Part shown: one piece after another, positions 1 to 64,000 of the stretch
Layout of the letters: every line of letters begins with the position of its first letter
Numbering within the stretch: the first letter of the stretch is position 1
Source: Gillisella vitis
Lineage (GTDB): Bacteria; Pseudomonadota; Alphaproteobacteria; Rhizobiales; Rhizobiaceae
Reading direction: 5' to 3'
DNA length: 64,000 nt
Assembly (NCBI RefSeq): GCF_001541345.2
Contig: NZ_LMVL02000002.1
Span: forward strand, 620,001 to 684,000
Position numbers and translations under genes: made by a program
The notes under the pieces: generated by a model
Told to the model about the DNA's origin: nothing
Databases searched by the model: none
What the model saw: the letters and a program-made list of their open reading frames with translations, nothing else

Positions 1-1045
1 GTCTTTGTACTATCTCCGCGACGGCCTTGTAAAATATCGGTGGGATGACACTATCCACCGAGACTTGCGCAAACATGGAGCGGGCGAGCGGCGGATCCTC
101 GAAAATCGGGATATTGTTTTCCTCGGCGATCTCGCGAATCTTCAATGCAATTAGATCCTGACCCTTGGCAAGCACGATCGGTGCTTCCATTTCGGTGCGC
201 ACATAGCGCAGGGCCACGGCGAAGTGGGTGGGATTGGTGATGATCATCGTGGCGCGCGGCACGTTGTTCATCATCCGCCTGCGGGCCTGGTCGCGCTGGG
301 CGGAACGCTGGCGTGCCTTGACGACCGGGTCGCCCTGGGATTGCTTGTGTTCGTCCTTCACTTCCTGTCGGGTCATGCGCAGCTTTTGATACCAGTTGTA
401 TCGCTGCCATCCGAGGTCCATTACCGTCAGCAGGCCGGTGGCAAATAGCACGATAATCAGCATTTCCTGGACGATATCGGAAAGCTTGACGAAAATGATT
501 TGCGGATCGGACAGCATGGCATCCAAAGCGCCGAAATACTGGCCGCGCATCGACACGAACATAATGATCGCGACGACGATGATCTTGAACAGCGACTTGC
601 CGAATTCCACGAAGCCCATGACCGAAAACATCCGGCCTATTCCACCGATGAGCGATAACCGTTCCATCTTGGGGGTAATGCGATCAAGAACGAAGCTTGG
701 CAGATGCTGGGCAAAGGACTGGGTGAGGCCAAACAGCATGAACAGCAACAGGGCAGGGCCAAGCATGCCCGCCATCGACCAGCCGAGATGTACGAACAGG
801 GAAATCACGTCTGTGCCGGTGCCGATGATCCACTGATCCGGTTTTTCCATCAGGTCGCGCAGGGTCTGGTACAGTGTGGCGACACCCTGTGGCATGAAAA
901 ACACGAAATAAATATAGAAGGCCAGAGTCGTCGCAAACAACGGCGCTTCGCGCGAGATCGGCAAATTGCCGTGCTCAGCCGCGTCCCGCATTTTTTTCTC
1001 GGACGGGCTCTCGGTTTTACTTTCCTGGTCCTCATCATCTGCCAT
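1..1045 (-). CDS. flhB: FlhB, flagellar export gate protein (3' end cut by window)
   Basis: This is an inner-membrane component of the flagellar type III export apparatus that switches substrate specificity from rod/hook to filament proteins. Reading leftward from the ATG at 1045, the protein starts MADDEDQESK, has a charged cytoplasmic head and hydrophobic segments, then a cytoplasmic domain containing the autocleavage motif NPTH in the context TNPTHFAVAL. The last residues visible match the conserved FlhB tail (DSVIPPIFYKAVAEI). About 348 codons are present. FlhB proteins are usually about 350-380 residues, so only a short C-terminal tail is missing past position 1. It heads the leftward arm, downstream of fliG. 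The identification is secure. Confidence 0.96.
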   Translation of the reverse strand, partial: MADDEDQESKTESPSEKKMRDAAEHGNLPISREAPLFATTLAFYIYFVFFMPQGVATLYQTLRDLMEKPDQWIIGTGTDVISLFVHLGWSMAGMLGPALLLFMLFGLTQSFAQHLPSFVLDRITPKMERLSLIGGIGRMFSVMGFVEFGKSLFKIIVVAIIMFVSMRGQYFGALDAMLSDPQIIFVKLSDIVQEMLIIVLFATGLLTVMDLGWQRYNWYQKLRMTRQEVKDEHKQSQGDPVVKARQRSAQRDQARRRMMNNVPRATMIITNPTHFAVALRYVRTEMEAPIVLAKGQDLIALKIREIAEENNIPIFEDPPLARSMFAQVSVDSVIPPIFYKAVAEIVQR

Positions 1046-1314
1046 GTCGGGACCTCGGTCGGTTGATTACAGCTTCAAGCACCCTATGCGATGCAACAAA
1101 GAGTTATAATGGAAGTGTGCATGCCAATGTCCGGCGCTGTAGCGATTGCGTATTTTATCAAACGCGCAAGGGCCGGAGCGGAAAGCTTAACGCTCTCTAT
1201 TCCGGCCTTCAACTCTTTCAGTCCATTCGGATCGCTGGGTCGCGGTATTGTCAACAGTGGCGTGCAGGCTGCGCCATGAAACATGGTCACGCCGCCTCCA
1301 TGCCAGCCTCAGCG

Positions 1315-2358
1315 TCAGGCGGCGGCCGTATCCTTGTCGCCTTCCGGTTCCTTGAGCTGGATCTGGCCGGAATTGGCAAGACGGATAGCTTCCTGCGCGA
1401 CAGCCCGTCTGGCAATAGCGATTTCCCGCGGGTTGATTCCGACCGTTCCGGCTTGCAGATCCGATTCGATCATGCGGCGCGAGCGCGGGCTGATGGCCGA
1501 CAGCACGCATTCGCGGATCTCGTTCGAGGCGCCGCGCAGCGCCATGGTGAGAATGTCGCCGGAAATATCGTTGAGCAGCATGACCCGGCTGCGCTGTGGC
1601 ATGACCAGCAGATCCTCGAACAGGAAGATCTTCGGACGGACCTTGGTGGCGGATTCCTTGCTGATCGATTCGAGCGATTCCAGCAGTGTGTCGACCTGCG
1701 GCTTTTCCAACTCGTTCATCAGTTCGGCCACCTTGGCGGTGCCCACCGAATTGCGTTCCGCGTCGATCTCGCTGATCAGCTCCACCACCCGGTTCTCGAT
1801 GATCTGAGCGGCCTGCGGGCTGACATTCTTCAGGTTGACCGTACGGTTCATGATATCGGCGCGGCGGCTGTCCGGCAACTTGATCAGCACCTTGGCACCG
1901 AAGGAGGAGGGCAGCATAGACAGGATATAGGCAACCGTCTGCGGATGCTCGCGCAAGAGGAACTGAGCGATGAAATCGGGGTCCGCGTCCTGCAAACGGT
2001 CCCAGATCGAGGTCTCGAACGCCTGGAAGGCGGTGCGCCGGCCAAGCAGGCCGTCCACTTCTTCCGGTGTCAGGCCTTCCTCGAGGATTTCCTCGATGGC
2101 CTTCGCGTTGTCCATCAGGCCTGCGCCTTCGGTGAACAGGTCCTCGAATTCGCCGACCAGTTCGGCCAGTTCGTCCGGTGGAATGGTTCTGAGCGTCTGG
2201 GCCGAATTGATGATCATTTGCAGCTCGGCCTGCGTGAAATATTTCAGCAGCTTTCCCGCCACACCTTTGCCCATGGCCAACAGCACGGCGGCTGCCTTGT
2301 CGGCCTGGCTCAGTGGCTTGCCCGCTACCGGTCCGCCGAAATCGTCAAAGTCCATCAT
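1315..2358 (-). CDS. fliG: FliG, flagellar motor switch protein
   Basis: FliG sits in the C-ring and transmits stator torque to the MS ring and switch complex. The 347-residue product has normal FliG length. Its N-terminal region (about residues 15-110) carries the family pattern KAAAVLLAMGKG. The middle domain contains the EHPQTVAYILS motif near residues 138-148, typical of ARM-M. The charged C-terminal domain with the torque helix follows. The start is the first of two adjacent ATGs behind an AGAGGAAAG ribosome-binding site. It lies 29 bp downstream of fliN in the leftward motA-fliM-fliN-fliG-flhB arm. Nothing unusual is seen. Confidence 0.97.
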   Translation of the reverse strand: MMDFDDFGGPVAGKPLSQADKAAAVLLAMGKGVAGKLLKYFTQAELQMIINSAQTLRTIPPDELAELVGEFEDLFTEGAGLMDNAKAIEEILEEGLTPEEVDGLLGRRTAFQAFETSIWDRLQDADPDFIAQFLLREHPQTVAYILSMLPSSFGAKVLIKLPDSRRADIMNRTVNLKNVSPQAAQIIENRVVELISEIDAERNSVGTAKVAELMNELEKPQVDTLLESLESISKESATKVRPKIFLFEDLLVMPQRSRVMLLNDISGDILTMALRGASNEIRECVLSAISPRSRRMIESDLQAGTVGINPREIAIARRAVAQEAIRLANSGQIQLKEPEGDKDTAAA

Positions 2359-2387
2359 GGTCTTTCCTCTCTGGCCCGTTCATGGGG

Positions 2388-3035
2388 TCAGGACGTCTTG
2401 GTGCTCATAACTTCGATCAATTTCACACCGAATCGCGTATCGTCATTCTCAAGAACTGTAATCTCTCCGCGGGCAATCCGTCGACCGTTAACCATGATCT
2501 CCACAGGTTCACCGATCTTTTTATCTAACGCTATGATTGCGCCCTCTTCAAGATTCATCAAGCCCGAAACCGGCATACGGCTGGAGCCCAGCACGATCTG
2601 CACATCGATCGGGATGTCCATGATCAAGTCGAGATTGGAGTCCAGAGCGCTGCCCGGCGCCTGATGGGCCGGTGCGGCATCGAAGCTGCTCCCGCCGCCA
2701 AAGTCGCCCCCCCCGAAGTCGCCGCCACCGAAATCTCCACCGCCGAGATCGCTGCCGCCAAAGTCGCTGGTACCGAAATCACTGGCTCCGGTGGCTGCGC
2801 CGCCACCGAAATCGCTTTCGAAATCGGAAAGGCCGCCAGCTGCAGCGCCGAAGTCGCTGTCGCCAGCGGCTGCGAAATCCGTTCCCCCGAAGTCGGCGCC
2901 GATATCCGGCAGACCGCCATCGCTATCGCTTTTCAAGACGCCGCGAAGGTCGTCGATTGCCTGATCGAGATCGGCATCGCCCAATGGCATCGCCAGGGCA
3001 TCATCATCTTTTACGGGTGTTTTTTTCGTAGCCAT
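2388..3035 (-). CDS. fliN: FliN, flagellar motor switch protein with Gly/Asp/Phe-rich insert
   Basis: FliN forms the lower C-ring with FliM and helps dock export components. The C-terminal 80 residues are a SpoA-type domain ([13 protein letters not shown], later [16 protein letters not shown]). At 215 residues it is much longer than E. coli FliN (about 137). The extra length is an N-terminal half containing a low-complexity tract, roughly residues 50-115, built from repeats such as DFGGGDFGG and SDFGGSD. The tract is encoded by near-identical short repeats at about 2695-2900. Its role is unknown; a flexible linker is the simplest reading. fliM lies upstream with a 63-bp gap. Confidence 0.95.
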
Positions 3036-3098
3036 GCAAATACTATTCCCTTTGAAACTTGCCTCAACCTGCTGCCATGGATGCAGCAGGGAAAATCG

Positions 3099-4058
3099 TC
3101 ATCTCATGAGATGGCGTAAAAGCTCACCATCCGTACTGTGCATCGACTTCACCCGAACAGTGTAGTGATCGCCAGCGCGTCCGAATTCGCAGGTATAAAG
3201 GTCGCGCCCGTTGGCACTGACGTCGACCGTTACATCGCCCTTTTCGAGAAAGGGAATGACATCGCCGACCGCAAGCTTGGAAACCGTTAACAGGCTCAGC
3301 GATTGCAGGCTGATGCGGCCTTCCAGAGTGACCTGGCTCTTGCGCACCTGTTCCGCCAACTGCTCAGCCCATTCCTTGCGGGCTTTGGAGGCCTGGTTTT
3401 TCGATTTCGGCGCGGTGACATTGGTCTTCAAAAGGGTCTTCTGCGGAATGATCAGGGCGAAATCGGAGGTGATCTTGCCCAGCTTGATGCTCATATGCAC
3501 CAGGGCGCCGAACTCCTCGATCTGTTCGCCATCTTGGCGCAGACGGTTTTCCCAATTGTGCGGCCGCTCGAAAATCGGTTCAAAGCCCCCGGTTGCATTG
3601 ACGCCGGAGCGCAGCACATTTGCGATTCGTTCAAAGACCATCACTGCCAGGTCGAGTTCGATATTCGACAGCGGCCTTTTGATCGGCTCGCCGATGAATT
3701 CCTGCATGCCGCCGAGAAGGGTTTCCATCAGGGTGATGACGAAACCGTTGCCGCAGGCCATGACGAAATTCGGTGACCAGTTGCGCAGAGAGGTATCGGC
3801 CAGCACGAAATTATCGCCGAGGCCGACGACCAGATCCCGCATCAAGCCGCTTTTAAAGCCGAGATAACCGACTTCAATGGTCAGGTTGGTTTCGCTGTGA
3901 AAAACGTCCGGCAGGAACTCGCTATAGAGTTGGCCGAAATCCTGGCAAAGCTTTTCGACGGATTTCATATCGCCAAGGCCGCCGGTAAGACGAGCAAGCA
4001 AGGCATGATCCATTGGTTTTGCAAGGGATTGGGGTTGGGCGGTCTCGCTCATGGTCAT
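3099..4058 (-). CDS. fliM: FliM, flagellar motor switch protein
   Basis: FliM binds phosphorylated CheY and links FliG to FliN in the C-ring. The product is 319 residues, close to the family's usual length. A CheC-like middle domain ([16 protein letters not shown] onward) is followed by a C-terminal SpoA domain ending near GELLRHLMR. The canonical N-terminal LSQxEID CheY-binding peptide is not obvious, as expected for the divergent rhizobial FliM. The ATG overlaps the motA stop codon by 4 bp (ATGA), which indicates translational coupling within the leftward operon. Confidence 0.93.
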
Positions 4059-4930
4059 GCAGCCTTCTCGTTACCGCCGCCCGGATTCATCATTTCCTGC
4101 TCTACCGCATCGATGGATGGACGCTCATAGGAGGAAATGGTCTTGCGGCCATATTCAAGGGCAACCTGCGGAACCGAACCGTTCATATAGGCAAGCAGTG
4201 TCTGCTTGACGATGATATACAGGCGGTGCTGCTTGGTGCGGACGATCTTGATTTGCGAGGTCAGCGGATTGCAGACCGAGTAGGACAAGAAGATACCCAA
4301 CATCGTGCCCACCAGGGCAGCGCCGATCAGGCCGCCAAGAACTTCCGGCGACTCGTTGATCTTGCCCATGGCCTTGATAACCCCGAGAACCGCCGCGACG
4401 ATACCGATGGCTGGGAAGCTGTCTCCCATCGCGGTAATGGCGTGGTAGGGTTTCATCTTATCATGCAGGATGGTGTTGATTTCCTCGTCCATCAAGGCCT
4501 CGATCTCATGGCTGCGGGCATTGCCGATGATGATCAGACGGACATAGTCGCAGATGAAGGATGTAAGTTCCTTGTTTTTCAGCAGATTGGGCGCGGTCTG
4601 GAAGATCGAGGATTCCTCAGGGTTATCGATATGGGCCTCAATCTCGTTACGTGACTTGGTACGCAGGTCGCGCATCAGCGAGTAGAGAACACCGAGAACA
4701 TCCAGATAGGCCCGCTCCTTGGGGACGGCGTGCTTGAACGCTTCACCCAGCGCCTTGCCGGAATCCTTGACGATTTTCATCGGGTTGGCCATCACGAAAC
4801 CACCCAGGCCGGCGCCACCGATGATCAGCAATTCGAAAGGCTGTATCAGCACGTTCAGATGGCCGCCCATGGCCATGAAGCCGCCAAGGATACAGCCCAC
4901 GGTAATAACGAATCCGATGATAATATTCAT
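4055..4930 (-). CDS. motA: MotA, proton-channel stator protein
   Basis: MotA is the four-helix stator subunit that partners with MotB to convert proton flux into rotation. The 291-residue product begins with a membrane helix ([17 protein letters not shown]), then a second helix carrying [14 protein letters not shown] long charged cytoplasmic loop follows, and the last two helices contain the family signature [16 protein letters not shown] and the [12 protein letters not shown] region. It is the first gene of the leftward arm. A shared promoter-like element (CGCAAG-N8-CCTATC on the minus strand) lies about 40-60 bp upstream of its ATG. Confidence 0.97.
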
Positions 4931-4968
4931 ATTGCGCCTGCATCCGCACGTTTCTCTTCACTTCAACC

Positions 4969-4993
4969 GATAGGCAGCCTGCCTTGCGTGAGG
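4969..4993 (-). promoter_or_regulatory. CGCAAG-N8-CCTATC element upstream of motA
   Basis: On the minus strand this reads CCTCACGCAAG, eight bases, then CCTATC. CGCAAG occupies 4988-4983 and CCTATC 4974-4969, ending 39 bp before the motA ATG. The same core and exact 8-bp spacing recur before flgB, the fliH-like gene, flgE and flhA, and more weakly before flgF. Whether it is a -10 region with an activator site is inference. Confidence 0.6.
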
Positions 4994-5123
4994 CTGATGG
5001 GTATGAGGAAGATGATCTTGGTTGCGTATCAGGGCCCTGCCGCCATCACCGGATTTGATTGCTGCCCATCATGTTTGTCTGAGGCGAGTGTACGTATTGC
5101 GGATGGGTTTGCATCCAGACAGT

Positions 5124-5147
5124 TTCGCGCAAGCATTTGCGCGCATG
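5124..5147 (+). promoter_or_regulatory. CGCAAG element upstream of flgF (weaker copy)
   Basis: The sequence TTCGCGCAAG is followed by eight bases and then CGCATG, a poor match to the CNTANT hexamer of the other five copies. The core is 5128-5133. It lies about 175 bp upstream of the flgF start, farther than in the other short-leader copies, and is flanked by a short GCGCAA/TTGCGC symmetry. Confidence 0.4.
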
Positions 5148-5321
5148 AATAGGGTCAATGAACGGTAAACCACGTTCCATGATGGAAGGCGAGCAACCGT
5201 GACGGACCGCAAAAAACACGCTGTACCCCGAAGCAGAATGATCCTGCGTGACGGAACAATGGCGGTGGACGTCAGGCCTGCTGGTCTTGGTTACGAACTC
5301 AAGGCTTGGAGGTAACTCTTA

Positions 5322-6056
5322 ATGCAATCCGGCATGTATGTATCCCTGTCGTCGCAACGGGCGCTCGACAAACGTCTCACCACCATCGCCGACAATATGG
5401 CGAATGTGAATACGGTCGGCTTTCGCGGCACCGAGGTGAAATTTGACGAAGTGGTTAGCCGCACCGGCAACGATCAGAATGCCAAGATCGCATTTGTTTC
5501 TCAGGGCAACGATTATCTGAATACCCAATCCGGCGAAATGCTGCAAACCGGCGGTAGCCTGGATTTTGCCGTTAAGGGCGACGCCTGGTTCAGCATCGAT
5601 ACGCCAGCCGGCCCGGCCTTGACCCGGGACGGTCGGTTTACCATGACATCCACCGGTCAGTTGGTCTCGGTGCGCGGCTATCCTGTTCTGGATGCCGGTG
5701 GCGGACCTATTCAGCTCGATCCCAATGGCGGTGAGCCGCATGTTGGTGCCGACGGCACGATCAACCAGAATGGTCGCCAGATCAGCCAGATCGGCCTGTT
5801 CACGGCGGATATTTCCAAGGGCTATCTGCGCACTGAAAATAGTGGCGTTATCACCACCGATCGACCGCAGGCCGTCGTCGACGATGCGACAATCGGCGTC
5901 ATGCAGGGTTATGTCGAGCAATCCAACGTCAATGGCATCAGCCAGATGACCCAGCTTATCCAGGTCAGCCGCGCTTTCGAAAGCATTTCGGCATCGATGA
6001 GCCAGACTGAAAACAGCATGAGCGAAACGATCAAGACGCTGGGCGGTAGCAAATGA
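5322..6056 (+). CDS. flgF: FlgF, proximal rod protein
   Basis: This is a periplasmic axial rod protein exported through the flagellar type III apparatus. The 244-residue product has the N-terminal rod/hook signature (LTTIADNMANVNTVGFRGTEVKF). Its C-terminal coiled-coil signature (GYVEQSNVNGISQMTQLIQVSRAFESI) is shared with FlgE and FlgG. The start is chosen because GGAGG lies about 10 bp upstream and the N-terminus matches the family. It is first in the rightward operon with fliI. FlgG is encoded separately downstream (9539), and gene order and length favour FlgF here. Confidence 0.93.
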   Translation: MQSGMYVSLSSQRALDKRLTTIADNMANVNTVGFRGTEVKFDEVVSRTGNDQNAKIAFVSQGNDYLNTQSGEMLQTGGSLDFAVKGDAWFSIDTPAGPALTRDGRFTMTSTGQLVSVRGYPVLDAGGGPIQLDPNGGEPHVGADGTINQNGRQISQIGLFTADISKGYLRTENSGVITTDRPQAVVDDATIGVMQGYVEQSNVNGISQMTQLIQVSRAFESISASMSQTENSMSETIKTLGGSK

Positions 6057-6078
6057 CCGGTGACTGGATCGTCTTCCC

Positions 6079-7473
6079 ATGACCGTTGAATTCACCCCCC
6101 GGATCGACAGGAATACCCAGCTGGATGCCATGGCAGCCATTGCCAAGCGATATGCCACATCGGACTATTCCGTTGCCCATGGCGGGCATGTCCGCACCAT
6201 TGCCGCTGGCCATTACACGGTTACGGGTCTGTCGCGCCATTTGCATCTGGGCGATTTTGTTGCCCATCGCAGTCCAACCGGCATTCATCTGGGCGAAGTG
6301 GTGCGGGTCGAGCCGGACCTTGCCTATGTTTGCCCCATCGAGCCAGGCGAGCCGATTGCCATTGGTGACACGGTGATCCGCAAGGGTGCCTTCCGGGTCG
6401 CCGCCCAGGATAGCTGGTGTGGCCGCACGCTGAATGCGCTGGGTGATCCGATCGACGGGCTGGGGCCAGTCATGCCGGGTCTGGTGCGCCGCTCAATTGC
6501 CAATACCGCACCCTCTTCCATGGGGCGCAAGCGGGTAGAGACCGGTTTTCGCACCGGCGTGAAGGCGGTCGATATTTTCTCACCGCTTTGCCTTGGCCAG
6601 CGCCTTGGGATTTTCGCTGGCTCAGGCGTGGGCAAATCGACCTTGCTCTCCATGCTCGCCAAGGCAGATGCCTTCGACAAAGTGGTGATTGCGCTGGTCG
6701 GCGAACGTGGCCGCGAAGTGCGCGAATTCATCGAAGATACGCTGGGCGATAATATGGCCAAGACCGTGGCGATCGTCGCGACCAGCGACGAGAGCCCGAT
6801 GCTGCGCAAGATGGCGCCTTTGACCGCGATTACCGTTGCCGAGCATTTTCGCGATCAGGGCGACAATGTCCTGTTCATCGCCGACAGCATTACCCGTTTC
6901 GCCCACGCCATTCGCGAAGTGGCGACAGCAGCTGGCGAACCGCCGATTGCCCGTGGATTTCCGGCCTCTGTCTTTACCGAGTTGCCCAAGTTGTTGGAAC
7001 GCGCCGGTCCCGGCGAAGAGGGAACAGGCACGATCACGGCGATCATTTCGATCCTCGTCGATGGTGACAATCACAACGACCCGATTGCCGACTGTACGCG
7101 CGGCATTCTTGACGGTCATATCGTCCTGGACCGCAGCCTGGCCGAAGAAGGACGCTATCCGCCGATCAATCCGCTGGCGTCGATTTCGCGTTTGGCGCGC
7201 AAGGCCTGGACACCGGACCAGGAAAAGCTCGTGTCGCGCCTGAAGACCTTGATCCACCGTTTCGAGGAGACGCGCGACCTGCGGTTGATCGGCGGTTATC
7301 GCGCTGGCAGCGACCCCGATCTCGATATGGCGATCAAGCAGGTTCCGATCCTTTACGAAGTGCTGAAGCAAACCCCCTCCGACAGGGCTGTCGTCGATGC
7401 CTATGCCGACCTCGCCCATGCCCTGAAGGCGGCCAATAATTCTGGAAACAGCAATGCAAGATCAAGAGCATGA
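6079..7473 (+). CDS. fliI: FliI, flagellar export ATPase
   Basis: FliI is the cytoplasmic ATPase that, with FliH and FliJ, delivers substrates to the export gate. The 464-residue product has the F1-beta-like core. The Walker A motif GSGVGKST lies near residue 180, followed by GERGREVREF and the Walker B region NVLFIADSITRFAHA. The GRYPPIN(PLASISR) region near the C-terminus is typical of this ATPase family. The start lies 22 bp after flgF with only a weak ribosome-binding site. Its 3' end overlaps orf190 by 20 bp, so those two are probably coupled. Confidence 0.97.
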   Translation: MTVEFTPRIDRNTQLDAMAAIAKRYATSDYSVAHGGHVRTIAAGHYTVTGLSRHLHLGDFVAHRSPTGIHLGEVVRVEPDLAYVCPIEPGEPIAIGDTVIRKGAFRVAAQDSWCGRTLNALGDPIDGLGPVMPGLVRRSIANTAPSSMGRKRVETGFRTGVKAVDIFSPLCLGQRLGIFAGSGVGKSTLLSMLAKADAFDKVVIALVGERGREVREFIEDTLGDNMAKTVAIVATSDESPMLRKMAPLTAITVAEHFRDQGDNVLFIADSITRFAHAIREVATAAGEPPIARGFPASVFTELPKLLERAGPGEEGTGTITAIISILVDGDNHNDPIADCTRGILDGHIVLDRSLAEEGRYPPINPLASISRLARKAWTPDQEKLVSRLKTLIHRFEETRDLRLIGGYRAGSDPDLDMAIKQVPILYEVLKQTPSDRAVVDAYADLAHALKAANNSGNSNARSRA

Positions 7474-8026
7474 TCCATTAGACAGCGATGCCGACGAGGT
7501 GGTTCGCCCTCGCGCGCCACGCCGGTCGGGCGCGTCATCGGTGGATAGGATGTTGGCGGCGGCTGGTGTCGTGCTGGCGTGCAGCGCGGCGATGTTTCCG
7601 TGGTATGTGTTTTTCAATCCCGATAAATTCGGTATTCATGTCGAGCCGATGGACCGGACCCGTGACCTGCCGCAGGTCGATGCACGAAATGTATTCAGCG
7701 TGTCTCCCATGGCGCTGGTGTCGCGTGAAGACCGCGAACAGAAAATTCCTGATAATCTCGACCCGCTGACCACGGCGACGGCGTCCGATATCGGGCGGAA
7801 AGATCCTGATGGTGAGCCGGTGAAGATCGAACAGCCCTTTCCCGGTGGCGGTTTCCGGCTGCTGCATGTCTCCAACGGTCGCGCCATGATCGAGGATGCC
7901 TCCGGCATGTTCATGGTCAAGATCGGCTCCGTCCTGCCCGACAATAGCCGGGTGGCGACACTGGAACAACGCAATGGAAAATGGGTGATTATCACCAGCA
8001 CCGGCGCGATCTACGAAAATCAGTAG
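7454..8026 (+). CDS. Conserved-context flagellar protein with one membrane helix (orf190)
   Basis: The function is not recognised. The 190-residue product has a charged N-terminus, one membrane segment at about residues 31-50 (MLAAAGVVLACSAAMFPWYV), a linker, and a compact C-terminal region (about 128-188). That region reads as alternating short beta strands ending in WVIITSTGAIYE. Its pattern (hydrophobic strand, G-R-A-M-I, V-K-I-G-S-V, V-A-T-L) resembles the small beta domain of PilP/GspC inner-membrane proteins. This is inference from pattern only. It overlaps fliI by 20 bp and is followed by a strong terminator, so it belongs to the flgF-fliI unit and probably has a flagellar role. Confidence 0.75.
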   Translation: MQDQEHDPLDSDADEVVRPRAPRRSGASSVDRMLAAAGVVLACSAAMFPWYVFFNPDKFGIHVEPMDRTRDLPQVDARNVFSVSPMALVSREDREQKIPDNLDPLTTATASDIGRKDPDGEPVKIEQPFPGGGFRLLHVSNGRAMIEDASGMFMVKIGSVLPDNSRVATLEQRNGKWVIITSTGAIYENQ

Positions 8027-8110
8027 CCCGGCCTTGCGCGTGCGGGCGGGGGGCGGGCATAAGGCTTGGCCGACCATCGCTTTCATCCCACGTTCAGTGT
8101 GTTTTTCAAA

Positions 8111-8131
8111 GCCGCCTAAGGGCGGCTTTTT
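8111..8131 (+). terminator. Rho-independent terminator after orf190
   Basis: GCCGCC at 8111-8116 pairs with GGCGGC at 8121-8126 across the 4-base loop TAAG, and is followed by a run of five T. It ends the flgF-fliI-orf190 unit. Confidence 0.85.
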
Positions 8132-8262
8132 GCATTGGCGGCCAGGGCTGAAATTGTACTCGCCCGGCGATCAATCCTCGATAAATATACAATTGTTTCA
8201 AAATCTTAAATTGGATCTTAGGAAAAGTTAACGATTGTAGGAAAGGCCGGTTTTGCGGTCAG

Positions 8263-8287
8263 TCCCACGCAAGATTACCGGCCTAAT
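8263..8287 (+). promoter_or_regulatory. CGCAAG-N8-CCTAAT element upstream of flgB
   Basis: CGCAAG lies at 8268-8273, followed by exactly eight bases and CCTAAT at 8282-8287, 29 bp upstream of the flgB ATG. Its position right after a terminator and before a long operon fits a promoter. Confidence 0.6.
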
Positions 8288-8315
8288 CTCCAGGGTGTAA
8301 ATTGGAGAAAACTCT

Positions 8316-8708
8316 ATGGAACCGATAAAGCTTTTTGATGTGGCATCACGGCAGGCCGAGTGGCTTTCCCTGCGCCAGGAAGTGATCGCCGGCAACATAG
8401 CCAATGCCAATACACCGAAATTCATGGCGAAGGACATCACGCCCTTCAATGCCATTCTGGACGTGCGTCAGTTTGGTATGGCGCGGACCAACTCGAAGCA
8501 TATGGCCTCGAGCGATCTGAACACCGATCTGGATGTCGATATCCGCGAGGCGCCTCTGAATGGCGAAATCGGCGTTCAGGTCTCGGGAAATTCGGTCGCG
8601 CTGGCCGATGAGATGACCAAGATGGGCGAGATCCAGCGGCAGCACTCGCTCAACACTAACCTCGTCAGTAGTTTTAATCGCATGATGCTGATGACTGTAA
8701 AGGGGTAA
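8316..8708 (+). CDS. flgB: FlgB, proximal rod protein
   Basis: FlgB is a small rod subunit of the basal body. The 130-residue length is typical. The N-terminal region contains the rod motif VIAGNIANANTPKFMAKDI, and the C-terminus (NTNLVSSFNRMMLMTVKG) is the expected amphipathic helix. It opens the flgB-flgC-fliE-flgG-flgA-flgI-motE-flgH run, directly after a promoter-like element. flgC begins 3 bp after its stop codon. Confidence 0.95.
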   Translation: MEPIKLFDVASRQAEWLSLRQEVIAGNIANANTPKFMAKDITPFNAILDVRQFGMARTNSKHMASSDLNTDLDVDIREAPLNGEIGVQVSGNSVALADEMTKMGEIQRQHSLNTNLVSSFNRMMLMTVKG

Positions 8709-8711
8709 ACC

Positions 8712-9149
8712 ATGGATTCCGTCACCGCGACAGATCCTCTCACCTCGGCCCTGAAAATTGCCGGCAGCGGACTGGATGTACAGTCCACCCGGCTCAGGAT
8801 CGTTTCGGAAAATATTGCCAACGCCCAGAGCACGGGCGACACGCCCGGCGCCAATCCCTACCGGCGCAAGACGATCACTTTCGGGTCCGAAATGGACCGC
8901 GCCACAGGCACGGAACTCGTCAAGGTCAAGAAGCTTGGCTTCGACAAGTCGAATTTCACGGAAGAATACGATCCCAGCAATCCGGCTGCCGATGCCAAGG
9001 GCTACGTGAAAATGCCGAATGTGAACGTGCTGATCGAAATGGCCGACATGCGCGAAGCCAACCGCACCTATGAAGCCAATCTTCAGTCCGTCAAGCAGAC
9101 ACGTGACCTGATTACCTCGACCCTTGACCTGCTGAAGAGCTCACAATGA
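8712..9149 (+). CDS. flgC: FlgC, proximal rod protein
   Basis: FlgC is a rod protein that pairs with FlgB, FlgF and FliE in the proximal rod. The 145-residue product carries the signature [15 protein letters not shown] near the N-terminus, the NPYRRKT motif, and a C-terminal coiled coil with [17 protein letters not shown]. Its stop overlaps the fliE start as ATGA. Length and motifs are ordinary. Confidence 0.95.
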
Positions 9150-9520
9150 TTGATTCTATTAGCAAAATTGGCTCTCTCGTTCCATCGGGCATGACTGAGG
9201 GCACCGACGCTACAAGCACGGCCTCGCTCGGCGGCACCCATTCGCTCTTCAGTACGCAGACAGGCGTCACGGCGCAGAATGCGACACCGGGTACCTCGAC
9301 CGGCATGAGCTTCAGCGATGTCGTCGGCGGCGTGATGAACGATGCGATGCAGAATCTGAAGACCGCTGAAAGCAACTCCCTCGACGGTATGCTCGGCAAG
9401 GTCAGCACCCGGGAAGTGGTCGATTCCGTCATGTCTGCGCAGAAATCCCTGCAAACGGCGATTGCGCTGCGCGACAAGCTGGTTTCGGCCTTCCTCGACA
9501 TCACAAAAATGCAGATTTAA
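9146..9520 (+). CDS. fliE: FliE, MS ring-rod junction protein
   Basis: FliE is thought to join the MS ring to the rod and is an early export substrate. The 124-residue product has an unstructured Ser/Thr-rich N-terminus. The conserved C-terminal half includes [22 protein letters not shown] and ends in [17 protein letters not shown], the characteristic FliE tail. It overlaps flgC by 4 bp and precedes flgG by 18 bp, so it is cotranscribed. Confidence 0.93.
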
Positions 9521-9538
9521 CCTCAGGGATAGCAGCAC

Positions 9539-10330
9539 ATGAGAGCTCTCGCAATTGCCTCCACCGGCATGAATGCCCAGCAGACCAACCTCGAGGTCAT
9601 TTCCAACAATATTGCCAATATCAATACGACCGGTTTCAAGAAGTCGCGCGCCGAGTTTTCGGACCTTCTTTATCAAACCGAAAAGGCTGTGGGCGTCGCA
9701 AACCGCGCCAACCAATCGACGGTGCCGGAAGGTGCCAATATCGGTCTCGGTGTGCAGACGGCAGCTGTGCGGACGATGAACGAGCAGGGCGAGCTGTCGG
9801 AAACCTCGAACGAACTGGACGTGGCCATCGTTGGACGCGGTTACCTCCAGGTGCAGAGCCCGGATGGCGCCACCACGTTCTACACGCGTGCCGGCGCCCT
9901 TAACAAGGATTCCGACGGCAATCTGGTGACGACCGAAGGCTATAAGATCATTCCAAATATCACCATCCCGACGGATGCGACCGAAGTGAAGATCAGCGAA
10001 TCCGGTGAGGTCTCGGTTTTGCAGGGCGATTCCTCCACCTATACAACGCTGGGTCAGCTGGAAACATCGGCTTTCGTCAATCCGGCTGGTTTGAAGGCTA
10101 TCGGCGACAATCTGTTCCAGGAAACGGCGTCCTCCGGTAATCCGATCAACGGTGTGCCCGGCGACGCGGGCTATGGCTATTTGAAGCAGGGCTATCTGGA
10201 GTCATCCAATGTCGACTCGGTTACCGAAATCACCAGCCTGATTTCTGCCCAGCGCGCCTACGAGATGAATTCCAAGGTCATCACCACCGCCGACGAAATG
10301 GCGCAGATCGTCAGCAAAAACCTAAAGTAA
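9539..10330 (+). CDS. flgG: FlgG, distal rod protein
   Basis: FlgG forms the distal rod that passes through the P and L rings. The 263-residue product starts [20 protein letters not shown] followed by [20 protein letters not shown], the strong FlgG signature. It ends with the [27 protein letters not shown] coiled-coil region. The length matches E. coli FlgG (260). It lies in the rod-ring operon, 18 bp after fliE and 17 bp before flgA. Confidence 0.96.
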
Positions 10331-10347
10331 ACATCAAAGGGGCAAAC

Positions 10348-10827
10348 ATGATGTTTCGCCATATGAAGAGAATGTTCAGGCTGACAGGGGTGGCCGTCAT
10401 GGTCTTGGTGGCTTTCGCCGCCGTCCCGTCAGCGGCGCGGGATCGTTATGCGATCGTTCCGACGGACACCATCTATCCAGGCGAAGCGATTTCGTCCAGC
10501 AAACTGGATCGGGTTCAGGTGACCAATCCCAATCTTGCCGGCGGCTTTGCCTCCGAGATGACGGATGTGGTTGGCATGCTCTCGACCAAGACGCTGCTGC
10601 CCGGGCGTACAATCCCATTGGCGACGCTGAAACGCCCCTATGCGGTGATTCGTGGGTCGCAACTGCGGCTGATCTTCAATATCGGCAACCTCACCATTTC
10701 TGCGTCGGGCAGCCCGATGGATGATGCCAATATCGGCGACGTCATCCGCGTCCGCAATCTTGATTCCGGCCAGATCGTCAGCGGAACGGTCATGGGCGAT
10801 GGCACTGTGCAGGTGATGGCAAAATGA
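10348..10827 (+). CDS. flgA: FlgA, P-ring assembly chaperone
   Basis: FlgA is a periplasmic chaperone needed for P-ring (FlgI) assembly. The 159-residue product has an N-terminal signal peptide (hydrophobic stretch VAVMVLVAFAAVP ending near SAAR) and a SAF-type C-terminal domain with GDVIRVRNLDSGQIVSGTV. Two ATGs (10348 and 10351) lie behind a GGGG ribosome-binding site and either could be used. It overlaps flgI by 4 bp, matching the functional pairing of FlgA with FlgI. Confidence 0.92.
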   Translation: MMFRHMKRMFRLTGVAVMVLVAFAAVPSAARDRYAIVPTDTIYPGEAISSSKLDRVQVTNPNLAGGFASEMTDVVGMLSTKTLLPGRTIPLATLKRPYAVIRGSQLRLIFNIGNLTISASGSPMDDANIGDVIRVRNLDSGQIVSGTVMGDGTVQVMAK

Positions 10828-11939
10828 GTATCCGGGTTCTGCTTTTCTCGATTTTCACCAGTTTGCTTCTGGTGGTTGCCGGTCCTGCGCTGGCGCAGGG
10901 CTCACGCATCAAGGATGTCGCCTCCCTCCAGGCCGGTCGTGATAACCAATTGATCGGTTACGGTCTCGTCGTCGGTCTGCAAAGCACCGGCGACAGTCTT
11001 CGTTCCTCGCCTTTCACCGACCAGTCCATGCGCGCCATGCTCCAGAACCTGGGGATTTCCACCCAGGGCGGTCAGTCTTCGGCCAAGAATGTCGCCGCCG
11101 TCATGGTCACGGCCACCCTTCCGCCCTTCGGCAGTCCTGGCAGTCGTATCGACGCCACAGTCAGTTCGCTGGGAGATGCTACCTCACTGCGCGGCGGTAC
11201 GCTGATCATGACCTCGCTTTCGGGCGCCGATGGCCAGATCTACGCCGTTGCCCAAGGGTCTGTGGTTGTTTCCGGCTTTACCGCCCAGGGTCAGGCCGCC
11301 ACGGTGACCGAAGGCGTCACCACGTCCGGCCGTGTCCCGAACGGCGCGATCATCGAGCGCGAACTTCCGTCCAAATTCAAGGATTCGGTCAATCTTGTGC
11401 TGCAATTGCGCAATCCGGATTTTTCGACGTCGCTCGGCATGGCCCGGCGTATCAACAATTATGCCACTGCCACCTACGGCGCTCCGATTGCCGAGGCACG
11501 CGACAGCCAGGAAGTGGTGATCCAGAAACCGCGCACGGCGGATCTGGCGCAATTGATGGCCGATATCGAAAACCTTGTCGTGGAGACCGACACACCGGCC
11601 AAGGTGGTGATCAATGAGCGCACAGGAACCATCGTCATTGGCGCTGACGTGCGTGTCTCCAAGGTTGCTGTCAGCTACGGCACGCTGACGGTGCAGGTCA
11701 ACGAGACCCCTCAGGTCATTCAACCTCAACCCTTTTCCAGCGGCACGACGGCGACGCAGCCGCAGACGGATATCTCCGCGCAGAAAACCGGTGACAAGGT
11801 TGCCATCGTCGATGGACCCGACCTACGCACACTGGTGGCTGGCCTGAATAATATCGGCGTGAAGCCGGACGGTATCATCGCCATCCTGCAAGGCATTAAG
11901 TCGGCAGGGGCCCTTCAAGCGGAGCTTGTCCTGCAATGA
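10824..11939 (+). CDS. flgI: FlgI, flagellar P-ring protein
   Basis: FlgI forms the ring around the rod in the peptidoglycan layer. The 371-residue product has a signal peptide (LLFSIFTSLLLVVAGPALAQG). After it comes the family signature SRIKDVASLQAGRDNQLIGYGLVVGL and the C-terminal GGLNNIGVKPDGIIAILQ-like region, here starting at LVAGLNNIG. Length and motifs are standard. Both ends overlap neighbours by 4 bp (flgA and motE), indicating tight coupling. Confidence 0.97.
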   Translation: MSIRVLLFSIFTSLLLVVAGPALAQGSRIKDVASLQAGRDNQLIGYGLVVGLQSTGDSLRSSPFTDQSMRAMLQNLGISTQGGQSSAKNVAAVMVTATLPPFGSPGSRIDATVSSLGDATSLRGGTLIMTSLSGADGQIYAVAQGSVVVSGFTAQGQAATVTEGVTTSGRVPNGAIIERELPSKFKDSVNLVLQLRNPDFSTSLGMARRINNYATATYGAPIAEARDSQEVVIQKPRTADLAQLMADIENLVVETDTPAKVVINERTGTIVIGADVRVSKVAVSYGTLTVQVNETPQVIQPQPFSSGTTATQPQTDISAQKTGDKVAIVDGPDLRTLVAGLNNIGVKPDGIIAILQGIKSAGALQAELVLQ

Positions 11940-12505
11940 GATCAACAGCCTCCCTCGCAAACTATGCCGCTTCAAGATATTCTGGTCTTGGCGCTTTGGT
12001 TCTGGCTTGCTCTGTTCTTGCTGTTTCGGCCCTGCCAGGCAGCGCACAGCAGGCGGCCCCGGCGCGTACCGCGAATACCGGCTCCACCGGCACGACCAGC
12101 GCCGATGACATCCAGCGTTTTTGCACCAACATTGCCGATCCGGCCCGCGACCAGCGCTATCTGCTGCAAAAGCAGGATCTGGAAAAACTGCAATCGGATG
12201 TCAATGACCGCATTGCCGTGCTTGAAGCGCGAAAGAGCGAATATCAGGACTGGTTGGCGCGCCGAAACGACTTTCTGCAAAAGGCGGAAGCCGGCTTGAC
12301 CGATGTCTACAAGAATATGAAGCCCGATGCCGCTGCCCCGCAGCTGGAGAAGGTCAATCCTCTGTTGGCCGCAGCGATCATCATGAAGCTTCCGGCCAAG
12401 CAATCCAGTTTGATTCTCAGCGAGATGGACCCCGAAAAAGCCGCGCTCGTCGCCGGCATCATGTCCAATGCCGCTGATCCCAATACCTCGAAGGAACCCA
12501 CATGA
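11936..12505 (+). CDS. motE: MotE, periplasmic motility chaperone
   Basis: In Sinorhizobium meliloti, MotE is a periplasmic chaperone required for correct folding and stability of MotC, and its gene sits between flgI and flgH. The present 189-residue product occupies the same slot. It has a hydrophobic signal segment near residues 20-38, a coiled-coil middle (QKQDLEKLQSDVNDRIAVLEARK) and a C-terminal MgtE_N-like helical region (NPLLAAAIIMKLPAKQSSLILSEM). It overlaps both neighbours by 4 bp. The family role is established knowledge; assignment here rests on context and pattern. Confidence 0.9.
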   Translation: MRSTASLANYAASRYSGLGALVLACSVLAVSALPGSAQQAAPARTANTGSTGTTSADDIQRFCTNIADPARDQRYLLQKQDLEKLQSDVNDRIAVLEARKSEYQDWLARRNDFLQKAEAGLTDVYKNMKPDAAAPQLEKVNPLLAAAIIMKLPAKQSSLILSEMDPEKAALVAGIMSNAADPNTSKEPT

Positions 12506-13215
12506 TAAAGCGTAGCGCTGTGGTTCTCATGGCCGTTATCCTCACCGGCTGTGGGAACAAGACATTGGAAGAAGTCGGCAATGCGCCGGCCATGAGCCCG
12601 GTGGGCAGCGGCTTGCGTTACAATCAGGCCCCGCAGCTTGCCAGCTATCCGAAACAGACCAAGGCTGTCAGCAACGGCTACTCCCTCTGGAACGACAGCC
12701 AGGCGGCGCTTTTCAAGGATTCGCGCGCCATCAATGTCGGCGACCTGTTGACGGTCAATATCTCGATTGCCGACAAGGCGAAATTCAAGAACGACACATC
12801 GCGCAGCCGCAAGAACTCGACCTCGTTGACATGGTCGACGGTGATCAACCTGTTCGGCATCACACCGCCAGATTCGTCCGGCGACATGAGCACCGATTCG
12901 AATTCGAGTTCCGATGGCAAGGGATCGGTGGATCGGTCTGAAACGCTGACCTTGATGGTGGCGGCTGTGGTGACCAGCATTCTTGAAAACGGCAATCTGC
13001 TGATCAGCGGTTCCCAGGAAGTGCGCGTCAACCACGAAGTTCGCATCCTGAATGTCGCGGGTATCGTGCGTCCGCAGGATGTGGATGCCAAGAACACCAT
13101 TTCCTATGAGAAGATTGCCGAGGCGCGCATTTCCTACGGCGGCAAGGGACGTCTGACCGAAGTTCAGCAACCGCCGGTCGGCCAGCAGGTCGTCGACATG
13201 TTCTCGCCGTTCTGA
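12502..13215 (+). CDS. flgH: FlgH, flagellar L-ring lipoprotein
   Basis: FlgH forms the outer-membrane L ring. The 237-residue product starts with a lipoprotein signal (MIKRSAVVLMAVILTGC), with the lipidated Cys at residue 17. The family motifs SLWNDSQAALFKDSRAINVGDLLTVNI and SRKNSTSL follow, and the C-terminus is IVRPQDVDAKNTISYEKIAEARISYGG. The start overlaps the motE stop as ATGA. A long hairpin follows the gene. Confidence 0.96.
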   Translation: MIKRSAVVLMAVILTGCGNKTLEEVGNAPAMSPVGSGLRYNQAPQLASYPKQTKAVSNGYSLWNDSQAALFKDSRAINVGDLLTVNISIADKAKFKNDTSRSRKNSTSLTWSTVINLFGITPPDSSGDMSTDSNSSSDGKGSVDRSETLTLMVAAVVTSILENGNLLISGSQEVRVNHEVRILNVAGIVRPQDVDAKNTISYEKIAEARISYGGKGRLTEVQQPPVGQQVVDMFSPF

Positions 13216-13240
13216 CGACGTGACAAAGGTGCTGTCTTTT

Positions 13241-13269
13241 ACCAACGGCCTGTTTTTTTGGCCGTTGGT
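13241..13269 (+). terminator. Hairpin after flgH, possible attenuator
   Basis: ACCAACGGCC at 13241-13250 pairs perfectly with GGCCGTTGGT at 13260-13269. The loop contains seven T, but no T run follows the stem, so this is not a classical terminator. It could reduce read-through or stabilise the flgH 3' end. Confidence 0.5.
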
Positions 13270-13381
13270 ATGATGCGTTCCGGCTGATTGCGATTGGCCG
13301 GCGAAATATGCAGATTTGTTTTTTGCATGACCCTTCAGATCCAAGGCGATCGAAGGGCGATGCTGCAGGATGGAGACCACC

Positions 13382-13900
13382 ATGGCAGATACACCGGCGC
13401 TGGAAGGCCCTTCGAAAAAGGCTTCCCCCATTCTGCTCATTGCTGCACTTGCGGGACTGACCGTTGTCGGCGCGGGTGCCGGCTGGCTGGTCGGCACCAT
13501 GGTTGCGCCCAAGGTGAAGGTGGCGAAGGAAGAACAAAAGGCTGCTGAAGAGGCCGGGGGCAAAAAAAAAGAAGGCGAAAAAGAAGAGACTGGCCTGCCG
13601 AAATTGCCGGCGGAAGCCAATGGCATCGTCCAGCTCGACCCCGTCACCACCAACCTTGCCTATCCCTCCGAAAGCTGGGTCCGGCTGGAAGTGGCTCTGG
13701 TCTTCAACGGTCCGGTCGATGCGAAACTGGCCGAAGACATTCATCAGGATCTGATGGCCTATATGCGCACGGTGTCCCTGCAACAGATCGAAGGCCCACG
13801 CGGTTTCGATTATTTGAAGGACGATCTGCGCGAGCGAGTTGACGTGCGGTCTGAAGGGCGGGTATCGAAGCTTTTGTTTAGGACGTTTGTCATCGAATGA
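13382..13900 (+). CDS. fliL: FliL, basal-body-associated membrane protein
   Basis: FliL is a single-pass protein that surrounds the stator and supports torque. The ATG at 13382 is preferred over the in-frame ATG at 13370 because a GGAG ribosome-binding site lies 6 bp before it. The resulting 172-residue protein has one membrane helix near residues 12-35, a Lys/Glu-rich linker (KKKEGEKEE), and a periplasmic domain ending VRSEGRVSKLLFRTFVIE, typical of FliL. It overlaps fliP by 4 bp. A second, more divergent FliL-like gene occurs at 38755. Confidence 0.92.
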   Translation: MADTPALEGPSKKASPILLIAALAGLTVVGAGAGWLVGTMVAPKVKVAKEEQKAAEEAGGKKKEGEKEETGLPKLPAEANGIVQLDPVTTNLAYPSESWVRLEVALVFNGPVDAKLAEDIHQDLMAYMRTVSLQQIEGPRGFDYLKDDLRERVDVRSEGRVSKLLFRTFVIE

Positions 13901-14634
13901 TTCGAACCCTTATCTTGATCGCCGCGATGATAGCGGCCCCGGAACTGGCTCAGGCGCAGCAGCTTCCGTCAAACTTCCTGACGGCGCCGGTCGACGGATC
14001 CGTCGCGGCCTGGATTATCCGCACCTTCGGTCTGCTGACCGTTCTTTCGGTTGCTCCCGGCATCCTGATCATGGTGACGAGCTTTCCGCGCTTCGTGATC
14101 GCTTTTTCCATTCTGCGTTCCGGCATGGGCCTGTCCAGCACGCCATCCAACATGATCCTGACCAGTCTCGCCCTGTTCATGACCTTTTATGTGATGACGC
14201 CGGTCATGGACCAGGCCTGGCGCGACGGTGTGCGCCCACTTCTGGACAACCAGATTACCGAAGCCGAGGCCGTGCCAAGGATTGCTGAGCCTTTCCGGGG
14301 CTTCATGTCCAACAATACCCGCGAAAAAGACCTCCGGCTGTTCATCGACCTGGCCAATGAGCGCGGGCAGACGGCGGTCGTTGAGGGCAAGGTCGATTAT
14401 CGGGTATTGATCCCGGCTTTCATGTTGTCAGAGATCCGGCGCGGCTTTGAAATCGGCTTTCTTATCATCCTTCCTTTTCTGGTCATCGACATGATCGTCT
14501 CGACCATCACCATGGCCATGGGCATGATGATGTTGCCACCGACGTCGATTTCCCTGCCGTTCAAGATCCTGTTCTTCGTGCTTATCGATGGCTGGAACCT
14601 TCTGGTCGGCAGCCTGGTGCGCTCTTTTTCCTGA
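13897..14634 (+). CDS. fliP: FliP, flagellar export gate protein
   Basis: FliP builds the core of the export gate with FliQ and FliR. The 245-residue product has an N-terminal signal peptide ending near AQAQ, then the FliP signatures LLTVLSVAPGILIMVTSFPRF and PVMDQAWRDGV. The C-terminal membrane hairpin contains FLVIDMIVSTITMAMGMMMLPP and LPFKILFFVLIDGWNLL. The partner genes fliQ, flhA and fliR are about 20 kb downstream. A terminator follows. Confidence 0.97.
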   Translation: MIRTLILIAAMIAAPELAQAQQLPSNFLTAPVDGSVAAWIIRTFGLLTVLSVAPGILIMVTSFPRFVIAFSILRSGMGLSSTPSNMILTSLALFMTFYVMTPVMDQAWRDGVRPLLDNQITEAEAVPRIAEPFRGFMSNNTREKDLRLFIDLANERGQTAVVEGKVDYRVLIPAFMLSEIRRGFEIGFLIILPFLVIDMIVSTITMAMGMMMLPPTSISLPFKILFFVLIDGWNLLVGSLVRSFS

Positions 14635-14695
14635 AGCCACAGCACCCCTAAAAATAGAGGGTTTATAAACCATAGAACAGCGTGTTTGCGCATTG

Positions 14696-14717
14696 CGCCC
14701 CACCGTGGGCGTTTTTT
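14696..14717 (+). terminator. Rho-independent terminator after fliP
   Basis: CGCCC (14696-14700) pairs with GGGCG (14707-14711) across a 6-base loop and is followed by six T. It separates the rod/ring operon from the flagellin genes. Confidence 0.7.
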
Positions 14718-14838
14718 GCGTTGTTAATGTTTCTTTTACCAATCCTGTTGAGCTAACCTTAAAGCCGTGCGTGGTTATGTGCTGATTAGAGGCGAGTTAA
14801 ACAAACTCTAGTTAATTGACATGATGTCGATCGCTTCT

Positions 14839-14891
14839 GCCGGTATATAGTCCGGCATGTCCCTCTTTTGTATTGTGTAACCACAGGGACA
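14839..14891 (+). promoter_or_regulatory. Structured 5' leader of flagellin gene 1
   Basis: GCCGG (14839-14843) can pair with CCGGC (14852-14856). Immediately after, TGTCCCT (14858-14864) is perfectly complementary to AGGGACA (14885-14891), which contains the Shine-Dalgarno sequence upstream of the ATG at 14898. The other four flagellin leaders use TGTCCCTT with AAGGGGCA (one G-U pair), so the pairing here is kept by a compensating base. This supports a real RNA structure able to hide the ribosome-binding site. Confidence 0.65.
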
Positions 14892-14897
14892 GATCTG

Positions 14898-15857
14898 ATG
14901 ACAAGCATCATGACCAACAATTCGGCCATTTCGGCACTTTCCACGCTGCGCTCGATCAGCACGCAGATGGAAGACACACAGAGCGCAATTTCTTCCGGCT
15001 ACAAGGTCAAGGACGCATCCGACAACGCGGCCTATTGGTCAATCGCCACGACGATGCGTTCGGACAACAAGGCTATGTCTGCGGTGCAGGACGCACTCGG
15101 CGTTGGTGCCGCCAAGACGGATACGGCCTATACCGGCATGGAAGCCGCTATCGATGTCGTCTCCGACATCAAGGCCAAGCTGGTTGCCGCCCGCGAACCA
15201 GGCGTGGACAAGGACAAGATCAACAAGGAACTGACCGAGCTGAAGAACCAGCTGGGTTCTGTTGCCAAGTCCGCGTCGTTCAATGGCGAGAACTGGCTGT
15301 ATGACAACAGCGATACCACTGGCACGACCCAGGAAATGGTCGGCTCTTTCGTTCGTGGTTCCGATGGCAACGTGTCGATCAAGACGATCTCCTTCGATAC
15401 GACCAACTCGATGCTGATCAATGACGAGGCTGCTGCTGGTGGTCTGCTGACCAAGGACACCCTTGCGACTTACGCCTATGGTACAACGACGACAACCGCT
15501 TCCTATTACCTGATTTCCTCGATTGCAGGGGATGCGACCAGCAACGAAGTGACGCTGACCTCAACGACCAGCGACGACGAGATTGACGGCATGGTTGCCT
15601 CGGTCGATAAGATGTTGTCCAGCATGACGGATGCTGCTGCCACCATCGGTGCGACAAAGAGCCGGATCGAGTCACAGTCCAGCTTTGCAAAAGACCTCAG
15701 CGACACGATTGATGTCGGTATCGGCAAGCTGGTGGATGCGGACATGAACGAGGAATCGACCAAGCTGAAGGCGTTGCAGACGCAGCAGCAGCTGGGTATC
15801 CAGGCGCTGTCGATCGCCAACTCCAGCACAGAAAACGTCTTGTCGCTCTTCCGCTAA
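14898..15857 (+). CDS. flaA: Flagellin 1
   Basis: This is a filament subunit exported through the flagellar apparatus. The 319-residue product has the conserved N-terminal D0/D1 region (MTSIMTNNSAISALSTLRSI) and C-terminal D1/D0 region (LQTQQQLGIQALSIANSS, ending LSLFR). The start at 14898, not the longer in-frame GTG/ATG region upstream, aligns with the other flagellins and has AGGGA 8 bp before it. Its ends differ from copies 2-4 while the middle (about residues 120-250) is almost identical to them. First position in the array corresponds to flaA of S. meliloti; the symbol is by position. Confidence 0.95.
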   Translation: MTSIMTNNSAISALSTLRSISTQMEDTQSAISSGYKVKDASDNAAYWSIATTMRSDNKAMSAVQDALGVGAAKTDTAYTGMEAAIDVVSDIKAKLVAAREPGVDKDKINKELTELKNQLGSVAKSASFNGENWLYDNSDTTGTTQEMVGSFVRGSDGNVSIKTISFDTTNSMLINDEAAAGGLLTKDTLATYAYGTTTTTASYYLISSIAGDATSNEVTLTSTTSDDEIDGMVASVDKMLSSMTDAAATIGATKSRIESQSSFAKDLSDTIDVGIGKLVDADMNEESTKLKALQTQQQLGIQALSIANSSTENVLSLFR

Positions 15858-15884
15858 GAGACGATATAGTCATTTCAATCCAAG

Positions 15885-15914
15885 AGGCCGGACTGCAAGT
15901 CCGGCCTTTTTTTA
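15885..15914 (+). terminator. Terminator after flagellin 1
   Basis: AGGCCGGACT (15885-15894) pairs perfectly with AGTCCGGCCT (15898-15907) across GCA and is followed by a T run. Confidence 0.9.
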
Positions 15915-16052
15915 ATTTTTCGTTAATTTAACGATGTATTAACCAAGTAGTTTCGGAGTAAATTTATTTAAGTTAATAAATAAATCCGTTATTAGGGTAT
16001 TTTTAACTATATATGTTTTAAAACAGGCTATCGAAATCGGCGGGTTAACCTG

Positions 16053-16067
16053 TTAATTGAATGTTAA
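16053..16067 (+). promoter_or_regulatory. TTAA-N7-TTAA (CtrA-box-like) before flagellin 2
   Basis: TTAA at 16053-16056 and TTAA at 16064-16067 are separated by seven bases, the spacing of the alphaproteobacterial CtrA recognition sequence. Whether CtrA binds here is inference; the region is AT-rich, so chance matches are possible. Confidence 0.4.
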
Positions 16068-16091
16068 TCGCATGAGGCGAGCCGAATTTCA

Positions 16092-16138
16092 CCGGGGATA
16101 GCCCGGAATGTCCCTTCCTATGTGTCATCTAAGGGGCA
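16092..16138 (+). promoter_or_regulatory. Structured 5' leader of flagellin gene 2
   Basis: CCGGG (16092-16096) can pair with CCCGG (16102-16106). TGTCCCTT (16109-16116) can then pair with AAGGGGCA (16131-16138), which holds the ribosome-binding site 7 bp before the ATG at 16145. The layout is the same as in the other four flagellin leaders. Confidence 0.62.
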
Positions 16139-16144
16139 AGGCCT

Positions 16145-17104
16145 ATGACGAGTATTATGACGAACAACGCTGCGATTTCAGCACTTTCCACGCTGCGGTC
16201 GATCAGCTCCGATATGGACACCACCCAGAGTCGGATTTCCTCCGGTTATAAGGTCGAGAGCGCATCTGACAACGCGGCCTATTGGTCGATTGCCACAACG
16301 ATGCGCTCGGATAACAAGGCGCTTGGTGCTGTTGAGGACGCCATCGGCCTTGGTGCGGCCAAGACGGATACGGCCTATACCGGCATGGAATCGGCGATCG
16401 ATGTGGTTACCGATATCAAGGCCAAGCTGGTTGCTGCCCGCGAACCAGGCGTGGACAAGGAAAAGATCAACAAGGAATTGGTCGAGTTGAAGAACCAACT
16501 GGGTTCTGTTGCCAAGTCCGCGTCGTTCAATGGCGAGAACTGGCTGTATGACAACAGCGAAACCACTGGCACGACCCAGGAAATGGTCGGCTCTTTCGTT
16601 CGTGGTTCCGATGGCAACGTGTCGATCAAGACGATCTCCTTTGATACGACCAACTCGATCCTGATCAATGACGAGGCGGCTGCTGGTGGTCTGCTGACCA
16701 AGGACACCGTTGCGACTTACGCCTATGGTACAACGACGACAACCGCTTCCTATTACCTGATTTCCTCGATTGCAGGGGATGCGACCAGCAACGAAGTGAC
16801 GCTGACCTCAACGACCAGCGACGACGAGATTGACGGCATGGTTGCCTCGGTCGATAAGATGTTGTCCAGCATGACGGATGCTGCTGCCACCATCGGTGCG
16901 ACGACTTCGCGTCTGAAGTTGCAGGATAGCTTCATCAAGGACCTGAGCGACACGATCGACACGGGTGTGGGTCGTCTGGTGGATGCGGACATGAACGAGG
17001 AATCGACCAAGCTGAAGGCGTTGCAGACGCAGCAGCAATTGGGCATCCAGTCCCTGTCGATTGCCAACTCCAGCTCCGAGAATGTTATGTCGCTGTTCCG
17101 TTAA
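16145..17104 (+). CDS. Flagellin 2
   Basis: This filament subunit has 319 residues, with the conserved flagellin N- and C-terminal regions (MTSIMTNNAAISALSTLRSI; LQTQQQLGIQSLSIANSSSENVMSLFR). It differs from flagellin 3 mainly at residues around 72-120 (ESAIDVVTDIK, KEKINKELVELK). There it matches flagellin 4, while other blocks match flagellin 3 base for base. This mosaic suggests exchange between copies. AAGGGGC lies upstream of the ATG. It has its own terminator, so it is probably a separate transcription unit. Confidence 0.95.
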   Translation: MTSIMTNNAAISALSTLRSISSDMDTTQSRISSGYKVESASDNAAYWSIATTMRSDNKALGAVEDAIGLGAAKTDTAYTGMESAIDVVTDIKAKLVAAREPGVDKEKINKELVELKNQLGSVAKSASFNGENWLYDNSETTGTTQEMVGSFVRGSDGNVSIKTISFDTTNSILINDEAAAGGLLTKDTVATYAYGTTTTTASYYLISSIAGDATSNEVTLTSTTSDDEIDGMVASVDKMLSSMTDAAATIGATTSRLKLQDSFIKDLSDTIDTGVGRLVDADMNEESTKLKALQTQQQLGIQSLSIANSSSENVMSLFR

Positions 17105-17133
17105 GGATCCAATTCCACAGCATGGACACTTTT

Positions 17134-17166
17134 ATAGCCGGGTGATGAGCCCGGCTATTTTGTTTT
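17134..17166 (+). terminator. Terminator after flagellin 2
   Basis: ATAGCCGGG (17134-17142) pairs with CCCGGCTAT (17150-17158), followed by TTTTGTTTT. The stem resembles the one after flagellin 3. Confidence 0.88.
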
Positions 17167-17437
17167 CCTGATCCGCAATGTGCCGCTGTACGATTTTGGA
17201 TTGCACCTGTTTCCGATCAAACAGCCATATGAAGCCCTCGGCCATGGCCGTACTTGTGAATAGAATTCCGGTCGCTGGCTATCGTTAAACGAATCATCAT
17301 TTCATAAAATTTTTTGAATAATTTTTTCTCGTGATTTAGCAAGAATTAACCTAACTCGTTTTAAATAGAAACATCAAAACGACGGATTAATCTTTTGTTT
17401 AAAAAGGATTAATGGCATGAAGCGGAGCCGTCGTTCG

Positions 17438-17487
17438 CCGGGAAGGAGCCCGGGATGTCCCTTCCGTTTCCAGTTCCATAAGGGGCA
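17438..17487 (+). promoter_or_regulatory. Structured 5' leader of flagellin gene 3
   Basis: CCGGG (17438-17442) can pair with CCCGG (17449-17453). TGTCCCTT (17456-17463) can pair with AAGGGGCA (17480-17487), just before the ATG at 17494. Confidence 0.62.
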
Positions 17488-17493
17488 ACGCCT

Positions 17494-18453
17494 ATGACAA
17501 GTATTATGACGAACAACGCTGCGATTTCAGCACTTTCCACGCTGCGGTCGATCAGCTCCGATATGGAGACCACCCAGAGCCGGATTTCATCCGGTTATAA
17601 GGTCGAGAGCGCGTCGGACAACGCGGCCTATTGGTCGATTGCCACGACAATGCGTTCGGATAACAAGGCGCTTGGTGCTGTTGAGGACGCCATCGGCCTT
17701 GGTGCCGCCAAGACGGATACGGCCTATACCGGCATGGAAGCCGCTATCGATGTCGTCTCCGACATCAAGGCCAAGCTGGTTGCTGCCCGCGAACCGGGCG
17801 TGGACAAGGACAAGATCAACAAGGAACTGACCGAGCTGAAGAACCAGCTGGGTTCTGTTGCCAAGTCCGCGTCGTTCAATGGCGAGAACTGGCTGTATGA
17901 CAATAGCGAAACCACTGGCACGACCCAGGAAATGGTCGGCTCTTTCGTTCGTGGTTCCGATGGCAACGTGTCGATCAAGACGATCTCCTTCGATACGACC
18001 AACTCGATGCTGATCAATGACGAGGCTGCTGCTGGTGGTCTGCTGACCAAGGACACCCTTGCGACTTACGCCTATGGTACAACGACGACAACCGCTTCCT
18101 ATTACCTGATTTCCTCGGTTGCAGGGGATGCGACCAGCAACGAAGTGACGCTGACCTCAACGACCAGCGACGACGAGATTGACGGCATGGTTGCCTCGGT
18201 CGATAAGATGTTGTCCAGCATGACGGATGCTGCTGCCACCATCGGTGCGACGACTTCGCGTCTGAAGTTGCAGGATAGCTTCATCAAGGACCTGAGCGAC
18301 ACGATCGACACGGGTGTGGGTCGTCTGGTGGATGCGGACATGAACGAGGAATCGACCAAGCTGAAGGCGTTGCAGACGCAGCAGCAATTGGGCATCCAGT
18401 CCCTGTCGATTGCCAATTCCAGCTCCGAAAACGTGCTGTCGCTGTTCCGTTAA
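17494..18453 (+). CDS. Flagellin 3
   Basis: This filament subunit has 319 residues. Its first 70 and last 60 residues are nearly identical to flagellin 2. Residues about 72-120 (EAAIDVVSDIK, KDKINKELTELK) instead match flagellin 1, including at the DNA level. This is a second clear mosaic join in the array. The AAGGGGC ribosome-binding site and the leader before the ATG match those of flagellin 2. A strong terminator follows. Confidence 0.95.
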   Translation: MTSIMTNNAAISALSTLRSISSDMETTQSRISSGYKVESASDNAAYWSIATTMRSDNKALGAVEDAIGLGAAKTDTAYTGMEAAIDVVSDIKAKLVAAREPGVDKDKINKELTELKNQLGSVAKSASFNGENWLYDNSETTGTTQEMVGSFVRGSDGNVSIKTISFDTTNSMLINDEAAAGGLLTKDTLATYAYGTTTTTASYYLISSVAGDATSNEVTLTSTTSDDEIDGMVASVDKMLSSMTDAAATIGATTSRLKLQDSFIKDLSDTIDTGVGRLVDADMNEESTKLKALQTQQQLGIQSLSIANSSSENVLSLFR

Positions 18454-18482
18454 GCCTAGGGACGTCGAGAATCACCAAATAC

Positions 18483-18512
18483 ATAGCCGGGCGAAAGCCC
18501 GGCTATTTTTTT
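18483..18512 (+). terminator. Terminator after flagellin 3
   Basis: ATAGCCGGGC (18483-18492) pairs with GCCCGGCTAT (18497-18506) across the tetraloop GAAA, followed by seven T. Confidence 0.93.
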
Positions 18513-18811
18513 ATCCTGTTAGCAAAAAGCGCCTTGGCGGACGTCTTATCGATTATGCTGGTTCAGGGAATGACGAAGTTTCATTCATCGTGGCAATAAT
18601 CCAAACGGTATTTCAAGTGATTGATAAATAAGGAAAATTAAATTTCTCTATGATGGGAATGGCAGGTGCATGCCTGCACGCTTCCTCGCTGTATGGTTAA
18701 TATTTTTTCAAATTTATGTTTCGTTAACCATGGTGGTGTTTTCTGTGTTCACGAAAGCACTGGGCCGGACCAGCAGATAGAGATCCGGCGGGCATGAAGC
18801 CGACCAATGTT

Positions 18812-18862
18812 GCCGGTCTTAATCCGGCCTGTCCCTTTCCAAAGCAATCACCTCAAGGGGCA
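18812..18862 (+). promoter_or_regulatory. Structured 5' leader of flagellin gene 4
   Basis: GCCGG (18812-18816) pairs with CCGGC (18824-18828). TGTCCCTT (18830-18837) can pair with AAGGGGCA (18855-18862) ahead of the ATG at 18868. The ATG that precedes TGTCCC in other leaders is CTG here, so the element is not a conserved small reading frame. Confidence 0.62.
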
Positions 18863-18867
18863 CCTTT

Positions 18868-19827
18868 ATGACGAGCTTGATGACAAATACTGCCGCAATT
18901 TCAGCACTTTCGACCCTGCGGTCGATCTCCGACGACATGAACTCGACACAGAACAGAGTTTCGTCCGGCTACAAGGTTGAAAATGCATCTGACAACGCGG
19001 CCTATTGGTCGATTGCCACAACGATGCGCTCGGATAACAAGGCGCTTGGTGCTGTTGAGGACGCCATCGGCCTTGGTGCGGCCAAGACGGATACGGCCTA
19101 TACCGGCATGGAATCGGCGATCGATGTGGTTACCGATATCAAGGCCAAGCTGGTTGCTGCCCGCGAACCAGGCGTGGACAAGGAAAAGATCAACAAGGAA
19201 TTGGTCGAGTTGAAGAACCAACTGGGTTCTGTTGCCAAGTCCGCGTCGTTCAATGGCGAGAACTGGCTGTATGACAACAGCGAAACCACTGGCACGACCC
19301 AGGAAATGGTCGGCTCTTTCGTTCGTGGTTCCGATGGCAACGTGTCGATCAAGACGATCTCCTTTGATACGACCAACTCGATGCTGATCAATGACGAGGC
19401 GGCTGCTGGTGGTCTGCTGACCAAGGACACCGTTGCGACTTACGCCTATGGTACAACGACGACAACCGCTTCCTATTACCTGATTTCCTCGGTTGCAGGG
19501 GATGCGACCAGCAACGAAGTGACGCTGACCTCGTCCACCACGGACGACGAGATTGACGGCATGGTTGCCACGGTCGATAAGATGCTCTCGAACATGACGG
19601 ATGCTGCTGCCACCATCGGTGCGACGACTTCACGCCTGAAGTTGCAGGATAGCTTCATCAAGGACCTGAGCGACACGATCGACACGGGTGTGGGCCGTCT
19701 GGTGGATGCGGACATGAACGAGGAATCGACCAAGCTGAAGGCGTTGCAGACGCAGCAGCAGTTGGGCATCCAGTCCCTGTCGATTGCCAACTCCAACTCC
19801 GAAAACGTGTTGTCGCTGTTCAAATAA
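18868..19827 (+). CDS. Flagellin 4
   Basis: This filament subunit has 319 residues. The N-terminus (MTSLMTNTAAISALSTLRSISDDMNSTQNRVSSG) is more divergent than in copies 2 and 3. From about residue 50 to 215 the DNA is almost identical to flagellin 2. A short private segment (SSTTDDEIDGMVATVDKMLSNM) follows and the end is shared again. The protein ends ENVLSLFK, not FR. The pattern again indicates segmental exchange among the array. AAGGGGC precedes the ATG and a terminator follows. Confidence 0.95.
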   Translation: MTSLMTNTAAISALSTLRSISDDMNSTQNRVSSGYKVENASDNAAYWSIATTMRSDNKALGAVEDAIGLGAAKTDTAYTGMESAIDVVTDIKAKLVAAREPGVDKEKINKELVELKNQLGSVAKSASFNGENWLYDNSETTGTTQEMVGSFVRGSDGNVSIKTISFDTTNSMLINDEAAAGGLLTKDTVATYAYGTTTTTASYYLISSVAGDATSNEVTLTSSTTDDEIDGMVATVDKMLSNMTDAAATIGATTSRLKLQDSFIKDLSDTIDTGVGRLVDADMNEESTKLKALQTQQQLGIQSLSIANSNSENVLSLFK

Positions 19828-19980
19828 TACGGGGCTTGAAGGCGCTTACGCTTTTATTCTCAAAAAGTACAAAACTCCAAGCCGCAACAATGGCTTGGTG
19901 GTTTCACAAAGCCAGAGGCGACTACCGTTGGGATGCCCGAAATGGTGCTTGCCCGGTGTGTTGGCCCCACGATGTTTATC

Positions 19981-20009
19981 AAAGCCGCAGCACCCGCTGC
20001 GGCTTTTTT
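19981..20009 (+). terminator. Terminator after flagellin 4
   Basis: AAAGCCGCAGC (19981-19991) pairs with GCTGCGGCTTT (19996-20006) across ACCC, followed by a T run. It lies about 155 bp downstream of the stop codon. Confidence 0.88.
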
Positions 20010-20060
20010 CATGCGCGCTTTTCTTTGGTCTTGAAAAAATTAGGAATTCGTTTACGTCTA

Positions 20061-20096
20061 TTAAAAGTTTGCTAACCTGGTTAACCATTTGTTAAC
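20061..20096 (+). promoter_or_regulatory. Tandem CtrA-box-like sequences before flagellin 5
   Basis: TTAA-N7-CTAAC occurs at 20061-20076 and TTAA-N7-TTAAC at 20081-20096, about 140-175 bp before the ATG. The second is an exact match to the TTAA-N7-TTAA(C) pattern. Binding is inferred, not shown. Confidence 0.45.
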
Positions 20097-20182
20097 TAAT
20101 TCAAGGTTAATAATCTATGAACAACGTTGGGTTGGCTACCAGGGCAAGAGCGTAGCCGACGTGCATGAAGCAGACCAGCGTT

Positions 20183-20230
20183 GCCGGTGTCTTCCATAAA
20201 TCCGGCATGTCCCTTCACCTTCATGGGGCA
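20183..20230 (+). promoter_or_regulatory. Structured 5' leader of flagellin gene 5
   Basis: GCCGG (20183-20187) can pair with CCGGC (20202-20206) across a longer 14-base loop. TGTCCC (20208-20213) can pair with GGGGCA (20225-20230), which overlaps the ribosome-binding site of the ATG at 20235. The element is kept although the coding sequence is the most divergent of the five. Confidence 0.6.
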
Positions 20231-20234
20231 CTCT

Positions 20235-21197
20235 ATGACCAGCATTATGACCAATACCTCCGCTATGGCGGCTTTGCAGACCCTCCGTGGCATCGACCAG
20301 AACATGGAGACGACGCAGAACAGAATCTCGTCCGGCTATAAAGTCGACAGCGCCAAAGACAATGCCGCCTATTGGTCGATTGCGACCACGATGCGCTCCG
20401 ATAACAAGGCGCTTTCCACGGTTCAGGATGCTCTGGGGCTAGCTGCGTCCAAAGCAGATACCGCTTATACTGGTCTGGATTCCAGTATTGACGTGCTCAG
20501 CTCCATCAAGTCCAAACTGGTTGCGGCGCGCGAACCGGGCGTGGACAAGGACAAGATCAACCAGGAAATCAACGAGCTGAAGAACCAGCTCGCCTCCATT
20601 GCCGAATCCGCTTCATTCTCCGGCGAAAACTGGTTGTATAACGAATCGACCAATCCTCCCACCACCAAGGAAATGGTCGCCTCCTTCAACCGCGCCAGCG
20701 ACGGTACGGTGTCGGTTACCACATTGAAGTTCAACACGTCCGAATCGACCCTGATCGATACCCAGGATGCTGAAAACGGCATCCTGACACGGACCACGGT
20801 TGCGACCTGGGCCTACGGTACGACCACCACGACAGGCACTTATTACCTGCTGGACGCGGAGTCGGTGACGCCTGCCACCGGCACCGAAATCACCCTGACC
20901 ACCGACATGTCCAACGACGATCTCGATGGCATGATTTCAGCTGTCGATAAAATGCTTCAGGATCTGACCGATTCTGCTTCGACCTTGGGTGCGATCAGCA
21001 GCCGTATCGATTCCCAGGATACGTTCGTGAAAAACCTCAGCGATACGATCGACAAGGGCGTCGGGCGTCTGGTCGACGCGGATATGAACGAGGAATCCAC
21101 CAAGATCAAGGCACTGCAAACGCAGCAGCAACTTGGCATCCAGGCGCTGTCGATTGCCAATACCAATGCCGAAAACATCCTGACGCTCTTCAAGTAG
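20235..21197 (+). CDS. Flagellin 5 (divergent copy)
   Basis: This is a filament subunit of 320 residues. The start at 20235 aligns with the other flagellins; the longer in-frame reading from 20181 runs through the leader and is rejected. D0/D1 regions are conserved (MTSIMTNTSAMAALQTLRGI; LQTQQQLGIQALSIANTNAENILTLFK). The central domain is clearly different (NESTNPPTTKEMVASFNRASDG and DAESVTPATGTEITLTTDMSND), so this copy has escaped the exchange that homogenised copies 1-4. It may be a minor or position-specific filament component. Confidence 0.95.
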   Translation: MTSIMTNTSAMAALQTLRGIDQNMETTQNRISSGYKVDSAKDNAAYWSIATTMRSDNKALSTVQDALGLAASKADTAYTGLDSSIDVLSSIKSKLVAAREPGVDKDKINQEINELKNQLASIAESASFSGENWLYNESTNPPTTKEMVASFNRASDGTVSVTTLKFNTSESTLIDTQDAENGILTRTTVATWAYGTTTTTGTYYLLDAESVTPATGTEITLTTDMSNDDLDGMISAVDKMLQDLTDSASTLGAISSRIDSQDTFVKNLSDTIDKGVGRLVDADMNEESTKIKALQTQQQLGIQALSIANTNAENILTLFK

Positions 21198-21270
21198 TTT
21201 TTCGACAACGGGCCGGAGTTACAATTTTCGCTTTCTGCCGTGCCGCCGGTCATCGGCATCTGGTGGAATC

Positions 21271-21304
21271 GTTGGACCGCGCAACTGCCCTGGCGCGGTC
21301 CAAC
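21271..21304 (+). terminator. Terminator-like hairpin after flagellin 5
   Basis: GTTGGACCGCGC (21271-21282) pairs perfectly with GCGCGGTCCAAC (21293-21304) over a 10-base loop. Only a short ATATTTT follows, so termination would be less T-dependent. Confidence 0.7.
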
Positions 21305-21431
21305 ATATTTTCAGGGGATGCAGCCGATACAACTGCAAAATCCGCCGGGGCATTTTCGTCCTAATCTGTCCAATTTCAGTAAATTATGCAGGGTGAGTGC
21401 CAATCGGCACGCCTGACCGCCTTGAGAAAAT

Positions 21432-21456
21432 CCTCGCGCAAGTTTGGCCGCCTAGC
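21432..21456 (+). promoter_or_regulatory. CGCAAG-N8-CCTAGC element upstream of the fliH-like/motB unit
   Basis: CCTCGCGCAAG is followed by eight bases and CCTAGC. The core is 21437-21442 and the hexamer 21451-21456. It is almost identical over 12 bases to the copy before flhA, and CTTGAGA precedes both. Confidence 0.6.
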
Positions 21457-21672
21457 TTCGACATCATGAAACAGGTGTTTGCGTTTGCCGTCATGCGGGA
21501 GATCGGGCCGTCTGTGACATCCTGCATGTCCTGAAAGGGGCCCTGGAAATGATCCTGGGTATCAGGTTGATGATTTAAGCTTTGGGCCTTACCCGGCCGA
21601 AGGTATTGTGCGTCGATAACGCCATAGGCGCGGTCTCGACGATAAGGGCCGTAAGGCCCGGGAGAAAATGAC

Positions 21673-22323
21673 ATGACGATGCCGCTCGCTCATTATTTGA
21701 AGGATTTCTCTGCGCCGCCGCCAGCGCCGATGGCTGCGGAGGCCATGAGTTTCAACGATGATGCGCTGATGTTCCCGGATATGCCGGTGCTTGAGCTTCC
21801 TCAGCCCGATCCGGTGGATGTGGAAAAAGAGCGGCAGAATGCCTATGCGGATGGCCATGACGCGGCGGTCAAGGAAGCGGATGAACGTCACGCCGAAGCG
21901 CTCAGCATTCTCGAAAAGGCCCATGCCGAAGCACTTCAGGAACTGACGGAAAAGCATCAGGCGGAGCTGGCGCGCGTGATCGCCGAAGGGCTTCAGCAGA
22001 TTGCGACCGACCTGTCGCGCATTGTCGGCAGCCAGACGGTCGAGACATTGGCGCCCCTGCTATCGGATATGCTTGTCGACAAGGCCCTGGATGACATTTC
22101 AGGCCTGTTGAAGGCTGCTGTCCTGGAGGGAGCCGCAGGTCAGATCACCGTGACCGGGCCTGCCGCGCTGTTCAAGCAACTTGCCGACCGGATGGAAGGC
22201 CAAGACCTGTTGCTGAAACATGTCGAGGCCGATGATCTCGACCTGACGGTCGATGTCGGTGGCGCGGCATTGGTCACCCGCATTTCCGCCTGGACGGCCA
22301 GTCTGAAGAAAGTTCTGGCATGA
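21673..22323 (+). CDS. Putative FliH-like flagellar export regulator
   Basis: This 216-residue protein is not firmly identified. A Pro-rich N-terminus is followed by a long Ala/Glu/Lys helix (about residues 55-115, beginning [27 protein letters not shown]). A compact C-terminal domain (about 120-216) includes a predicted beta region ([26 protein letters not shown]). Length, the Tyr-x-x-Gly helix start and the two-part layout resemble FliH, the partner that inhibits FliI. No other FliH candidate is visible in the locus. The ATG has GGAG about 9 bp upstream, and the stop overlaps motB as ATGA. The role is inferred. Confidence 0.6.
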
Positions 22324-23654
22324 GCGACGCTGAAAATCACCACCACGGCAAGAACGAGATCATCGTTATCAAGCGGCATGGCGGCGGCGATCACGACGGC
22401 GCCCATGGCGGCGCCTGGAAAATTGCCTATGCCGACTTCATGACCGCGATGATGGCCTTCTTCCTGGTCATGTGGCTGGTCAACGCCGCCAATGAGAAGA
22501 CGACCGCTTCGGTTGCCAGCTATTTCAATCCGATCAAGCTGGCCGATGAAAAGCCAACCGAGAAGGGCGTGAAAAAGCCGGTCGATCAGGCTGAGGGCGA
22601 GGAGAGCAAGGAGCGCTCGAAAATCAAGGCCGAAGAGGAGACGCTCGGCAAGGCGGCGGCAACCGGCGAGGACATGACCTCGACCTCGGGCGATAAGCCC
22701 GTCTATTCGGAAGCGGATCTGTTCGAAAATCCCTATTCCGTTCTGGCCGAAATTGCCCAGGAAGTTGGTCAGCAAGCCAATGTCAGCGCCAAGGGTGAAG
22801 GCGGAGCAAGCGAATCCGGCCCGTCCACCGGCGCGTCGGGCGGCGAGGCTTACCGCGACCCGTTCGATCCGGATTTCTGGAGCCAGCAGATGCAGACGGC
22901 TCAGGGCAAGCCTGGCAAAGCCAAGCCTGACGAACAGCAAACCGTGGCCGAGGCGGAGGCAAAGCTCGATCCGTTCGCGCAAAAGCCGGTCGATCAGCAG
23001 GCTGCTACCGCAGCGTCGGCAACCGCACCGGATGGAGCGCAGGGCAATCCCCCGTCGAAGTCTCAGCCTGAGGCAAAGCCGCAGGTCGAAATCGACGGTC
23101 AGCAGGTAGCCATTGCCGTTCCCAAGGCGCGACCTGATCCCAAGCAAGTTGCCCGTGAAGAGCAGAATGCATCGGCTGGTAGCGACCAGACACAGCAGGC
23201 GGATCAACTTAAGCAGCAGATCGCCTCCGAAATCGGTGGTGTAGCGGGTAAATTGGCCGAGGGGTTGATTGTGCAGCCGGCTGAAGGTGGACTGCTGATA
23301 ACACTGACCGACCAGTCCCAGGCCCCGATGTTCGATGTCGGCTCTGCCGTGCCGCGCAAGGAAATGGTGTTGGCGATGGAAAAGATCGGCAAGTTGTTGG
23401 CCGATCGCCAGGGTGCCGTGGTTATCAGGGGCCACACCGACGCACGCCAATATAAAGGCCCTGATAACGACAATTGGGGCCTCTCGATGTCACGCGCCCA
23501 TTCGGCCTATTACATGCTGGTGCGCGGCGGGCTCGCACAAAACCGTATTACCCAGGTGTCCGGCTTTGCCGATCGCCGGCTGTTGAAGCCGGAGGACCCG
23601 TTGGCCGCAGCAAACCGGCGGATCGAGATCCTTGTTCAGGGAGACCAGAAGTAA
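22320..23654 (+). CDS. motB: MotB, peptidoglycan-anchored stator protein
   Basis: MotB pairs with MotA to form the proton channel and anchors the stator to peptidoglycan. The single membrane helix (about 37-58) carries the conserved proton-binding Asp39 in the context [14 protein letters not shown]-terminal OmpA-like domain (about residues 330-440) contains [10 protein letters not shown] and ends NRRIEILVQ. Between them is an unusually long linker, about 230 residues rich in Lys, Glu, Gln and Ala, making the protein 444 residues against about 308 in E. coli. It overlaps the FliH-like gene by 4 bp, and motC begins just after its stop. Confidence 0.96.
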
Positions 23655-23658
23655 GGTG

Positions 23659-25116
23659 ATGACCGCGCGCAGATCCCTGGGTGCCAGATCTGGATTTTCC
23701 AGCTTCGCTTTCTATGGCGTGCTGCTGACCCTGGCTGTCGGCGGCCCTGTTGCCTGTGCGGGTCAGGCATATGCGGCAGGACCAAATACTCCTGCAAGCA
23801 ATGGACCGAGCACCACCCCTGTTGCTGGCACAACCGGGCCTGCCAAAAGTCTTCCCGCAGGCGGCGACAGTGATAACCTGCCGCCTTATCTGATGTTGCG
23901 CTCTCTGCAATTTGTGCAGGATTCGGTTGTCCGCGGTGACCATTCGGCTGCGGATATGCAGCGTTTTCTTCTGACCCGGATCGACAAGCGGCTGCGGACG
24001 GCTGTGTCTTCAGATTTCGAAGACCCCCGCAATGTCGATGCGGCGCTGATCTACACGATGAGCGGCGGAAATCCGGCGACGTTGGACTATCTCGTTGCCC
24101 GCGACGTTGATGGACATTTCGACAACCGCGTCAGCGATATGTTGAGAAAATACTTGAGTGGTAAAGGCGTGCTGGTGGCAAGCTCGCTTGGCGAGATGGT
24201 ACCGCTCTATCAGAACGGTCGGGTCGGGCCTTATATCGCGTTGGTGGCCGGGAATGTCACCCTGGTGAAAGATCCGGCTGCGGCTCTTAAATTCTTCGAT
24301 ATCGCCCGCCTTGTGGCGCCCGGCACCATTGTCGAGGAAGCGGCCCTGCGGCGGTCCTTCCAGATTGCCATGGATACCGGCCAGAATGGTCGCGCCATGG
24401 CCTATGCCAATCGCTATGCCCGGCGCTTTCTCTATTCGCCCTATGCCAGCCAATTTGCCGATCTCCTGGTGCAATTGGTTGTCGATCATTTCTCGGAGCT
24501 GGATAAGAACGATATTCTGGCGACATTGGCGACCATGGATCCGGATCGTCAGCGCGAAGTCTATCTGCGCATTGCGCGCCGCGCGACGATCAACGGCAAT
24601 CAGGCTTTGGCCAGTCTTGCCTCCAGTCAGGCGCAAAGCCTGGCGGGCCTGCCAGATAAGAATGATCCTCAGGCGCTGCTTTATGGCGGCGCGGCGTTGA
24701 TTTCGACCACCGACGTCAAAAACGCGCTGAGCACGATCTCACAATTGCCAAAAGATCAGCTGTCGGCCTCCGACAACGCCTTGCTGGAAGCAGCCCGGGC
24801 CGTCGCGCAGGAGATCATCACCTTGCCAACCGCGCCGCAAAGCCCATCGGCCTCGCCAAGCACGCCGCCGCCATCCGGGGACGATACTGCCCCGGATGCA
24901 CCGGCCAATGTGTCCGATCAGCAGGACCCGGGTGCGCCGGCCAATGCCAAGGCGAATGTAGTGCCCGATGCTGGGATTGGCACGGCGCCGGTCAGTCCGG
25001 CCTCGGCAGATGCAAAGCAAAAGCCTGATCCGGAATTCCAGACATTCATGAGCGGCGGCCGATCTAAGCTTGAAGAAATAGACAAAATGTTGAAGGGGGA
25101 GGGCGTAACGAAATGA
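23659..25116 (+). CDS. motC: MotC, periplasmic motility protein
   Basis: MotC is a periplasmic protein specific to rhizobia and relatives that interacts with MotB in S. meliloti and needs MotE for folding. The ATG at 23659, 4 bp after the motB stop, is preferred over an upstream TTG inside motB. It yields 485 residues with a signal peptide (hydrophobic stretch FAFYGVLLTLAVGGPV, Ala-rich cleavage region near AYAAG). The helical core contains VAPGTIVEEAALRRSFQIAMDTG. A Pro/Ala-rich C-terminal linker follows. The stop overlaps fliK by 4 bp. Assignment is from context and overall pattern. Confidence 0.92.
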   Translation: MTARRSLGARSGFSSFAFYGVLLTLAVGGPVACAGQAYAAGPNTPASNGPSTTPVAGTTGPAKSLPAGGDSDNLPPYLMLRSLQFVQDSVVRGDHSAADMQRFLLTRIDKRLRTAVSSDFEDPRNVDAALIYTMSGGNPATLDYLVARDVDGHFDNRVSDMLRKYLSGKGVLVASSLGEMVPLYQNGRVGPYIALVAGNVTLVKDPAAALKFFDIARLVAPGTIVEEAALRRSFQIAMDTGQNGRAMAYANRYARRFLYSPYASQFADLLVQLVVDHFSELDKNDILATLATMDPDRQREVYLRIARRATINGNQALASLASSQAQSLAGLPDKNDPQALLYGGAALISTTDVKNALSTISQLPKDQLSASDNALLEAARAVAQEIITLPTAPQSPSASPSTPPPSGDDTAPDAPANVSDQQDPGAPANAKANVVPDAGIGTAPVSPASADAKQKPDPEFQTFMSGGRSKLEEIDKMLKGEGVTK

Positions 25117-26975
25117 TCGATGCCACTATCACAGCAGGTTCTGCCGCTTCGCCAGCCTATAGCAGCAGCCGTTCCGATCAAGGCAAGGGCGCGGGCAAGG
25201 GTTTTCTGGACGCTTTGGCCGATACGGCTGACCGTAGCCAAGCGCAGGAGCAAAACGCAGACGATGACGATGCTCCGGTGAATCAGGACCAGACAAAGAC
25301 CCATTCGACTGCAATTTCGTCGTCATCGACCAAATCAACCACGTCCACAGTGACATCTGCTACAGCAGATCAGAAGAATTCGGCCCAGGCGGAGCAAGGT
25401 GATGTCGCTGATGATGAAGCCATTGTCGCCAGCGATGACGGCAAAGCACCGTCGCAAACCGTCGGCAATGCACCGATAGCTGCTGGCGATACCAGGGCTG
25501 CTGCACTGATTGCCAAGGCTTTGGCGAGCCAGACCAAGACTCAAACCCAAGCCCAAACCCAAACCCAAACCCAAACTGAGGTCCAGACACAAGGGCAAAC
25601 AGAGACCGCATCTTCCTCCGGGGAGAAGACCGATGAGAGCCGGATGCTTGCAAAGCTTGTTGCGGCCCTGACCCAGCAGGGTGATGCCGCGACTGAGGCT
25701 GCTACTGCTGGCGCAAATGCGGACGAGGCACTCGCTGCCGAGACTGAAGGCGCTGGAGATGAGACCGGCAAGATCGCCGTCAAAGGCCGACAGGAAAATG
25801 GTACGCCTTTGCTCGCGGCCCTGGCAGCTCTCAAGTCGACCACGACCGATGAGGAAGCCGCTACGGCGGCGGCTCAGTCAGACATGCCCGGGGTTACGAA
25901 AACCCAGACCAAGGACGGCTCCAAGACGGCAAAGCCTGCCGCCGACGATACCAAAGAAACGGCTGTAGAGCCAAAGGTAGCGACGGGCGCGCAGGATGCC
26001 TTGACATTATTAGGCGATTTGAGCGCCGGACAATTGCAGCAAGTTGCCCGCCAGGCAGGCAGCCAGACAACAGCAGAGGCCACGACCGGTAATGGCGATA
26101 CGGCATTGACCGCTGTCGCTGGCCAGGTTGCGTCGCAGGACGGCAAGATGGGTAAGATCGGCCAAGGGACTTCAGAGGTTGATTTAGCCAAGCAGGCCAA
26201 GGCCGCCCAGTCGGGGCCGCAGGATGCCGTCTCACCGGCGACCAAGGAAACGGTCAAGGATAGCAGTGCTGCGGATGCCCTCCATCTGGTCACCAGCAGC
26301 GATGCCTCGGCGTCGCATGCCGATGACACCGCGAGCCAGCCGGCAACGACCGGTATCGATCCATTGCAGAATGTCAGCGTGCTTGACAGCCGACGCATTA
26401 TTGCCCCGGTCAATACCAGCAATGGCGCCAATATTGCCGCATCCATGGCTGGTGACAGTTCCTGGGCGCAGGCCATGCACACTCATGCTTCCGATAAGCT
26501 CGGCACCAGCGAACAGATCAGCACCGATCGCACGATGAACACGCTCAAACTGAAGATGACGCCGGAAAATCTGGGAAGCGTCACGGCAACTCTGAAGCTG
26601 ACGAATGGCGAATTGACGGTCAGCCTGGTTGTTGAAAACAGCGCTGCATATCGAAAGCTGAACGAAGACCAGAACGGTCTTGTCGCGGCGCTGAAAAGCC
26701 ATGGCTTCTCGGTTGATAACGTCCAGATCAGCATAGCCAGCACTGAAAAGCCCAATAATGACAACCAGACCAATTCCCAGAGCCAGAGCAGCAATCAGCA
26801 GAGCATGCAGCAGGGCGGCGGCAGTTCCAGCCAGGGCGGTAATCGTTCACAAGCGCAGCCGATTTTTGATGTGTATGGACAGACATCCGGAGGTCCAGTC
26901 GATGATGCGGCACGTTCTGGGACGGTGGGCACCGGCGGTAATGCTTCTGGTGGCAGCGGTCAGCTTTACCTGTAA
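25113..26975 (+). CDS. fliK: FliK (formerly MotD), hook-length control protein
   Basis: FliK is the secreted molecular ruler that ends hook growth and switches FlhB specificity. In S. meliloti the gene in this position, once called motD, was reassigned to fliK. The 620-residue product is low-complexity and rich in Ala, Thr, Gln and Asp through most of its length, with a Thr-Gln repeat at about residues 142-168. A conserved FliK C-terminal domain lies at about 470-545 (LKLKMTPENLGSVTATLKL and a following LVVENSAAYRKL). A Gln/Ser-rich tail follows. The last 74 bp overlap the start of the lytic transglycosylase gene. Confidence 0.9.
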   Translation: MIDATITAGSAASPAYSSSRSDQGKGAGKGFLDALADTADRSQAQEQNADDDDAPVNQDQTKTHSTAISSSSTKSTTSTVTSATADQKNSAQAEQGDVADDEAIVASDDGKAPSQTVGNAPIAAGDTRAAALIAKALASQTKTQTQAQTQTQTQTEVQTQGQTETASSSGEKTDESRMLAKLVAALTQQGDAATEAATAGANADEALAAETEGAGDETGKIAVKGRQENGTPLLAALAALKSTTTDEEAATAAAQSDMPGVTKTQTKDGSKTAKPAADDTKETAVEPKVATGAQDALTLLGDLSAGQLQQVARQAGSQTTAEATTGNGDTALTAVAGQVASQDGKMGKIGQGTSEVDLAKQAKAAQSGPQDAVSPATKETVKDSSAADALHLVTSSDASASHADDTASQPATTGIDPLQNVSVLDSRRIIAPVNTSNGANIAASMAGDSSWAQAMHTHASDKLGTSEQISTDRTMNTLKLKMTPENLGSVTATLKLTNGELTVSLVVENSAAYRKLNEDQNGLVAALKSHGFSVDNVQISIASTEKPNNDNQTNSQSQSSNQQSMQQGGGSSSQGGNRSQAQPIFDVYGQTSGGPVDDAARSGTVGTGGNASGGSGQLYL

Positions 26976-27489
26976 CGAGGGCCATGCTTCTGCTTCAGCA
27001 GGATTATGCGAGCGCGAAATTAGCAATGCTGCGGCCAAATATGGGATACCCGAAGGGATCCTCTATTCGGTCGGCCTGACGGAAACCGGGCGCAAAGGGT
27101 CACTTCAGCCTTACGCTCTCAATGTCGAGGGCAAGGCGCTGTTTCCCGATTCCATGACGGATGCCATGCAAACCTTCGCGCTCGCCAAGCAGCAGGGCGC
27201 GAAATTGATCGATATTGGTTGCATGCAGATCAACCATTATTTCCATCACGAGAATTTCCACTCGCTCGAAGAGATGTTCGACCCGAAACGGAACGTCGAA
27301 TATGCCGCAAAATTCCTGGTCGCGTTGCATGGAAGACACGAAACCTGGACAATGGCAGTTGCGCGTTATCATGCCGGCCCAAACAACGATCCAGCCCAAA
27401 AACGCTATGTTTGCAGGGTGATTGCCAATCTCGTTGCAACCGGATACGGCAACTGGACCGTGAATGCGCGGCAATTTTGTCAGCAATAA
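26902..27489 (+). CDS. Flagellar-locus lytic transglycosylase
   Basis: This predicted periplasmic murein-cleaving enzyme is of the SLT/goose-lysozyme-like type. The ATG at 26902 (or the next codon, also ATG) is chosen because GGAGG lies 8 bp upstream. This gives 195 residues and a signal peptide (PAVMLLVAAVSF). Longer in-frame starts lie deeper inside fliK and lack such a site. The likely catalytic Glu is in YSVGLTETGR, followed by the family pattern DIGCMQINHYFH and VARYHAGP. A role in making a hole for the rod fits the context, as with SltF of Rhodobacter. It overlaps fliK by 74 bp in another frame. Confidence 0.85.
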   Translation: MMRHVLGRWAPAVMLLVAAVSFTCNEGHASASAGLCEREISNAAAKYGIPEGILYSVGLTETGRKGSLQPYALNVEGKALFPDSMTDAMQTFALAKQQGAKLIDIGCMQINHYFHHENFHSLEEMFDPKRNVEYAAKFLVALHGRHETWTMAVARYHAGPNNDPAQKRYVCRVIANLVATGYGNWTVNARQFCQQ

Positions 27490-27825
27490 CAACCTGACAC
27501 GCCGGAAATGATGGCTTCTCTGTCAGAGATCACAATGCCATTCTGTCAGCAAAAACAATCTTTAGTTGATTGCCTGCCCTGATCTTGCCCACATTAGTAT
27601 CGAATAATTTTTTCATGTGCTCGCGGCTTTGCAAGCGTTTTGTTAACCTTTTTCACAGGAAAATAGTGTGTGGTTAACGGCGACGACACAAGATGTAGGT
27701 CAAATCACCCCTAAAATCTTAATCAACTATTAATAACTATCATTAACTTTCTACAGTTGTCGTTTTACCCCCCGATTCGTACCCATTGTTGTGTTGAAAC
27801 ACCACACTGATTCGGAGGCGGACGA
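27490..27825. promoter_or_regulatory. 336-bp control region upstream of rem
   Basis: No gene is seen. The region is AT-rich with several GTTAAC/TTAACC words, including an exact TTAA-N7-TTAA at 27719-27733 listed separately. This is where the regulation of rem, the activator of late flagellar genes, must act. Confidence 0.7.
27719..27733 (+). promoter_or_regulatory. TTAA-N7-TTAA (CtrA-box-like) before rem
   Basis: TTAA at 27719-27722 and TTAA at 27730-27733 are separated by seven bases, about 95 bp before the rem ATG. It matches the spacing of the CtrA recognition sequence known in alphaproteobacteria. Function is inferred. Confidence 0.45.
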
Positions 27826-28497
27826 ATGATCGTAGTGGTTGATGAGCGCGAGCTCGTTAAGAATGGATACACGTCTTTATTTGGACGTGAAGGAATACCT
27901 TCGACCGGGTTTGACCCGATCGAATTTGGTGAATGGGTTGCCTCGGCGGCCGATAGCGATGTTGCAGCCGTGGAAGCGTTTCTGCTTGGTCAGGGAGATC
28001 GCACAGGCGATCTGCCACGGGCCATCCGGGATCGTACGACGGCTCCGGTGATTGCGGTCAGTGACCAGCCATCGTTGGAAGCAACACTTGCCCTGTTTGA
28101 CAGTGGCGTGGATGACGTGGTGCGCAAGCCGGTCCACCCGCGGGAAATCCTGGCGAGAGCTGCGGCCATTCGGCGGCGCCTGAAGGCTGTGGCCAACTAT
28201 ACCGAAATCGGCGCAATCCGCGTCTATTCGGATGGCCGCGATCCTGAGATCGGTGGAGAGATTTTCCCCTTGCCGCGCCGCGAGCGCCGCATTCTGGAAT
28301 ATCTAGTCGCCAATCGCGGCCGGCGCGTGTCCAAGTCTCAGATCTTCAATGCGATCTACGGCATCTTCGACGAGGAAGTCGAAGAGAACGTGGTCGAAAG
28401 CCATATCAGCAAGCTGCGCAAGAAACTGCGCAAGAAGCTTGGTGTCGATCCTGTCGATTCCAAGCGGTTCCTTGGATATTGTATTGATTGGAAATAA
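27826..28497 (+). CDS. rem: Rem, OmpR-type activator of motility genes
   Basis: Rem in S. meliloti is a growth-phase-dependent transcriptional activator of swimming and flagellar genes. The 223-residue product has an N-terminal receiver-like domain (1-115) and a C-terminal winged-helix DNA-binding domain (about 125-223, [21 protein letters not shown]). The acidic pair (Asp6, Glu7), the Ser79 switch position and Lys101 of the receiver are present. The residue aligned with the phosphorylated Asp is Glu50 ([10 protein letters not shown]), so it probably does not need phosphorylation. No kinase gene is adjacent. It stands alone, with its own upstream region and a downstream hairpin. Confidence 0.93.
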
Positions 28498-28498
28498 C

Positions 28499-28523
28499 AA
28501 TCTGGCGGCCATGCCGCCAGATT
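28499..28523 (+). terminator. Terminator-like hairpin after rem
   Basis: AATCTGGCGGC (28499-28509) pairs perfectly with GCCGCCAGATT (28513-28523) across CAT. Only two T follow, so termination may be partial. Confidence 0.65.
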
Positions 28524-28570
28524 CTCAGGGCCTTGCAGCCAAATGTGCTCTTAAGCGTTTTTTCAAACAG

Positions 28571-28595
28571 CTTCACGCAAGGCCCACTTCATAAT
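28571..28595 (+). promoter_or_regulatory. CGCAAG-N8-CATAAT element upstream of flgE
   Basis: CTTCACGCAAG is followed by eight bases and CATAAT. The core is 28576-28581 and the hexamer 28590-28595, 32 bp before the flgE ATG. It is the best -10-like hexamer of the set. Confidence 0.6.
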
Positions 28596-28627
28596 CTTCT
28601 CACACGACGATCGAATGGGGACGTGGT

Positions 28628-29884
28628 ATGAGCCTTTCAGGCAGCATGAATACAGCCGTATCCGGTTTGCAGGCCCAGGCCAGCAAGCTGAGCACGGTCG
28701 GCGACAACGTCGCAAACTCGGATACGACAGGCTACAAGCGGGTATCAACCGCATTTTCCAGCCTGGTTGTCGGTTCCTCGGGCAGTGGAACCTATAACTC
28801 CGGCGGCGTGCAAACGACGACGGTCAACAGCATTTCCGAGGAAGGCTCTTATCAGTCGAGCACGTCGGAAACCGATCTGGCGATCAAGGGCGATGGCTAT
28901 TTCGTCGTTCAGGACGAAGCCGGCAGCGTTTTCCTGACGCGAGCTGGCGATTTCAAGGCCGATGACAATGGGTATATGGTCAATTCGGCCGGCTACACCT
29001 TGCTGGGCTACTCCTATGAAAATGGCGAACCGGCCTCGGTTATCAATGGTTTTGAAGGTCTCGAACCCGTCAAGATCCAGGACAGCAGCATTTCGGCCAA
29101 TGCCACGACCAATGCAGTGATCGACGGTAATCTGAAGTCCGGTTCTGATATCGTGACCAGCGATCTGCCTTCCAGCAACAGCGCCAGCGCCACATGGACC
29201 TTCAAGAGTTCCATGGTTGCTTATGACAGCCTTGGCAATGCCAACCAGTATGACATCTACTATACCAAGACCGCCGACAACGAATGGCAGGCGGATATCT
29301 TCCGCACTAGCGAGGCAACTGACGAGACCAATTTCCCTTATACCAATGGTGTTCTCGGCAGCACGACCCTGACCTTCGATTCCGATGGCGCAGTCTCCAG
29401 CGGCGGGACATTTACCTTTACCGACAGCACGACCAGTTCGCCTCAGACGATCGATGTGGATATGTCGGACATGACCCAGTTGAACAGCGCCAATTCCTCG
29501 ACTGGCGACGTCGATGGCAATGGCGCCAGCGCGGCATCCTCCGTCACGGTCAACAGCAGCGGCAATATCGTTGCGACCTATCAGGATGGCTCGACCGCCA
29601 ATCTCTACAAGGTGGCGCTGGCCACGGTTGCCAGCCCCGACAATATGAAATCGGTCAACGGCACAGCCTATCAGGTCACGGCGGATGCAGGCACGGTCGT
29701 GGTTGGTTTTGCCAATACCGGCAGTTTCGGCAGCATCAATTCCAAGACGCTTGAAAGTTCCAATGTCGATCTCGCGACGGAACTGACCAACATGATCCAG
29801 TCCCAACGCAGCTATAGCGCCAATTCCAAGGTGTTCCAGACGGCGGCGGATATGCTGGATACGCTGATCAGTCTGAAGCGGTAA
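28628..29884 (+). CDS. flgE: FlgE, flagellar hook protein
   Basis: FlgE polymerises into the hook, the universal joint between rod and filament. The 418-residue product has the N-terminal signature MNTAVSGLQAQASKLSTVGDN and the ANSDTTGYKR motif. A Ser/Thr-rich middle follows, and the C-terminus is LESSNVDLATELTNMIQSQRSYSANSK. Its length is ordinary for alphaproteobacterial hooks. It leads an operon of flgK, flgL, flaF, flbT and flgD, directly after a shared promoter-like element. Confidence 0.96.
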   Translation: MSLSGSMNTAVSGLQAQASKLSTVGDNVANSDTTGYKRVSTAFSSLVVGSSGSGTYNSGGVQTTTVNSISEEGSYQSSTSETDLAIKGDGYFVVQDEAGSVFLTRAGDFKADDNGYMVNSAGYTLLGYSYENGEPASVINGFEGLEPVKIQDSSISANATTNAVIDGNLKSGSDIVTSDLPSSNSASATWTFKSSMVAYDSLGNANQYDIYYTKTADNEWQADIFRTSEATDETNFPYTNGVLGSTTLTFDSDGAVSSGGTFTFTDSTTSSPQTIDVDMSDMTQLNSANSSTGDVDGNGASAASSVTVNSSGNIVATYQDGSTANLYKVALATVASPDNMKSVNGTAYQVTADAGTVVVGFANTGSFGSINSKTLESSNVDLATELTNMIQSQRSYSANSKVFQTAADMLDTLISLKR

Positions 29885-29908
29885 TCCTATTTTTTAAAAG
29901 GCAGTGTC

Positions 29909-31363
29909 ATGTCTCTTTCGTCAACGATGAATACGGCAACAACTTCTCTCGGCAATACCGGCGTCCAGTCGCAGGTTCTGTCGAAGAATATTGCCAACTC
30001 CCAGACGGAAGGTTACGTCAAGCGTGACGCTGCCACTATTTCGACCAGCACCGGAGGGGCGCAGGTCGTTACGACCCGCAACGAAGATGCTGTCTTGCAA
30101 AAGCAGATGCTGTCAGGGCAGTCCCAGGCGGAAGGGCAGGATACGCTCAATACCGGTCTGGACCAGTTGAAGGCCCTTCTCGGCGGCAATGATTACGAGT
30201 CGTCGCCGTCGACCTATATCAACAAGCTGCGGGATGCGATGCAATCCTATGCGGCGCAGCCCAGCGAGTTGTCCCTGGCGGAAACGGCGGTCAGCGCAGC
30301 CCAGGATGTGGCGACCTCGATTAACAATACTGCCGAGGGCATCAGTAACGTCCGGGCCCAGGCCGACGACGCCATCAAGGACGACGTCAACAAGCTCAAC
30401 GATCTTCTGTCGCAGTTTGAGACCGTCAATCAGTCCGTCGTCAAGGCGACAGCGACAGGCAACGATCCCAACGACGCCCTCGACCAGCGCGACAAACTTG
30501 TCTCGGATATTTCGAAGATTGTCGGTGTATCGTCGGTCAAGCGCGATAACAACGACATGGCGCTCTACACCAATGATGGCACCGTGCTGTTCGATAAGCA
30601 GCCGAGGACGGTGACATTCGACTCGACCGGTGCTTATGGTGCTTCAACCGAGGGCAACTCGGTCTATATCGATGGCGTTCCCGTCAAGGCTGGTACGGGG
30701 GGGAACACCACGGCGGAAGGATCGATCGCCGCCAATCTGCAGATCCGCGATTCGATTGCGCCGCAGATGCAGCAGCAGTTGGACGAGACCTCACGGTCGC
30801 TGATCAAGATGTTTTCGGAAACGGAACCATCGACTAAAGACAATGACATGCCGGGCCTCTTCACATGGGAAGATGGAACGACGCCGGAAGATGGAACGCT
30901 TGTTTCCGGTATCTCGGAATCATTCAAGGTCAACAGTGCTTACGTGACCGCGGAAGATGGCGATCCAACCCTTTTGCGGGACGGTGGCGCCAATGGCTCG
31001 AATTACACCTGGAATACAACGGAAGGTGTCAGCTATTCGGAATTGCTCGACGACCTTGTCACAGGTTTCGAAGATGAAAGGGACTTCGATTCATCGGCAG
31101 GTCTCGGTGACACCTCCAATGTCCTCGACTATGCCTCGAACTCCGTCGGCTGGCTCGAAAGCTATCGTTCGACGGCTGATTCGGCCAATGAAACCAAATC
31201 CGCCTTGTCGCAGCGGGCCACGGAAGCCTATCAGAACAAAACAGGCGTCAATCTCGATGAAGAATTGTCGAAGATGCTCGATATCGAGCAATCCTATAAG
31301 GCTTCGACCAAGCTGATGAACGCTGTCGATGAGATGCTGAAATCCCTCTTGGAGATCGCATAA
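29909..31363 (+). CDS. flgK: FlgK, hook-filament junction protein
   Basis: FlgK is the first hook-filament junction protein (HAP1). The 484-residue product has the N-terminal axial-protein region (SLGNTGVQSQVLSKNIANSQTEGYVKRDA), a large variable middle, and a C-terminal helix (LDIEQSYKASTKLMNAVDEMLKSLLEIA) typical of FlgK. It lies 25 bp after flgE and 3 bp before flgL, consistent with cotranscription. Nothing unusual is seen. Confidence 0.94.
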   Translation: MSLSSTMNTATTSLGNTGVQSQVLSKNIANSQTEGYVKRDAATISTSTGGAQVVTTRNEDAVLQKQMLSGQSQAEGQDTLNTGLDQLKALLGGNDYESSPSTYINKLRDAMQSYAAQPSELSLAETAVSAAQDVATSINNTAEGISNVRAQADDAIKDDVNKLNDLLSQFETVNQSVVKATATGNDPNDALDQRDKLVSDISKIVGVSSVKRDNNDMALYTNDGTVLFDKQPRTVTFDSTGAYGASTEGNSVYIDGVPVKAGTGGNTTAEGSIAANLQIRDSIAPQMQQQLDETSRSLIKMFSETEPSTKDNDMPGLFTWEDGTTPEDGTLVSGISESFKVNSAYVTAEDGDPTLLRDGGANGSNYTWNTTEGVSYSELLDDLVTGFEDERDFDSSAGLGDTSNVLDYASNSVGWLESYRSTADSANETKSALSQRATEAYQNKTGVNLDEELSKMLDIEQSYKASTKLMNAVDEMLKSLLEIA

Positions 31364-31366
31364 GCC

Positions 31367-32434
31367 ATGAAGACATCGAGCATATCCAGTCTTACCATCC
31401 AGAACGCCATGCGTCTCACGATCAGTGATGCGCAAAAGCAGATGTCGGATGCTCAGACAGAAGTGACGACCGGCAAATACGCAGATGTCGGAACAGAACT
31501 GGGCGCCAAGACATCTTCGGCCGTGGATCTCAACCGAGATTCCCTGCGCTTGCAGTCACTGATGGACACCAATTCCATCGTCTCGACCCGTCTCGATGCC
31601 TCTCAGACGGCGTTGGATACGATTGCATCGGCAGCAACGACAATGCAGTCGACGCTGGTTGGTCTTGGTACCAGCACTGACAGTACGACGCTGGACTCCG
31701 CGCAAAAGACCATGAAAAGCGCAATGGACAGCTTCATTGACGCCGCAAATACCTCTGTGAACGGTGAATATCTGTTTTCTGGTATTAATACCGACGTGAA
31801 GCCGATTACTGATTACTATTATATCGATGACGACGGCAATGAAACGGACGCCAAGCAGAATTTCGACAATCTGTTTTCCGGATATTTCGGCATGTCGCCT
31901 GACGATGATGGCGTCAGTGGTATCAGCGCTGACCAGATGGACGATTTCATGGAGAACGTCCTTGAGCCATCCTTTGACGGGGCGGACTGGACGGACAATT
32001 GGTCGGCGGCCACCGATGAGACAATGACGAGCCGGATCAGCAAAAACGAAGTTATTCAAAGCTCATCCAGCGCCAACTCCGATGGCTTCCGCTATACAGG
32101 CCTTGTTTCGGTGATCGGCAGCGAAATGCTGAACGGCAATTACTCGACCGAAACCCGCAATGCGATGATCTCCAAGGCCATCGAATATTCCGGTCTTGCC
32201 GTTTCCGGTATCAATGACGAGCGTACACAATTGGGCCTGTCCCAGGAACGTGTCACCAACGCAAACGATTCCTTAACGTCCCAGAAGGACATTATTGAAA
32301 ACCAGTTAAGCAATTTGACCGGTGTGGATGCCTATGAAGCATCGACCCGTTTGAACAACCTGCAATCTTTGGTCGAGACGTCATACACCTTGACCGCACG
32401 CTTGCAGAAGCTCAGCCTTGTGGATTACCTTTGA
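31367..32434 (+). CDS. flgL: FlgL, hook-filament junction protein
   Basis: FlgL (HAP3) sits between FlgK and the filament and resembles flagellin at its ends. The 355-residue product shows the N-terminal pattern SSLTIQNAMRLTISDAQKQMSDAQTEVTTGKYADVG, and NGEYLFSGINTDVKP in the middle. The C-terminal helix is DAYEASTRLNNLQSLVETSYTLTARLQKLSLVDYL. It directly follows flgK with a 3-bp gap. Confidence 0.94.
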   Translation: MKTSSISSLTIQNAMRLTISDAQKQMSDAQTEVTTGKYADVGTELGAKTSSAVDLNRDSLRLQSLMDTNSIVSTRLDASQTALDTIASAATTMQSTLVGLGTSTDSTTLDSAQKTMKSAMDSFIDAANTSVNGEYLFSGINTDVKPITDYYYIDDDGNETDAKQNFDNLFSGYFGMSPDDDGVSGISADQMDDFMENVLEPSFDGADWTDNWSAATDETMTSRISKNEVIQSSSSANSDGFRYTGLVSVIGSEMLNGNYSTETRNAMISKAIEYSGLAVSGINDERTQLGLSQERVTNANDSLTSQKDIIENQLSNLTGVDAYEASTRLNNLQSLVETSYTLTARLQKLSLVDYL

Positions 32435-32468
32435 TGATCAAGGGTGGGGTGGAGTAGAGGAAATCTAG

Positions 32469-32816
32469 ATGTACCAGTTTTCCTACAATGAGATTATGGA
32501 GGATGGGGTTGCCGACGCTAAGGAGCGTGAGCGCCAGGTTCTCGACAGATCGATAGACTTGCTGAGCCAGGCCAGGACTGCCGGAAAATACGGCCGTGAA
32601 GGCATTGAGGCTCTTTACTATACGCGCCGCGTCTGGATCCGCTTTATTGAGGATCTCAAGCAGCCGGACAACCAGCTTGGCACGGAACTTCGAGCCAATC
32701 TCATTTCAATTGCCCTTTGGATATTGAAGGAATGTGACCGCATCAGAAAGCGGGAATCCGACAATTACCAAGGCATAATCGATGTAACCACCATCATCAG
32801 GGATGGACTTAAATGA
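32469..32816 (+). CDS. flaF: FlaF, flagellin synthesis regulator
   Basis: FlaF is a small alphaproteobacterial protein needed for flagellin synthesis or secretion and works opposite FlbT in Caulobacter. The 115-residue product matches the family length, with the conserved helical pattern ([21 protein letters not shown], and [16 protein letters not shown]). It precedes flbT with a 4-bp ATGA overlap, the usual arrangement. Confidence 0.93.
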
Positions 32817-33262
32817 AGAGCACCTTGCGAATCTCGCTGAAATCCGGGGAACGAATCTTTATCAATGGTGCCGTTTTGCGCGTCGATCGGAAGGTTGCCC
32901 TTGAATTCTTGAACGATGTGACATTTCTGCTGGAAAACCACGTGCTCCAGCCGGAAGACGCCAATACCCCGCTACGCCAGCTCTATTTCATCGCCCAGAT
33001 GATTCTCATCAATCCGGAAGGCAAGGAACAGACGCTGACCATGTTCCGCAAGTCGATCGTGATGTTGCTGTCCTGCTTCCAGGATGACGAGATCCTGGCT
33101 GAATTGAAGCGGATCGACGCTCAGGTCGTCTCAGGGCGCGCCTTCGATGCATTGAAGGCCATTCGCGGTCTTTATCCTGTCGAGGATAGAATCCTGAACA
33201 ACCAGGAAATGGCACCGGCAACCATCGAGCAGATCCGCAAGGAGATCGCACCATGGCGGTAG
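32813..33262 (+). CDS. flbT: FlbT, post-transcriptional regulator of flagellin
   Basis: In Caulobacter FlbT binds the 5' untranslated region of flagellin mRNA and controls its stability; in some relatives it activates. The 149-residue product shows the family pattern ([46 protein letters not shown], and FKSIVMLL-like helices). All five flagellin mRNAs in this window have a shared structured leader, a plausible target. It overlaps flaF by 4 bp and flgD by 10 bp. Confidence 0.94.
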
Positions 33263-33708
33263 ATGCAACGACCTCTGCGACGTCTACGAGTTCCTCGTCC
33301 TCTTCGAGTTCGGCGACTTATACCAATCCGTTCGCCAACGCATCGGCCAACTCGGATGCGGCAGACGCATCCATGGATTATAACAGCTTCCTTCAGCTTC
33401 TGATCGCCCAGTTGCAGAACCAGGACCCGACGGATCCGATGTCTGCCACGGAACAGGTGTCTCAGCTTGCAACTTATTCGCAGGTCGAGCAGTCCATCAA
33501 GACCAATACCCTGCTGCGCAGCATGTTGCAGGCGGAAGCCTTGACACGGGCCGGCGATATCGTCGGCAAGACGGTGACAAGCTCGGACGGCGAAACGACG
33601 GGTGTTGTCTCCAACGTCAAGGTCGCCGACGACGCCGTGACACTCACCACCAGCAGCGGTGGCACAGTAGAGCTGCAGACCGGCGTCAACTTCTCGAGCG
33701 GCTCCTGA
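33253..33708 (+). CDS. flgD: FlgD, hook-capping protein (short form)
   Basis: FlgD caps the growing hook and promotes FlgE assembly. The 151-residue product has a Ser/Thr-rich start and the conserved core [24 protein letters not shown] followed by the [16 protein letters not shown] pattern, plus a short C-terminal beta region. It is shorter than E. coli FlgD (about 231), as commonly seen in rhizobia, lacking much of the C-terminal Ig/Tudor-like part. Its start overlaps flbT by 10 bp. A strong terminator follows. Confidence 0.93.
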
Positions 33709-33772
33709 CCGGTCATTTCCATTCCGCCGTAACCGGTCGGGATGGAAAATGCAAAAGGCTTTAACGACTGTG

Positions 33773-33807
33773 AAATTCCTCAAATCGATTGGGATTTGAG
33801 GAATTTT
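33773..33807 (+). terminator. Terminator after flgD
   Basis: AAATTCCTCAAATC (33773-33786) pairs perfectly with GATTTGAGGAATTT (33793-33806) across a 6-base loop, ending in T. It separates the flgE-flgD operon from fliQ. Confidence 0.8.
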
Positions 33808-33859
33808 GCTTTATCAATTGAGTCGTGTCGGGCGGCATGATGTCGCTGGAGGAATGCCG

Positions 33860-34126
33860 ATGAATGAAGCAGATGCCCTCGATATCATGCGCGCCGCTGT
33901 ATGGACCGTGCTGATTGCCTCGGGGCCAGCCGTTCTGGCCGCGATGATCGTCGGCGTCGTGGTCGCCTTGATCCAGGCATTGACCCAGATCCAGGAAATG
34001 ACCCTGACATTCGTCCCGAAAATCGTTGCGATCATGGTGACGATCGGTATTTCCGCTCCCTTTGTCGGCTCTCAAATTTCGATTTTTGCCAATCTGGTGT
34101 TTTCCCGGGTCCAATCGGGGTTTTAA
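33860..34126 (+). CDS. fliQ: FliQ, flagellar export gate protein
   Basis: FliQ is a small two-helix component of the export gate. The ATG at 33860 is chosen because GGAGG lies about 7 bp upstream and it gives 88 residues, the usual FliQ size; longer in-frame starts run into the terminator. Two membrane helices are visible (AVWTVLIASGPAVLAAMIVGVVVALIQ, and a second ending FANLVFSRV), with the QALTQIQEMTLTFVPK motif between them. flhA follows after 125 bp containing its own promoter-like element. Confidence 0.95.
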   Translation: MNEADALDIMRAAVWTVLIASGPAVLAAMIVGVVVALIQALTQIQEMTLTFVPKIVAIMVTIGISAPFVGSQISIFANLVFSRVQSGF

Positions 34127-34176
34127 ACCAATACGCAGCCGTTCGTCGTGACGCATTCGCCTTGAGATAAGGGCAT

Positions 34177-34201
34177 CCTCGCGCAAGCTTTGTCCGCTAG
34201 T
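34177..34201 (+). promoter_or_regulatory. CGCAAG-N8-GCTAGT element upstream of flhA
   Basis: CCTCGCGCAAG is followed by eight bases and GCTAGT. The core is 34182-34187 and the hexamer 34196-34201, 50 bp before the flhA ATG. CTTGAGA occurs just upstream, as in the copy at 21421. Confidence 0.6.
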
Positions 34202-34251
34202 CCTGTCGCCATCATGGCGGATTCTCGTTCCGCCAGCCTTCTCATGAAGAG

Positions 34252-36354
34252 ATGGAACAGGACATGGCGCAAGCACCGACGACCTCACTTCCGACAGTTG
34301 CCAATAATCGCAGCCGAGAAATCGGCTTTGCCATGGGCATTGTCGCTATTCTCTGCATTCTCTTTCTGCCGATCCCACCCTTCCTGATCGATATGGGGCT
34401 GGCGTTTTCCATTGCCCTTTCCGTTCTGATCCTGATGGTGTCGCTCTGGATACAACGGCCGCTGGATTTCTCATCTTTCCCGACCATTCTGCTGATTTCG
34501 ACCATGGTGCGCCTGTCGCTGAATATCGCGACGACCCGTGTTATCCTGTCGCATGGTCATCAGGGCCATGATGCGGCCGGCAGTGTCATCGCCGGGTTTG
34601 CCAACCTGGTCATGTCCGGCGATTTCGTGATCGGTCTGATCGTCTTTGCCATTCTGGTCACGGTCAACTTTATCGTCATCACCAAGGGTGCTACCCGTAT
34701 CGCGGAAGTCGGCGCCCGCTTCACCCTGGATGCCATTCCCGGCAAGCAGATGGCGATCGATGCCGATCTCTCGGCGGGAATTATCGAGGAAAGCGAAGCT
34801 CAACGCCGGCGCAAGGAACTGGAGCAGGAAAGCTCCTTCTTCGGCGCCATGGACGGTGCCTCGAAATTCGTGCGCGGCGATGCGGTCGCTGGTCTGATCA
34901 TCACCGCCATCAATATCGTCGGTGGCATTATCATCGGTTACTTCCGCCATGGCATGCCCATCAGCGAAGCAGCCGACGTGTTCGTCAAGCTCTCGGTGGG
35001 CGATGGTCTGGTCTCGCAGATCCCCGCTCTGATCGTCTCGCTCGCCGCCGGCCTGCTCGTCACCCGTGGCGGCAATGCCGGGTCCACGGACGAAGCGGTC
35101 ATCAACCAGCTGAGCGGCTATCCGCGTGCATTGTCGGTCGCCTCCGGTCTGATGTTCCTTCTGGCGATCATTCCGGGCCTGCCCTTGCTGCCCTTCGTGA
35201 CCCTCGGCGGTATCATGGCGTTCGGCAGCTGGTACATTCCCCGCCAGGTGGAAGCCGTGAACCTTGCGAAGCGCCAGGTCGAGGAAAAGAAGGTTATTCA
35301 GAACAAGGAAGCCGAAAAGGATTCGGTCAAGAGCGTGCTGAAAACCTCCGAGATCGAGCTGGCGCTCGGCAAGCTGGTTTCGACCCGCCTGCTTGGCTCG
35401 CATCAGGAACTGGCTTTCCGCGTCGGCAAGATGCGCAAGAAATTCGCCAGCCAATACGGTTTCGTCGTGCCCGAAATCAAGGTGACGGATGATATCGCCA
35501 TCCCGGACAAGTCCTACCATATTCGGGTCCATGGCACGACCATCGCCTCGAACCTGTTGCGGGTTGGCGAAGTGCTTGTTGTCACCGGCAATGGCCGCAA
35601 GCCGCGCATTCCCGGTGACGAAATTCGCGAACCCGCGTTTGGCATGCCAGCCGTCTCGATCATGGAAGCCTTTACCGAAGACTTGAAGCGCGAAGGTTTT
35701 CATCCGATCGACAATGTCTCTGTCGTGCTGACCCATTTGAGCGAGGTTATCCGCAACAATCTGCCGCAGCTCTTGTCCTATAAGGACGTGAAAATCCTGA
35801 TCGATCGGCTCGATCCTGAATATAAGAAGCTGGCAGACGAGATCTGCTCCTCGCATATGTCCTATTCCGGCTTGCAAGCCGTGTTGAAACTGTTGTTGGC
35901 CGAACGGGTGTCGATCCGTAACCTGCATCTGATCCTCGAGGCCGTGGCCGAACTGGCGCCGCATGTGCGCAAAACCGAGCAGATCGTTGAACATGTGCGT
36001 GTGCGCATGGCGCAGCAACTGTGCGGCGACCTGACCGACAATGGCGTGCTGCGGGTCCTGCGATTGGGCAGCAAATGGGATCTGGTCTTCCATCAGGCCC
36101 TGAAGCGCGACAACAAGGGCGAGGTTGTCGAATTCGATATCGACCCGCGTTCGCTGGAAGAGTTCAGCGAGCAGGCCAGCCGGGTTATTCGTGAATTCAT
36201 GGACCGCGGCCTGCCTTTCGTGCTTGTCACGTCGCCGGAAACACGGTCTTATGTGCGCATGATTATTGAACGCTTGTTTGCAACCCTGCCGGTGCTGTCA
36301 CATGTCGAATTGGCCAAAGGCATCGAAATCAAGATCCTGGGATCGATTTCATGA
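34252..36354 (+). CDS. flhA: FlhA, flagellar export gate protein
   Basis: FlhA is the large export-gate protein that forms the nonameric cytoplasmic docking ring. The 700-residue product has the eight-helix membrane half (about 25-330), including the conserved charged FHIPEP-family stretch ([35 protein letters not shown]). A cytoplasmic half (about 350-700) has the [21 protein letters not shown] motif. The ATG at 34252 has AAGAG close by; the in-frame ATG at 34264 is an alternative. Its stop overlaps fliR by 4 bp. Confidence 0.97.
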
Positions 36355-37103
36355 TCACTGATCCGCAAGGATCGGTACTGGCGGTGTTCCTGGTTTTTTG
36401 CCGTATCGGTTCCTGTTTCATGACCATGCCGGGTTTTGCGTCTTCGCGCATTCCCACCCAGATCCGCCTGTTGGTCGCGGTCGCGGTTTCCATGGCCTGC
36501 ACGCCGCTCGTTTGGGATTCCGTGTATCCCAAGGTGAGCAGCGGCGGTTCGATTTTCGTCGCGCTGATCTTTACGGAAACGCTGATCGGCGCGGTCTTCG
36601 GGTTGATTACCCGATTTTTCACGCTGGGCCTGCAATTTGCCGGCGCGATTCTGACGATGATGATCGGTTTCAACAGCACGGCCACGGCGGATGTTCTGGA
36701 AGACGGTGCCGAAAACCAGATGACCAACATGATCAGCTTTTGCGGGCTGATGATGTTGTTCATGATGGATTTTCATCATGTTATCTTCCGGGCGCTGATC
36801 GACAGCTATACGGTCATGCCGATGGGCGGCGTGCCCGATACCCAGAAAATGCTGATAACGCTGACGGATACCGCCTCGCGGACCTATATGCTGATGCTGC
36901 GGCTTTCCAGTCCCTTCATCATCTATGGCCTGATGTTCAATCTCGGGGTCGGCCTGGTCAACAAGCTGGCACCGCAGATCCCGGTCTACTACATCTCCAC
37001 CCCCTATCTTATAACAGGGGGAATGCTGCTGGTTTATTGGTCGATCGGGGTGATGATGCGCCAGTTTGCCGACGCTTTCATCCCGATCTTCCTGGGGCAT
37101 TGA
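36351..37103 (+). CDS. fliR: FliR, flagellar export gate protein
   Basis: FliR completes the FliP-FliQ-FliR export channel. The 250-residue product is a hydrophobic protein with several membrane segments. It carries the family patterns [20 protein letters not shown] near the N-terminus, [20 protein letters not shown] in the middle and [20 protein letters not shown] near the end. It begins in the flhA stop codon (ATGA) and is 63 bp upstream of the FliJ-like gene. Confidence 0.95.
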
Positions 37104-37166
37104 TATGAGGGGCAACTGACATGATAGGGCCAGAGGTGACTGAAATGCTCTCGATGAGGCCGTGTT

Positions 37167-37580
37167 ATGGGACCCGATAAGAAATCCAAGAAATTGAAGC
37201 GGCTGGTGGCCGTGCAGCGGCATTTGGAAAAGATCGCTGAGTACGATCTCGTCGAGACCGCGCGCCAGCGCCAGGAAATTGCGGCTGGCCTCGAACGGGT
37301 AATCGAGGCACTGGGGTCGATGGACCCGGTGCATAGACTGTTTGCCCAATCCTATGCGGATCGCTTCGACCGGCTTTCGGGCGATGACCGGCGCATGGCC
37401 GATGTGCAGCGGGTGCAGGAAAACAAGGTTTTACGCCAGCGCACCAAGGCTGAACGGCTGCAAGACAAGATGCTCGAGGCGCGCGGACACGAGGACCGCG
37501 AAGCCGAGGATGAAATGCTTCAGGATCTGATCGACCTGACATTTGCCACACCAGCCTCCAGCAAGCTTCACGAGAGATAG
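37167..37580 (+). CDS. Putative FliJ-like coiled-coil export chaperone
   Basis: This 137-residue, highly charged, all-helical protein (Arg, Glu, Gln, Lys-rich; KLKRLVAVQRHLEKIAEYDL and ETARQRQEIAAGLERVI) has the size and two-helix coiled-coil character of FliJ. FliJ is the stalk-like partner of FliI. It follows fliR and precedes other axial-assembly genes. FliJ proteins share very little sequence, so the assignment is by size, composition and context only. No other FliJ candidate is visible. Confidence 0.6.
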   Translation: MGPDKKSKKLKRLVAVQRHLEKIAEYDLVETARQRQEIAAGLERVIEALGSMDPVHRLFAQSYADRFDRLSGDDRRMADVQRVQENKVLRQRTKAERLQDKMLEARGHEDREAEDEMLQDLIDLTFATPASSKLHER

Positions 37581-37612
37581 TGGTTCCAGTTGATTTTCAG
37601 GGAACGAACACC

Positions 37613-38215
37613 GTGGCTATTTCTCCTCCAAGCGATCTTGTTATGGATGTTGTGCGGGCGGCCGAACCGTCTGCCATGGCAGAGGCCCAGCAAAGGCTGC
37701 AATCGGCACGCGCCAGTGTCCAGGCCGCCAGCCTGAACGAAAAAAGCGCCGGCTTCGAAGTGGCGATGAACACTTTGAACGATGGCGCTTCCACCAAGGC
37801 GGGGCTGGCCAATCGCGCCACCAATACGATCAAGGCGAGCGATATTCCCAAGCCTTACCGGCAATATGAAGGTATCGTGTTGCAGAATTTCATTTCCAAC
37901 ATGCTGCCCAAAGATAGTGAAGCTGTTTTTGGCAAGGGCAATGCCGGTGAAATCTGGAAAAGCATGATGGCCGAGCAGATCGGCAATACCATTTCCGAGC
38001 GTGGCGGCGTTGGCATTGCCAAGCAGATGTATGCCGATGAAATGGCAAAACTGCGCAACAAGGGCGCCCAGAACGCCACGACAGACCCCGCTCAGCAGAA
38101 CATGGCGCAGATGCGGCTTGACGAGATCGAGCGCAAGTCACTTGGCCTTGCGGGTTCCGAAGAGGCAACCGACACGGTCAAGGCGCCCTTTTCTGGCGCT
38201 GCCACCACAGTTTGA
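37613..38215 (+). CDS. Rod-binding protein (FlgJ N-domain-like)
   Basis: The product contains the rod-binding domain of FlgJ-type proteins: a Tyr/Phe-x-Gly-x-x-Leu helix (QYEGIVLQNFISNMLPKDSE), then FGKGNAGEIWKSMMAEQIGN and GVGIAKQMY, at about residues 85-150. There is no muramidase half. That activity may be supplied by the separate transglycosylase at 26902. The start GTG at 37613 has GGGA about 9 bp upstream and gives 200 residues. A longer GTG start at 37580, overlapping the FliJ-like stop, is possible. The likely role is rod assembly. Confidence 0.82.
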   Translation: MAISPPSDLVMDVVRAAEPSAMAEAQQRLQSARASVQAASLNEKSAGFEVAMNTLNDGASTKAGLANRATNTIKASDIPKPYRQYEGIVLQNFISNMLPKDSEAVFGKGNAGEIWKSMMAEQIGNTISERGGVGIAKQMYADEMAKLRNKGAQNATTDPAQQNMAQMRLDEIERKSLGLAGSEEATDTVKAPFSGAATTV

Positions 38216-38389
38216 TCTTGTCGCGGTAGGGTACGCAGTTTGTAGCAGGGCATGATTATCCCCCATGCCCTGGGATGCCTGCCTTGCGACGGGGCTCAAC
38301 ATAAAAATATGCGCAGATTAAAAAGTGACATCAGCCCCGGCGCCACAGCGTAGGCGCTTGGCTGTCGGAATTCAAGGAACAGATTTTTC

Positions 38390-38755
38390 ATGGAACATGT
38401 GTCCAACGACTACCGGATCAAGACCGTTCTCGGTCGCCTCGAAATGATTGTCGACAACGAGAATCATCGAATCGGCAAGGATCCGCAGTTTGATTTCAAG
38501 GTTTCGAACGCCCACAAAAGCCGCTGCCTCTACGAACTGACAATGTTGTTTCGCGATACCGATCCAAAGGAAATTGCTATCAATTATGTCGAGCAGATGC
38601 ATGGACTGAAGAAAAAGCTGGCCTTGAACGCAAGACGGGTCGAGGCACATCTGGATGCCGTGCGTGCTGTGGCCGATATTCTGCGCAGTGCCGTTCAGGA
38701 TGCCGATGGTGATGGCACCTATTCCCAGGAACAGTTTCTCTACAGAGAAAATTAA
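38390..38755 (+). CDS. Small helical flagellar protein, possibly FlgN-like
   Basis: The 121-residue product is not firmly recognised. It has two long helices. The first carries a run of Leu-x-x-Ile and Glu-Asn residues (LGRLEMIVDNENHRI), then SNAHKSRCLYELTML. That Glu-Asn then Lys-x-x-x-Leu-x-Glu-Leu arrangement is typical of FlgN, the chaperone of FlgK and FlgL. It overlaps the next gene by one base (TAATG), so the two are probably translated together. A FlgN role is inference. Confidence 0.6.
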   Translation: MEHVSNDYRIKTVLGRLEMIVDNENHRIGKDPQFDFKVSNAHKSRCLYELTMLFRDTDPKEIAINYVEQMHGLKKKLALNARRVEAHLDAVRAVADILRSAVQDADGDGTYSQEQFLYREN

Positions 38756-39285
38756 TGGTCAAGATTGTCATTGCCGGCGTATGGGCCTGCATCGTCGCTC
38801 TCGTCGCCGTCTACTTTTCCATCCAGGTTGCTACCGCGCCGCCTCCGGTCGAAGTGGCCAAGGCGCCACCGACTGAAGTGGTGCGCGGCGAAGCTATCAC
38901 TGTGCCGTTTCTCGAGAACGGCAAGGTGAAAGGCTATTTCATCGGCCGGTTCTCCTTCATGGTCGACAAGGAAAAAGCTGGGGCCATGCAAATGCCGATG
39001 ACGGAACTGATGACAGACCAATTGTTTACCCTGCTGGTCGGCAACTCAATGGTTGACCTGTCGAAATCGACCAAACTCGACATCGATGGTTTCAAGCAGG
39101 CCATCAAGACCGGCATCAACAAACGCCTCGGCAGCGATGTCATCAATGACGTGCTGATCGAGCAGCTGGACTTCCTCGGCAAGGACGATATTCGCGAAGG
39201 TGGTGGCGGCAAGCCGAAACTGCTGCCAGCGGTCAAGATCGTTGAAGGAGAGAAGGCCCCGGAAGGTGCGGCGCCTGCACATTGA
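38755..39285 (+). CDS. Membrane-anchored protein, second FliL-like candidate
   Basis: The 176-residue product has one N-terminal membrane helix (IVIAGVWACIVALVAVYFSI), a short Pro/Ala linker, and a periplasmic domain. The domain contains KTGINKRLGSDVINDVLIEQLDF near residues 120-145. That C-terminal helix-then-strand pattern resembles FliL, though the protein lacks the usual FliL length and ending. A true fliL is at 13382. It is coupled to the FlgN-like gene by a TAATG overlap and is the last gene of the flagellar locus. Function is unknown. Confidence 0.6.
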   Translation: MVKIVIAGVWACIVALVAVYFSIQVATAPPPVEVAKAPPTEVVRGEAITVPFLENGKVKGYFIGRFSFMVDKEKAGAMQMPMTELMTDQLFTLLVGNSMVDLSKSTKLDIDGFKQAIKTGINKRLGSDVINDVLIEQLDFLGKDDIREGGGGKPKLLPAVKIVEGEKAPEGAAPAH

Positions 39286-39356
39286 TATGAACGGCTATTG
39301 AAGAGGCCGTTGGTACTCCGGTTTCGAATATTTCAAGCCATTGATACATTTGAAAT

Positions 39357-40472
39357 ATGCGAAATCCTTTGAAGGACGAGGATGCGGTTCACATCTTCGC
39401 GCTTCCTTATGAGAGGCATGGCTGGAGCGATCGCGGTAAACGAAGTATAAACGAAAAGCCTGTATTTCTAGCGGGCTACTTAAGTCGGATTTTATGCCTG
39501 CCTGTTATTCTGGGTGTGGTTTCAATCTGGCTCGTCATGTTTATGAACACCGTTACCACGCGCAAAGCCCCTGTCGCAGATGCTGATGAACAGATCAGCA
39601 CGGCGCGCCTTATTCATAGGGTTCGCCAGGATCTGGCCGGAGACTGGGGTCGCCTCCATCATGATGATGAGTTCCACCCGATGAACCTGATTTCAACCGC
39701 ACAGCAGATTGCCCCGAAAAAGATCCTGTTCGGCATGCCGATCTTCGATCTCTCCTGGGTTTCCGGCCTTAGCCTGATCGCGCAATATGCGGCAACGCCT
39801 GGCGCGCATGCGCAGGTTTCTTTCCTGAATGCCAACAATATCAACATCATGCTGAGGGATGCCGCCTATCGCGATGTCCTTAAAGGACATATCGTTCTGC
39901 CTGATGGGATAGGCATGGACCTGGCGGCGAGCATCATCGATGGCGAACCCTTTGCCGCCAATCTGAACGGCACGGATTTCGTGCCTGCCCTGTTTACCTA
40001 TATGGAAGAGCCGCGCCGCATCGGCCTGATTGGCGCAAAGCCCGGTGTGCTGGCCGGTGCGGTTGCCCGTTTCCGCAAGCATGCGCCATGGCACGAGTTC
40101 GTGCCGGTGGCCGACGGCTTTTTCGACAATGAGGAACTGCCGATCATTCTCGAGCGGCTTGAAGATGCCAAGATCGACGTGCTGCTGGTCGGCATGGGCA
40201 CCCCCTTGCAGGAAAAATGGATTGCCCAGCATATCAAGCCACAGCATGCGCGCGTGGTGTTCGGCGTCGGCGCGTTGTTCGATTTTGTTTCCGGTACCAT
40301 GCCACGCGCACCTGCCTGGATGCGCAAGATCCGCTGTGAATGGCTCTACCGGCTGACACGGGAGCCGAGCCGATTGTGGCGGCGCTATTTGATCGGCATT
40401 CCGGTCTTTCTCTTGCATGTGCTGCGCTTCAAGCTGTCGGCCCGCCGCGACAAGGCGGCCGCGCAACAATAA
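39357..40472 (+). CDS. WecG/TagA/CpsF-family glycosyltransferase
   Basis: This family transfers N-acetylmannosamine-type sugars to lipid-linked carriers in polysaccharide assembly. The core (about residues 115-345) has the family motifs: SFLNANNINIMLRD, LPDGIGMDLAA with the likely catalytic Asp, NGTDFVPALF, GAKPGVLAGAVARF, and VGMGTPLQEKWI followed by GALFDFVSG. The protein is longer than usual because of about 110 N-terminal residues with a possible membrane segment (PVILGVVSIWLVMF). No ribosome-binding site supports the first ATG, so the true start may be later. It stands next to the flagellar locus but no polysaccharide genes surround it. Confidence 0.85.
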   Translation: MRNPLKDEDAVHIFALPYERHGWSDRGKRSINEKPVFLAGYLSRILCLPVILGVVSIWLVMFMNTVTTRKAPVADADEQISTARLIHRVRQDLAGDWGRLHHDDEFHPMNLISTAQQIAPKKILFGMPIFDLSWVSGLSLIAQYAATPGAHAQVSFLNANNINIMLRDAAYRDVLKGHIVLPDGIGMDLAASIIDGEPFAANLNGTDFVPALFTYMEEPRRIGLIGAKPGVLAGAVARFRKHAPWHEFVPVADGFFDNEELPIILERLEDAKIDVLLVGMGTPLQEKWIAQHIKPQHARVVFGVGALFDFVSGTMPRAPAWMRKIRCEWLYRLTREPSRLWRRYLIGIPVFLLHVLRFKLSARRDKAAAQQ

Positions 40473-40625
40473 TTGCCACTCAACCCACCTTCACGGATCA
40501 CGATGATTTTTTAATGCCAGACCGTGTTTTTGCGTTTGAAAGCGCCGATGGCAGTGGTAGCTACCGTTGTCCCATGAGCCAGATTTCAGATGGCTCTTAA
40601 GCCTTTCAGCGAGAGGAAACCCAAC

Positions 40626-41525
40626 GTGGCAATGGTGATTGACGGAAAGCAGGTCGCGGCATCGGTAATTGAGGCCGTCAGGATCAGTTCCGAGGCATTC
40701 GAAAGAGACAGCGGCCAGAAGGTCGGTCTTGCCGTGATCATCGTCGGCGATGATCCGGCCAGTCACGCCTATGTCGGTTCCAAGGGCCGGATGGCCAAGC
40801 AATGCGGCTTTAATTCGGTTCAGCATACCTTGCCGGAGGAGACCAGCCAGCAGCAATTGCTGGATCTGGTGGCGAGCCTCAATGCCGACCCCGCCATTCA
40901 TGGCATCCTCGTCCAATTGCCGCTGCCCAGGCATTTCGACAGCGAGGCGGTCATCCAGTCCATCCTGCCGGAAAAAGACGTGGATGGCCTGCATGTGGTC
41001 AATGCCGGTAAGCTGGCGACTGGCGATCTCGAAACCGGGCTGATTTCCTGTACGCCTGCGGGTGCAATGCTGCTGGTGCGCCAGATCCACGGGGCTGATC
41101 TCTCCGGTCTGAACGCGCTGGTGATCGGTCGTTCCAACCTGTTCGGCAAGCCGATGGGCCAATTGCTGCTCAACGCCAATGCTACCGTTACCATGGCCCA
41201 TTCCCGTAGCCGCGATTTGGCTTCTCTGGCCCGCCAGGCCGATATTCTGGTGGCGGCGGTCGGTCGGGCTGAAATGGTCAAGGCCGATTGGGTGAAAGAC
41301 GGCGCGACCGTGATCGACGTCGGCATCAACCGCGTCGCCGCCCCTGAAAAAGGCGAGGGCAAGACCAAACTGGTCGGCGATGTGGCCTTTACGGATTGCG
41401 CGCAAAAGGCGGGTGCGATCACCCCCGTTCCCGGTGGCGTCGGCCCGATGACCATCGCCATGTTGATGGCCAATACGGTGATCGCGGCCTATCGTAGCGC
41501 AGGCAAGCAGCCGCCGAAATTCTGA
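40626..41525 (+). CDS. folD: FolD, methylene-THF dehydrogenase/cyclohydrolase
   Basis: FolD interconverts 5,10-methylene- and 10-formyl-tetrahydrofolate in the cytoplasm, supplying one-carbon units and NADPH. The GTG start at 40626 has GAGAGGA about 9 bp upstream and gives 299 residues; an ATG two codons later is an alternative. Motifs seen are [15 protein letters not shown] with the catalytic Lys, [21 protein letters not shown], the nucleotide-binding [15 protein letters not shown], and [16 protein letters not shown]. It converges with aglR, the two stop codons being adjacent. Confidence 0.96.
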
Positions 41526-42554
41526 CTATCCAGCAGGCGCCGGGCCGGTCGAGGCCCGGATGACCAGTTCAGCCTGCCAGATTTCCTGGAGGGGAGAACC
41601 CTCCGGGGGCTGGGCGATGTCGGCGATCAGCCGTTGCGCCACGCGCCGGCCGGCGTCTCTCAGCGATGAGCGTGTCGTGGTGAGCGGCACCCGGAAATGT
41701 TCCGGCTTTAGCAGCGGCAGATCGTCGTCATGGGCGACCAGCGAAATATCCTGACCCACCGTCAGCCCTGCGTCGTTGATGGCCCGTACCGCCCCCAGCG
41801 CCAGCACCGTACTGGCGCAGAGGACAGCGGTCGGACGCTCTGGCTGATGGAGCAGGGCGCTCATCTTTCGGTAGCCCCATTCGTCGGTCATCAGCGTATG
41901 GCTGATTGCCTCAGGTGGAAGCGCAAGGCCTGCGGCTGTCAGCGCCTTTTGGGTGCCTTGCAGCCGACGATAGGCGAAATCGAGGTCTGCCGGACCGTTT
42001 AAAACCGCAAAGCGGCGATGGCCAAGCCCGATCATCAGGTCTGTCGCCTGTCGGAAAGCCCCTTCATTGTCGATATCCAGATAGGGATAGTCCTCGGCAA
42101 TGCCTTGGGAACGGCCATGCACGATGAAGGGCACCGACAGCGATTTCGCCATGGCGATGCGGGGGTCGCTGGCCCGGAGATAGGCAAGATAGAACGCATC
42201 CACCGCGCCGCTGCCGACGAGGCCGCGAATGGCCTGCTCTTCCGCCTGAGGATGGGCGGGAATGATGACGAAGTGAAATTCATGCTGAAGACAGGTCTCG
42301 GCAAGCCCGCTCTGGAATTCCGCGAAGTGGATGTCGGAGCTGCGATCCGGGGAAATCGGCATGACCAGTCCGAGCGAACCGGCCTTGCCGGTTGCCAGAC
42401 GCAGAGCTGCGCGATTTGGCCGATAGCCGGTCTCGGCAGCGGCCTTGGCAACGCGCTGTCGCGTCTCTTCGTTAACCTCCGGATAGCCGTTCAGCGCCCG
42501 GCTGATCGTGGTTTGCGACAGGCCGAGCATCTGCGACAATTGCTTCAAATTCAC
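41526..42554 (-). CDS. aglR: AglR, LacI-family repressor of alpha-glucoside genes
   Basis: This is a predicted sugar-responsive repressor. From the GTG at 42554 (with GGGAG upstream) the protein has 342 residues. The N-terminal LacI helix-turn-helix (NLKQLSQMLGLSQTTISRAL followed by NGYPEVNEETR) is followed by a periplasmic-binding-like sensor domain to the end. Upstream extension of the frame runs through the operator region and is rejected. It is divergent from aglE-F-G-A-K, the arrangement of the S. meliloti agl operon, and LacI-type operator-like sequences lie between them. Confidence 0.9.
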   Translation of the reverse strand: MNLKQLSQMLGLSQTTISRALNGYPEVNEETRQRVAKAAAETGYRPNRAALRLATGKAGSLGLVMPISPDRSSDIHFAEFQSGLAETCLQHEFHFVIIPAHPQAEEQAIRGLVGSGAVDAFYLAYLRASDPRIAMAKSLSVPFIVHGRSQGIAEDYPYLDIDNEGAFRQATDLMIGLGHRRFAVLNGPADLDFAYRRLQGTQKALTAAGLALPPEAISHTLMTDEWGYRKMSALLHQPERPTAVLCASTVLALGAVRAINDAGLTVGQDISLVAHDDDLPLLKPEHFRVPLTTTRSSLRDAGRRVAQRLIADIAQPPEGSPLQEIWQAELVIRASTGPAPAG

Positions 42555-42590
42555 GAGGCTTGCTTCTCCCTTCGCTCGGGTCTCCCGCGC

Positions 42591-42604
42591 CCAAAGCGCT
42601 TGCA
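42591..42604. promoter_or_regulatory. LacI-type operator-like half-match near aglR start
   Basis: CCAAAGCGCTTGCA shares CCAAAGCGCTT with the perfect palindrome at 42760 and sits 37 bp upstream of the aglR GTG. The two sites are 169 bp apart, compatible with looping by a tetrameric repressor (inference). Confidence 0.6.
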
Positions 42605-42759
42605 AATTATCAGCAGAGACGGGTGCTGCAAATCGAAAATCTATTTTTAAAGCCGATCCCTTTCCCAAACCGGTCGCTGCTCCATTTTTAACGAGACAGA
42701 ATGGTTTCGACTTTTTGAAAAGGCTTGACTCTGCCACGAGCAATAGAGATGTTTGCCCA

Positions 42760-42773
42760 CCAAAGCGCTTTGG
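42760..42773. promoter_or_regulatory. Perfect LacI-type operator palindrome before aglE
   Basis: CCAAAGCGCTTTGG is a perfect 14-bp palindrome with a central CG, the classic shape of LacI/GalR-family operators. It is 91 bp before the aglE start and is the likely AglR binding site. Confidence 0.8.
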
Positions 42774-42864
42774 AAGCTGGATGATGGCGATGGCAGGATC
42801 GTCCCAGCTTGGGAAACAGGCCATGGAAACAGACATTGGGATGTTGAATAAAGGGAGGACTTTC

Positions 42865-44223
42865 GTGAAAAAACATCTGCTTATGGGGATTGCGGCTTTA
42901 TGCCTGGTTGCAGGCGGAGCAAACAGCGCCGAGCTGAAGTTCAAGCCGGGCGAAGATGCGCGGTTTAATTGGAAGAGCTATGAGGAGTTTTCCAAGTCTC
43001 ACCAATTGAAGGGCCAGACCATTACGATTTTCGGCCCCTGGCGTGGCGAAGATCAGGCGCTGTTTGAAAGCGTACTCGACTATTTCCGCCAGGCCACCGG
43101 CGCCGATGTGAAATACTCCTCCTCGGAAAATTACGAGCAGCAGATCGTTATCGATACCCAGGCGGGCAGCCCGCCCAATGTCGCCATTCTCGCCCAGCCC
43201 GGTCTGGTTGCCGATCTCGCCTCCAAGGGTGCTTTGACGCCATTGGGTGAGGAGAATGGACAGTGGCTGAAAGACAATTTCTCCGCCGGTCAGTCCTGGG
43301 TCGATCTTTCCACCTTCAAGGGCAAGGACGGCAAGCCGCAGATCTATGGCTTCCCCTACAAGATCGATATCAAGTCGCTGATCTGGTATGTGCCTGAGAA
43401 TTTCGAGGATGCGGGCTATGATGTGCCCAAGTCGATGGAAGAACTGAAGGCGCTGACCGAAAAGATCGCGGCCGATGGCGGCACGCCGTGGTGCATCGGG
43501 CTTGGCTCCGGTGGTGCGACCGGCTGGCCCGCGACCGACTGGGTCGAGGACATGATGCTGCGGCTCTATCCGGCTGATGTCTACGATAAGTGGGTGAAGA
43601 ACGAGATCAAGTTTGACGATCCGCAAGTGGTCAAGGCCATCGAGGATTATGGCTGGTTCTCGCGCAATCCGAAATTCGTTGATGGCGGCGCAGCGGGCGT
43701 GGCATCCACCGATTTCCGCGATAGCCCCAAGGGCCTGTTTACCTCCCCGCCGAAATGCTACCTGCATCATCAGGCATCTTTCATTCCGTCCTTCTTCCCG
43801 CAGGGTACGGTGGTTGGCCAGGATGTCGATTTCTTCCCGACCCCGAATTATGCCAGCAAGCCTGAACTCGGCAATCCCGTGGAAGGAGCGGGCACCCTGG
43901 CGATGATCACCAAGGATTCGCCCGGTGCGCGTGCCTTTATCGACTTCATCAAGACCCCGATCGCCCATGAAGTCTGGATGGCGCAATCCGGCTTCCTGAC
44001 CGCCTTCAAGGCGGCCAACCAGGACACTTATGCCAACGACCCCTTGAAGAAACAGGGCAAGATCCTGCTCGACGCCACGACGTTCCGGTTTGACGGTTCC
44101 GACCTGATGCCGGGCAAGATCGGTGCGGGTGCCTTCTGGACAGCTATGGTCGATTATGCTGGCGGCAAATCCGCCGACGAAGTCGCCAAAGGAGTCCAGA
44201 AATCCTGGGACGGCCTGAAATAA
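42865..44223 (+). CDS. aglE: AglE, alpha-glucoside-binding protein of ABC transporter
   Basis: This is a periplasmic solute-binding protein for sucrose, maltose, trehalose-type alpha-glucosides (by homology of the operon with S. meliloti agl). The GTG start at 42865 with AGGGAGGA just upstream gives 452 residues and a clear signal peptide (KKHLLMGIAALCLVAGGANSAEL). The mature part shows the family-1 binding-protein pattern (GQTITIFGPWRGEDQALFESV; YGFPYKIDIKSLIWYVPENF). A large stem-loop separates it from the permease genes. Confidence 0.93.
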   Translation: MKKHLLMGIAALCLVAGGANSAELKFKPGEDARFNWKSYEEFSKSHQLKGQTITIFGPWRGEDQALFESVLDYFRQATGADVKYSSSENYEQQIVIDTQAGSPPNVAILAQPGLVADLASKGALTPLGEENGQWLKDNFSAGQSWVDLSTFKGKDGKPQIYGFPYKIDIKSLIWYVPENFEDAGYDVPKSMEELKALTEKIAADGGTPWCIGLGSGGATGWPATDWVEDMMLRLYPADVYDKWVKNEIKFDDPQVVKAIEDYGWFSRNPKFVDGGAAGVASTDFRDSPKGLFTSPPKCYLHHQASFIPSFFPQGTVVGQDVDFFPTPNYASKPELGNPVEGAGTLAMITKDSPGARAFIDFIKTPIAHEVWMAQSGFLTAFKAANQDTYANDPLKKQGKILLDATTFRFDGSDLMPGKIGAGAFWTAMVDYAGGKSADEVAKGVQKSWDGLK

Positions 44224-44236
44224 CACCGCACTAGCT

Positions 44237-44272
44237 CCAAGTATCGCAGCCTCAATCAGCTGCGATACTTGG
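44237..44272 (+). repeat. 14-bp stem-loop between aglE and aglF
   Basis: CCAAGTATCGCAGC (44237-44250) pairs perfectly with GCTGCGATACTTGG (44259-44272) across an 8-base loop. No T run follows. It fits an mRNA-stabilising or partial-termination element that keeps the binding protein more abundant than the permease. Confidence 0.75.
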
Positions 44273-44310
44273 GCATCCATATCGATAAGACGGGTTGGGA
44301 GGCCGGGTCC

Positions 44311-45321
44311 GTGGAACAGCTTTTATACGCACTGATTACAATCGTTATCGGCGTGGGTGCGGCGCTGGCCTATTTCTTCGGGTCGAACTTCATTCTCGAC
44401 CGGCTGTTTCCCTCCAATATCCCGGATCTCTCCCGCGCCTCGCACAATCTGCGGATTACAGGCCAGATCAGGCCCTGGCTGTTTTTAGGTCCGGCGCTGC
44501 TGTCTCTTGGTATTTACCTAGTCTATCCGCTGTTTTCCTCGATTGCCTATTCGTTCTACGACCGTACCGGCACTCAGTTCGTCGGTCTGGACAATTACCG
44601 CTGGATGATTTTCGACGGGGAGTTTCATCTGTCGATTTTCAACAATATCCTCTGGCTGATCGTGGTCCCGACCGGTGCCACTCTGTTTGGGTTGATCATC
44701 GCGGCGCTGACCGACCGGATCTGGTGGGGCAATATCGCCAAGTCGCTGATATTCATGCCGATGGCGATTTCTTTTGTCGGCGCCTCGGTGATCTGGAAAT
44801 TCGTCTATGATTATCGCGATGCCAATGCCGAACAAATCGGCCTTCTCAACGCCATTGTCGTCTGGTTCGGCGGTACGCCGCAGGTGTGGATTTCCCTGCC
44901 GTTCTGGAACAATTTCTTCCTGATGGTCATCCTGATATGGATTCAGACCGGCTTTGCCATGGTGCTTTTGTCGGCGGCACTGCGGGGTATTCCCGAGGAA
45001 ACCATCGAGGCTGCGGTGATCGATGGCGCCAATCCCTGGCAGATTTTCATGAAGATCAAGGTGCCGCAGATTTGGAGCACGATTGCCGTGGTCTGGACGA
45101 CGATTACCATCCTGGTTTTGAAGGTTTTCGATATCGTGCTGGCCATGACCAATGGCCAATGGCAGACCCAGGTTTTAGCCAATCTAATGTTCAACTGGAT
45201 GTTCCGAGGCGGTGAGGATTACGGCCGAGGCGCTGCCATTGCTGTGGTGATCATGCTGATGGTGGTGCCGATCATGATTTGGAATATCCGCAATACACGC
45301 CGCGAAATGGGAGGTCATTGA
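44311..45321 (+). CDS. aglF: AglF, alpha-glucoside ABC permease
   Basis: This is an inner-membrane permease subunit of the MalF type. The GTG start at 44311 is preceded by GGGAGG 7 bp upstream and gives 336 residues; a longer frame begins inside the stem-loop. Six or more membrane segments are visible. The cytoplasmic EAA loop reads EETIEAAVIDGANPWQIFMKIKVPQI (EAA motif with G at the conserved place). aglG starts 1 bp after its stop. Confidence 0.93.
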   Translation: MEQLLYALITIVIGVGAALAYFFGSNFILDRLFPSNIPDLSRASHNLRITGQIRPWLFLGPALLSLGIYLVYPLFSSIAYSFYDRTGTQFVGLDNYRWMIFDGEFHLSIFNNILWLIVVPTGATLFGLIIAALTDRIWWGNIAKSLIFMPMAISFVGASVIWKFVYDYRDANAEQIGLLNAIVVWFGGTPQVWISLPFWNNFFLMVILIWIQTGFAMVLLSAALRGIPEETIEAAVIDGANPWQIFMKIKVPQIWSTIAVVWTTITILVLKVFDIVLAMTNGQWQTQVLANLMFNWMFRGGEDYGRGAAIAVVIMLMVVPIMIWNIRNTRREMGGH

Positions 45322-45322
45322 G

Positions 45323-46468
45323 ATGCGCACACGGGCTCTCTCGCCACTGAATATCGCGGTCAATCTGACGGTGCTGCTGCTGGTCGTGATATGGACGATC
45401 CCAACGGTGGGTCTGTTGGTGACGTCTGTGCGCGACAAGAACCAGATTGTCGCTTCCGGCTGGTGGACAGCCTTGACCAGTTCACGCCAGAAGGGGATCT
45501 ACCGGGCGCCGGGACCGGAAGCGCAAAAGCAGGAGGGCGCGCTCTACGTGATATCAGGCAATGTGCTTGATGAGCCTCAAGGCAAGGTCAGCGCCTTCGG
45601 CACATCCAGCCTCAAGGCGGAAGAGTTTGAAGCGGGTACTACCGCGAGCCTGAAGGATGGTCAGACGTTGACGGTCGCCGAAGATGGCACATTCAAGTTG
45701 ACGTCGACGACCTCCTTTGACGGGTCGCGCGGCCAGCGTATTTTCTTCACCGCCAAACTGCCGCCACGCTTCAGCCTCGACAATTACCGCACGGTGCTGA
45801 ATGCCGAGGGCATCGGCAAATCCTTCATCAATTCACTGACGGTTTCCATTCCCGCCACCATTATTCCCATTCTTGTGGCTGCCTTTGCCGCCTATGCGCT
45901 GGCCTGGATGCCCTTTCCCGGACGCTCTCTCTTGCTTGCGGGTATTGTCGGCCTGCTGGTCGTGCCGCTGCAAATGTCGCTGATCCCGCTATTGCAGCTT
46001 TATAATAATGTAGGAGAGTTTTTCGGGGTGCCGTCCAAGACTTATCTTGGCATCTGGCTGGCGCATATGGGGTTCGGCCTGCCGCTCGCCATCTATCTGT
46101 TGCGCAATTACATCGCTGGCCTGCCTCGTGAAATCATGGAATCGGCGCGGGTCGACGGCGCCAGCGATTTCGAGATCTTCACCAAGATCGTGCTGCCGCT
46201 GTCTTATCCGGCGCTGGCGTCTTTCGCGATCTTCCAGTTTCTATGGACCTGGAATGACCTGCTGGTCGCCATGGTATTTCTGGGGACTGGCAATGAGGAA
46301 CTGGTGCTGACCGGCCGCCTCGTCAACCTGCTCGGCTCGCGTGGCGCCAATTGGGAAATTCTGACGGCATCCGCCTTCATTACCATTATCGTGCCGCTTT
46401 TGGTGTTTTTCGTGCTGCAACGCTATCTGGTGCGCGGTCTGCTGGCCGGTTCCGTCAAGGGTGGCTGA
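45323..46468 (+). CDS. aglG: AglG, alpha-glucoside ABC permease
   Basis: This is the second permease subunit, MalG type. The 381-residue product has an N-terminal membrane helix and a periplasmic insert of about 110 residues (residues 45-155, before the transport core; typical of AglG). It then has several helices and an EAA loop (REIMESARVDGASDFEIFTKIVLP). GGGAGG precedes the ATG. It lies between aglF and aglA. Confidence 0.93.
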   Translation: MRTRALSPLNIAVNLTVLLLVVIWTIPTVGLLVTSVRDKNQIVASGWWTALTSSRQKGIYRAPGPEAQKQEGALYVISGNVLDEPQGKVSAFGTSSLKAEEFEAGTTASLKDGQTLTVAEDGTFKLTSTTSFDGSRGQRIFFTAKLPPRFSLDNYRTVLNAEGIGKSFINSLTVSIPATIIPILVAAFAAYALAWMPFPGRSLLLAGIVGLLVVPLQMSLIPLLQLYNNVGEFFGVPSKTYLGIWLAHMGFGLPLAIYLLRNYIAGLPREIMESARVDGASDFEIFTKIVLPLSYPALASFAIFQFLWTWNDLLVAMVFLGTGNEELVLTGRLVNLLGSRGANWEILTASAFITIIVPLLVFFVLQRYLVRGLLAGSVKGG

Positions 46469-46544
46469 TCGCGTTTTCGACGGCTTGTTTTTCCTCCCTC
46501 CCTAAATCTCCAACAGGCCAAAATTTCCAAGAGGACAGATATTC

Positions 46545-48197
46545 ATGACTGCTGCTTCCGATAGTGTCGCAATGCCGGACAAGGACTGGTGGCGCGGCGC
46601 GGTCATCTACCAGATTTATCCCCGTTCTTTCCAGGATTCCAACGGCGATGGCATTGGCGACCTGAAGGGCATCACCGCCCGCCTGCCGCATGTGGCAGGC
46701 CTCGGTGCCGATGCGATCTGGATATCGCCCTTCTTCACCTCGCCGATGAAGGACTTTGGTTATGACGTGTCCAATTACGTCGATGTCGATCCGATGTTCG
46801 GCACGCTCAACGATTTCGACGCGCTGATTGCCGAAGCTCATCGCCTCGGCATCAAGGTGATGATCGACCTGGTGATCTCCCACACGTCAGACCAGCATGC
46901 GTGGTTTGTCGAAAGCCGGTCCAGCCGCATCAATGCCCGGTCCGATTGGTATGTCTGGTCCGATCCGAAGCCGGATGGCACGCCGCCAAACAATTGGCTG
47001 TCGATTTTCGGCGGGTCCGCCTGGCAATGGGACCCGAGCCGGATGCAGTATTACCTGCACAACTTCCTGACCTCGCAGCCCGATCTCAACATGCATAATC
47101 CGCATGTGCAGGAGGCGGTGCTGGATGCGGTGCGGTTCTGGCTGAAGCGTGGCGTGGACGGGTTCCGTCTGGACACCATCAATTTCTACTTTCATGACCT
47201 GGCCTTGCGTGACAATCCGGCGCTCGACCCCGAACGGCGCAATGCGGCGACGGCACCGGCGGTCAATCCATATAATTTCCAGGAGCATATCTACGACAAG
47301 AACCAGGCGGAAAACCTGGAATTCCTCAAGCGCTTTCGCTCCGTGCTGGATGAGTTTCCAGCGATTGCCGCCGTTGGCGAAGTCGGGGACAGCCAATACG
47401 GGCTGCAAATCGCCGGGCAGTACACGTCCGGCGGCGACAAGATGCAGATGTGCTATGCCTTCGAATTCCTCGCGCCCGACCCTGTGACACCAGCGCTGGT
47501 CGCCAATACCCAGAAGGCCTTCCAAGATGCCGCGCCTGAGGGCTGGGCTTGCTGGGCCTTTTCCAACCATGATGTTGTGCGCCATGTCAGCCGCTGGGGT
47601 GCCAATGTCGCCGACCGTGCCGCCTTCGCCAAGCAGATGGCCGCACTGCTGATGACCCAGCGTGGCTCGGTCTGCATCTATCAGGGCGAGGAACTGGGGC
47701 TAACCGAGGCCGATATCTCCTTTGAGGACCTGCAGGACCCTTACGGCATCCAGTTCTGGCCGGAATTCAAGGGACGCGACGGTTGCCGCACACCAATGGT
47801 CTGGGATGCACTGGCCAAACAATCCGGTTTCAGCGCCGCCGACAAGACATGGCTGCCGATCCCGGTCGAGCACAACCTGAATGCCGTCCATGTCCAGGAA
47901 GGGCATGATGACAGCGTGCTGGAACACTATCGGCGTTTCCTGCATTTCCGCCGGACGCAGCCAGCGCTGATCAAGGGCGAGATCGCCTTCCATACGGTGA
48001 CGGAGACAGGCCTCGTCTATTCCCGCAGCCTGGATGGAGAGACGGTCTTGTGCGGCTTTAACATGTCTGCCGAACCGGCCGAACTGTCTCTACCGGATGG
48101 AAATTGGCAGGCTCTGGATGGCCACGGTTTTGCCGGGAGTGTCGCAGGTGGCAAGATCAGCCTTCCAGCCTGGGGCGCCTGGTTCGGTCGCGGTTAA
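46545..48197 (+). CDS. aglA: AglA, alpha-glucosidase (GH13)
   Basis: This cytoplasmic glycoside hydrolase splits imported alpha-glucosides. The 550-residue product has the GH13 landmarks: YQIYPRSFQDSNGDGIGDL near the start, DLVISHTSDQH, the QPDLN signature that marks alpha-glucosidase/oligo-1,6-glucosidase types, GFRLDT with nucleophile Asp210, Glu279 in AVGEVGD as acid/base, and FSNHD with Asp343. A C-terminal beta domain follows. No signal peptide is present. The order aglE-F-G-A-K matches S. meliloti. Confidence 0.95.
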   Translation: MTAASDSVAMPDKDWWRGAVIYQIYPRSFQDSNGDGIGDLKGITARLPHVAGLGADAIWISPFFTSPMKDFGYDVSNYVDVDPMFGTLNDFDALIAEAHRLGIKVMIDLVISHTSDQHAWFVESRSSRINARSDWYVWSDPKPDGTPPNNWLSIFGGSAWQWDPSRMQYYLHNFLTSQPDLNMHNPHVQEAVLDAVRFWLKRGVDGFRLDTINFYFHDLALRDNPALDPERRNAATAPAVNPYNFQEHIYDKNQAENLEFLKRFRSVLDEFPAIAAVGEVGDSQYGLQIAGQYTSGGDKMQMCYAFEFLAPDPVTPALVANTQKAFQDAAPEGWACWAFSNHDVVRHVSRWGANVADRAAFAKQMAALLMTQRGSVCIYQGEELGLTEADISFEDLQDPYGIQFWPEFKGRDGCRTPMVWDALAKQSGFSAADKTWLPIPVEHNLNAVHVQEGHDDSVLEHYRRFLHFRRTQPALIKGEIAFHTVTETGLVYSRSLDGETVLCGFNMSAEPAELSLPDGNWQALDGHGFAGSVAGGKISLPAWGAWFGRG

Positions 48198-48219
48198 ACG
48201 TTGAGACTAACAAATGGAC

Positions 48220-48250
48220 ATCTGTCCGGCTCATGGCGAGCCGGACAGAT
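48220..48250 (+). repeat. 13-bp stem-loop between aglA and aglK
   Basis: ATCTGTCCGGCTC (48220-48232) pairs perfectly with GAGCCGGACAGAT (48238-48250) over a 5-base loop, with no T run. It is just upstream of the strong ribosome-binding site of aglK and could tune the amount of the ATPase relative to AglA. Confidence 0.75.
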
Positions 48251-48274
48251 CCAAAAACGAGGAGGGGGAGGACA

Positions 48275-49363
48275 ATGGCAAGCTTGGTCCTGAAAGACAT
48301 TCGCAAGGCCTATGGACAGGTCAAGGTGCTGCACGGCATCGACCTAGAGATCGCCAAGGGTGAGTTCGTCGTCTTTGTCGGCCCGTCTGGCTGCGGCAAA
48401 TCCACGCTTTTGCGGATGATTGCCGGGCTGGAGGATATTACCAGCGGCGAGATGCGGATCGACGACCAGATCGTCAATGACGTGCCACCCTCCAAGCGTG
48501 GTATCGCCATGGTCTTCCAGTCCTATGCGCTGTACCCGCATATGAGTGTCTACGACAACATGGCTTTCGGCATGCGCATCGCCGGTGAAAGCAAACAGGA
48601 AATCGAGCGGCGGGTGCGCGCCGCCGCCGCCATCCTGCAATTGGAGCCCTATCTCGACCGCCTGCCCAAGGCTTTGTCGGGCGGGCAGCGCCAGCGTGTG
48701 GCCATTGGCCGGGCGATCTGCCGAGATCCGAAAGTCTTTCTGTTCGACGAACCGCTCTCCAATCTCGATGCAGCCCTTCGCGTCGCAACCCGGATTGAAA
48801 TCGCCCGTCTGCATGAGCAGATGTCCGATACCACGATGATCTACGTCACCCATGACCAGGTCGAGGCGATGACGCTGGCCGATCGGATTGTCGTGTTGTC
48901 GGCGGGCCGGATCGAACAGGTCGGTGCGCCGCTGGAGCTTTACGAGCGGCCCGCCAATCTGTTCGTTGCGCAGTTCATCGGTTCGCCCGCCATGAACATC
49001 CTGCCGGCCGCCATCGTCGAGGCAGGGTCTGAAACGCGCATCGCGCTCAAGGATCGCTCAACCCTGTCGGTGCCGATTGCCGTCCCCCCCGAGGACGCAG
49101 GCAAACCGGCCAGTTTCGGGGTAAGGCCGGAGGATTTGACCATTGCCGCCGAAGGTCCGGCGCTGTTTGAAGGTACCGTTTCCCTGGTCGAGGCCCTTGG
49201 CGAGGTGACAATGCTCTATGTCGACGGCCCGGTCGAGGGTCAGCCGGTGGTGATAAAACTGCCGGGCATTGCCAAGGTTGCCAGGGGCGAGCGGCTGCGC
49301 TTTGCCGCAGAGGGTGAAAAGCTACATCTTTTTGATGCGCAGGGGCAAAGCTACAAGCGTTGA
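48275..49363 (+). CDS. aglK: AglK, ATP-binding subunit of alpha-glucoside transporter
   Basis: This is a MalK-type ATPase. The ATG at 48275 behind GGAGGGGGAGG gives 362 residues. Motifs seen are Walker A GPSGCGKST (about residues 36-44), the Q-loop MVFQSYALYPHMSV, the signature LSGGQRQRVAIGRA, Walker B VFLFDEPLSNLD and the switch His in YVTHDQ. The C-terminal third is the TOBE/regulatory domain (SFGVRPEDLTI). It is the last gene of the agl operon; no clear terminator is seen directly after it. Confidence 0.96.
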   Translation: MASLVLKDIRKAYGQVKVLHGIDLEIAKGEFVVFVGPSGCGKSTLLRMIAGLEDITSGEMRIDDQIVNDVPPSKRGIAMVFQSYALYPHMSVYDNMAFGMRIAGESKQEIERRVRAAAAILQLEPYLDRLPKALSGGQRQRVAIGRAICRDPKVFLFDEPLSNLDAALRVATRIEIARLHEQMSDTTMIYVTHDQVEAMTLADRIVVLSAGRIEQVGAPLELYERPANLFVAQFIGSPAMNILPAAIVEAGSETRIALKDRSTLSVPIAVPPEDAGKPASFGVRPEDLTIAAEGPALFEGTVSLVEALGEVTMLYVDGPVEGQPVVIKLPGIAKVARGERLRFAAEGEKLHLFDAQGQSYKR

Positions 49364-49501
49364 ACGTGTATGATTTCCCATGCATTAACTATGGTAAAAA
49401 AGGCAGGCTCGCCAAGGGGGCGGGCAAGGCGGTTTATCCATTTTCTGTTAAGTTCGTTCCCCTAGCCTGTGACCAGTAAGGGTGTGAGTGGGGTACACAT
49501 T

Positions 49502-49909
49502 ATGAATACAGCAGCTGGTCATTCAAATTACCTGCGCAGGGAAGAGTCCTTCATGTATGACCGGGAAGGCCGGTTTCGCATGGAAGACACCATGAATTCC
49601 GGGCGCCTGGAATATACCGAGAAAGGCATGAGCCATATGGCGTCGCGCCGTTGTGACATCATCCGTATTTCTCAAAGCGGCGCCGTCATTTCCCTGCTGA
49701 CGCAATTCAATCTTCCCAAGCAATTCTATCTGGACATTCCCGATGCCCGCATCAACAAGGTGGGCGGGTTGTTGATGAAGACCTTCCCAAACAATACCGC
49801 CGAGATTCGTTTTCTGCGGTTGTTGACGCAGAAAGAGCTGGATCGAATTTTCGTGTTCAGCACCCATCCAGCCCATCGTGACCGCGTTCTGGATGTCCGC
49901 ACCTGGTAA
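49502..49909 (+). CDS. PilZ-like protein (possible c-di-GMP sensor)
   Basis: The 135-residue product from the ATG at 49502 has an extended N-terminus, then a region (about 60-130) resembling PilZ domains: ASRRCDIIRISQSGAVISLL, then LPKQFYLDI. The Arg pair and the x-Ser-x-x-Gly motif are present, but the canonical RxxxR spacing and D/N before Ser are degenerate, so c-di-GMP binding is uncertain. It stands alone with a terminator about 80 bp after it. Its nearness to a motility locus is suggestive only. Confidence 0.65.
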   Translation: MNTAAGHSNYLRREESFMYDREGRFRMEDTMNSGRLEYTEKGMSHMASRRCDIIRISQSGAVISLLTQFNLPKQFYLDIPDARINKVGGLLMKTFPNNTAEIRFLRLLTQKELDRIFVFSTHPAHRDRVLDVRTW

Positions 49910-50515
49910 TGACAACAGGTGAGGCAATTTTGGCCAGCTCGTTCTTTGTACGGTAGCGTACCAAAAATTAAATATCAGAGGCGTTGGCGGGGAGCATCAA
50001 GCTCCCCGTTTTGCTGTTTGTGCGCAAGCGGTTTCGGGCCGCTGGATGATGCATCTATCCATTTCCTTAGATTTCAAGTGATTGATATCATTGAAGATCA
50101 GGAGCACATCCATGTTGATGCGCTGGGCGTCCTGACGTTCCTATCCTAGGCCTCATCCGGAAGTTTCGGGCAATTTCGTCCGAAAGGCACGCTCCTGCGG
50201 GAAGCGCTAAAAATGCCGCAAATCCGTGGCGTTTCCTCTATTCGCGTGAATATGAGACATTGCGATGATAAAAACCGGGTTTTGTAAACCCTTTGGTTAC
50301 CAAGTTTCTTCATCCTTTAAAGACAGTCGGCTCGTGTTGCCGATGGACTGGGTCTTCTGGACCGGATCTTCAGGGCGATGGTCTCAGGCGGACATGCATT
50401 TGAGACAGTTGCACTCTCTTGAAGGCGGGGATGCTTGGACATCCTCCAGCCTTGGTAAAAGTTGCGGCGTTGAGCCGCCAGCCGCTGACCGGCTGTTTGG
50501 GTACGAGTTGTGAGT
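49910..50515. other. About 600-bp intergenic region
   Basis: Apart from the terminator at 49988-50013, no gene or strong signal is seen. Short open frames present lack ribosome-binding sites and family-like sequence. The right part must contain the promoter of the DUF2778 gene. Confidence 0.6.
49988..50013 (+). terminator. Terminator after PilZ-like gene
   Basis: CGGGGAGC (49988-49995) pairs with GCTCCCCG (50001-50008) across ATCAA, followed by TTTTG. Confidence 0.88.
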
Positions 50516-51892
50516 ATGGCGTTCGCGGTCGATTTCTTTCCCAGCACTGGCAGAACCGTTACTGGTCGGTCCGGGCGCGCAAAGTCCGTCCTGGTTCCCA
50601 GGCTGATGTCCGGCGCGGCGCTTGTCGGCGGTAGCCTTGCCGCTGGTCTTTGGGTCGCCGTGACATTTAGCACGCTGCATGGTGTCGGTTTTTCACAAGC
50701 CCCTGTCTCCTCTCCCTTTTCGAGGGATATGGCGGCGGAATTCCGCAATAGCCTGGTCCTGCCAAAGCCGCCTGTCGCGGTGGCACGGCGGGACGAAGTT
50801 CGGTCGGCCCAGGCGGTAAAGGAGAAGATGGCGCAGGTTCGCCACGAAATCGCAGCGCTTTCCACGCCGGTTTCCAAGCCACTCGACCTCGCCGGACGCG
50901 CAATTCTGGAGCAGGCGCTAGCCGTCTCCATCGCCGAGCGGGCATTGGCGCAGCGCTGGAGCAATGATACGGGCAGCCAGGTTGCCCAGGCCGTGGCGGC
51001 AAAGCCGCAGCCAGTTCAACCGACCGCTATGCCGCCACAGCAGGTTGCTGAGGCGATCCTGAAGACAGCGCCGCCCCTTGGCCAGATAAACCAGCCCTTG
51101 TCCGCGCAATTGCAGCCGGTCGCAACCGCATTGGTCGCCGACCGCGGCCGCGATCCCGTCGCTCCTTCACAAGCTGGCCCGACCACCATTGCCTCGGCTG
51201 AACCACCTGCCGCCAAGCCGATGCAGGTGGCCATGCTACCGGATGTGGTGCCAGCGCCGATCAACCGGCCCAAGAGTGACCCTTTCCGTGAAGTTCTGGT
51301 TGCACCCAAGCCTGAAACAGACGCCGACACTTCCGCCCGGCCGCAACCGAAGACCATTCCGCTGAAATCTGCGCCTGAAAAAACCGCGCCAAAGACAGTG
51401 ATGGCCTATGCCCGCTCGCAGGAGGTGATGGACGATGATGAAAGCCCGTCGATCTTCCGCAAGCGCGCCTCATTGCCCGGTCGCGGCAGCGGTGTCGCCG
51501 TCTATGACATTTCCAGCGCCACGGTCTATATGCCGAATGGTGAAAAGCTGGTGGCCCATTCCGGTCGTGGCGAGAATCGAGACAATCCGCGCTCCGTCCA
51601 CATCAAGAACCGTGGTGCGACCCCGCCGAATATCTATCGGCTGACGCTGCGCGAAAGCCTGTTCCATGGTGTTGAGGCCTTGCGCATGACACCGGTCGGC
51701 GGCAACAATATGTATGGCCGCGATGGCTTCCTGACCCATACGTTCCTGCTGCGGGTGCGCGGCGATTCCAGTGGCTGCGTGGTGTTCCAGGAATATCCGC
51801 GCTTCCTGGCCGCCTACAAGCGCGGCGACATCAAGACGCTGATCGTTGTGCCGACCGTGGCTGAATTGCCGAAATACATGGCAAAGCTGTAA
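50516..51892 (+). CDS. Exported/membrane protein with C-terminal DUF2778 (Tlde1-type) domain
   Basis: The 458-residue product has a membrane segment at about 31-55 (AALVGGSLAAGLWVAVTF) and about 240 residues of Pro/Ala/Gln-rich, probably unstructured sequence. A C-terminal domain (about 310-458) matches DUF2778: SVHIKNRGATPPNIYRL, then NMYGRDGFLTH, and RGDSSGCVVF with Cys421 as the likely catalytic residue. Members of this family include T6SS effectors with L,D-transpeptidase-like activity on peptidoglycan, but no T6SS genes are here, so a housekeeping wall role is as likely. The start (ATG 50516 or GTG 50510) is uncertain. A strong terminator follows. Confidence 0.75.
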   Translation: MAFAVDFFPSTGRTVTGRSGRAKSVLVPRLMSGAALVGGSLAAGLWVAVTFSTLHGVGFSQAPVSSPFSRDMAAEFRNSLVLPKPPVAVARRDEVRSAQAVKEKMAQVRHEIAALSTPVSKPLDLAGRAILEQALAVSIAERALAQRWSNDTGSQVAQAVAAKPQPVQPTAMPPQQVAEAILKTAPPLGQINQPLSAQLQPVATALVADRGRDPVAPSQAGPTTIASAEPPAAKPMQVAMLPDVVPAPINRPKSDPFREVLVAPKPETDADTSARPQPKTIPLKSAPEKTAPKTVMAYARSQEVMDDDESPSIFRKRASLPGRGSGVAVYDISSATVYMPNGEKLVAHSGRGENRDNPRSVHIKNRGATPPNIYRLTLRESLFHGVEALRMTPVGGNNMYGRDGFLTHTFLLRVRGDSSGCVVFQEYPRFLAAYKRGDIKTLIVVPTVAELPKYMAKL

Positions 51893-51916
51893 CACGAAGA
51901 AATCTCGATATGACCA

Positions 51917-51944
51917 CGCCGCGCTGGCACCAGCGCGGCGTTTT
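51917..51944 (+). terminator. Terminator after DUF2778 gene
   Basis: CGCCGCGCTGG (51917-51927) pairs with CCAGCGCGGCG (51930-51940), followed by TTTT. The next gene, on the other strand, ends just past it. Confidence 0.88.
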
Positions 51945-51949
51945 CGTGT

Positions 51950-53377
51950 TCAAACCAGATGCTGAAAAGCCAGGATGGCGCAGGTGACCGTGATGGCACC
52001 GCCGATGCGGGTGGCGATCTGCGAAAATGGCATCAGGCTCATCCGGTTGGCGGCGGTCAGAATGGCGATATCGCCGGTGCCGCCCTGGCCGCTGTGACAG
52101 CCGACCACAACGGCGACATCGATGGGAAACATCTTGACGAGGCGGGCGGACAGAAATCCTGTGCCGATCAATGTGAGTACGGTGCTGACCACCGTGACCA
52201 CCGTTTGCAGGGTAAAGGCGCTGATGAACGACTGCCACGGCGTATAGGAAATGCCCATGGCAAACAGCAGGGGCCAGGTCACGATGCGCGAGAAAAACGC
52301 GTAGACTTCTCGTCCGCCATCTTCAAGGCTTGGCGAGACCAATTGACCCAGTTTGGCAATCACCACCAGAAACAGCATGGTGATCGGGGCTGGAAAATCC
52401 AGAAGCCGCTGGGCCAGAACACCCACCAGATAGAAGGTGACGATGGTGACGCCTGCCGTGGCAATCATCGCGCGGTCCACCGGCTGTTCACCCGGCTTTT
52501 TGCCGTTGATGTCGATATTCAACAGGCCCGCCTGCAATCGGCCTTCGCCGGTGAGGTGAGGATAGCGTTTGCCGAGCACATTCAGCAGGCCGCAGATCAC
52601 CACGGCTGTGAAGCTGCCCAGCATGACGACGGGAATAATCTGCGCGAAAATCTCGTTCTGCGGCTGAGACAGAACGCCGGAATAGCCCATGGACAGCGGG
52701 ATTGCGCCTTCGCCCAGGCCGCCGGCCATGATGGGCAGGACGACGAAAAACAGGCTATGCTCGACGGTCATCCCCATGATCACGCCGACCAGGGTACCAA
52801 CCAGCATGGCAGTTATCGAGCTGATCGCCAAAGGCACGAAAATCTTGAAAAAACCGGCAATCAGCACGCTGCGATCCATGCTGAGGATGCTGCCGACAAT
52901 GATGGCGGCAATATACATATAGAGGAAATTGGAGCTCTTGACGAAACTGTCGATCGCTTCGGCGACCGGCGGCGGGATGAGGCCGTAAAACACCATGGCG
53001 GACGGCACCACGAAACACAGGATCGCCGCTCCCCCCATCATGCCCAGCCATGGCAGCCAGCGACCGAGCTGCATGAAGAAGAAGCCGCCAAAGGACAGAA
53101 TGGCAATCGACATGGTCAGGTCGGAGGGCACCTTGCCGGTGGCGGCGAAGGCGGCAATCAATACGAAGAGAAGAACATAAATAGGAACGGGAACGACGCC
53201 GATCTTCATATCGACGATCCGCCACCATTGTTCACGCCAGCCATTTATTGCGCCAGCCGGTGTTGCGTTGGGGGGGCCGTCATCGTGCTGAGTGGGAGTG
53301 TTACCTTGCAGTCGTTCGAATGTTTTATCGGCCTGGGGAGCAGCTGAATGTTGATCGCTATCGAAAATTGATGGCAC
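51950..53377 (-). CDS. 2-hydroxycarboxylate (citrate/malate) transporter family protein
   Basis: This is a predicted secondary transporter for citrate, malate or similar acids (2HCT family, CitS/CimH type). The GTG start at 53377 has AGGAG 6 bp upstream and gives 475 residues. About 55 hydrophilic N-terminal residues are followed by 11-13 membrane segments. The two re-entrant-loop motifs of the family are present: GGLGEGAIPLSMGYS in the first half and CHSGQGGTGDIAILTAANRM in the second. No two-component regulators or citrate lyase genes are adjacent. The exact substrate cannot be told. Confidence 0.92.
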   Translation of the reverse strand: MPSIFDSDQHSAAPQADKTFERLQGNTPTQHDDGPPNATPAGAINGWREQWWRIVDMKIGVVPVPIYVLLFVLIAAFAATGKVPSDLTMSIAILSFGGFFFMQLGRWLPWLGMMGGAAILCFVVPSAMVFYGLIPPPVAEAIDSFVKSSNFLYMYIAAIIVGSILSMDRSVLIAGFFKIFVPLAISSITAMLVGTLVGVIMGMTVEHSLFFVVLPIMAGGLGEGAIPLSMGYSGVLSQPQNEIFAQIIPVVMLGSFTAVVICGLLNVLGKRYPHLTGEGRLQAGLLNIDINGKKPGEQPVDRAMIATAGVTIVTFYLVGVLAQRLLDFPAPITMLFLVVIAKLGQLVSPSLEDGGREVYAFFSRIVTWPLLFAMGISYTPWQSFISAFTLQTVVTVVSTVLTLIGTGFLSARLVKMFPIDVAVVVGCHSGQGGTGDIAILTAANRMSLMPFSQIATRIGGAITVTCAILAFQHLV

Positions 53378-53493
53378 TATAAACTCCTGTCTAACGTCTG
53401 GGCTTCGTTTTATAGGAGCCTCCGCAAAGGTAAATTAAAAAAGTCCTGATGGCATGGGGCATATTTCCCCAGTGAATACGCCCTGCCGCGGCT

Positions 53494-54441
53494 TCAAAAC
53501 CGCTCGCGATAAGCCTGGGGGGTCGTGGAGAGGATACGCAAAAAGCTTCTGCGCATGGTTTCATCCGCGCCGAACCCACAGCGCAGCCGTGTTTGAGCAA
53601 CACTGACACCCTGTTCCAGCAGACGTCTTGCTGCTTCCACCCTTATTTCTTCCACGGCCCGCGCTGGCGTTCGTCCGGTGAATTTGAGGTAATGGCGACA
53701 AAAGCTGCGCGTGCTCATATGAACATGGCTGGCGAGCGTTTCCACCGATAGATCACGACGCAGATTATCCAGAATCCAGCTGTGCAAAGCGTCAAACCTG
53801 TCGCTCTCTTGCTGTAAAGCCAGCATAGTGCTGAACTGCGACTGTCCGCCGGGGCGTTTGAGAAAGACCACCAATTCGCGTGCAACAGCGAGAGCAAGGC
53901 TTCGGCCAAGATCGGCTTCCACCAGCGCCAGCGCCAGATCAATTCCCGCAGTGACGCCTGCGGATGTCCAGATATGTCCATCCTGAAGAAAGATCGGGTC
54001 CGGGTCGAGTTTGACCTGCGGAAAGCGTTCGGAAAACTCCGCACAGCGGTTCCAATGGGTGACGGCTTTACGCCCGTCCAGCAAGCCAACCTCAGCCAGC
54101 AAAAATGCGCCACTACAGACCGAGCAAACACGGCGGGCATGGGCGGCCCTGGTGCGAATCCAGGCCAGAATGTCCTCATCACAGCAGGCGGCATTAACGC
54201 CCCGACCACCGGCAATCATCAGCGTGTCGATTGCTTGATCTGCCTTCGGAAGTTCCTGGCTGGCAAGGGCAAGGCCCGAATTGGTGATCACTTGCCCCGT
54301 CTTTGCAACCAGGCGGAGCTGATAGGCAGGGGGCTTTCCCAACAGGCGCAATTCGTCATTGGCGGTGGCGAAAACCTGAAACGGGCCAGTGATGTCGAGC
54401 AATTGGGCATTCTCGAAGCCGAGGATATCGATGATACGCAT
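53494..54441 (-). CDS. GlxA-type AraC regulator with DJ-1/PfpI domain
   Basis: This transcription regulator has 315 residues. The N-terminal DJ-1/PfpI (glutamine-amidotransferase-like) domain (about 1-190) contains SVCSGAFLLAEVGLLDGRKA. The C-terminal AraC double helix-turn-helix (about 215-315) contains HVHMSTRSFCRHYLKFTGRTP and CGFGADETMRRSF. The N-terminal domain probably senses a ligand and need not be an enzyme. It is divergent from an isonitrile-hydratase-like gene, itself a DJ-1 family member, and inverted repeats lie next to its ATG. It likely controls that neighbour and itself (inference). Confidence 0.92.
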   Translation of the reverse strand: MRIIDILGFENAQLLDITGPFQVFATANDELRLLGKPPAYQLRLVAKTGQVITNSGLALASQELPKADQAIDTLMIAGGRGVNAACCDEDILAWIRTRAAHARRVCSVCSGAFLLAEVGLLDGRKAVTHWNRCAEFSERFPQVKLDPDPIFLQDGHIWTSAGVTAGIDLALALVEADLGRSLALAVARELVVFLKRPGGQSQFSTMLALQQESDRFDALHSWILDNLRRDLSVETLASHVHMSTRSFCRHYLKFTGRTPARAVEEIRVEAARRLLEQGVSVAQTRLRCGFGADETMRRSFLRILSTTPQAYRERF

Positions 54442-54444
54442 AGA

Positions 54445-54481
54445 TTGGCAGAATTCGAGGGATTGTTGGCAATTCTGCCAA
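54445..54481. promoter_or_regulatory. Overlapping inverted repeats between the AraC regulator and isonitrile-hydratase-like gene
   Basis: TTGGCAGAATT (54445-54455) is perfectly inverted as AATTCTGCCAA (54471-54481). Within the right part, TTGGCA-N4-TGCCAA (54466-54481) forms a second palindrome. The left arm starts 3 bp upstream of the regulator's ATG. This is a likely autoregulatory operator. Confidence 0.65.
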
Positions 54482-54629
54482 GTGTCTTTCAGCTAGGGTG
54501 TCTTTGTCAATCCTCGAGCGACACTCTCGCGGCGTTGACCCTTCACGAGCGCGTTTGTGTCAAAGCCGAAAATGCGCTGCGTTCACCCTGCCCATGCCCG
54601 TGTGGGCGGCTTTCCACAAGGAGTGAAAA

Positions 54630-55304
54630 GTGACCTTTCATGTCGGAATTCTCGTCTTTCCGAATGTTCAGCAACTGGATCTGACGGGTCCATTTGAGGT
54701 ATTTGCCTCTGCGCCGGATGTTGTCGTGCATCTGATCTGGAAAGACCTGGCGCAGATCATGTCTGCGACGGGTTTATCATTGTCACCAACAGTGACTTTT
54801 ACCGATTGCCCACCATTGGATGTCATTTGCGTGCCGGGCGGGAAAGGCATTGATGCCTTGATGGAAGATGAGGATGTGCTGACATTCCTCCGGGAAAAGG
54901 CGCTAGATGCAGCTTTTGTCACCTCTGTTTGCACGGGATCGCTCGTGCTGGCGGCGGCGGGGTTGCTGAAGGATAAGAAAGCCACCAGCCATTGGGCGTC
55001 AAAACACCTGCTGGCTCCATTGGGAGCAATTCCGACGCAGGGCCGGATCGTTACCGATGGCAATGTTATAACGGCAGGCGGGGTCACGGCTGGGATTGAT
55101 TTTGGCCTGACCGTTCTTGCGGCCCTGATTGGTGAGGATGTGGCCCAAACGGTTCAGCTGGCTCTGGAATATGCACCCGATCCCCCCTTTCAGGCGGGAA
55201 CACCGGAAACAGCACCGGCTGCCATCGTCGCCAGGGTGCGCGAAAACTTAGCAGCAACGCTGAAGCAACGGCAGGACATTGTTCAACGGATGACTGCTTC
55301 ATAA
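54630..55304 (+). CDS. DJ-1/PfpI-family protein, isonitrile hydratase-like
   Basis: The 224-residue product resembles isonitrile hydratase (which adds water to isonitriles to give N-formamides). The N-terminus is VGILVFPNVQQLDLTGPFEVF with an Asp before the loop. The nucleophile elbow TSVCTGSLVLAAAGLL is near residue 100, followed by ATSHWASKHLL and the GGVTAGIDFGL region. It starts at a GTG with AAGGAG upstream. The divergent regulator carries a related DJ-1 domain. The true substrate is unknown. Confidence 0.85.
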   Translation: MTFHVGILVFPNVQQLDLTGPFEVFASAPDVVVHLIWKDLAQIMSATGLSLSPTVTFTDCPPLDVICVPGGKGIDALMEDEDVLTFLREKALDAAFVTSVCTGSLVLAAAGLLKDKKATSHWASKHLLAPLGAIPTQGRIVTDGNVITAGGVTAGIDFGLTVLAALIGEDVAQTVQLALEYAPDPPFQAGTPETAPAAIVARVRENLAATLKQRQDIVQRMTAS

Positions 55305-55314
55305 TTCCTTAAAT

Positions 55315-55344
55315 GACACGGCAGGGCGTCTGCCCTGCCGTGTC
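55315..55344. terminator. Hairpin between convergent genes
   Basis: GACACGGCAGGGC (55315-55327) pairs perfectly with GCCCTGCCGTGTC (55332-55344) over GTCT. It lies between the stop codons of the isonitrile-hydratase-like gene and the chemoreceptor, and may serve both, although no long T run flanks it. Confidence 0.7.
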
Positions 55345-55368
55345 GCGTGGTTTGTAAGCTGATCCCGA

Positions 55369-57591
55369 TCAGGCGGCGCGGCGCATGCCGTGGTCGGCCT
55401 TGTGGACCTTGAACTGCGAGATCAGATTGAGCAGGTTGACGGTTTCCTCGGCCAGTTTCGAGGTGCTGGCGGCGGCCTCCTCGACCATGGCGGCATTTTG
55501 CTGGGTCATCTGGTCCATCTGGTTGACGGCAGTATTGACCTCGCTGAGACCGGTCGATTGCTCGTTTGCAGCCGTGGCAATTGAAGTGACCTGACTGGAA
55601 ATGCCGATGACCTTTTGCTGGATTTCCCTCAGCGCTTCCCCGGTGCCGGTGACCAGCCTCACGCCCGTCTCCACTTCATTCGACGATTTGGTAATCAGCG
55701 CCTTGATGTCCTTGGCGGCGGTGGCCGACCGCTGCGCCAGTTCGCGGACTTCCTGGGCGACAACGGCAAAGCCTTTGCCGGCCTCGCCAGCGCGGGCGGC
55801 CTCGACCCCGGCATTGAGCGCCAGAAGGTTGGTCTGGAACGCAATCTCATCAATCACATTGATGATCTGGGTGATTTCGTTTGAGGCTTGCTCGATGCGG
55901 CTCATGGCGGCTGTTGCGTCCTGGACGACATCGGCGGATTGCTCGGCAAACCGACGGGCTTCAGAGACCATCTTGCTGGATTCCTGTGCTCGTTCGGTCG
56001 AGGTTTTGACCGCAACGGTGATTTCTTCCAAGGCCGACGAGGTCTCTTCAAGCGAGGCCGCCTGGGTTTCCGTCCGGCGAGACAGATCGTTGGAGGCCTG
56101 GCGGATTTCGTCGGCACCGCCATTGATGACATCTGCGGATTGGCGCACCTGTTCCATCAGCAGCCGTAGCTTGGTCATGGTTTCGTTGACATTGGTCTGC
56201 AATTCGGCAAACACGCCTTGATATCTACCGCTCATGGATTCCGTCAGGTCGCCATTGGAGAGAGCGGAAACCACCCGCCTGGTTTCCGCGATACCCTTGT
56301 CTACGGAGTCCACCAGCGTGTTGACGTTGTTGGCAAAGGCGTCCAGATCTGGATTGTCGTAGTGCTTGGTAATGCGGCTGGTGAAATCACCGGCGACCGC
56401 TGCCGAGACGACTGTGGCAATATCGGATTGCAGATCGGCATTTTTCTGCTGCAAAGCGGCTTCTTGTGCAGTCAGCTGGCGAATTTTGATGGCATTCTGC
56501 TTGAAGACATTGACGGCCTTGGCCATCAGCCCGACCTCGTTATCATAGGTGAGGCCCGGAATCTCGGTCTCCAACTGGTTGTCGGCCAGCTTGCTCATGG
56601 CGGAGGTGATCGCCAGGATCGGACGGCTGATGCTGCGGGCGATCAACACCGCCAATACGGTGGCGAGGAGAAGGCCAAGTGCGGCGACTATAATGGCTGT
56701 TGTGATCGAAGCGCGCATTGTCTCCTCGATGCGAGGGCCGAGCGCATCCTGTTCTTTCTTCAGGACCAGTTTCAGTTCTTCGGTGTCCTTGGCCAATTTC
56801 GGGCCGACGGTATTCATGACATTGGTGATGACGGAATTGCGCTTGGTGATAACAGCCTGTGTCTTGGTCAGGTCGCTGATATAGGTGTTGAGATCATCCA
56901 GGGTGGCTTTGAACCGCTGCGCGCGTTCGGGAATGACAATGGCTGCGGTAACCTCGGTGGAGCGGGCCAGCGCATCCTGTGCTGCTGCCATCGCCGCTTG
57001 GTAATCCGCGGTCTCGTTGTTCAACAGGTATCTGGTGGCAGCCAGCCGCATGACGAAGGTCGAGGCCAGGAACTGAGTGGCTTTGTAAGCCGCAATATTA
57101 TTACCACTGCTGTCGAAATCACCGAGCAATTGTGAGGTGGATTTTTCAATTCCAGGGCCTAGCCGGTCGAGGCTTGTATCGACCAGTTTGTCGCGTTCCG
57201 ATTGGGCGGCGACGACGGCCTTGAAGCCATTTTCATAATCTGCAACGGCAGCCGTGAACCCGGCTGAAGCGGATTTCTCCGCATCGGAGCGGGCCATAGA
57301 CAAGAGATTGGCGGTGCTTTCCTTGACGGTGGCCAGACGCTTATCAAAAGCAGCAAGATTATCGGCGGAATGGTCGGCTTGATATCTCAGAAAGGCCAGG
57401 CGAGCTTCCAGCATGTTTGCCTGCACGCGGCCTGCTTCATTGGTCAGCCGGGCAATGGCGCGATAATCAGTAAAGTTGGACTGATTACTGGTGTTGGAAT
57501 AGACTGACATGCCGGCAATGGTGATGAGAATGGCGATAATGACGCCGAAACCACCATATATCTTGTAACTGAGTTTTACATTGTCGAGCAT
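55369..57591 (-). CDS. Methyl-accepting chemotaxis protein
   Basis: This is a transmembrane chemoreceptor that signals to CheA/CheW. In the 740-residue product, an N-terminal membrane helix (about 10-29) and a large helical sensor region (about 30-295, resembling a helical-bundle ligand domain) come first. A second membrane helix ([20 protein letters not shown]) follows, then HAMP, a second HAMP-like segment (about 395-470) and the signalling hairpin. Its tip reads [24 protein letters not shown] in part. No NWETF-type pentapeptide is at the C-terminus (ends RRAA). No other che genes are adjacent; the ligand is unknown. Confidence 0.95.
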
Positions 57592-58578
57592 TGGATTGAT
57601 TTCCTCTTTGGTGTCGTCTCTCGCCAGATAGATGATTAAAATCTAATGTAGATAGACATAAATTAAAAAATGTAAAATGCGTGGACTTTATAGATCGGTG
57701 CGTCAAAAAAACGCATTGTGATAACGGCGACTTTCAGAAAACCCGTTCCAGTTGGAGCAGAAATTTTGCTGACCGAAATGAATCTGAAAACCGCTGATGT
57801 AATACGGTTTCAACGCATTACTTATTTCAATAAATAACAAAATTATTTAATAAATATTTATTAGAATAAAAAGATAAATACATATATTTTTTCATATGCA
57901 CAAGATGAAGCAATTTTTGGTTGTATATTTTGTGCAAAAAACAAATTTTGTAAAATTTCAATTTATCAAAAAATACAAATGGCTGAGGAATGATTTTGTA
58001 TGAAAGAGAAATCCGGGAGATTGTGACGGGTTGTTCTGATAGAGGCAGTAAATCCCAAAAGAGTACAGTGGTAAAAAGATCGATGCCCCGGGTTTTTACG
58101 CATATCAAGACGGATTGAAAGCGACCTTGGAGATACAAATCGCGCTGTCAGCATCGTCGAGACTTGGTATTAAAGCGCCGAAAATCCTCCAAAGCGCGGA
58201 TGCGTGAAACAGATGGATTAAACCATTCGCAACGACACGAAATACGGTGATGCTCTCATATCTTGGATGAGCTTGAATGATGCAGTGAATGGAATGGTCA
58301 ATGCCACGGCGCGTTTGATAAAGCCCAGGGTGGTGCAAACCTCCCATGGGCTTGAAATATTCGAGACACTTCTACCGCATAATGCCTTAAACAACTTTAG
58401 GTTTAAAGCGACCATTATCCAGCCGATATAAAGTGCTACAGCGCCGTGCCGATTCCAGTTCTTCGGCACGAGGCTATAACCGAGAATATAAAACTATGTT
58501 TCCGCCTCAAATCGACGGATTCCTGATTCGATTTGTCATTCGACAGACCTGTCCCGCGCATTCTGAACCAGGCAAATT
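57592..58578. other. About 1-kb AT-rich gene-poor region
   Basis: No convincing gene is seen. The stretch about 57,640-58,000 is far richer in A and T than the surrounding sequence, with long A/T runs. Open frames here (for example 57827-58138 minus, 58218-58469 minus) lack ribosome-binding sites, recognisable motifs and the codon use of neighbouring genes. The region may be a decayed remnant or acquired DNA. The promoter of the chemoreceptor lies at its left end. Confidence 0.6.
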
Positions 58579-60396
58579 CTAGAACAGCACGCTGGCGCCT
58601 TGGTCTGCTGGGCCTGCAATCCGGCGCAGAGGGGCAAACAGTTCACGTCCCATGCCGAAGTCATTATCCGCCAAGTCGATGACTTCAGGGCTGCGGCTGG
58701 CAAATTCCGCTGCATCGACAAGCACTTCCAGCGTTCCCGCCACGGCATCGAGGCGGATCATGTCGCCATCGCGGATCTTGGCAATCGGTCCGCCGTCGAC
58801 GGCTTCCGGCGTGACGTGGATAGCGGCAGGCACCTTGCCAGAGGCGCCGGACATCCGTCCGTCCGTCACCAGCGCCACCTTGAGGCCACGGTCCTGAAGC
58901 ACGCCAAGCGACGGAGTCAGCTTGTGCAGTTCCGGCATGCCATTGGCCTTCGGCCCCTGGAAGCGCACCACGGCAATGAAGTCGCGGTTCATCTTGCCGG
59001 CCTTGAAGGCATCCTGCATGTCCTGCTGACTGTGGAACACCATGGCAGGCGCCTCAACGATATGGCGCTCCGGCTTGACGGCGGAGATCTTGATCACCGC
59101 CTTGCCCATATTGCCAGTCAGCATTTTCAAGCCGCCATTCGCCTGAAACGGCGCTTCGATCCGCGACAGCACTTTTGGATCGGCACTGTCTTCGGGCGAG
59201 GGCTGGCGGTCTACGGTGCCGTCGGCGTTCAGATGCGGCTCGATGGTGTAGGCGGCAAGCCCCTGGCCATAGACGGTGCGAACGTCGTCGTGGACGAAAC
59301 CGGCGCGCAGCAATTGCTTGATCAGGAAGCCCATGCCGCCGGCGGCGTGAAAATGGTTCACGTCCGCAGAGCCGTTTGGATAGACGCGGGCCAAGAGCGG
59401 CACAATGTCGGACAGGTCGGAAATATCCTGCCAGCTGAGCAAAATGCCTGCCGCACGGGCCATGGCGATCAGGTGCATGGTATGGTTGGTGGAGCCGCCG
59501 GTGGCATGCAGGCCGACCACGCCATTGACGATGGAGCGCTCGTCGATCATCTCGCCTGACGGTGTGTATTGATTGCCAAGCGCGGTAATCGCCAGCGCCC
59601 GCTTGGTTGCTTCGCGGGTCAGCGCATCGCGCAGCGGCGTGCCGGGATTGATGAAGGAGGCGCCGGGCATGTGAAAGCCCATGATTTCCATCAGCATCTG
59701 GTTGGAATTGGCGGTGCCGTAGAATGTGCAGGTGCCGGGGCCGTGATAGGATTTGGATTCCGCTTCCAGCAGTTCGGCCCGGCCCACCTTGCCCTCGGCA
59801 TAGAGCTGGCGAATGCGGGTCTTTTCGTCATTCGGCAAGCCCGTAGTCATCGGTCCAGCCGGAATGAACACGGAGGGGAGATGACCGAAGGTCAGTGCGG
59901 CAATCATCAGGCCGGGGACGATCTTGTCGCAGACGCCGAGAAACACCGCCGCATCGAACATGTTGTGGCTGAGACCGATGCCAGCCGCCATGGCGATAAC
60001 ATCGCGGGAAAACAGCGACAGCTCCATGCCGGGCTGGCCCTGGGTAACGCCATCACACATCGCCGGCACGCCGCCTGCCACCTGGGCGACGCCACCCACT
60101 TCGCTGGCCGCCTGGCGGATCAGGGCCGGATAGGTCTCGAACGGCTGATGTGCCGAGAGCATATCGTTATAGGCGGTGATGATGCCGAGATTGGGGACGG
60201 TGTCGCCAGCCAGCGCCGCCTTGTCCCCGGGGGAACAGACCGCAAAACCATGGGCAAGATTGCCACAGGCCAGCGAACCCCGGTTCACACCCTTGCCAGC
60301 GGCCCGGCGAACGCGATCCAGATAGGCCTCGCGGGTCGGCTTGGAGCGCTCGACAATGCGCTTGGTGATGGCTTCGATACGGTGATCGGCACTCAT
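58579..60396 (-). CDS. edd: Edd, 6-phosphogluconate dehydratase
   Basis: Edd converts 6-phosphogluconate to 2-keto-3-deoxy-6-phosphogluconate, the first dedicated Entner-Doudoroff step. The ATG at 60396 with GGAAGG 9 bp upstream gives 605 residues, the usual size. The IlvD/Edd signatures [14 protein letters not shown] and [13 protein letters not shown] are present, with Cys residues expected to hold the iron-sulphur cluster, as is [23 protein letters not shown]. It is downstream of pgl in the same direction with a 144-bp gap. Confidence 0.97.
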
Positions 60397-60540
60397 GGAA
60401 AGCATCCTTCCTGAAAAGGGCAGGGGAGGCGACCTTGGCACTTGTTAAAGCGCTGCGGTCGCCCGCGCTATTGGGCCTCGTTCTTCAAGGCCCGCATCGC
60501 TTTTGATACCAGCCTGGCTCTCAGGGCGTTCTGATCGAGA

Positions 60541-61239
60541 TCAGGGCGCCCAATAAATATCGACAGGCGTCTCAGCCCGGGTCAGTACGGCGCGAACAGG
60601 CATTTCGGTCTCGTCTGTGCCTGAAAGCGCCTTGTCCAGCACCGCCTGCTTTTCCGCACCCTCAATGTGAACGATCAACAGACCGGCATCGGCAAGGCTG
60701 GAGAAAGACAGGGTCAGGCGCGGTTCGCCAGCACCCGGCGCCTCCATAGTGATCACCCGGGGCGGCAGCGTCAGGTCAAGCGCGTCTTCAAGATTGTCGC
60801 CACCCGGGAAGAACGAGGCGGTGTGGCCATCGGTTCCCATGCCGAGGATAACCACGTCGAGCGGCGTGCCAAGGTCGGACACCGCGTCGCTCGCCACTGC
60901 GGCAGCAGCCTCGATGGTCTCTTCCGGCGAATAGAGCGGCACGAATTCGGCCTCGGCGGCCTGGTTTTTCAACAGGTGCGTGGCAACCAGCAAATGGTTG
61001 GAGCGGGGATTGTCCTCAGGCACGAAGCGCTCATCGACCAGTGTTACCGAGACCTTGTCCCAGTCCAGCGCCTTTTGCGACAGGGCCTCGAAGAAGGCCT
61101 TGGGCGTGGAGCCGCCTGACACGGCCAACGAAGCAGCACCGGAGGCGGCAATCGCCTCCGTCAGGGCTGCGGCCACCCGGTCGGCCAACGCTGTCGCCAG
61201 CGCCGCGCCATTGTCAAAGCTATGCAGTGTATGCGCCAT
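60541..61239 (-). CDS. pgl: Pgl, 6-phosphogluconolactonase
   Basis: Pgl hydrolyses 6-phosphogluconolactone to 6-phosphogluconate. The ATG at 61239 is preceded by GAGGG at good spacing and gives 232 residues, the common size. The in-frame ATG at 61260, overlapping the zwf stop, is an alternative. Family motifs seen are LAVSGGSTPKAFFEAL, VTLVDERFVPEDNPRSN and ILGMGTDGHTASFFPG. The gene follows zwf almost directly, so the two are probably coupled. Confidence 0.96.
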   Translation of the reverse strand: MAHTLHSFDNGAALATALADRVAAALTEAIAASGAASLAVSGGSTPKAFFEALSQKALDWDKVSVTLVDERFVPEDNPRSNHLLVATHLLKNQAAEAEFVPLYSPEETIEAAAAVASDAVSDLGTPLDVVILGMGTDGHTASFFPGGDNLEDALDLTLPPRVITMEAPGAGEPRLTLSFSSLADAGLLIVHIEGAEKQAVLDKALSGTDETEMPVRAVLTRAETPVDIYWAP

Positions 61240-61252
61240 GATGCCGTTGCCC

Positions 61253-62722
61253 TCAGTCATTCTCGTGCCAGGTACGACCGTCACGCTCGATCAGCGCGAT
61301 GGCCTGGCTTGGTCCCCAGGTGCCGGAAGTATAACCCTGTGCCTTCTGGCCAACCTCTTCCCAGCTCTTCAGGATCGGATCGACCCAGTTCCAGGCCGCT
61401 TCCACTTCGTCGCGGCGCATGAACAGCGTCTGGTTGGAGCGGATCACGTCCATCAGCAGCCGTTCATAGGCGTCGGGATTGCGCACGCCGAAGGATTCGG
61501 CAAAGCTCATGTCCAGCGGCACATGGCGCAGGCGCATGCCACCCGGGCCTGGGTCCTTGATCATCAGCCATTGCTTGACGCCTTCGTCCGGTTGCAGGCG
61601 AATGACCAGCTGGTTGGCCTCGATACGACCGACATCGCCGAAAATCGAATGGGGAATCGGCTTGAACTGGATGACGATTTCCGAAACGCGGCCTGCCAGA
61701 CGCTTGCCGGTTCGCAGGTAGAACGGTACGCCCGCCCAGCGCCAATTGTTGATCTCGGCCTTGATGGCGACGAAGGTTTCCGTGTCGGAACTGTCGCCCA
61801 GCTCCTCCGTGTAACCCTTGACCGCACCGCCTGCCGAAGCACCGGCCTTGTACTGGCCGCGAACGGTCATTTTCTCGACATTGGAGGCGTCGATTGGCTT
61901 CAGCGCCCGCAGCACTTTCAGCTTTTCGTCGCGCAGCGCCTCTGAGTTCATCGAGGACGGGGCTTCCATGGCAACGAGGCACAGCAATTGCAGGATATGA
62001 TTCTGCACCATATCGCGCAACGCGCCTGCCTTGTCGTAATAGGTGACACGGCCTTCCAGCCCGACGGATTCGGCAACGGTGATCTGCACATGGTCGATAT
62101 GGGCGGAATTCCACAGCGGCTCATAGAGCGCATTGGCAAAGCGCAGCGCCATAAGGTTCTGCACGGTTTCCTTGCCGAGATAATGGTCGATGCGGAAGAT
62201 CTGCTCTTCCTTGAAAACCTTGCCGATCGTATCATTCAGCGCCTGCGCCGAGGCGAGATCGCGGCCAATCGGCTTTTCCACCACGATGCGGGTGGATTTG
62301 GTGATCAGCTTGTGGTCGCGGATCTTGTCGGCAATATCGCCGAAAATCGATGGGGAAACCGCCAGATAGAAGGCGCGCACGATGTCCTTGCCGCTATCCA
62401 GCAGTTTTTTCAGCGTATCCCAACCCTTGTCGTCCTTGGCATCGACCGACACGTAATGCAGCCGGTCGAGAAAGCGCTTGACCTGGCTCTCTTCCAATTC
62501 ATCGGGCTTCAGAAATTCCTTCAGGGCCTTATGGGCGAATTCGCGGTATTCCGCATCCGTCATCGGTGAGCGGGACGCCCCGATGATCCGGGTCGGCTCG
62601 GTGAGCTGGCCGGCCAACTGGCGGTGATAAAGGGCCGGCAGAAGCTTGCGCTCGGCAAGATCCCCGGTGCCGCCAAAGACGACATAGTCAAAGGGTTCGA
62701 CAGGAATAATCTGGCTGCTCAT
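61253..62722 (-). CDS. zwf: Zwf, glucose-6-phosphate dehydrogenase
   Basis: Zwf oxidises glucose 6-phosphate to 6-phosphogluconolactone with NADP. The ATG at 62722 (GAGAG upstream) gives 489 residues; an ATG five codons earlier is possible. The nucleotide-binding motif VVFGGTGDLAERKLLPAL and the active-site motif RIDHYLGKETVQNL, containing catalytic His and Lys, are present. It is the first gene of zwf-pgl-edd. Confidence 0.97.
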   Translation of the reverse strand: MSSQIIPVEPFDYVVFGGTGDLAERKLLPALYHRQLAGQLTEPTRIIGASRSPMTDAEYREFAHKALKEFLKPDELEESQVKRFLDRLHYVSVDAKDDKGWDTLKKLLDSGKDIVRAFYLAVSPSIFGDIADKIRDHKLITKSTRIVVEKPIGRDLASAQALNDTIGKVFKEEQIFRIDHYLGKETVQNLMALRFANALYEPLWNSAHIDHVQITVAESVGLEGRVTYYDKAGALRDMVQNHILQLLCLVAMEAPSSMNSEALRDEKLKVLRALKPIDASNVEKMTVRGQYKAGASAGGAVKGYTEELGDSSDTETFVAIKAEINNWRWAGVPFYLRTGKRLAGRVSEIVIQFKPIPHSIFGDVGRIEANQLVIRLQPDEGVKQWLMIKDPGPGGMRLRHVPLDMSFAESFGVRNPDAYERLLMDVIRSNQTLFMRRDEVEAAWNWVDPILKSWEEVGQKAQGYTSGTWGPSQAIALIERDGRTWHEND

Positions 62723-62808
62723 ACGGGCATCTCTCATTCATGGCCATCGGCTAGGCTGATGGCTCAGGTTATAATTCAATCGATTTAAAAAAGCCACACC
62801 CTGTGTGG

Positions 62809-63252
62809 TTAATTTCCTGATGGCGGCTCTGGCGCTTCGGATTGCCGAGGATCGTGAAGGATCCTTTTTGGATCGCTGTGTTGGTCGTGATCATGCGCTT
62901 TGCCTTCGCTTTGGCCGAAAAACAGCTTCGAGACCGATCCCAGAGCCCGTGCCAGGATACTGGTGCGGGTCACCGGCCTTTCATCAGGGGGCGGTGCAGG
63001 CTTCGGCTCTGGGTCGTCAGGTGCCCCTTCCGTTTCGGCCAGCAAATCGAACGCCATTTCTGCTTGTGATTGTGGCACGAGAATAGCCAATCCACCCAAT
63101 CCCCTGGACAAGTGAACACCCCGATAGTTGCTTGGATTGCCGCGCTCGCCGACGATAATGCCATAGGCCTCCAGGTAAGAGCGCGTCACTAGAAATTCGT
63201 CTTCGCTATAGACTGTCGCAACGCAGACAGGGCGATCGGGAGCCTCTCTCAT
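62809..63252 (-). CDS. Small DUF2007-like protein
   Basis: The 147-residue product from the ATG at 63252 (GAGGAAG upstream) has an N-terminal region (about 8-70) typical of DUF2007, a predicted ligand or signal domain: VATVYSEDEFLVTRSYLEAYGI, and LAILVPQSQAEMAFDLL. A Pro/Glu-rich linker and a charged tail follow. The function is unknown. It is between an oxidase gene and zwf, same strand, 17 bp after the oxidase stop, so the two may be cotranscribed. Confidence 0.7.
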   Translation of the reverse strand: MREAPDRPVCVATVYSEDEFLVTRSYLEAYGIIVGERGNPSNYRGVHLSRGLGGLAILVPQSQAEMAFDLLAETEGAPDDPEPKPAPPPDERPVTRTSILARALGSVSKLFFGQSEGKAHDHDQHSDPKRILHDPRQSEAPEPPSGN

Positions 63253-63269
63253 ACTTTTCTTCCTCGGCC

Positions 63270-64000
63270 TCAAAAACGGTCGCGCAGGGCATACCAGCTG
63301 AGCGCCAGGAACAGAAGCGGCGAGCGCAGCCGGGACCCGCCTGGAAAAGCCGGAACCTTTAACTCCTTCAACAGGTCCAACTCGCTGGTTTTTCCCAGAA
63401 CCGATTTGGCAAACAGCGTACCGCAATAGTTTGACAACATCACGCCATGGCCGGAATAACCAGCGACGGAAATCACCCCGGGCATGACCTCGCGGGCAAA
63501 GGGCTGGCGGTTCATGGTGATGCCGACCGAGCCGCCCCAGGCATGGGTCATCTCGATGCCATCAAGGGCCGGATAGATCTCGGTGATCTGGCGGCGGATA
63601 TGGTCGGAAATATCGCGCGGGCTGTCGGCTGTATAGGCTTCGCGTCCGCCAAACAGCAATTGCCCGTCGCGGGTCTTGCGGAAATAGCGCACCACGAACC
63701 GGCTATCGGCGACCGCTTCCGAGCCGGGCAGGATGTCCGGAAAATCCTTGAGCGGCACGGTAGCGCCAATGAAGGAGCGGATCGGCATGACATGGGACGC
63801 CGTCACCGGTTCCAGATTGCCGATATAGGCATTGGTAGCGATCAGCACATGGCGGGCGGTAATCGTACCCTTCGGCGTTTCGATCATCGTTTTGCCGCCG
63901 CTTTGGGCAATCGATGTGGCCTTGGTCATTTCATGCAGGCGGGCACCGGCGTTTTTCGCCACTTTCGCCAGCCCCACCAGCAGTTTCAGCGGGTGGATAT
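63270..64000 (-). CDS. FAD-dependent oxidoreductase of the DAO family (5' part outside window)
   Basis: This is the C-terminal 243 residues of an amine or amino-acid oxidase-type flavoprotein, resembling gamma-glutamylputrescine oxidase (PuuB). The reading frame is open to the window edge, starting IHPLKLLVGLAKVAKN. It continues ITARHVLIATNAYIGNL and LLFGGREAY, and ends with the FAD-binding segment GVISVAGYSGHGVMLSNYCG. The substrate cannot be decided from this part. A Leu-rich tail (PLLFLALSWYALRDRF) closes the protein. Confidence 0.88.
   Translation of the reverse strand, partial: IHPLKLLVGLAKVAKNAGARLHEMTKATSIAQSGGKTMIETPKGTITARHVLIATNAYIGNLEPVTASHVMPIRSFIGATVPLKDFPDILPGSEAVADSRFVVRYFRKTRDGQLLFGGREAYTADSPRDISDHIRRQITEIYPALDGIEMTHAWGGSVGITMNRQPFAREVMPGVISVAGYSGHGVMLSNYCGTLFAKSVLGKTSELDLLKELKVPAFPGGSRLRSPLLFLALSWYALRDRF

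Follow-up and report, generated by a model that had tools for sequence, protein, structure and literature searches.

A five-helix RNA leader upstream of flagellin genes in Rhizobiales, a candidate target of FlbT

In the excerpted text of PMC3930126, the 5' untranslated region of flagellin mRNA in Caulobacter is described as bound by FlbT, an activity worded as 'proposed' in the corresponding excerpt of PMC4347634. The latter excerpt names the mode of action of FlbT as an unresolved point, its effects being opposite in Caulobacter and in Brucella. In the portions of two further papers that deal with the protein, FlbT enables FliC production in Brucella (PMC8781033), and flbT insertions were recovered in a motility screen of A. 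fabrum (PMC9812332).

The window, a stretch of 64,000 nucleotides from Gillisella vitis (NCBI RefSeq assembly GCF_001541345.2, contig NZ_LMVL02000002.1, positions 620,001 to 684,000 of the forward strand), contains five flagellin genes. Flagellins 2 to 5 are 90, 92, 87 and 66% identical to flagellin 1, respectively. FlbT, identified by its PF07378 match, is encoded in the same genome and flagellar cluster as the leaders described below.

14898..15857, forward strand: flagellin 1 (Pfam Flagellin_N and Flagellin_C)
16145..17104, forward strand: flagellin 2 (sequence comparison with flagellin 1)
17494..18453, forward strand: flagellin 3 (sequence comparison with flagellin 1)
18868..19827, forward strand: flagellin 4 (sequence comparison with flagellin 1)
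20235..21197, forward strand: flagellin 5 (Pfam Flagellin_N and Flagellin_C)
32469..32816, forward strand: flaF (PF07309, E 6e-34)
32813..33262, forward strand: flbT, type A as assigned from the tree, the proposed partner of the leader (PF07378, E 7e-43)

Comparison of the leaders of relatives showed an element of approximately 120 nt comprised, from 5' to 3', of H1 enclosing H2 and H3, followed by H4 and H5. H1 is a long-range helix closing a three-way junction with the variable hairpin H2 and the small hairpin H3 (NGC-AUGAN-GCN). H4 is a GC (CCGG) hairpin, and H5 is formed by an anti-Shine-Dalgarno (aSD) arm and the Shine-Dalgarno (SD) sequence. The H3 AUGA loop and the H4 CCGG are nearly invariant in the aligned leaders, and the loops of H2 and H4 range widely in length. 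An earlier note on this DNA had described a GC hairpin and TGTCCC(T/TT), with a pairing partner at the SD, before each of the five start codons (14898, 16145, 17494, 18868 and 20235). These elements were confirmed at all five genes, and the placement before the start codon is supported. The two-part anatomy given in the earlier note was replaced by five helices; the covarying block starts approximately 50-65 nt further upstream (the copy 1 match to R1, the covariance model described below, begins at 14781). The pattern TGTCCCT-N10-30-GGGRCA was found six times on the forward and three times on the reverse strand of the whole genome, compared with one and two for the reversed-pattern control. 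The matches comprised the five leaders, copy 1 read on the reverse strand (its arms are palindromic), and three unrelated places.

14838..14857, forward strand: H4 (GC hairpin) of copy 1, closing pair with two-sided changes
14858..14864, forward strand: H5 aSD arm of copy 1, TGTCCCT (alignment and fold)
14885..14891, forward strand: H5 SD arm of copy 1, AGGGACA, pairing all Watson-Crick
16109..16116, forward strand: H5 aSD arm of copy 2 (fold)
16131..16138, forward strand: H5 SD arm of copy 2, AAGGGGCA (fold)
17379..17385, forward strand: H1 5' arm of copy 3, ACGACGG (alignment and coordinates)
17386..17413, forward strand: H2 of copy 3, ATTAATC.../...GATTAAT (own-versus-swapped pairing test)
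17428..17434, forward strand: H1 3' arm of copy 3, CCGTCGT (alignment and coordinates)
17456..17463, forward strand: H5 aSD arm of copy 3 (coordinates only)
17480..17487, forward strand: H5 SD arm of copy 3 (coordinates only)
18830..18837, forward strand: H5 aSD arm of copy 4 (fold)
18855..18862, forward strand: H5 SD arm of copy 4 (fold)
20122..20130, forward strand: H1 5' arm of copy 5, CAACGTTGG, pairs with 20175-20183
20131..20160, forward strand: H2 of copy 5, GTTGGCTAC / GTAGCCGAC, own pairing above swapped and shuffled controls
20162..20172, forward strand: H3 of copy 5, TGC-ATGAA-GCA, AUGA nearly invariant and flanking pairs covarying
20175..20183, forward strand: H1 3' arm of copy 5, CCAGCGTTG, whose last two bases could also lengthen H4
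20208..20213, forward strand: H5 aSD arm of copy 5 (fold)
20225..20230, forward strand: H5 SD arm of copy 5 (fold)

Among the matches listed, 278 distinct flagellin leaders were obtained from 51 of the 83 matching genomes of the family and 34 of the 40 genomes of the genus, a set skewed to window-like flagellins. Ten partial flagellins were left out, as were 44 of the 278 leaders that were unparsed or below the score cut. Of the 234 parsed leaders, 93 (at most 75% alike) passed the identity and SD-score filters and were aligned to build R1. In the loci of other families, 11 of 53 leaders lacked a clean anchor, two were re-added by hand, and three misfiled Rhizobiaceae were later removed. Thirty-two of the 39 other-family leaders came from loci fetched with R1, and that set therefore leans to the model. 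All five window leaders are included in R1, and the scores below are those of copies in the model.

14781..14897, forward strand: leader of flagellin 1, H1 to H5 (76.3 bits, E 3e-22)
16029..16144, forward strand: leader of flagellin 2 (52.8 bits, E 6e-15)
17371..17493, forward strand: leader of flagellin 3 (79.3 bits, E 3e-23)
18749..18867, forward strand: leader of flagellin 4 (80.0 bits, E 2e-23)
20116..20234, forward strand: leader of flagellin 5 (76.9 bits, E 2e-22)

The covariation check on flagellin leaders of relatives, proposed in the earlier note, had a favourable outcome. With the five helices specified, 85.3% of the cells in the 93 leaders pair, and 301 cells are two-sided, compared with a shuffle mean of 119; none of the 500 shuffles reached 301. 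Covariation was 0.313 for the five named helices and at most 0.101 when these were slid. RNAalifold, given no structure, found H1 in the 93 leaders (8-35 sequences two-sided at each of six pairs) and likewise recovered H5. In the alignment of these leaders (A3), each of the 7 pairs of H1 shows two-sided changes, and many pair types occur all along H1 and at the outer pair of H3. An H1 score of at least 16 was reached by 70.5% of own and 28.7% of swapped halves in Rhizobiaceae (n = 234), and by 51.3% versus 26.4% in the 39 leaders of other families. The corresponding values were 42.7% versus 16.5% for H2 (n = 234), and 73.3% versus 42.9% for H1 in the 60 leaders whose aSD has changed. A second covariation scan ranked the H4 closing pair first and the H3 outer pair second of 861 column pairs. 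The free prediction for the 39 other-family leaders recovered H3, H4 and H5, with the six H5 pairs holding in 36-39 of them, and did not predict H1 or H2. In a first R-scape-like scan, no pair fell below E 0.12; it used a cruder MAFFT alignment of 165, whose upstream part had been trimmed too far to cover H1 and H2. In a phylogeny-aware test, one mostly unpaired column pair likewise gave a raised G statistic, and this test was therefore not relied on. The RNA structure is supported by these data.

The unconstrained folds of copies 2 and 5 contained all five helices, with an extra 2-bp hairpin in copy 2, and that of copy 1 contained the three-way junction, H4 and H5. The minimum-energy fold of copy 4 retained H5 without the junction; that of copy 3 differed from the five-helix form and the junction was absent. 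Full leaders had an average z of -1.3 versus mononucleotide shuffles (60 leaders), and the short H4 and H5 stretch showed no clear energy signal versus shuffles in the five copies (z -1.59, +0.60, +0.44, -0.15 and -0.75). The H2 loop of the flagellin 5 leader contains CCAGGGCAA, and a mimic role was considered for the AGGGCA that leaders of the copy 5 type have in this loop.

The earlier note had reported a compensatory change in copy 1 in the pairing of TGTCCC with the SD. This did not hold: only the SD side differs (U-G to U-A), the U of the aSD being the same throughout and its partner being either G or A, and the change is therefore not a two-sided compensatory one. Across the 93 leaders, this position is U-G in 47 and U-A in 41. 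The six core pairs of H5 had zero two-sided changes in the 93 Rhizobiaceae leaders, all changes being one-sided, and the two outer pairs had 7 and 8 two-sided changes, with 29 and 49 of the 93 unpaired there. Two-sided changes in H5 were confined to few other lineages (for example UGUCUUUC:GAAAGAC). A single Rhizobiaceae genome has UGUUCC:GGAACA in two leaders, G064 has UGUUUCG:CGAAACA, and G064 and G100, of one genus, have UGUCUUU:AAAGACG in four aligned leaders that were located via their flagellins and not the model. One of the five two-sided cases counted at two pairs (G022, L418) resembles a misalignment. GGGRCA was present at the SD in 155 of the 174 leaders with an intact aSD versus 16 of the 60 with a changed aSD. 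Where the aSD had changed in Rhizobiaceae (59 leaders), the own SD gave H5 no advantage over swapped ones (P 0.98), and the helix seems to be lost there, in about a quarter of the parsed Rhizobiaceae leaders. In the 'other' set, 19 leaders had a changed aSD, the three misfiled Rhizobiaceae among them, and here the own versus swapped comparison reached only P 0.09. The second scan gave H5 no general support in Rhizobiaceae, where 62 leaders with a non-consensus aSD formed 3.48 of six pairs versus 3.90 when swapped. The SD-covering helix is thus conserved, with compensatory changes in few lineages only. Together with the abundant two-sided covariation of the upstream helices, this gives good support to a structured leader able to hide the flagellin SD, as read in the earlier note; the switch between open and hidden forms that the note also suggested is a putative one.

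R1 matches were found in 34 of 150 genomes of the order, of which 25 had matches of approximately 7e-9 or better and nine were weak (2e-4 to 0.0092). The matches in five of the nine weak genomes (L251-L255) look like chance in coding DNA. The only match at E ≤ 0.001 in 240 sampled genomes of the class was the window's own genome, and restriction to the order is supported among the genomes sampled. The leader is present in Sinorhizobium meliloti and Agrobacterium vitis, and lies before flagellin genes and some MCP (chemoreceptor) genes. No Rfam 15 family matched the window leaders or, with E allowed up to 0.5, five leader loci drawn from four families, and no published description of a five-helix flagellin leader was found.

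The FlbT tree included 24 of the 25 genomes with R1 at approximately 7e-9 or better (the exception, G113, lacked an FlbT match), the nine weak genomes being excluded, and 32 of the 70 leader-negative genomes with FlbT, among them G064, G100 and G120, chosen for their leader-type-like FlbT. With relatives counted as independent, FlbT from all 24 leader-positive systems tested was of one of two deep types, and 28 of the 32 leader-negative genomes carried the other. A branch with 100/100 support separates a leader-positive side that holds the 24 rows and only four leader-negative rows. In four genomes with two FlbT genes, the leaders lie approximately 12-13 kb from the type-A gene. The association with FlbT type is supported and lends indirect support to the FlbT link suggested in the earlier note. 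It is confounded with the type of flagellar system, since FlbT type goes along with that system as a whole, and the association therefore need not mean binding. No significant match to a solved-structure relative of FlbT was found. We tentatively suggest, at somewhat less than even likelihood, that the leader is an undescribed RNA family, spanning at least ten families of the order, that forms a translational regulon of flagellins and chemoreceptors and has co-evolved with a distinct FlbT type.

An FlbT-responsive translational leader is the best reading of these results, and we consider it reasonably probable that this is a cis-acting RNA with a repressive H5 and an H1-H4 platform read by the FlbT type of the same cluster. 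The approximately 120 nt 5' of each flagellin start codon would act in cis within the mRNA leader. CtrA-like boxes begin 75-95 nt before the H3 loop in 122 of 231 leaders, compared with 0 of 231 shuffles, and the transcription start is therefore expected just upstream of H1. UGUCCC in H5 would cover the SD and keep translation low by default, and a factor recognising the platform, most likely FlbT from the same flagellar cluster, would decide the opening of H5. FlbT represses in Caulobacter and is reported to activate in Brucella, and the direction is therefore uncertain; in Rhizobiaceae, binding would most likely promote translation. Flagellins and a few chemoreceptors could in this way be translated together at the right stage of assembly.

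The same leader might instead respond to another agent in place of FlbT (FlaF, a flagellin serving as co-repressor, an sRNA together with Hfq, or temperature through melting of H5) or mainly set mRNA lifetime, which we regard as unlikely, though with appreciable probability. The structure and its covariation are independent of any ligand, and the near-invariant H3 AUGA and H4 CCGG would suit protein or RNA contact of any kind. Leaders without the UGUCCC arm also keep H1 (H3 and H4 were kept by construction of the set), and the platform therefore has a role beyond H5. Set against this, the Alphaproteobacterial protein reported to bind flagellin leaders in the excerpts of PMC3930126 and PMC4347634 is FlbT, and leader presence is tracked by FlbT type, a tracking computed for FlbT.

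Another reading places the conservation in the DNA, as promoter or transcription-factor sites above a short leader, with the palindromic GGCATGATGCC as a protein-binding site. GGCATNATGCC is an inverted repeat and CtrA-like boxes are nearby. However, the many pair types at the H3 outer pair and across H1 are unexplained by independently read half-sites, H2 and H4 differ widely in loop length, H5 has two-sided changes in some lineages, and the CtrA-like box keeps to a preferred spacing, further upstream; we consider this reading improbable. The H3-loop AUG is nearly invariant and could start a conserved upstream reading frame controlling flagellin translation, and in copies 3 and 4 such a frame ends in a TGA overlapping the flagellin ATG. 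This candidate was rejected as very improbable, since the frame stayed open as far as the start in 45% of leaders (107 of 237) versus 43% in shuffles, and the three frames were evenly spread (89/76/72). The high identity of the window flagellins would fit paralogue similarity, through duplication or gene conversion, with chance complementarity and no functional structure. This has almost no probability, as pairing is kept while sequence changes, with one genome per genus across the family and in other families, and two-sided changes exceed those of shuffles.

If the leader is indeed an RNA family paired with one FlbT type, the reported roles of FlbT as repressor in Caulobacter and as activator in Brucella would represent two systems, type A with a junction leader and type B without. 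A conserved leader with defined helices makes FlbT action reducible to concrete tests (the helix contacted, the opening of H5), and R1 is a tool for locating the regulon across the order. The leader is a candidate mechanism for the timing of flagellum production in these bacteria, and raises the question of why some lineages dropped H5 yet kept the junction.

The closest described system is the FlbT-bound 5' untranslated region of Caulobacter crescentus (Anderson and Gober 2000, as given in review excerpts), likewise a flagellin leader with proposed control of translation and with FlbT present. The likeness is to the review description, and R1 matched none of the remaining 239 sampled genomes of the class. 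In the same excerpts FlbT represses in Caulobacter, whereas Brucella FlbT is reported as activating. The flg-Rhizobiales RNA motif (RF01736), from the same order, is likewise structured and precedes a flagellar gene. The genes that follow its stronger matches are mostly flgF-like, as assigned by protein reading, and these matches have TTGGGAGA-type segments; identity with the leader was rejected on gene context and sequence. RF01736 had no match in the window at gathering, or at E ≤ 10 over 14640-20300, and its best genome match (17.3 bits, cut-off 55) was at chance level only and away from the flagellin leaders. SD-sequestering translational leaders are a class that includes riboswitches, RNA thermometers and ribosomal-protein leaders. 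They likewise have an anti-SD helix beside the start codon and a structured domain upstream; the flagellin leader differs in its junction, AUGA hairpin and CCGG hairpin, and has no Rfam family match. Flagellin mRNA is controlled by CsrA-FliW in, for example, Campylobacter jejuni. The protein and the RNA differ from those described here, but the post-transcriptional coupling of flagellin synthesis to assembly is similar.

The window belongs to an Allorhizobium-like genome, and its flagellins have those of Allorhizobium taibaishanense and Agrobacterium vitis as their nearest named relatives (about 90% identical; the organism's own record was possibly excluded). The relevant features, in window positions, are:

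14898, start codon (ATG) of flagellin gene 1
15883-15913, hairpin then T run, 3' of flagellin 1
16145, ATG of flagellin gene 2
17137-17163, hairpin then T run, 3' of flagellin 2
17494, ATG of flagellin gene 3
18484-18512, hairpin then T run, 3' of flagellin 3
18868, ATG of flagellin gene 4
20131-20160, H2 hairpin region of leader copy 5, loop holding the conserved CCAGGGCAAA
20235, ATG of flagellin gene 5
32469-32816, flaF
32813-33262, flbT

The three hairpins with T runs (flagellins 1-3), read by eye, are consistent with separate transcripts. A GC hairpin (H4) and TGTCCC(T/TT), the latter pairing with the Shine-Dalgarno (SD) region to form the anti-SD (aSD) helix H5, are present upstream of all five genes, as the earlier note had stated. 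The compensatory change it reported in copy 1 proved to be one-sided, with the partner G replaced by A opposite a constant U; this alternation is frequent (U-G 47 and U-A 41 of 93 leaders). The leader, described there as two-part, is larger and includes three further helices, H1 to H3. Folded without constraints, copies 1, 2 and 5 give, at minimum energy, the three-way junction closed by H1, together with H4 and H5; the junction was absent from the folds of copies 3 and 4. The CCAGGGCAAA loop, which resembles the SD region, is conserved among copy-5-type leaders (also L079, L084, L089, L183 and relatives). Elsewhere in the genome, a diverged flagellin (C13:979028, L073) lacks the leader, and a seventh flagellin-like match is also present.

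Flagellins were sought in 101 Rhizobiaceae genomes, each from a different genus, of which 83 gave a match at E ≤ 1e-20, and in 40 genomes of the window's own genus. Among the matches listed, leaders were taken from 51 and 34 of these genomes, respectively: 284 genes, with 278 leaders that differ in sequence. Of the 278, 160 combine the CCGG hairpin and TGTCCC with an anchor of the CATGA type; 234 parsed into the H3 anchor and H4, and 93 of these, pairwise at most 75% alike, formed the alignment. RNAalifold, run on it without a supplied structure, predicted two helices, H1 and H5. The consensus arms of H1 pair AACGACGG with CCGUCGUU, with two-sided changes at its six pairs in 23, 8, 35, 22, 11 and 14 of the 93 sequences. 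H1 encloses H2, which differs greatly in sequence between leaders, and H3, a small hairpin of the form NGC-AUGAN-GCN. Over the five helices, 85.3% of the cells were paired, two-sided cells numbered 301 versus 119 in shuffles (0/500 reached 301), and covariation was 0.313 versus at most 0.101 with slid partners. Alignment-independent comparisons in the 234 leaders gave a leader's own H2 halves scoring at least 16 in 42.7%, versus 16.5% with 5' halves exchanged among leaders and 12.4% when shuffled; H1 reached this score in 70.5%, versus 28.7% when swapped.

H5 is maintained in Rhizobiaceae via sequence, not compensation. No two-sided change was observed at its six pairs by RNAalifold in the 93 leaders. 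The aSD was changed in 60 of the 234 parsed leaders; in the 59 tested, a leader's own SD gave no stronger H5 than one swapped in (P 0.98), and H1 held up across the 60 (73.3% versus 42.9% when swapped). GGGRCA at the SD tracks the aSD, being present in 155/174 leaders with an intact aSD, 16/60 with a changed aSD (Fisher P about 2e-19, relatives treated as independent) and 4/44 that did not parse. Two-sided changes in H5 were UGUUCC:GGAACA in L117 and L118, both from one Rhizobiaceae genome; UGUCUUU(C):(G)AAAGACG, carried by leaders of two genomes from a single genus in family f18 (G064 and G100); UGUUUCG:CGAAACA in another G064 leader; and an extended GCUUCCCC with GGGGCAAGC in G022 (f23).

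Fresh prediction on 39 leaders from other families recovered H3, H4 and H5; H1 and H2 were not predicted afresh in this set, which is biased towards the structure of the leader covariance model (R1) because this model was used to fetch the loci of 32 of the 39. Independently of the alignment, H1 reached the score of 16 in 51.3% of the 39 versus 26.4% when swapped. The six H5 pairs were intact in 36 to 39 of the 39. Three of these pairs show two-sided changes, in 5, 5 and 1 leaders; each count of 5 comprises four from G064 and G100 and a probable misalignment. For all 19 changed-aSD leaders of the non-Rhizobiaceae set, three of them misfiled Rhizobiaceae, H5 own versus swapped gave only P 0.09. 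UGUCCC is lost in L191-L210 (flagellins with TGCATGATGCC or AGCATGATGCC leaders), L127, L129, L135, L137, L141, L143 and L144. These subgroups retain H3 and H4, and H1 as a set; in some, H4 is lengthened to CATACCGG/CCGGTATG.

Run on the window's own genome, R1 matched the five window leaders, all included in the model, at E 4e-13 to 1e-21. A sixth match in the genome (L220, C19:351393-351512; 29.5 bits, E 7e-6) precedes a protoglobin-MCP frame, read from a stop, with no usual start codon shortly downstream of the leader. R1 also recovered A. vitis leaders and, from outside the model, all four S. meliloti flagellin leaders (L214, 42-74 bits). The order-wide search (E ≤ 0.01) matched 34/150 genomes in 24/90 genera. 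Inspected matches below about 1e-8 were all upstream of flagellin genes, bar L256 and L257 before HAMP-MCP genes (family f2) and L242 before an unassigned 274-residue frame. The class-wide search, with strict filters (E ≤ 0.001), matched 1/240 genomes, the window's own.

In 122/231 leaders and 0/231 shuffled sequences, a CtrA-like box (8 or more of 9 positions) begins 75-95 nt upstream of the H3 loop. A box lying over the -35 region would put the transcript start just before H1. CtrA is reported to target flaA, flaB and flaC of S. meliloti directly (PMC4433202), and a survey based on transcription starts reports CtrA motifs at flaA, flaC and flaD (PMC3616915).

FlbT was present in 100 of the 150 order genomes; the leader-positive G113 (genome 86% complete) was absent from these. 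The window protein is 84.6% identical to S. meliloti FlbT. A tree of 60 FlbT proteins is split by a 100/100 branch into the window's type (A) and another (B). By motif, the types (L351-L410) read INGAV...FLND-V.FLLE and ITN...RTRLFIEG-APILREKDI, both sometimes in one two-FlbT genome. The type-A side holds all 24 FlbT sampled from leader-positive systems and four from G022, G064, G100 and G120, which had no R1 match in the order-wide search; the other holds those of the 28 remaining leader-negative genomes tested and second copies of G035, G119, G143 and G149. In these four, flagellins with the leader are some 12-13 kb away from the type-A flbT. FlbT type and leader are strongly associated (24 and 4 versus 0 and 32; with relatives treated as independent and genomes non-random, Fisher P about 6e-13). 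On re-inspection, G022, G064 and G100 have recognisable leaders, scored weakly or missed by R1; no flagellin was found in G120 with the A2 model. When the 28 type-B genomes were searched again with R1, only two candidate matches came up, near E 0.01 (G024 and G041). FlbT type may be a mere marker of the flagellar system.

The leader would act on translation, with H5 hiding the SD and the H1-H4 platform serving as a putative recognition domain. Lineages that lack UGUCCC yet keep H1, H3 and H4 suggest that the platform has a further role. FlbT is the likeliest factor to read it, and both binding and switching are proposed. Caulobacter FlbT is reported to bind the flagellin 5'UTR and repress (PMC3930126, PMC4347634). 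Brucella flagellin production is described as requiring FlbT (PMC8781033). An A. fabrum motility screen reportedly yielded flbT and flaF insertions (PMC9812332), whereas a Phaeobacter flbT mutant is reported to be still motile (PMC11974857). We therefore guess that FlbT might activate flagellin translation in Rhizobiaceae.

No family in Rfam 15 matches the leader. No description of it was found in the portions of the open-access literature covered; one may exist among subscription papers. Matches to RF01736 across the order (L013-L042) reach well below the cut-off and, by our own reading, lie mostly before flgF-like genes, L032 being an exception. The Rfam model is perhaps too narrow. RF01736 is the nearest named element, and the two differ in position: RF01736 lies mostly before flgF-like genes, whereas the leader precedes flagellin and some MCP genes.
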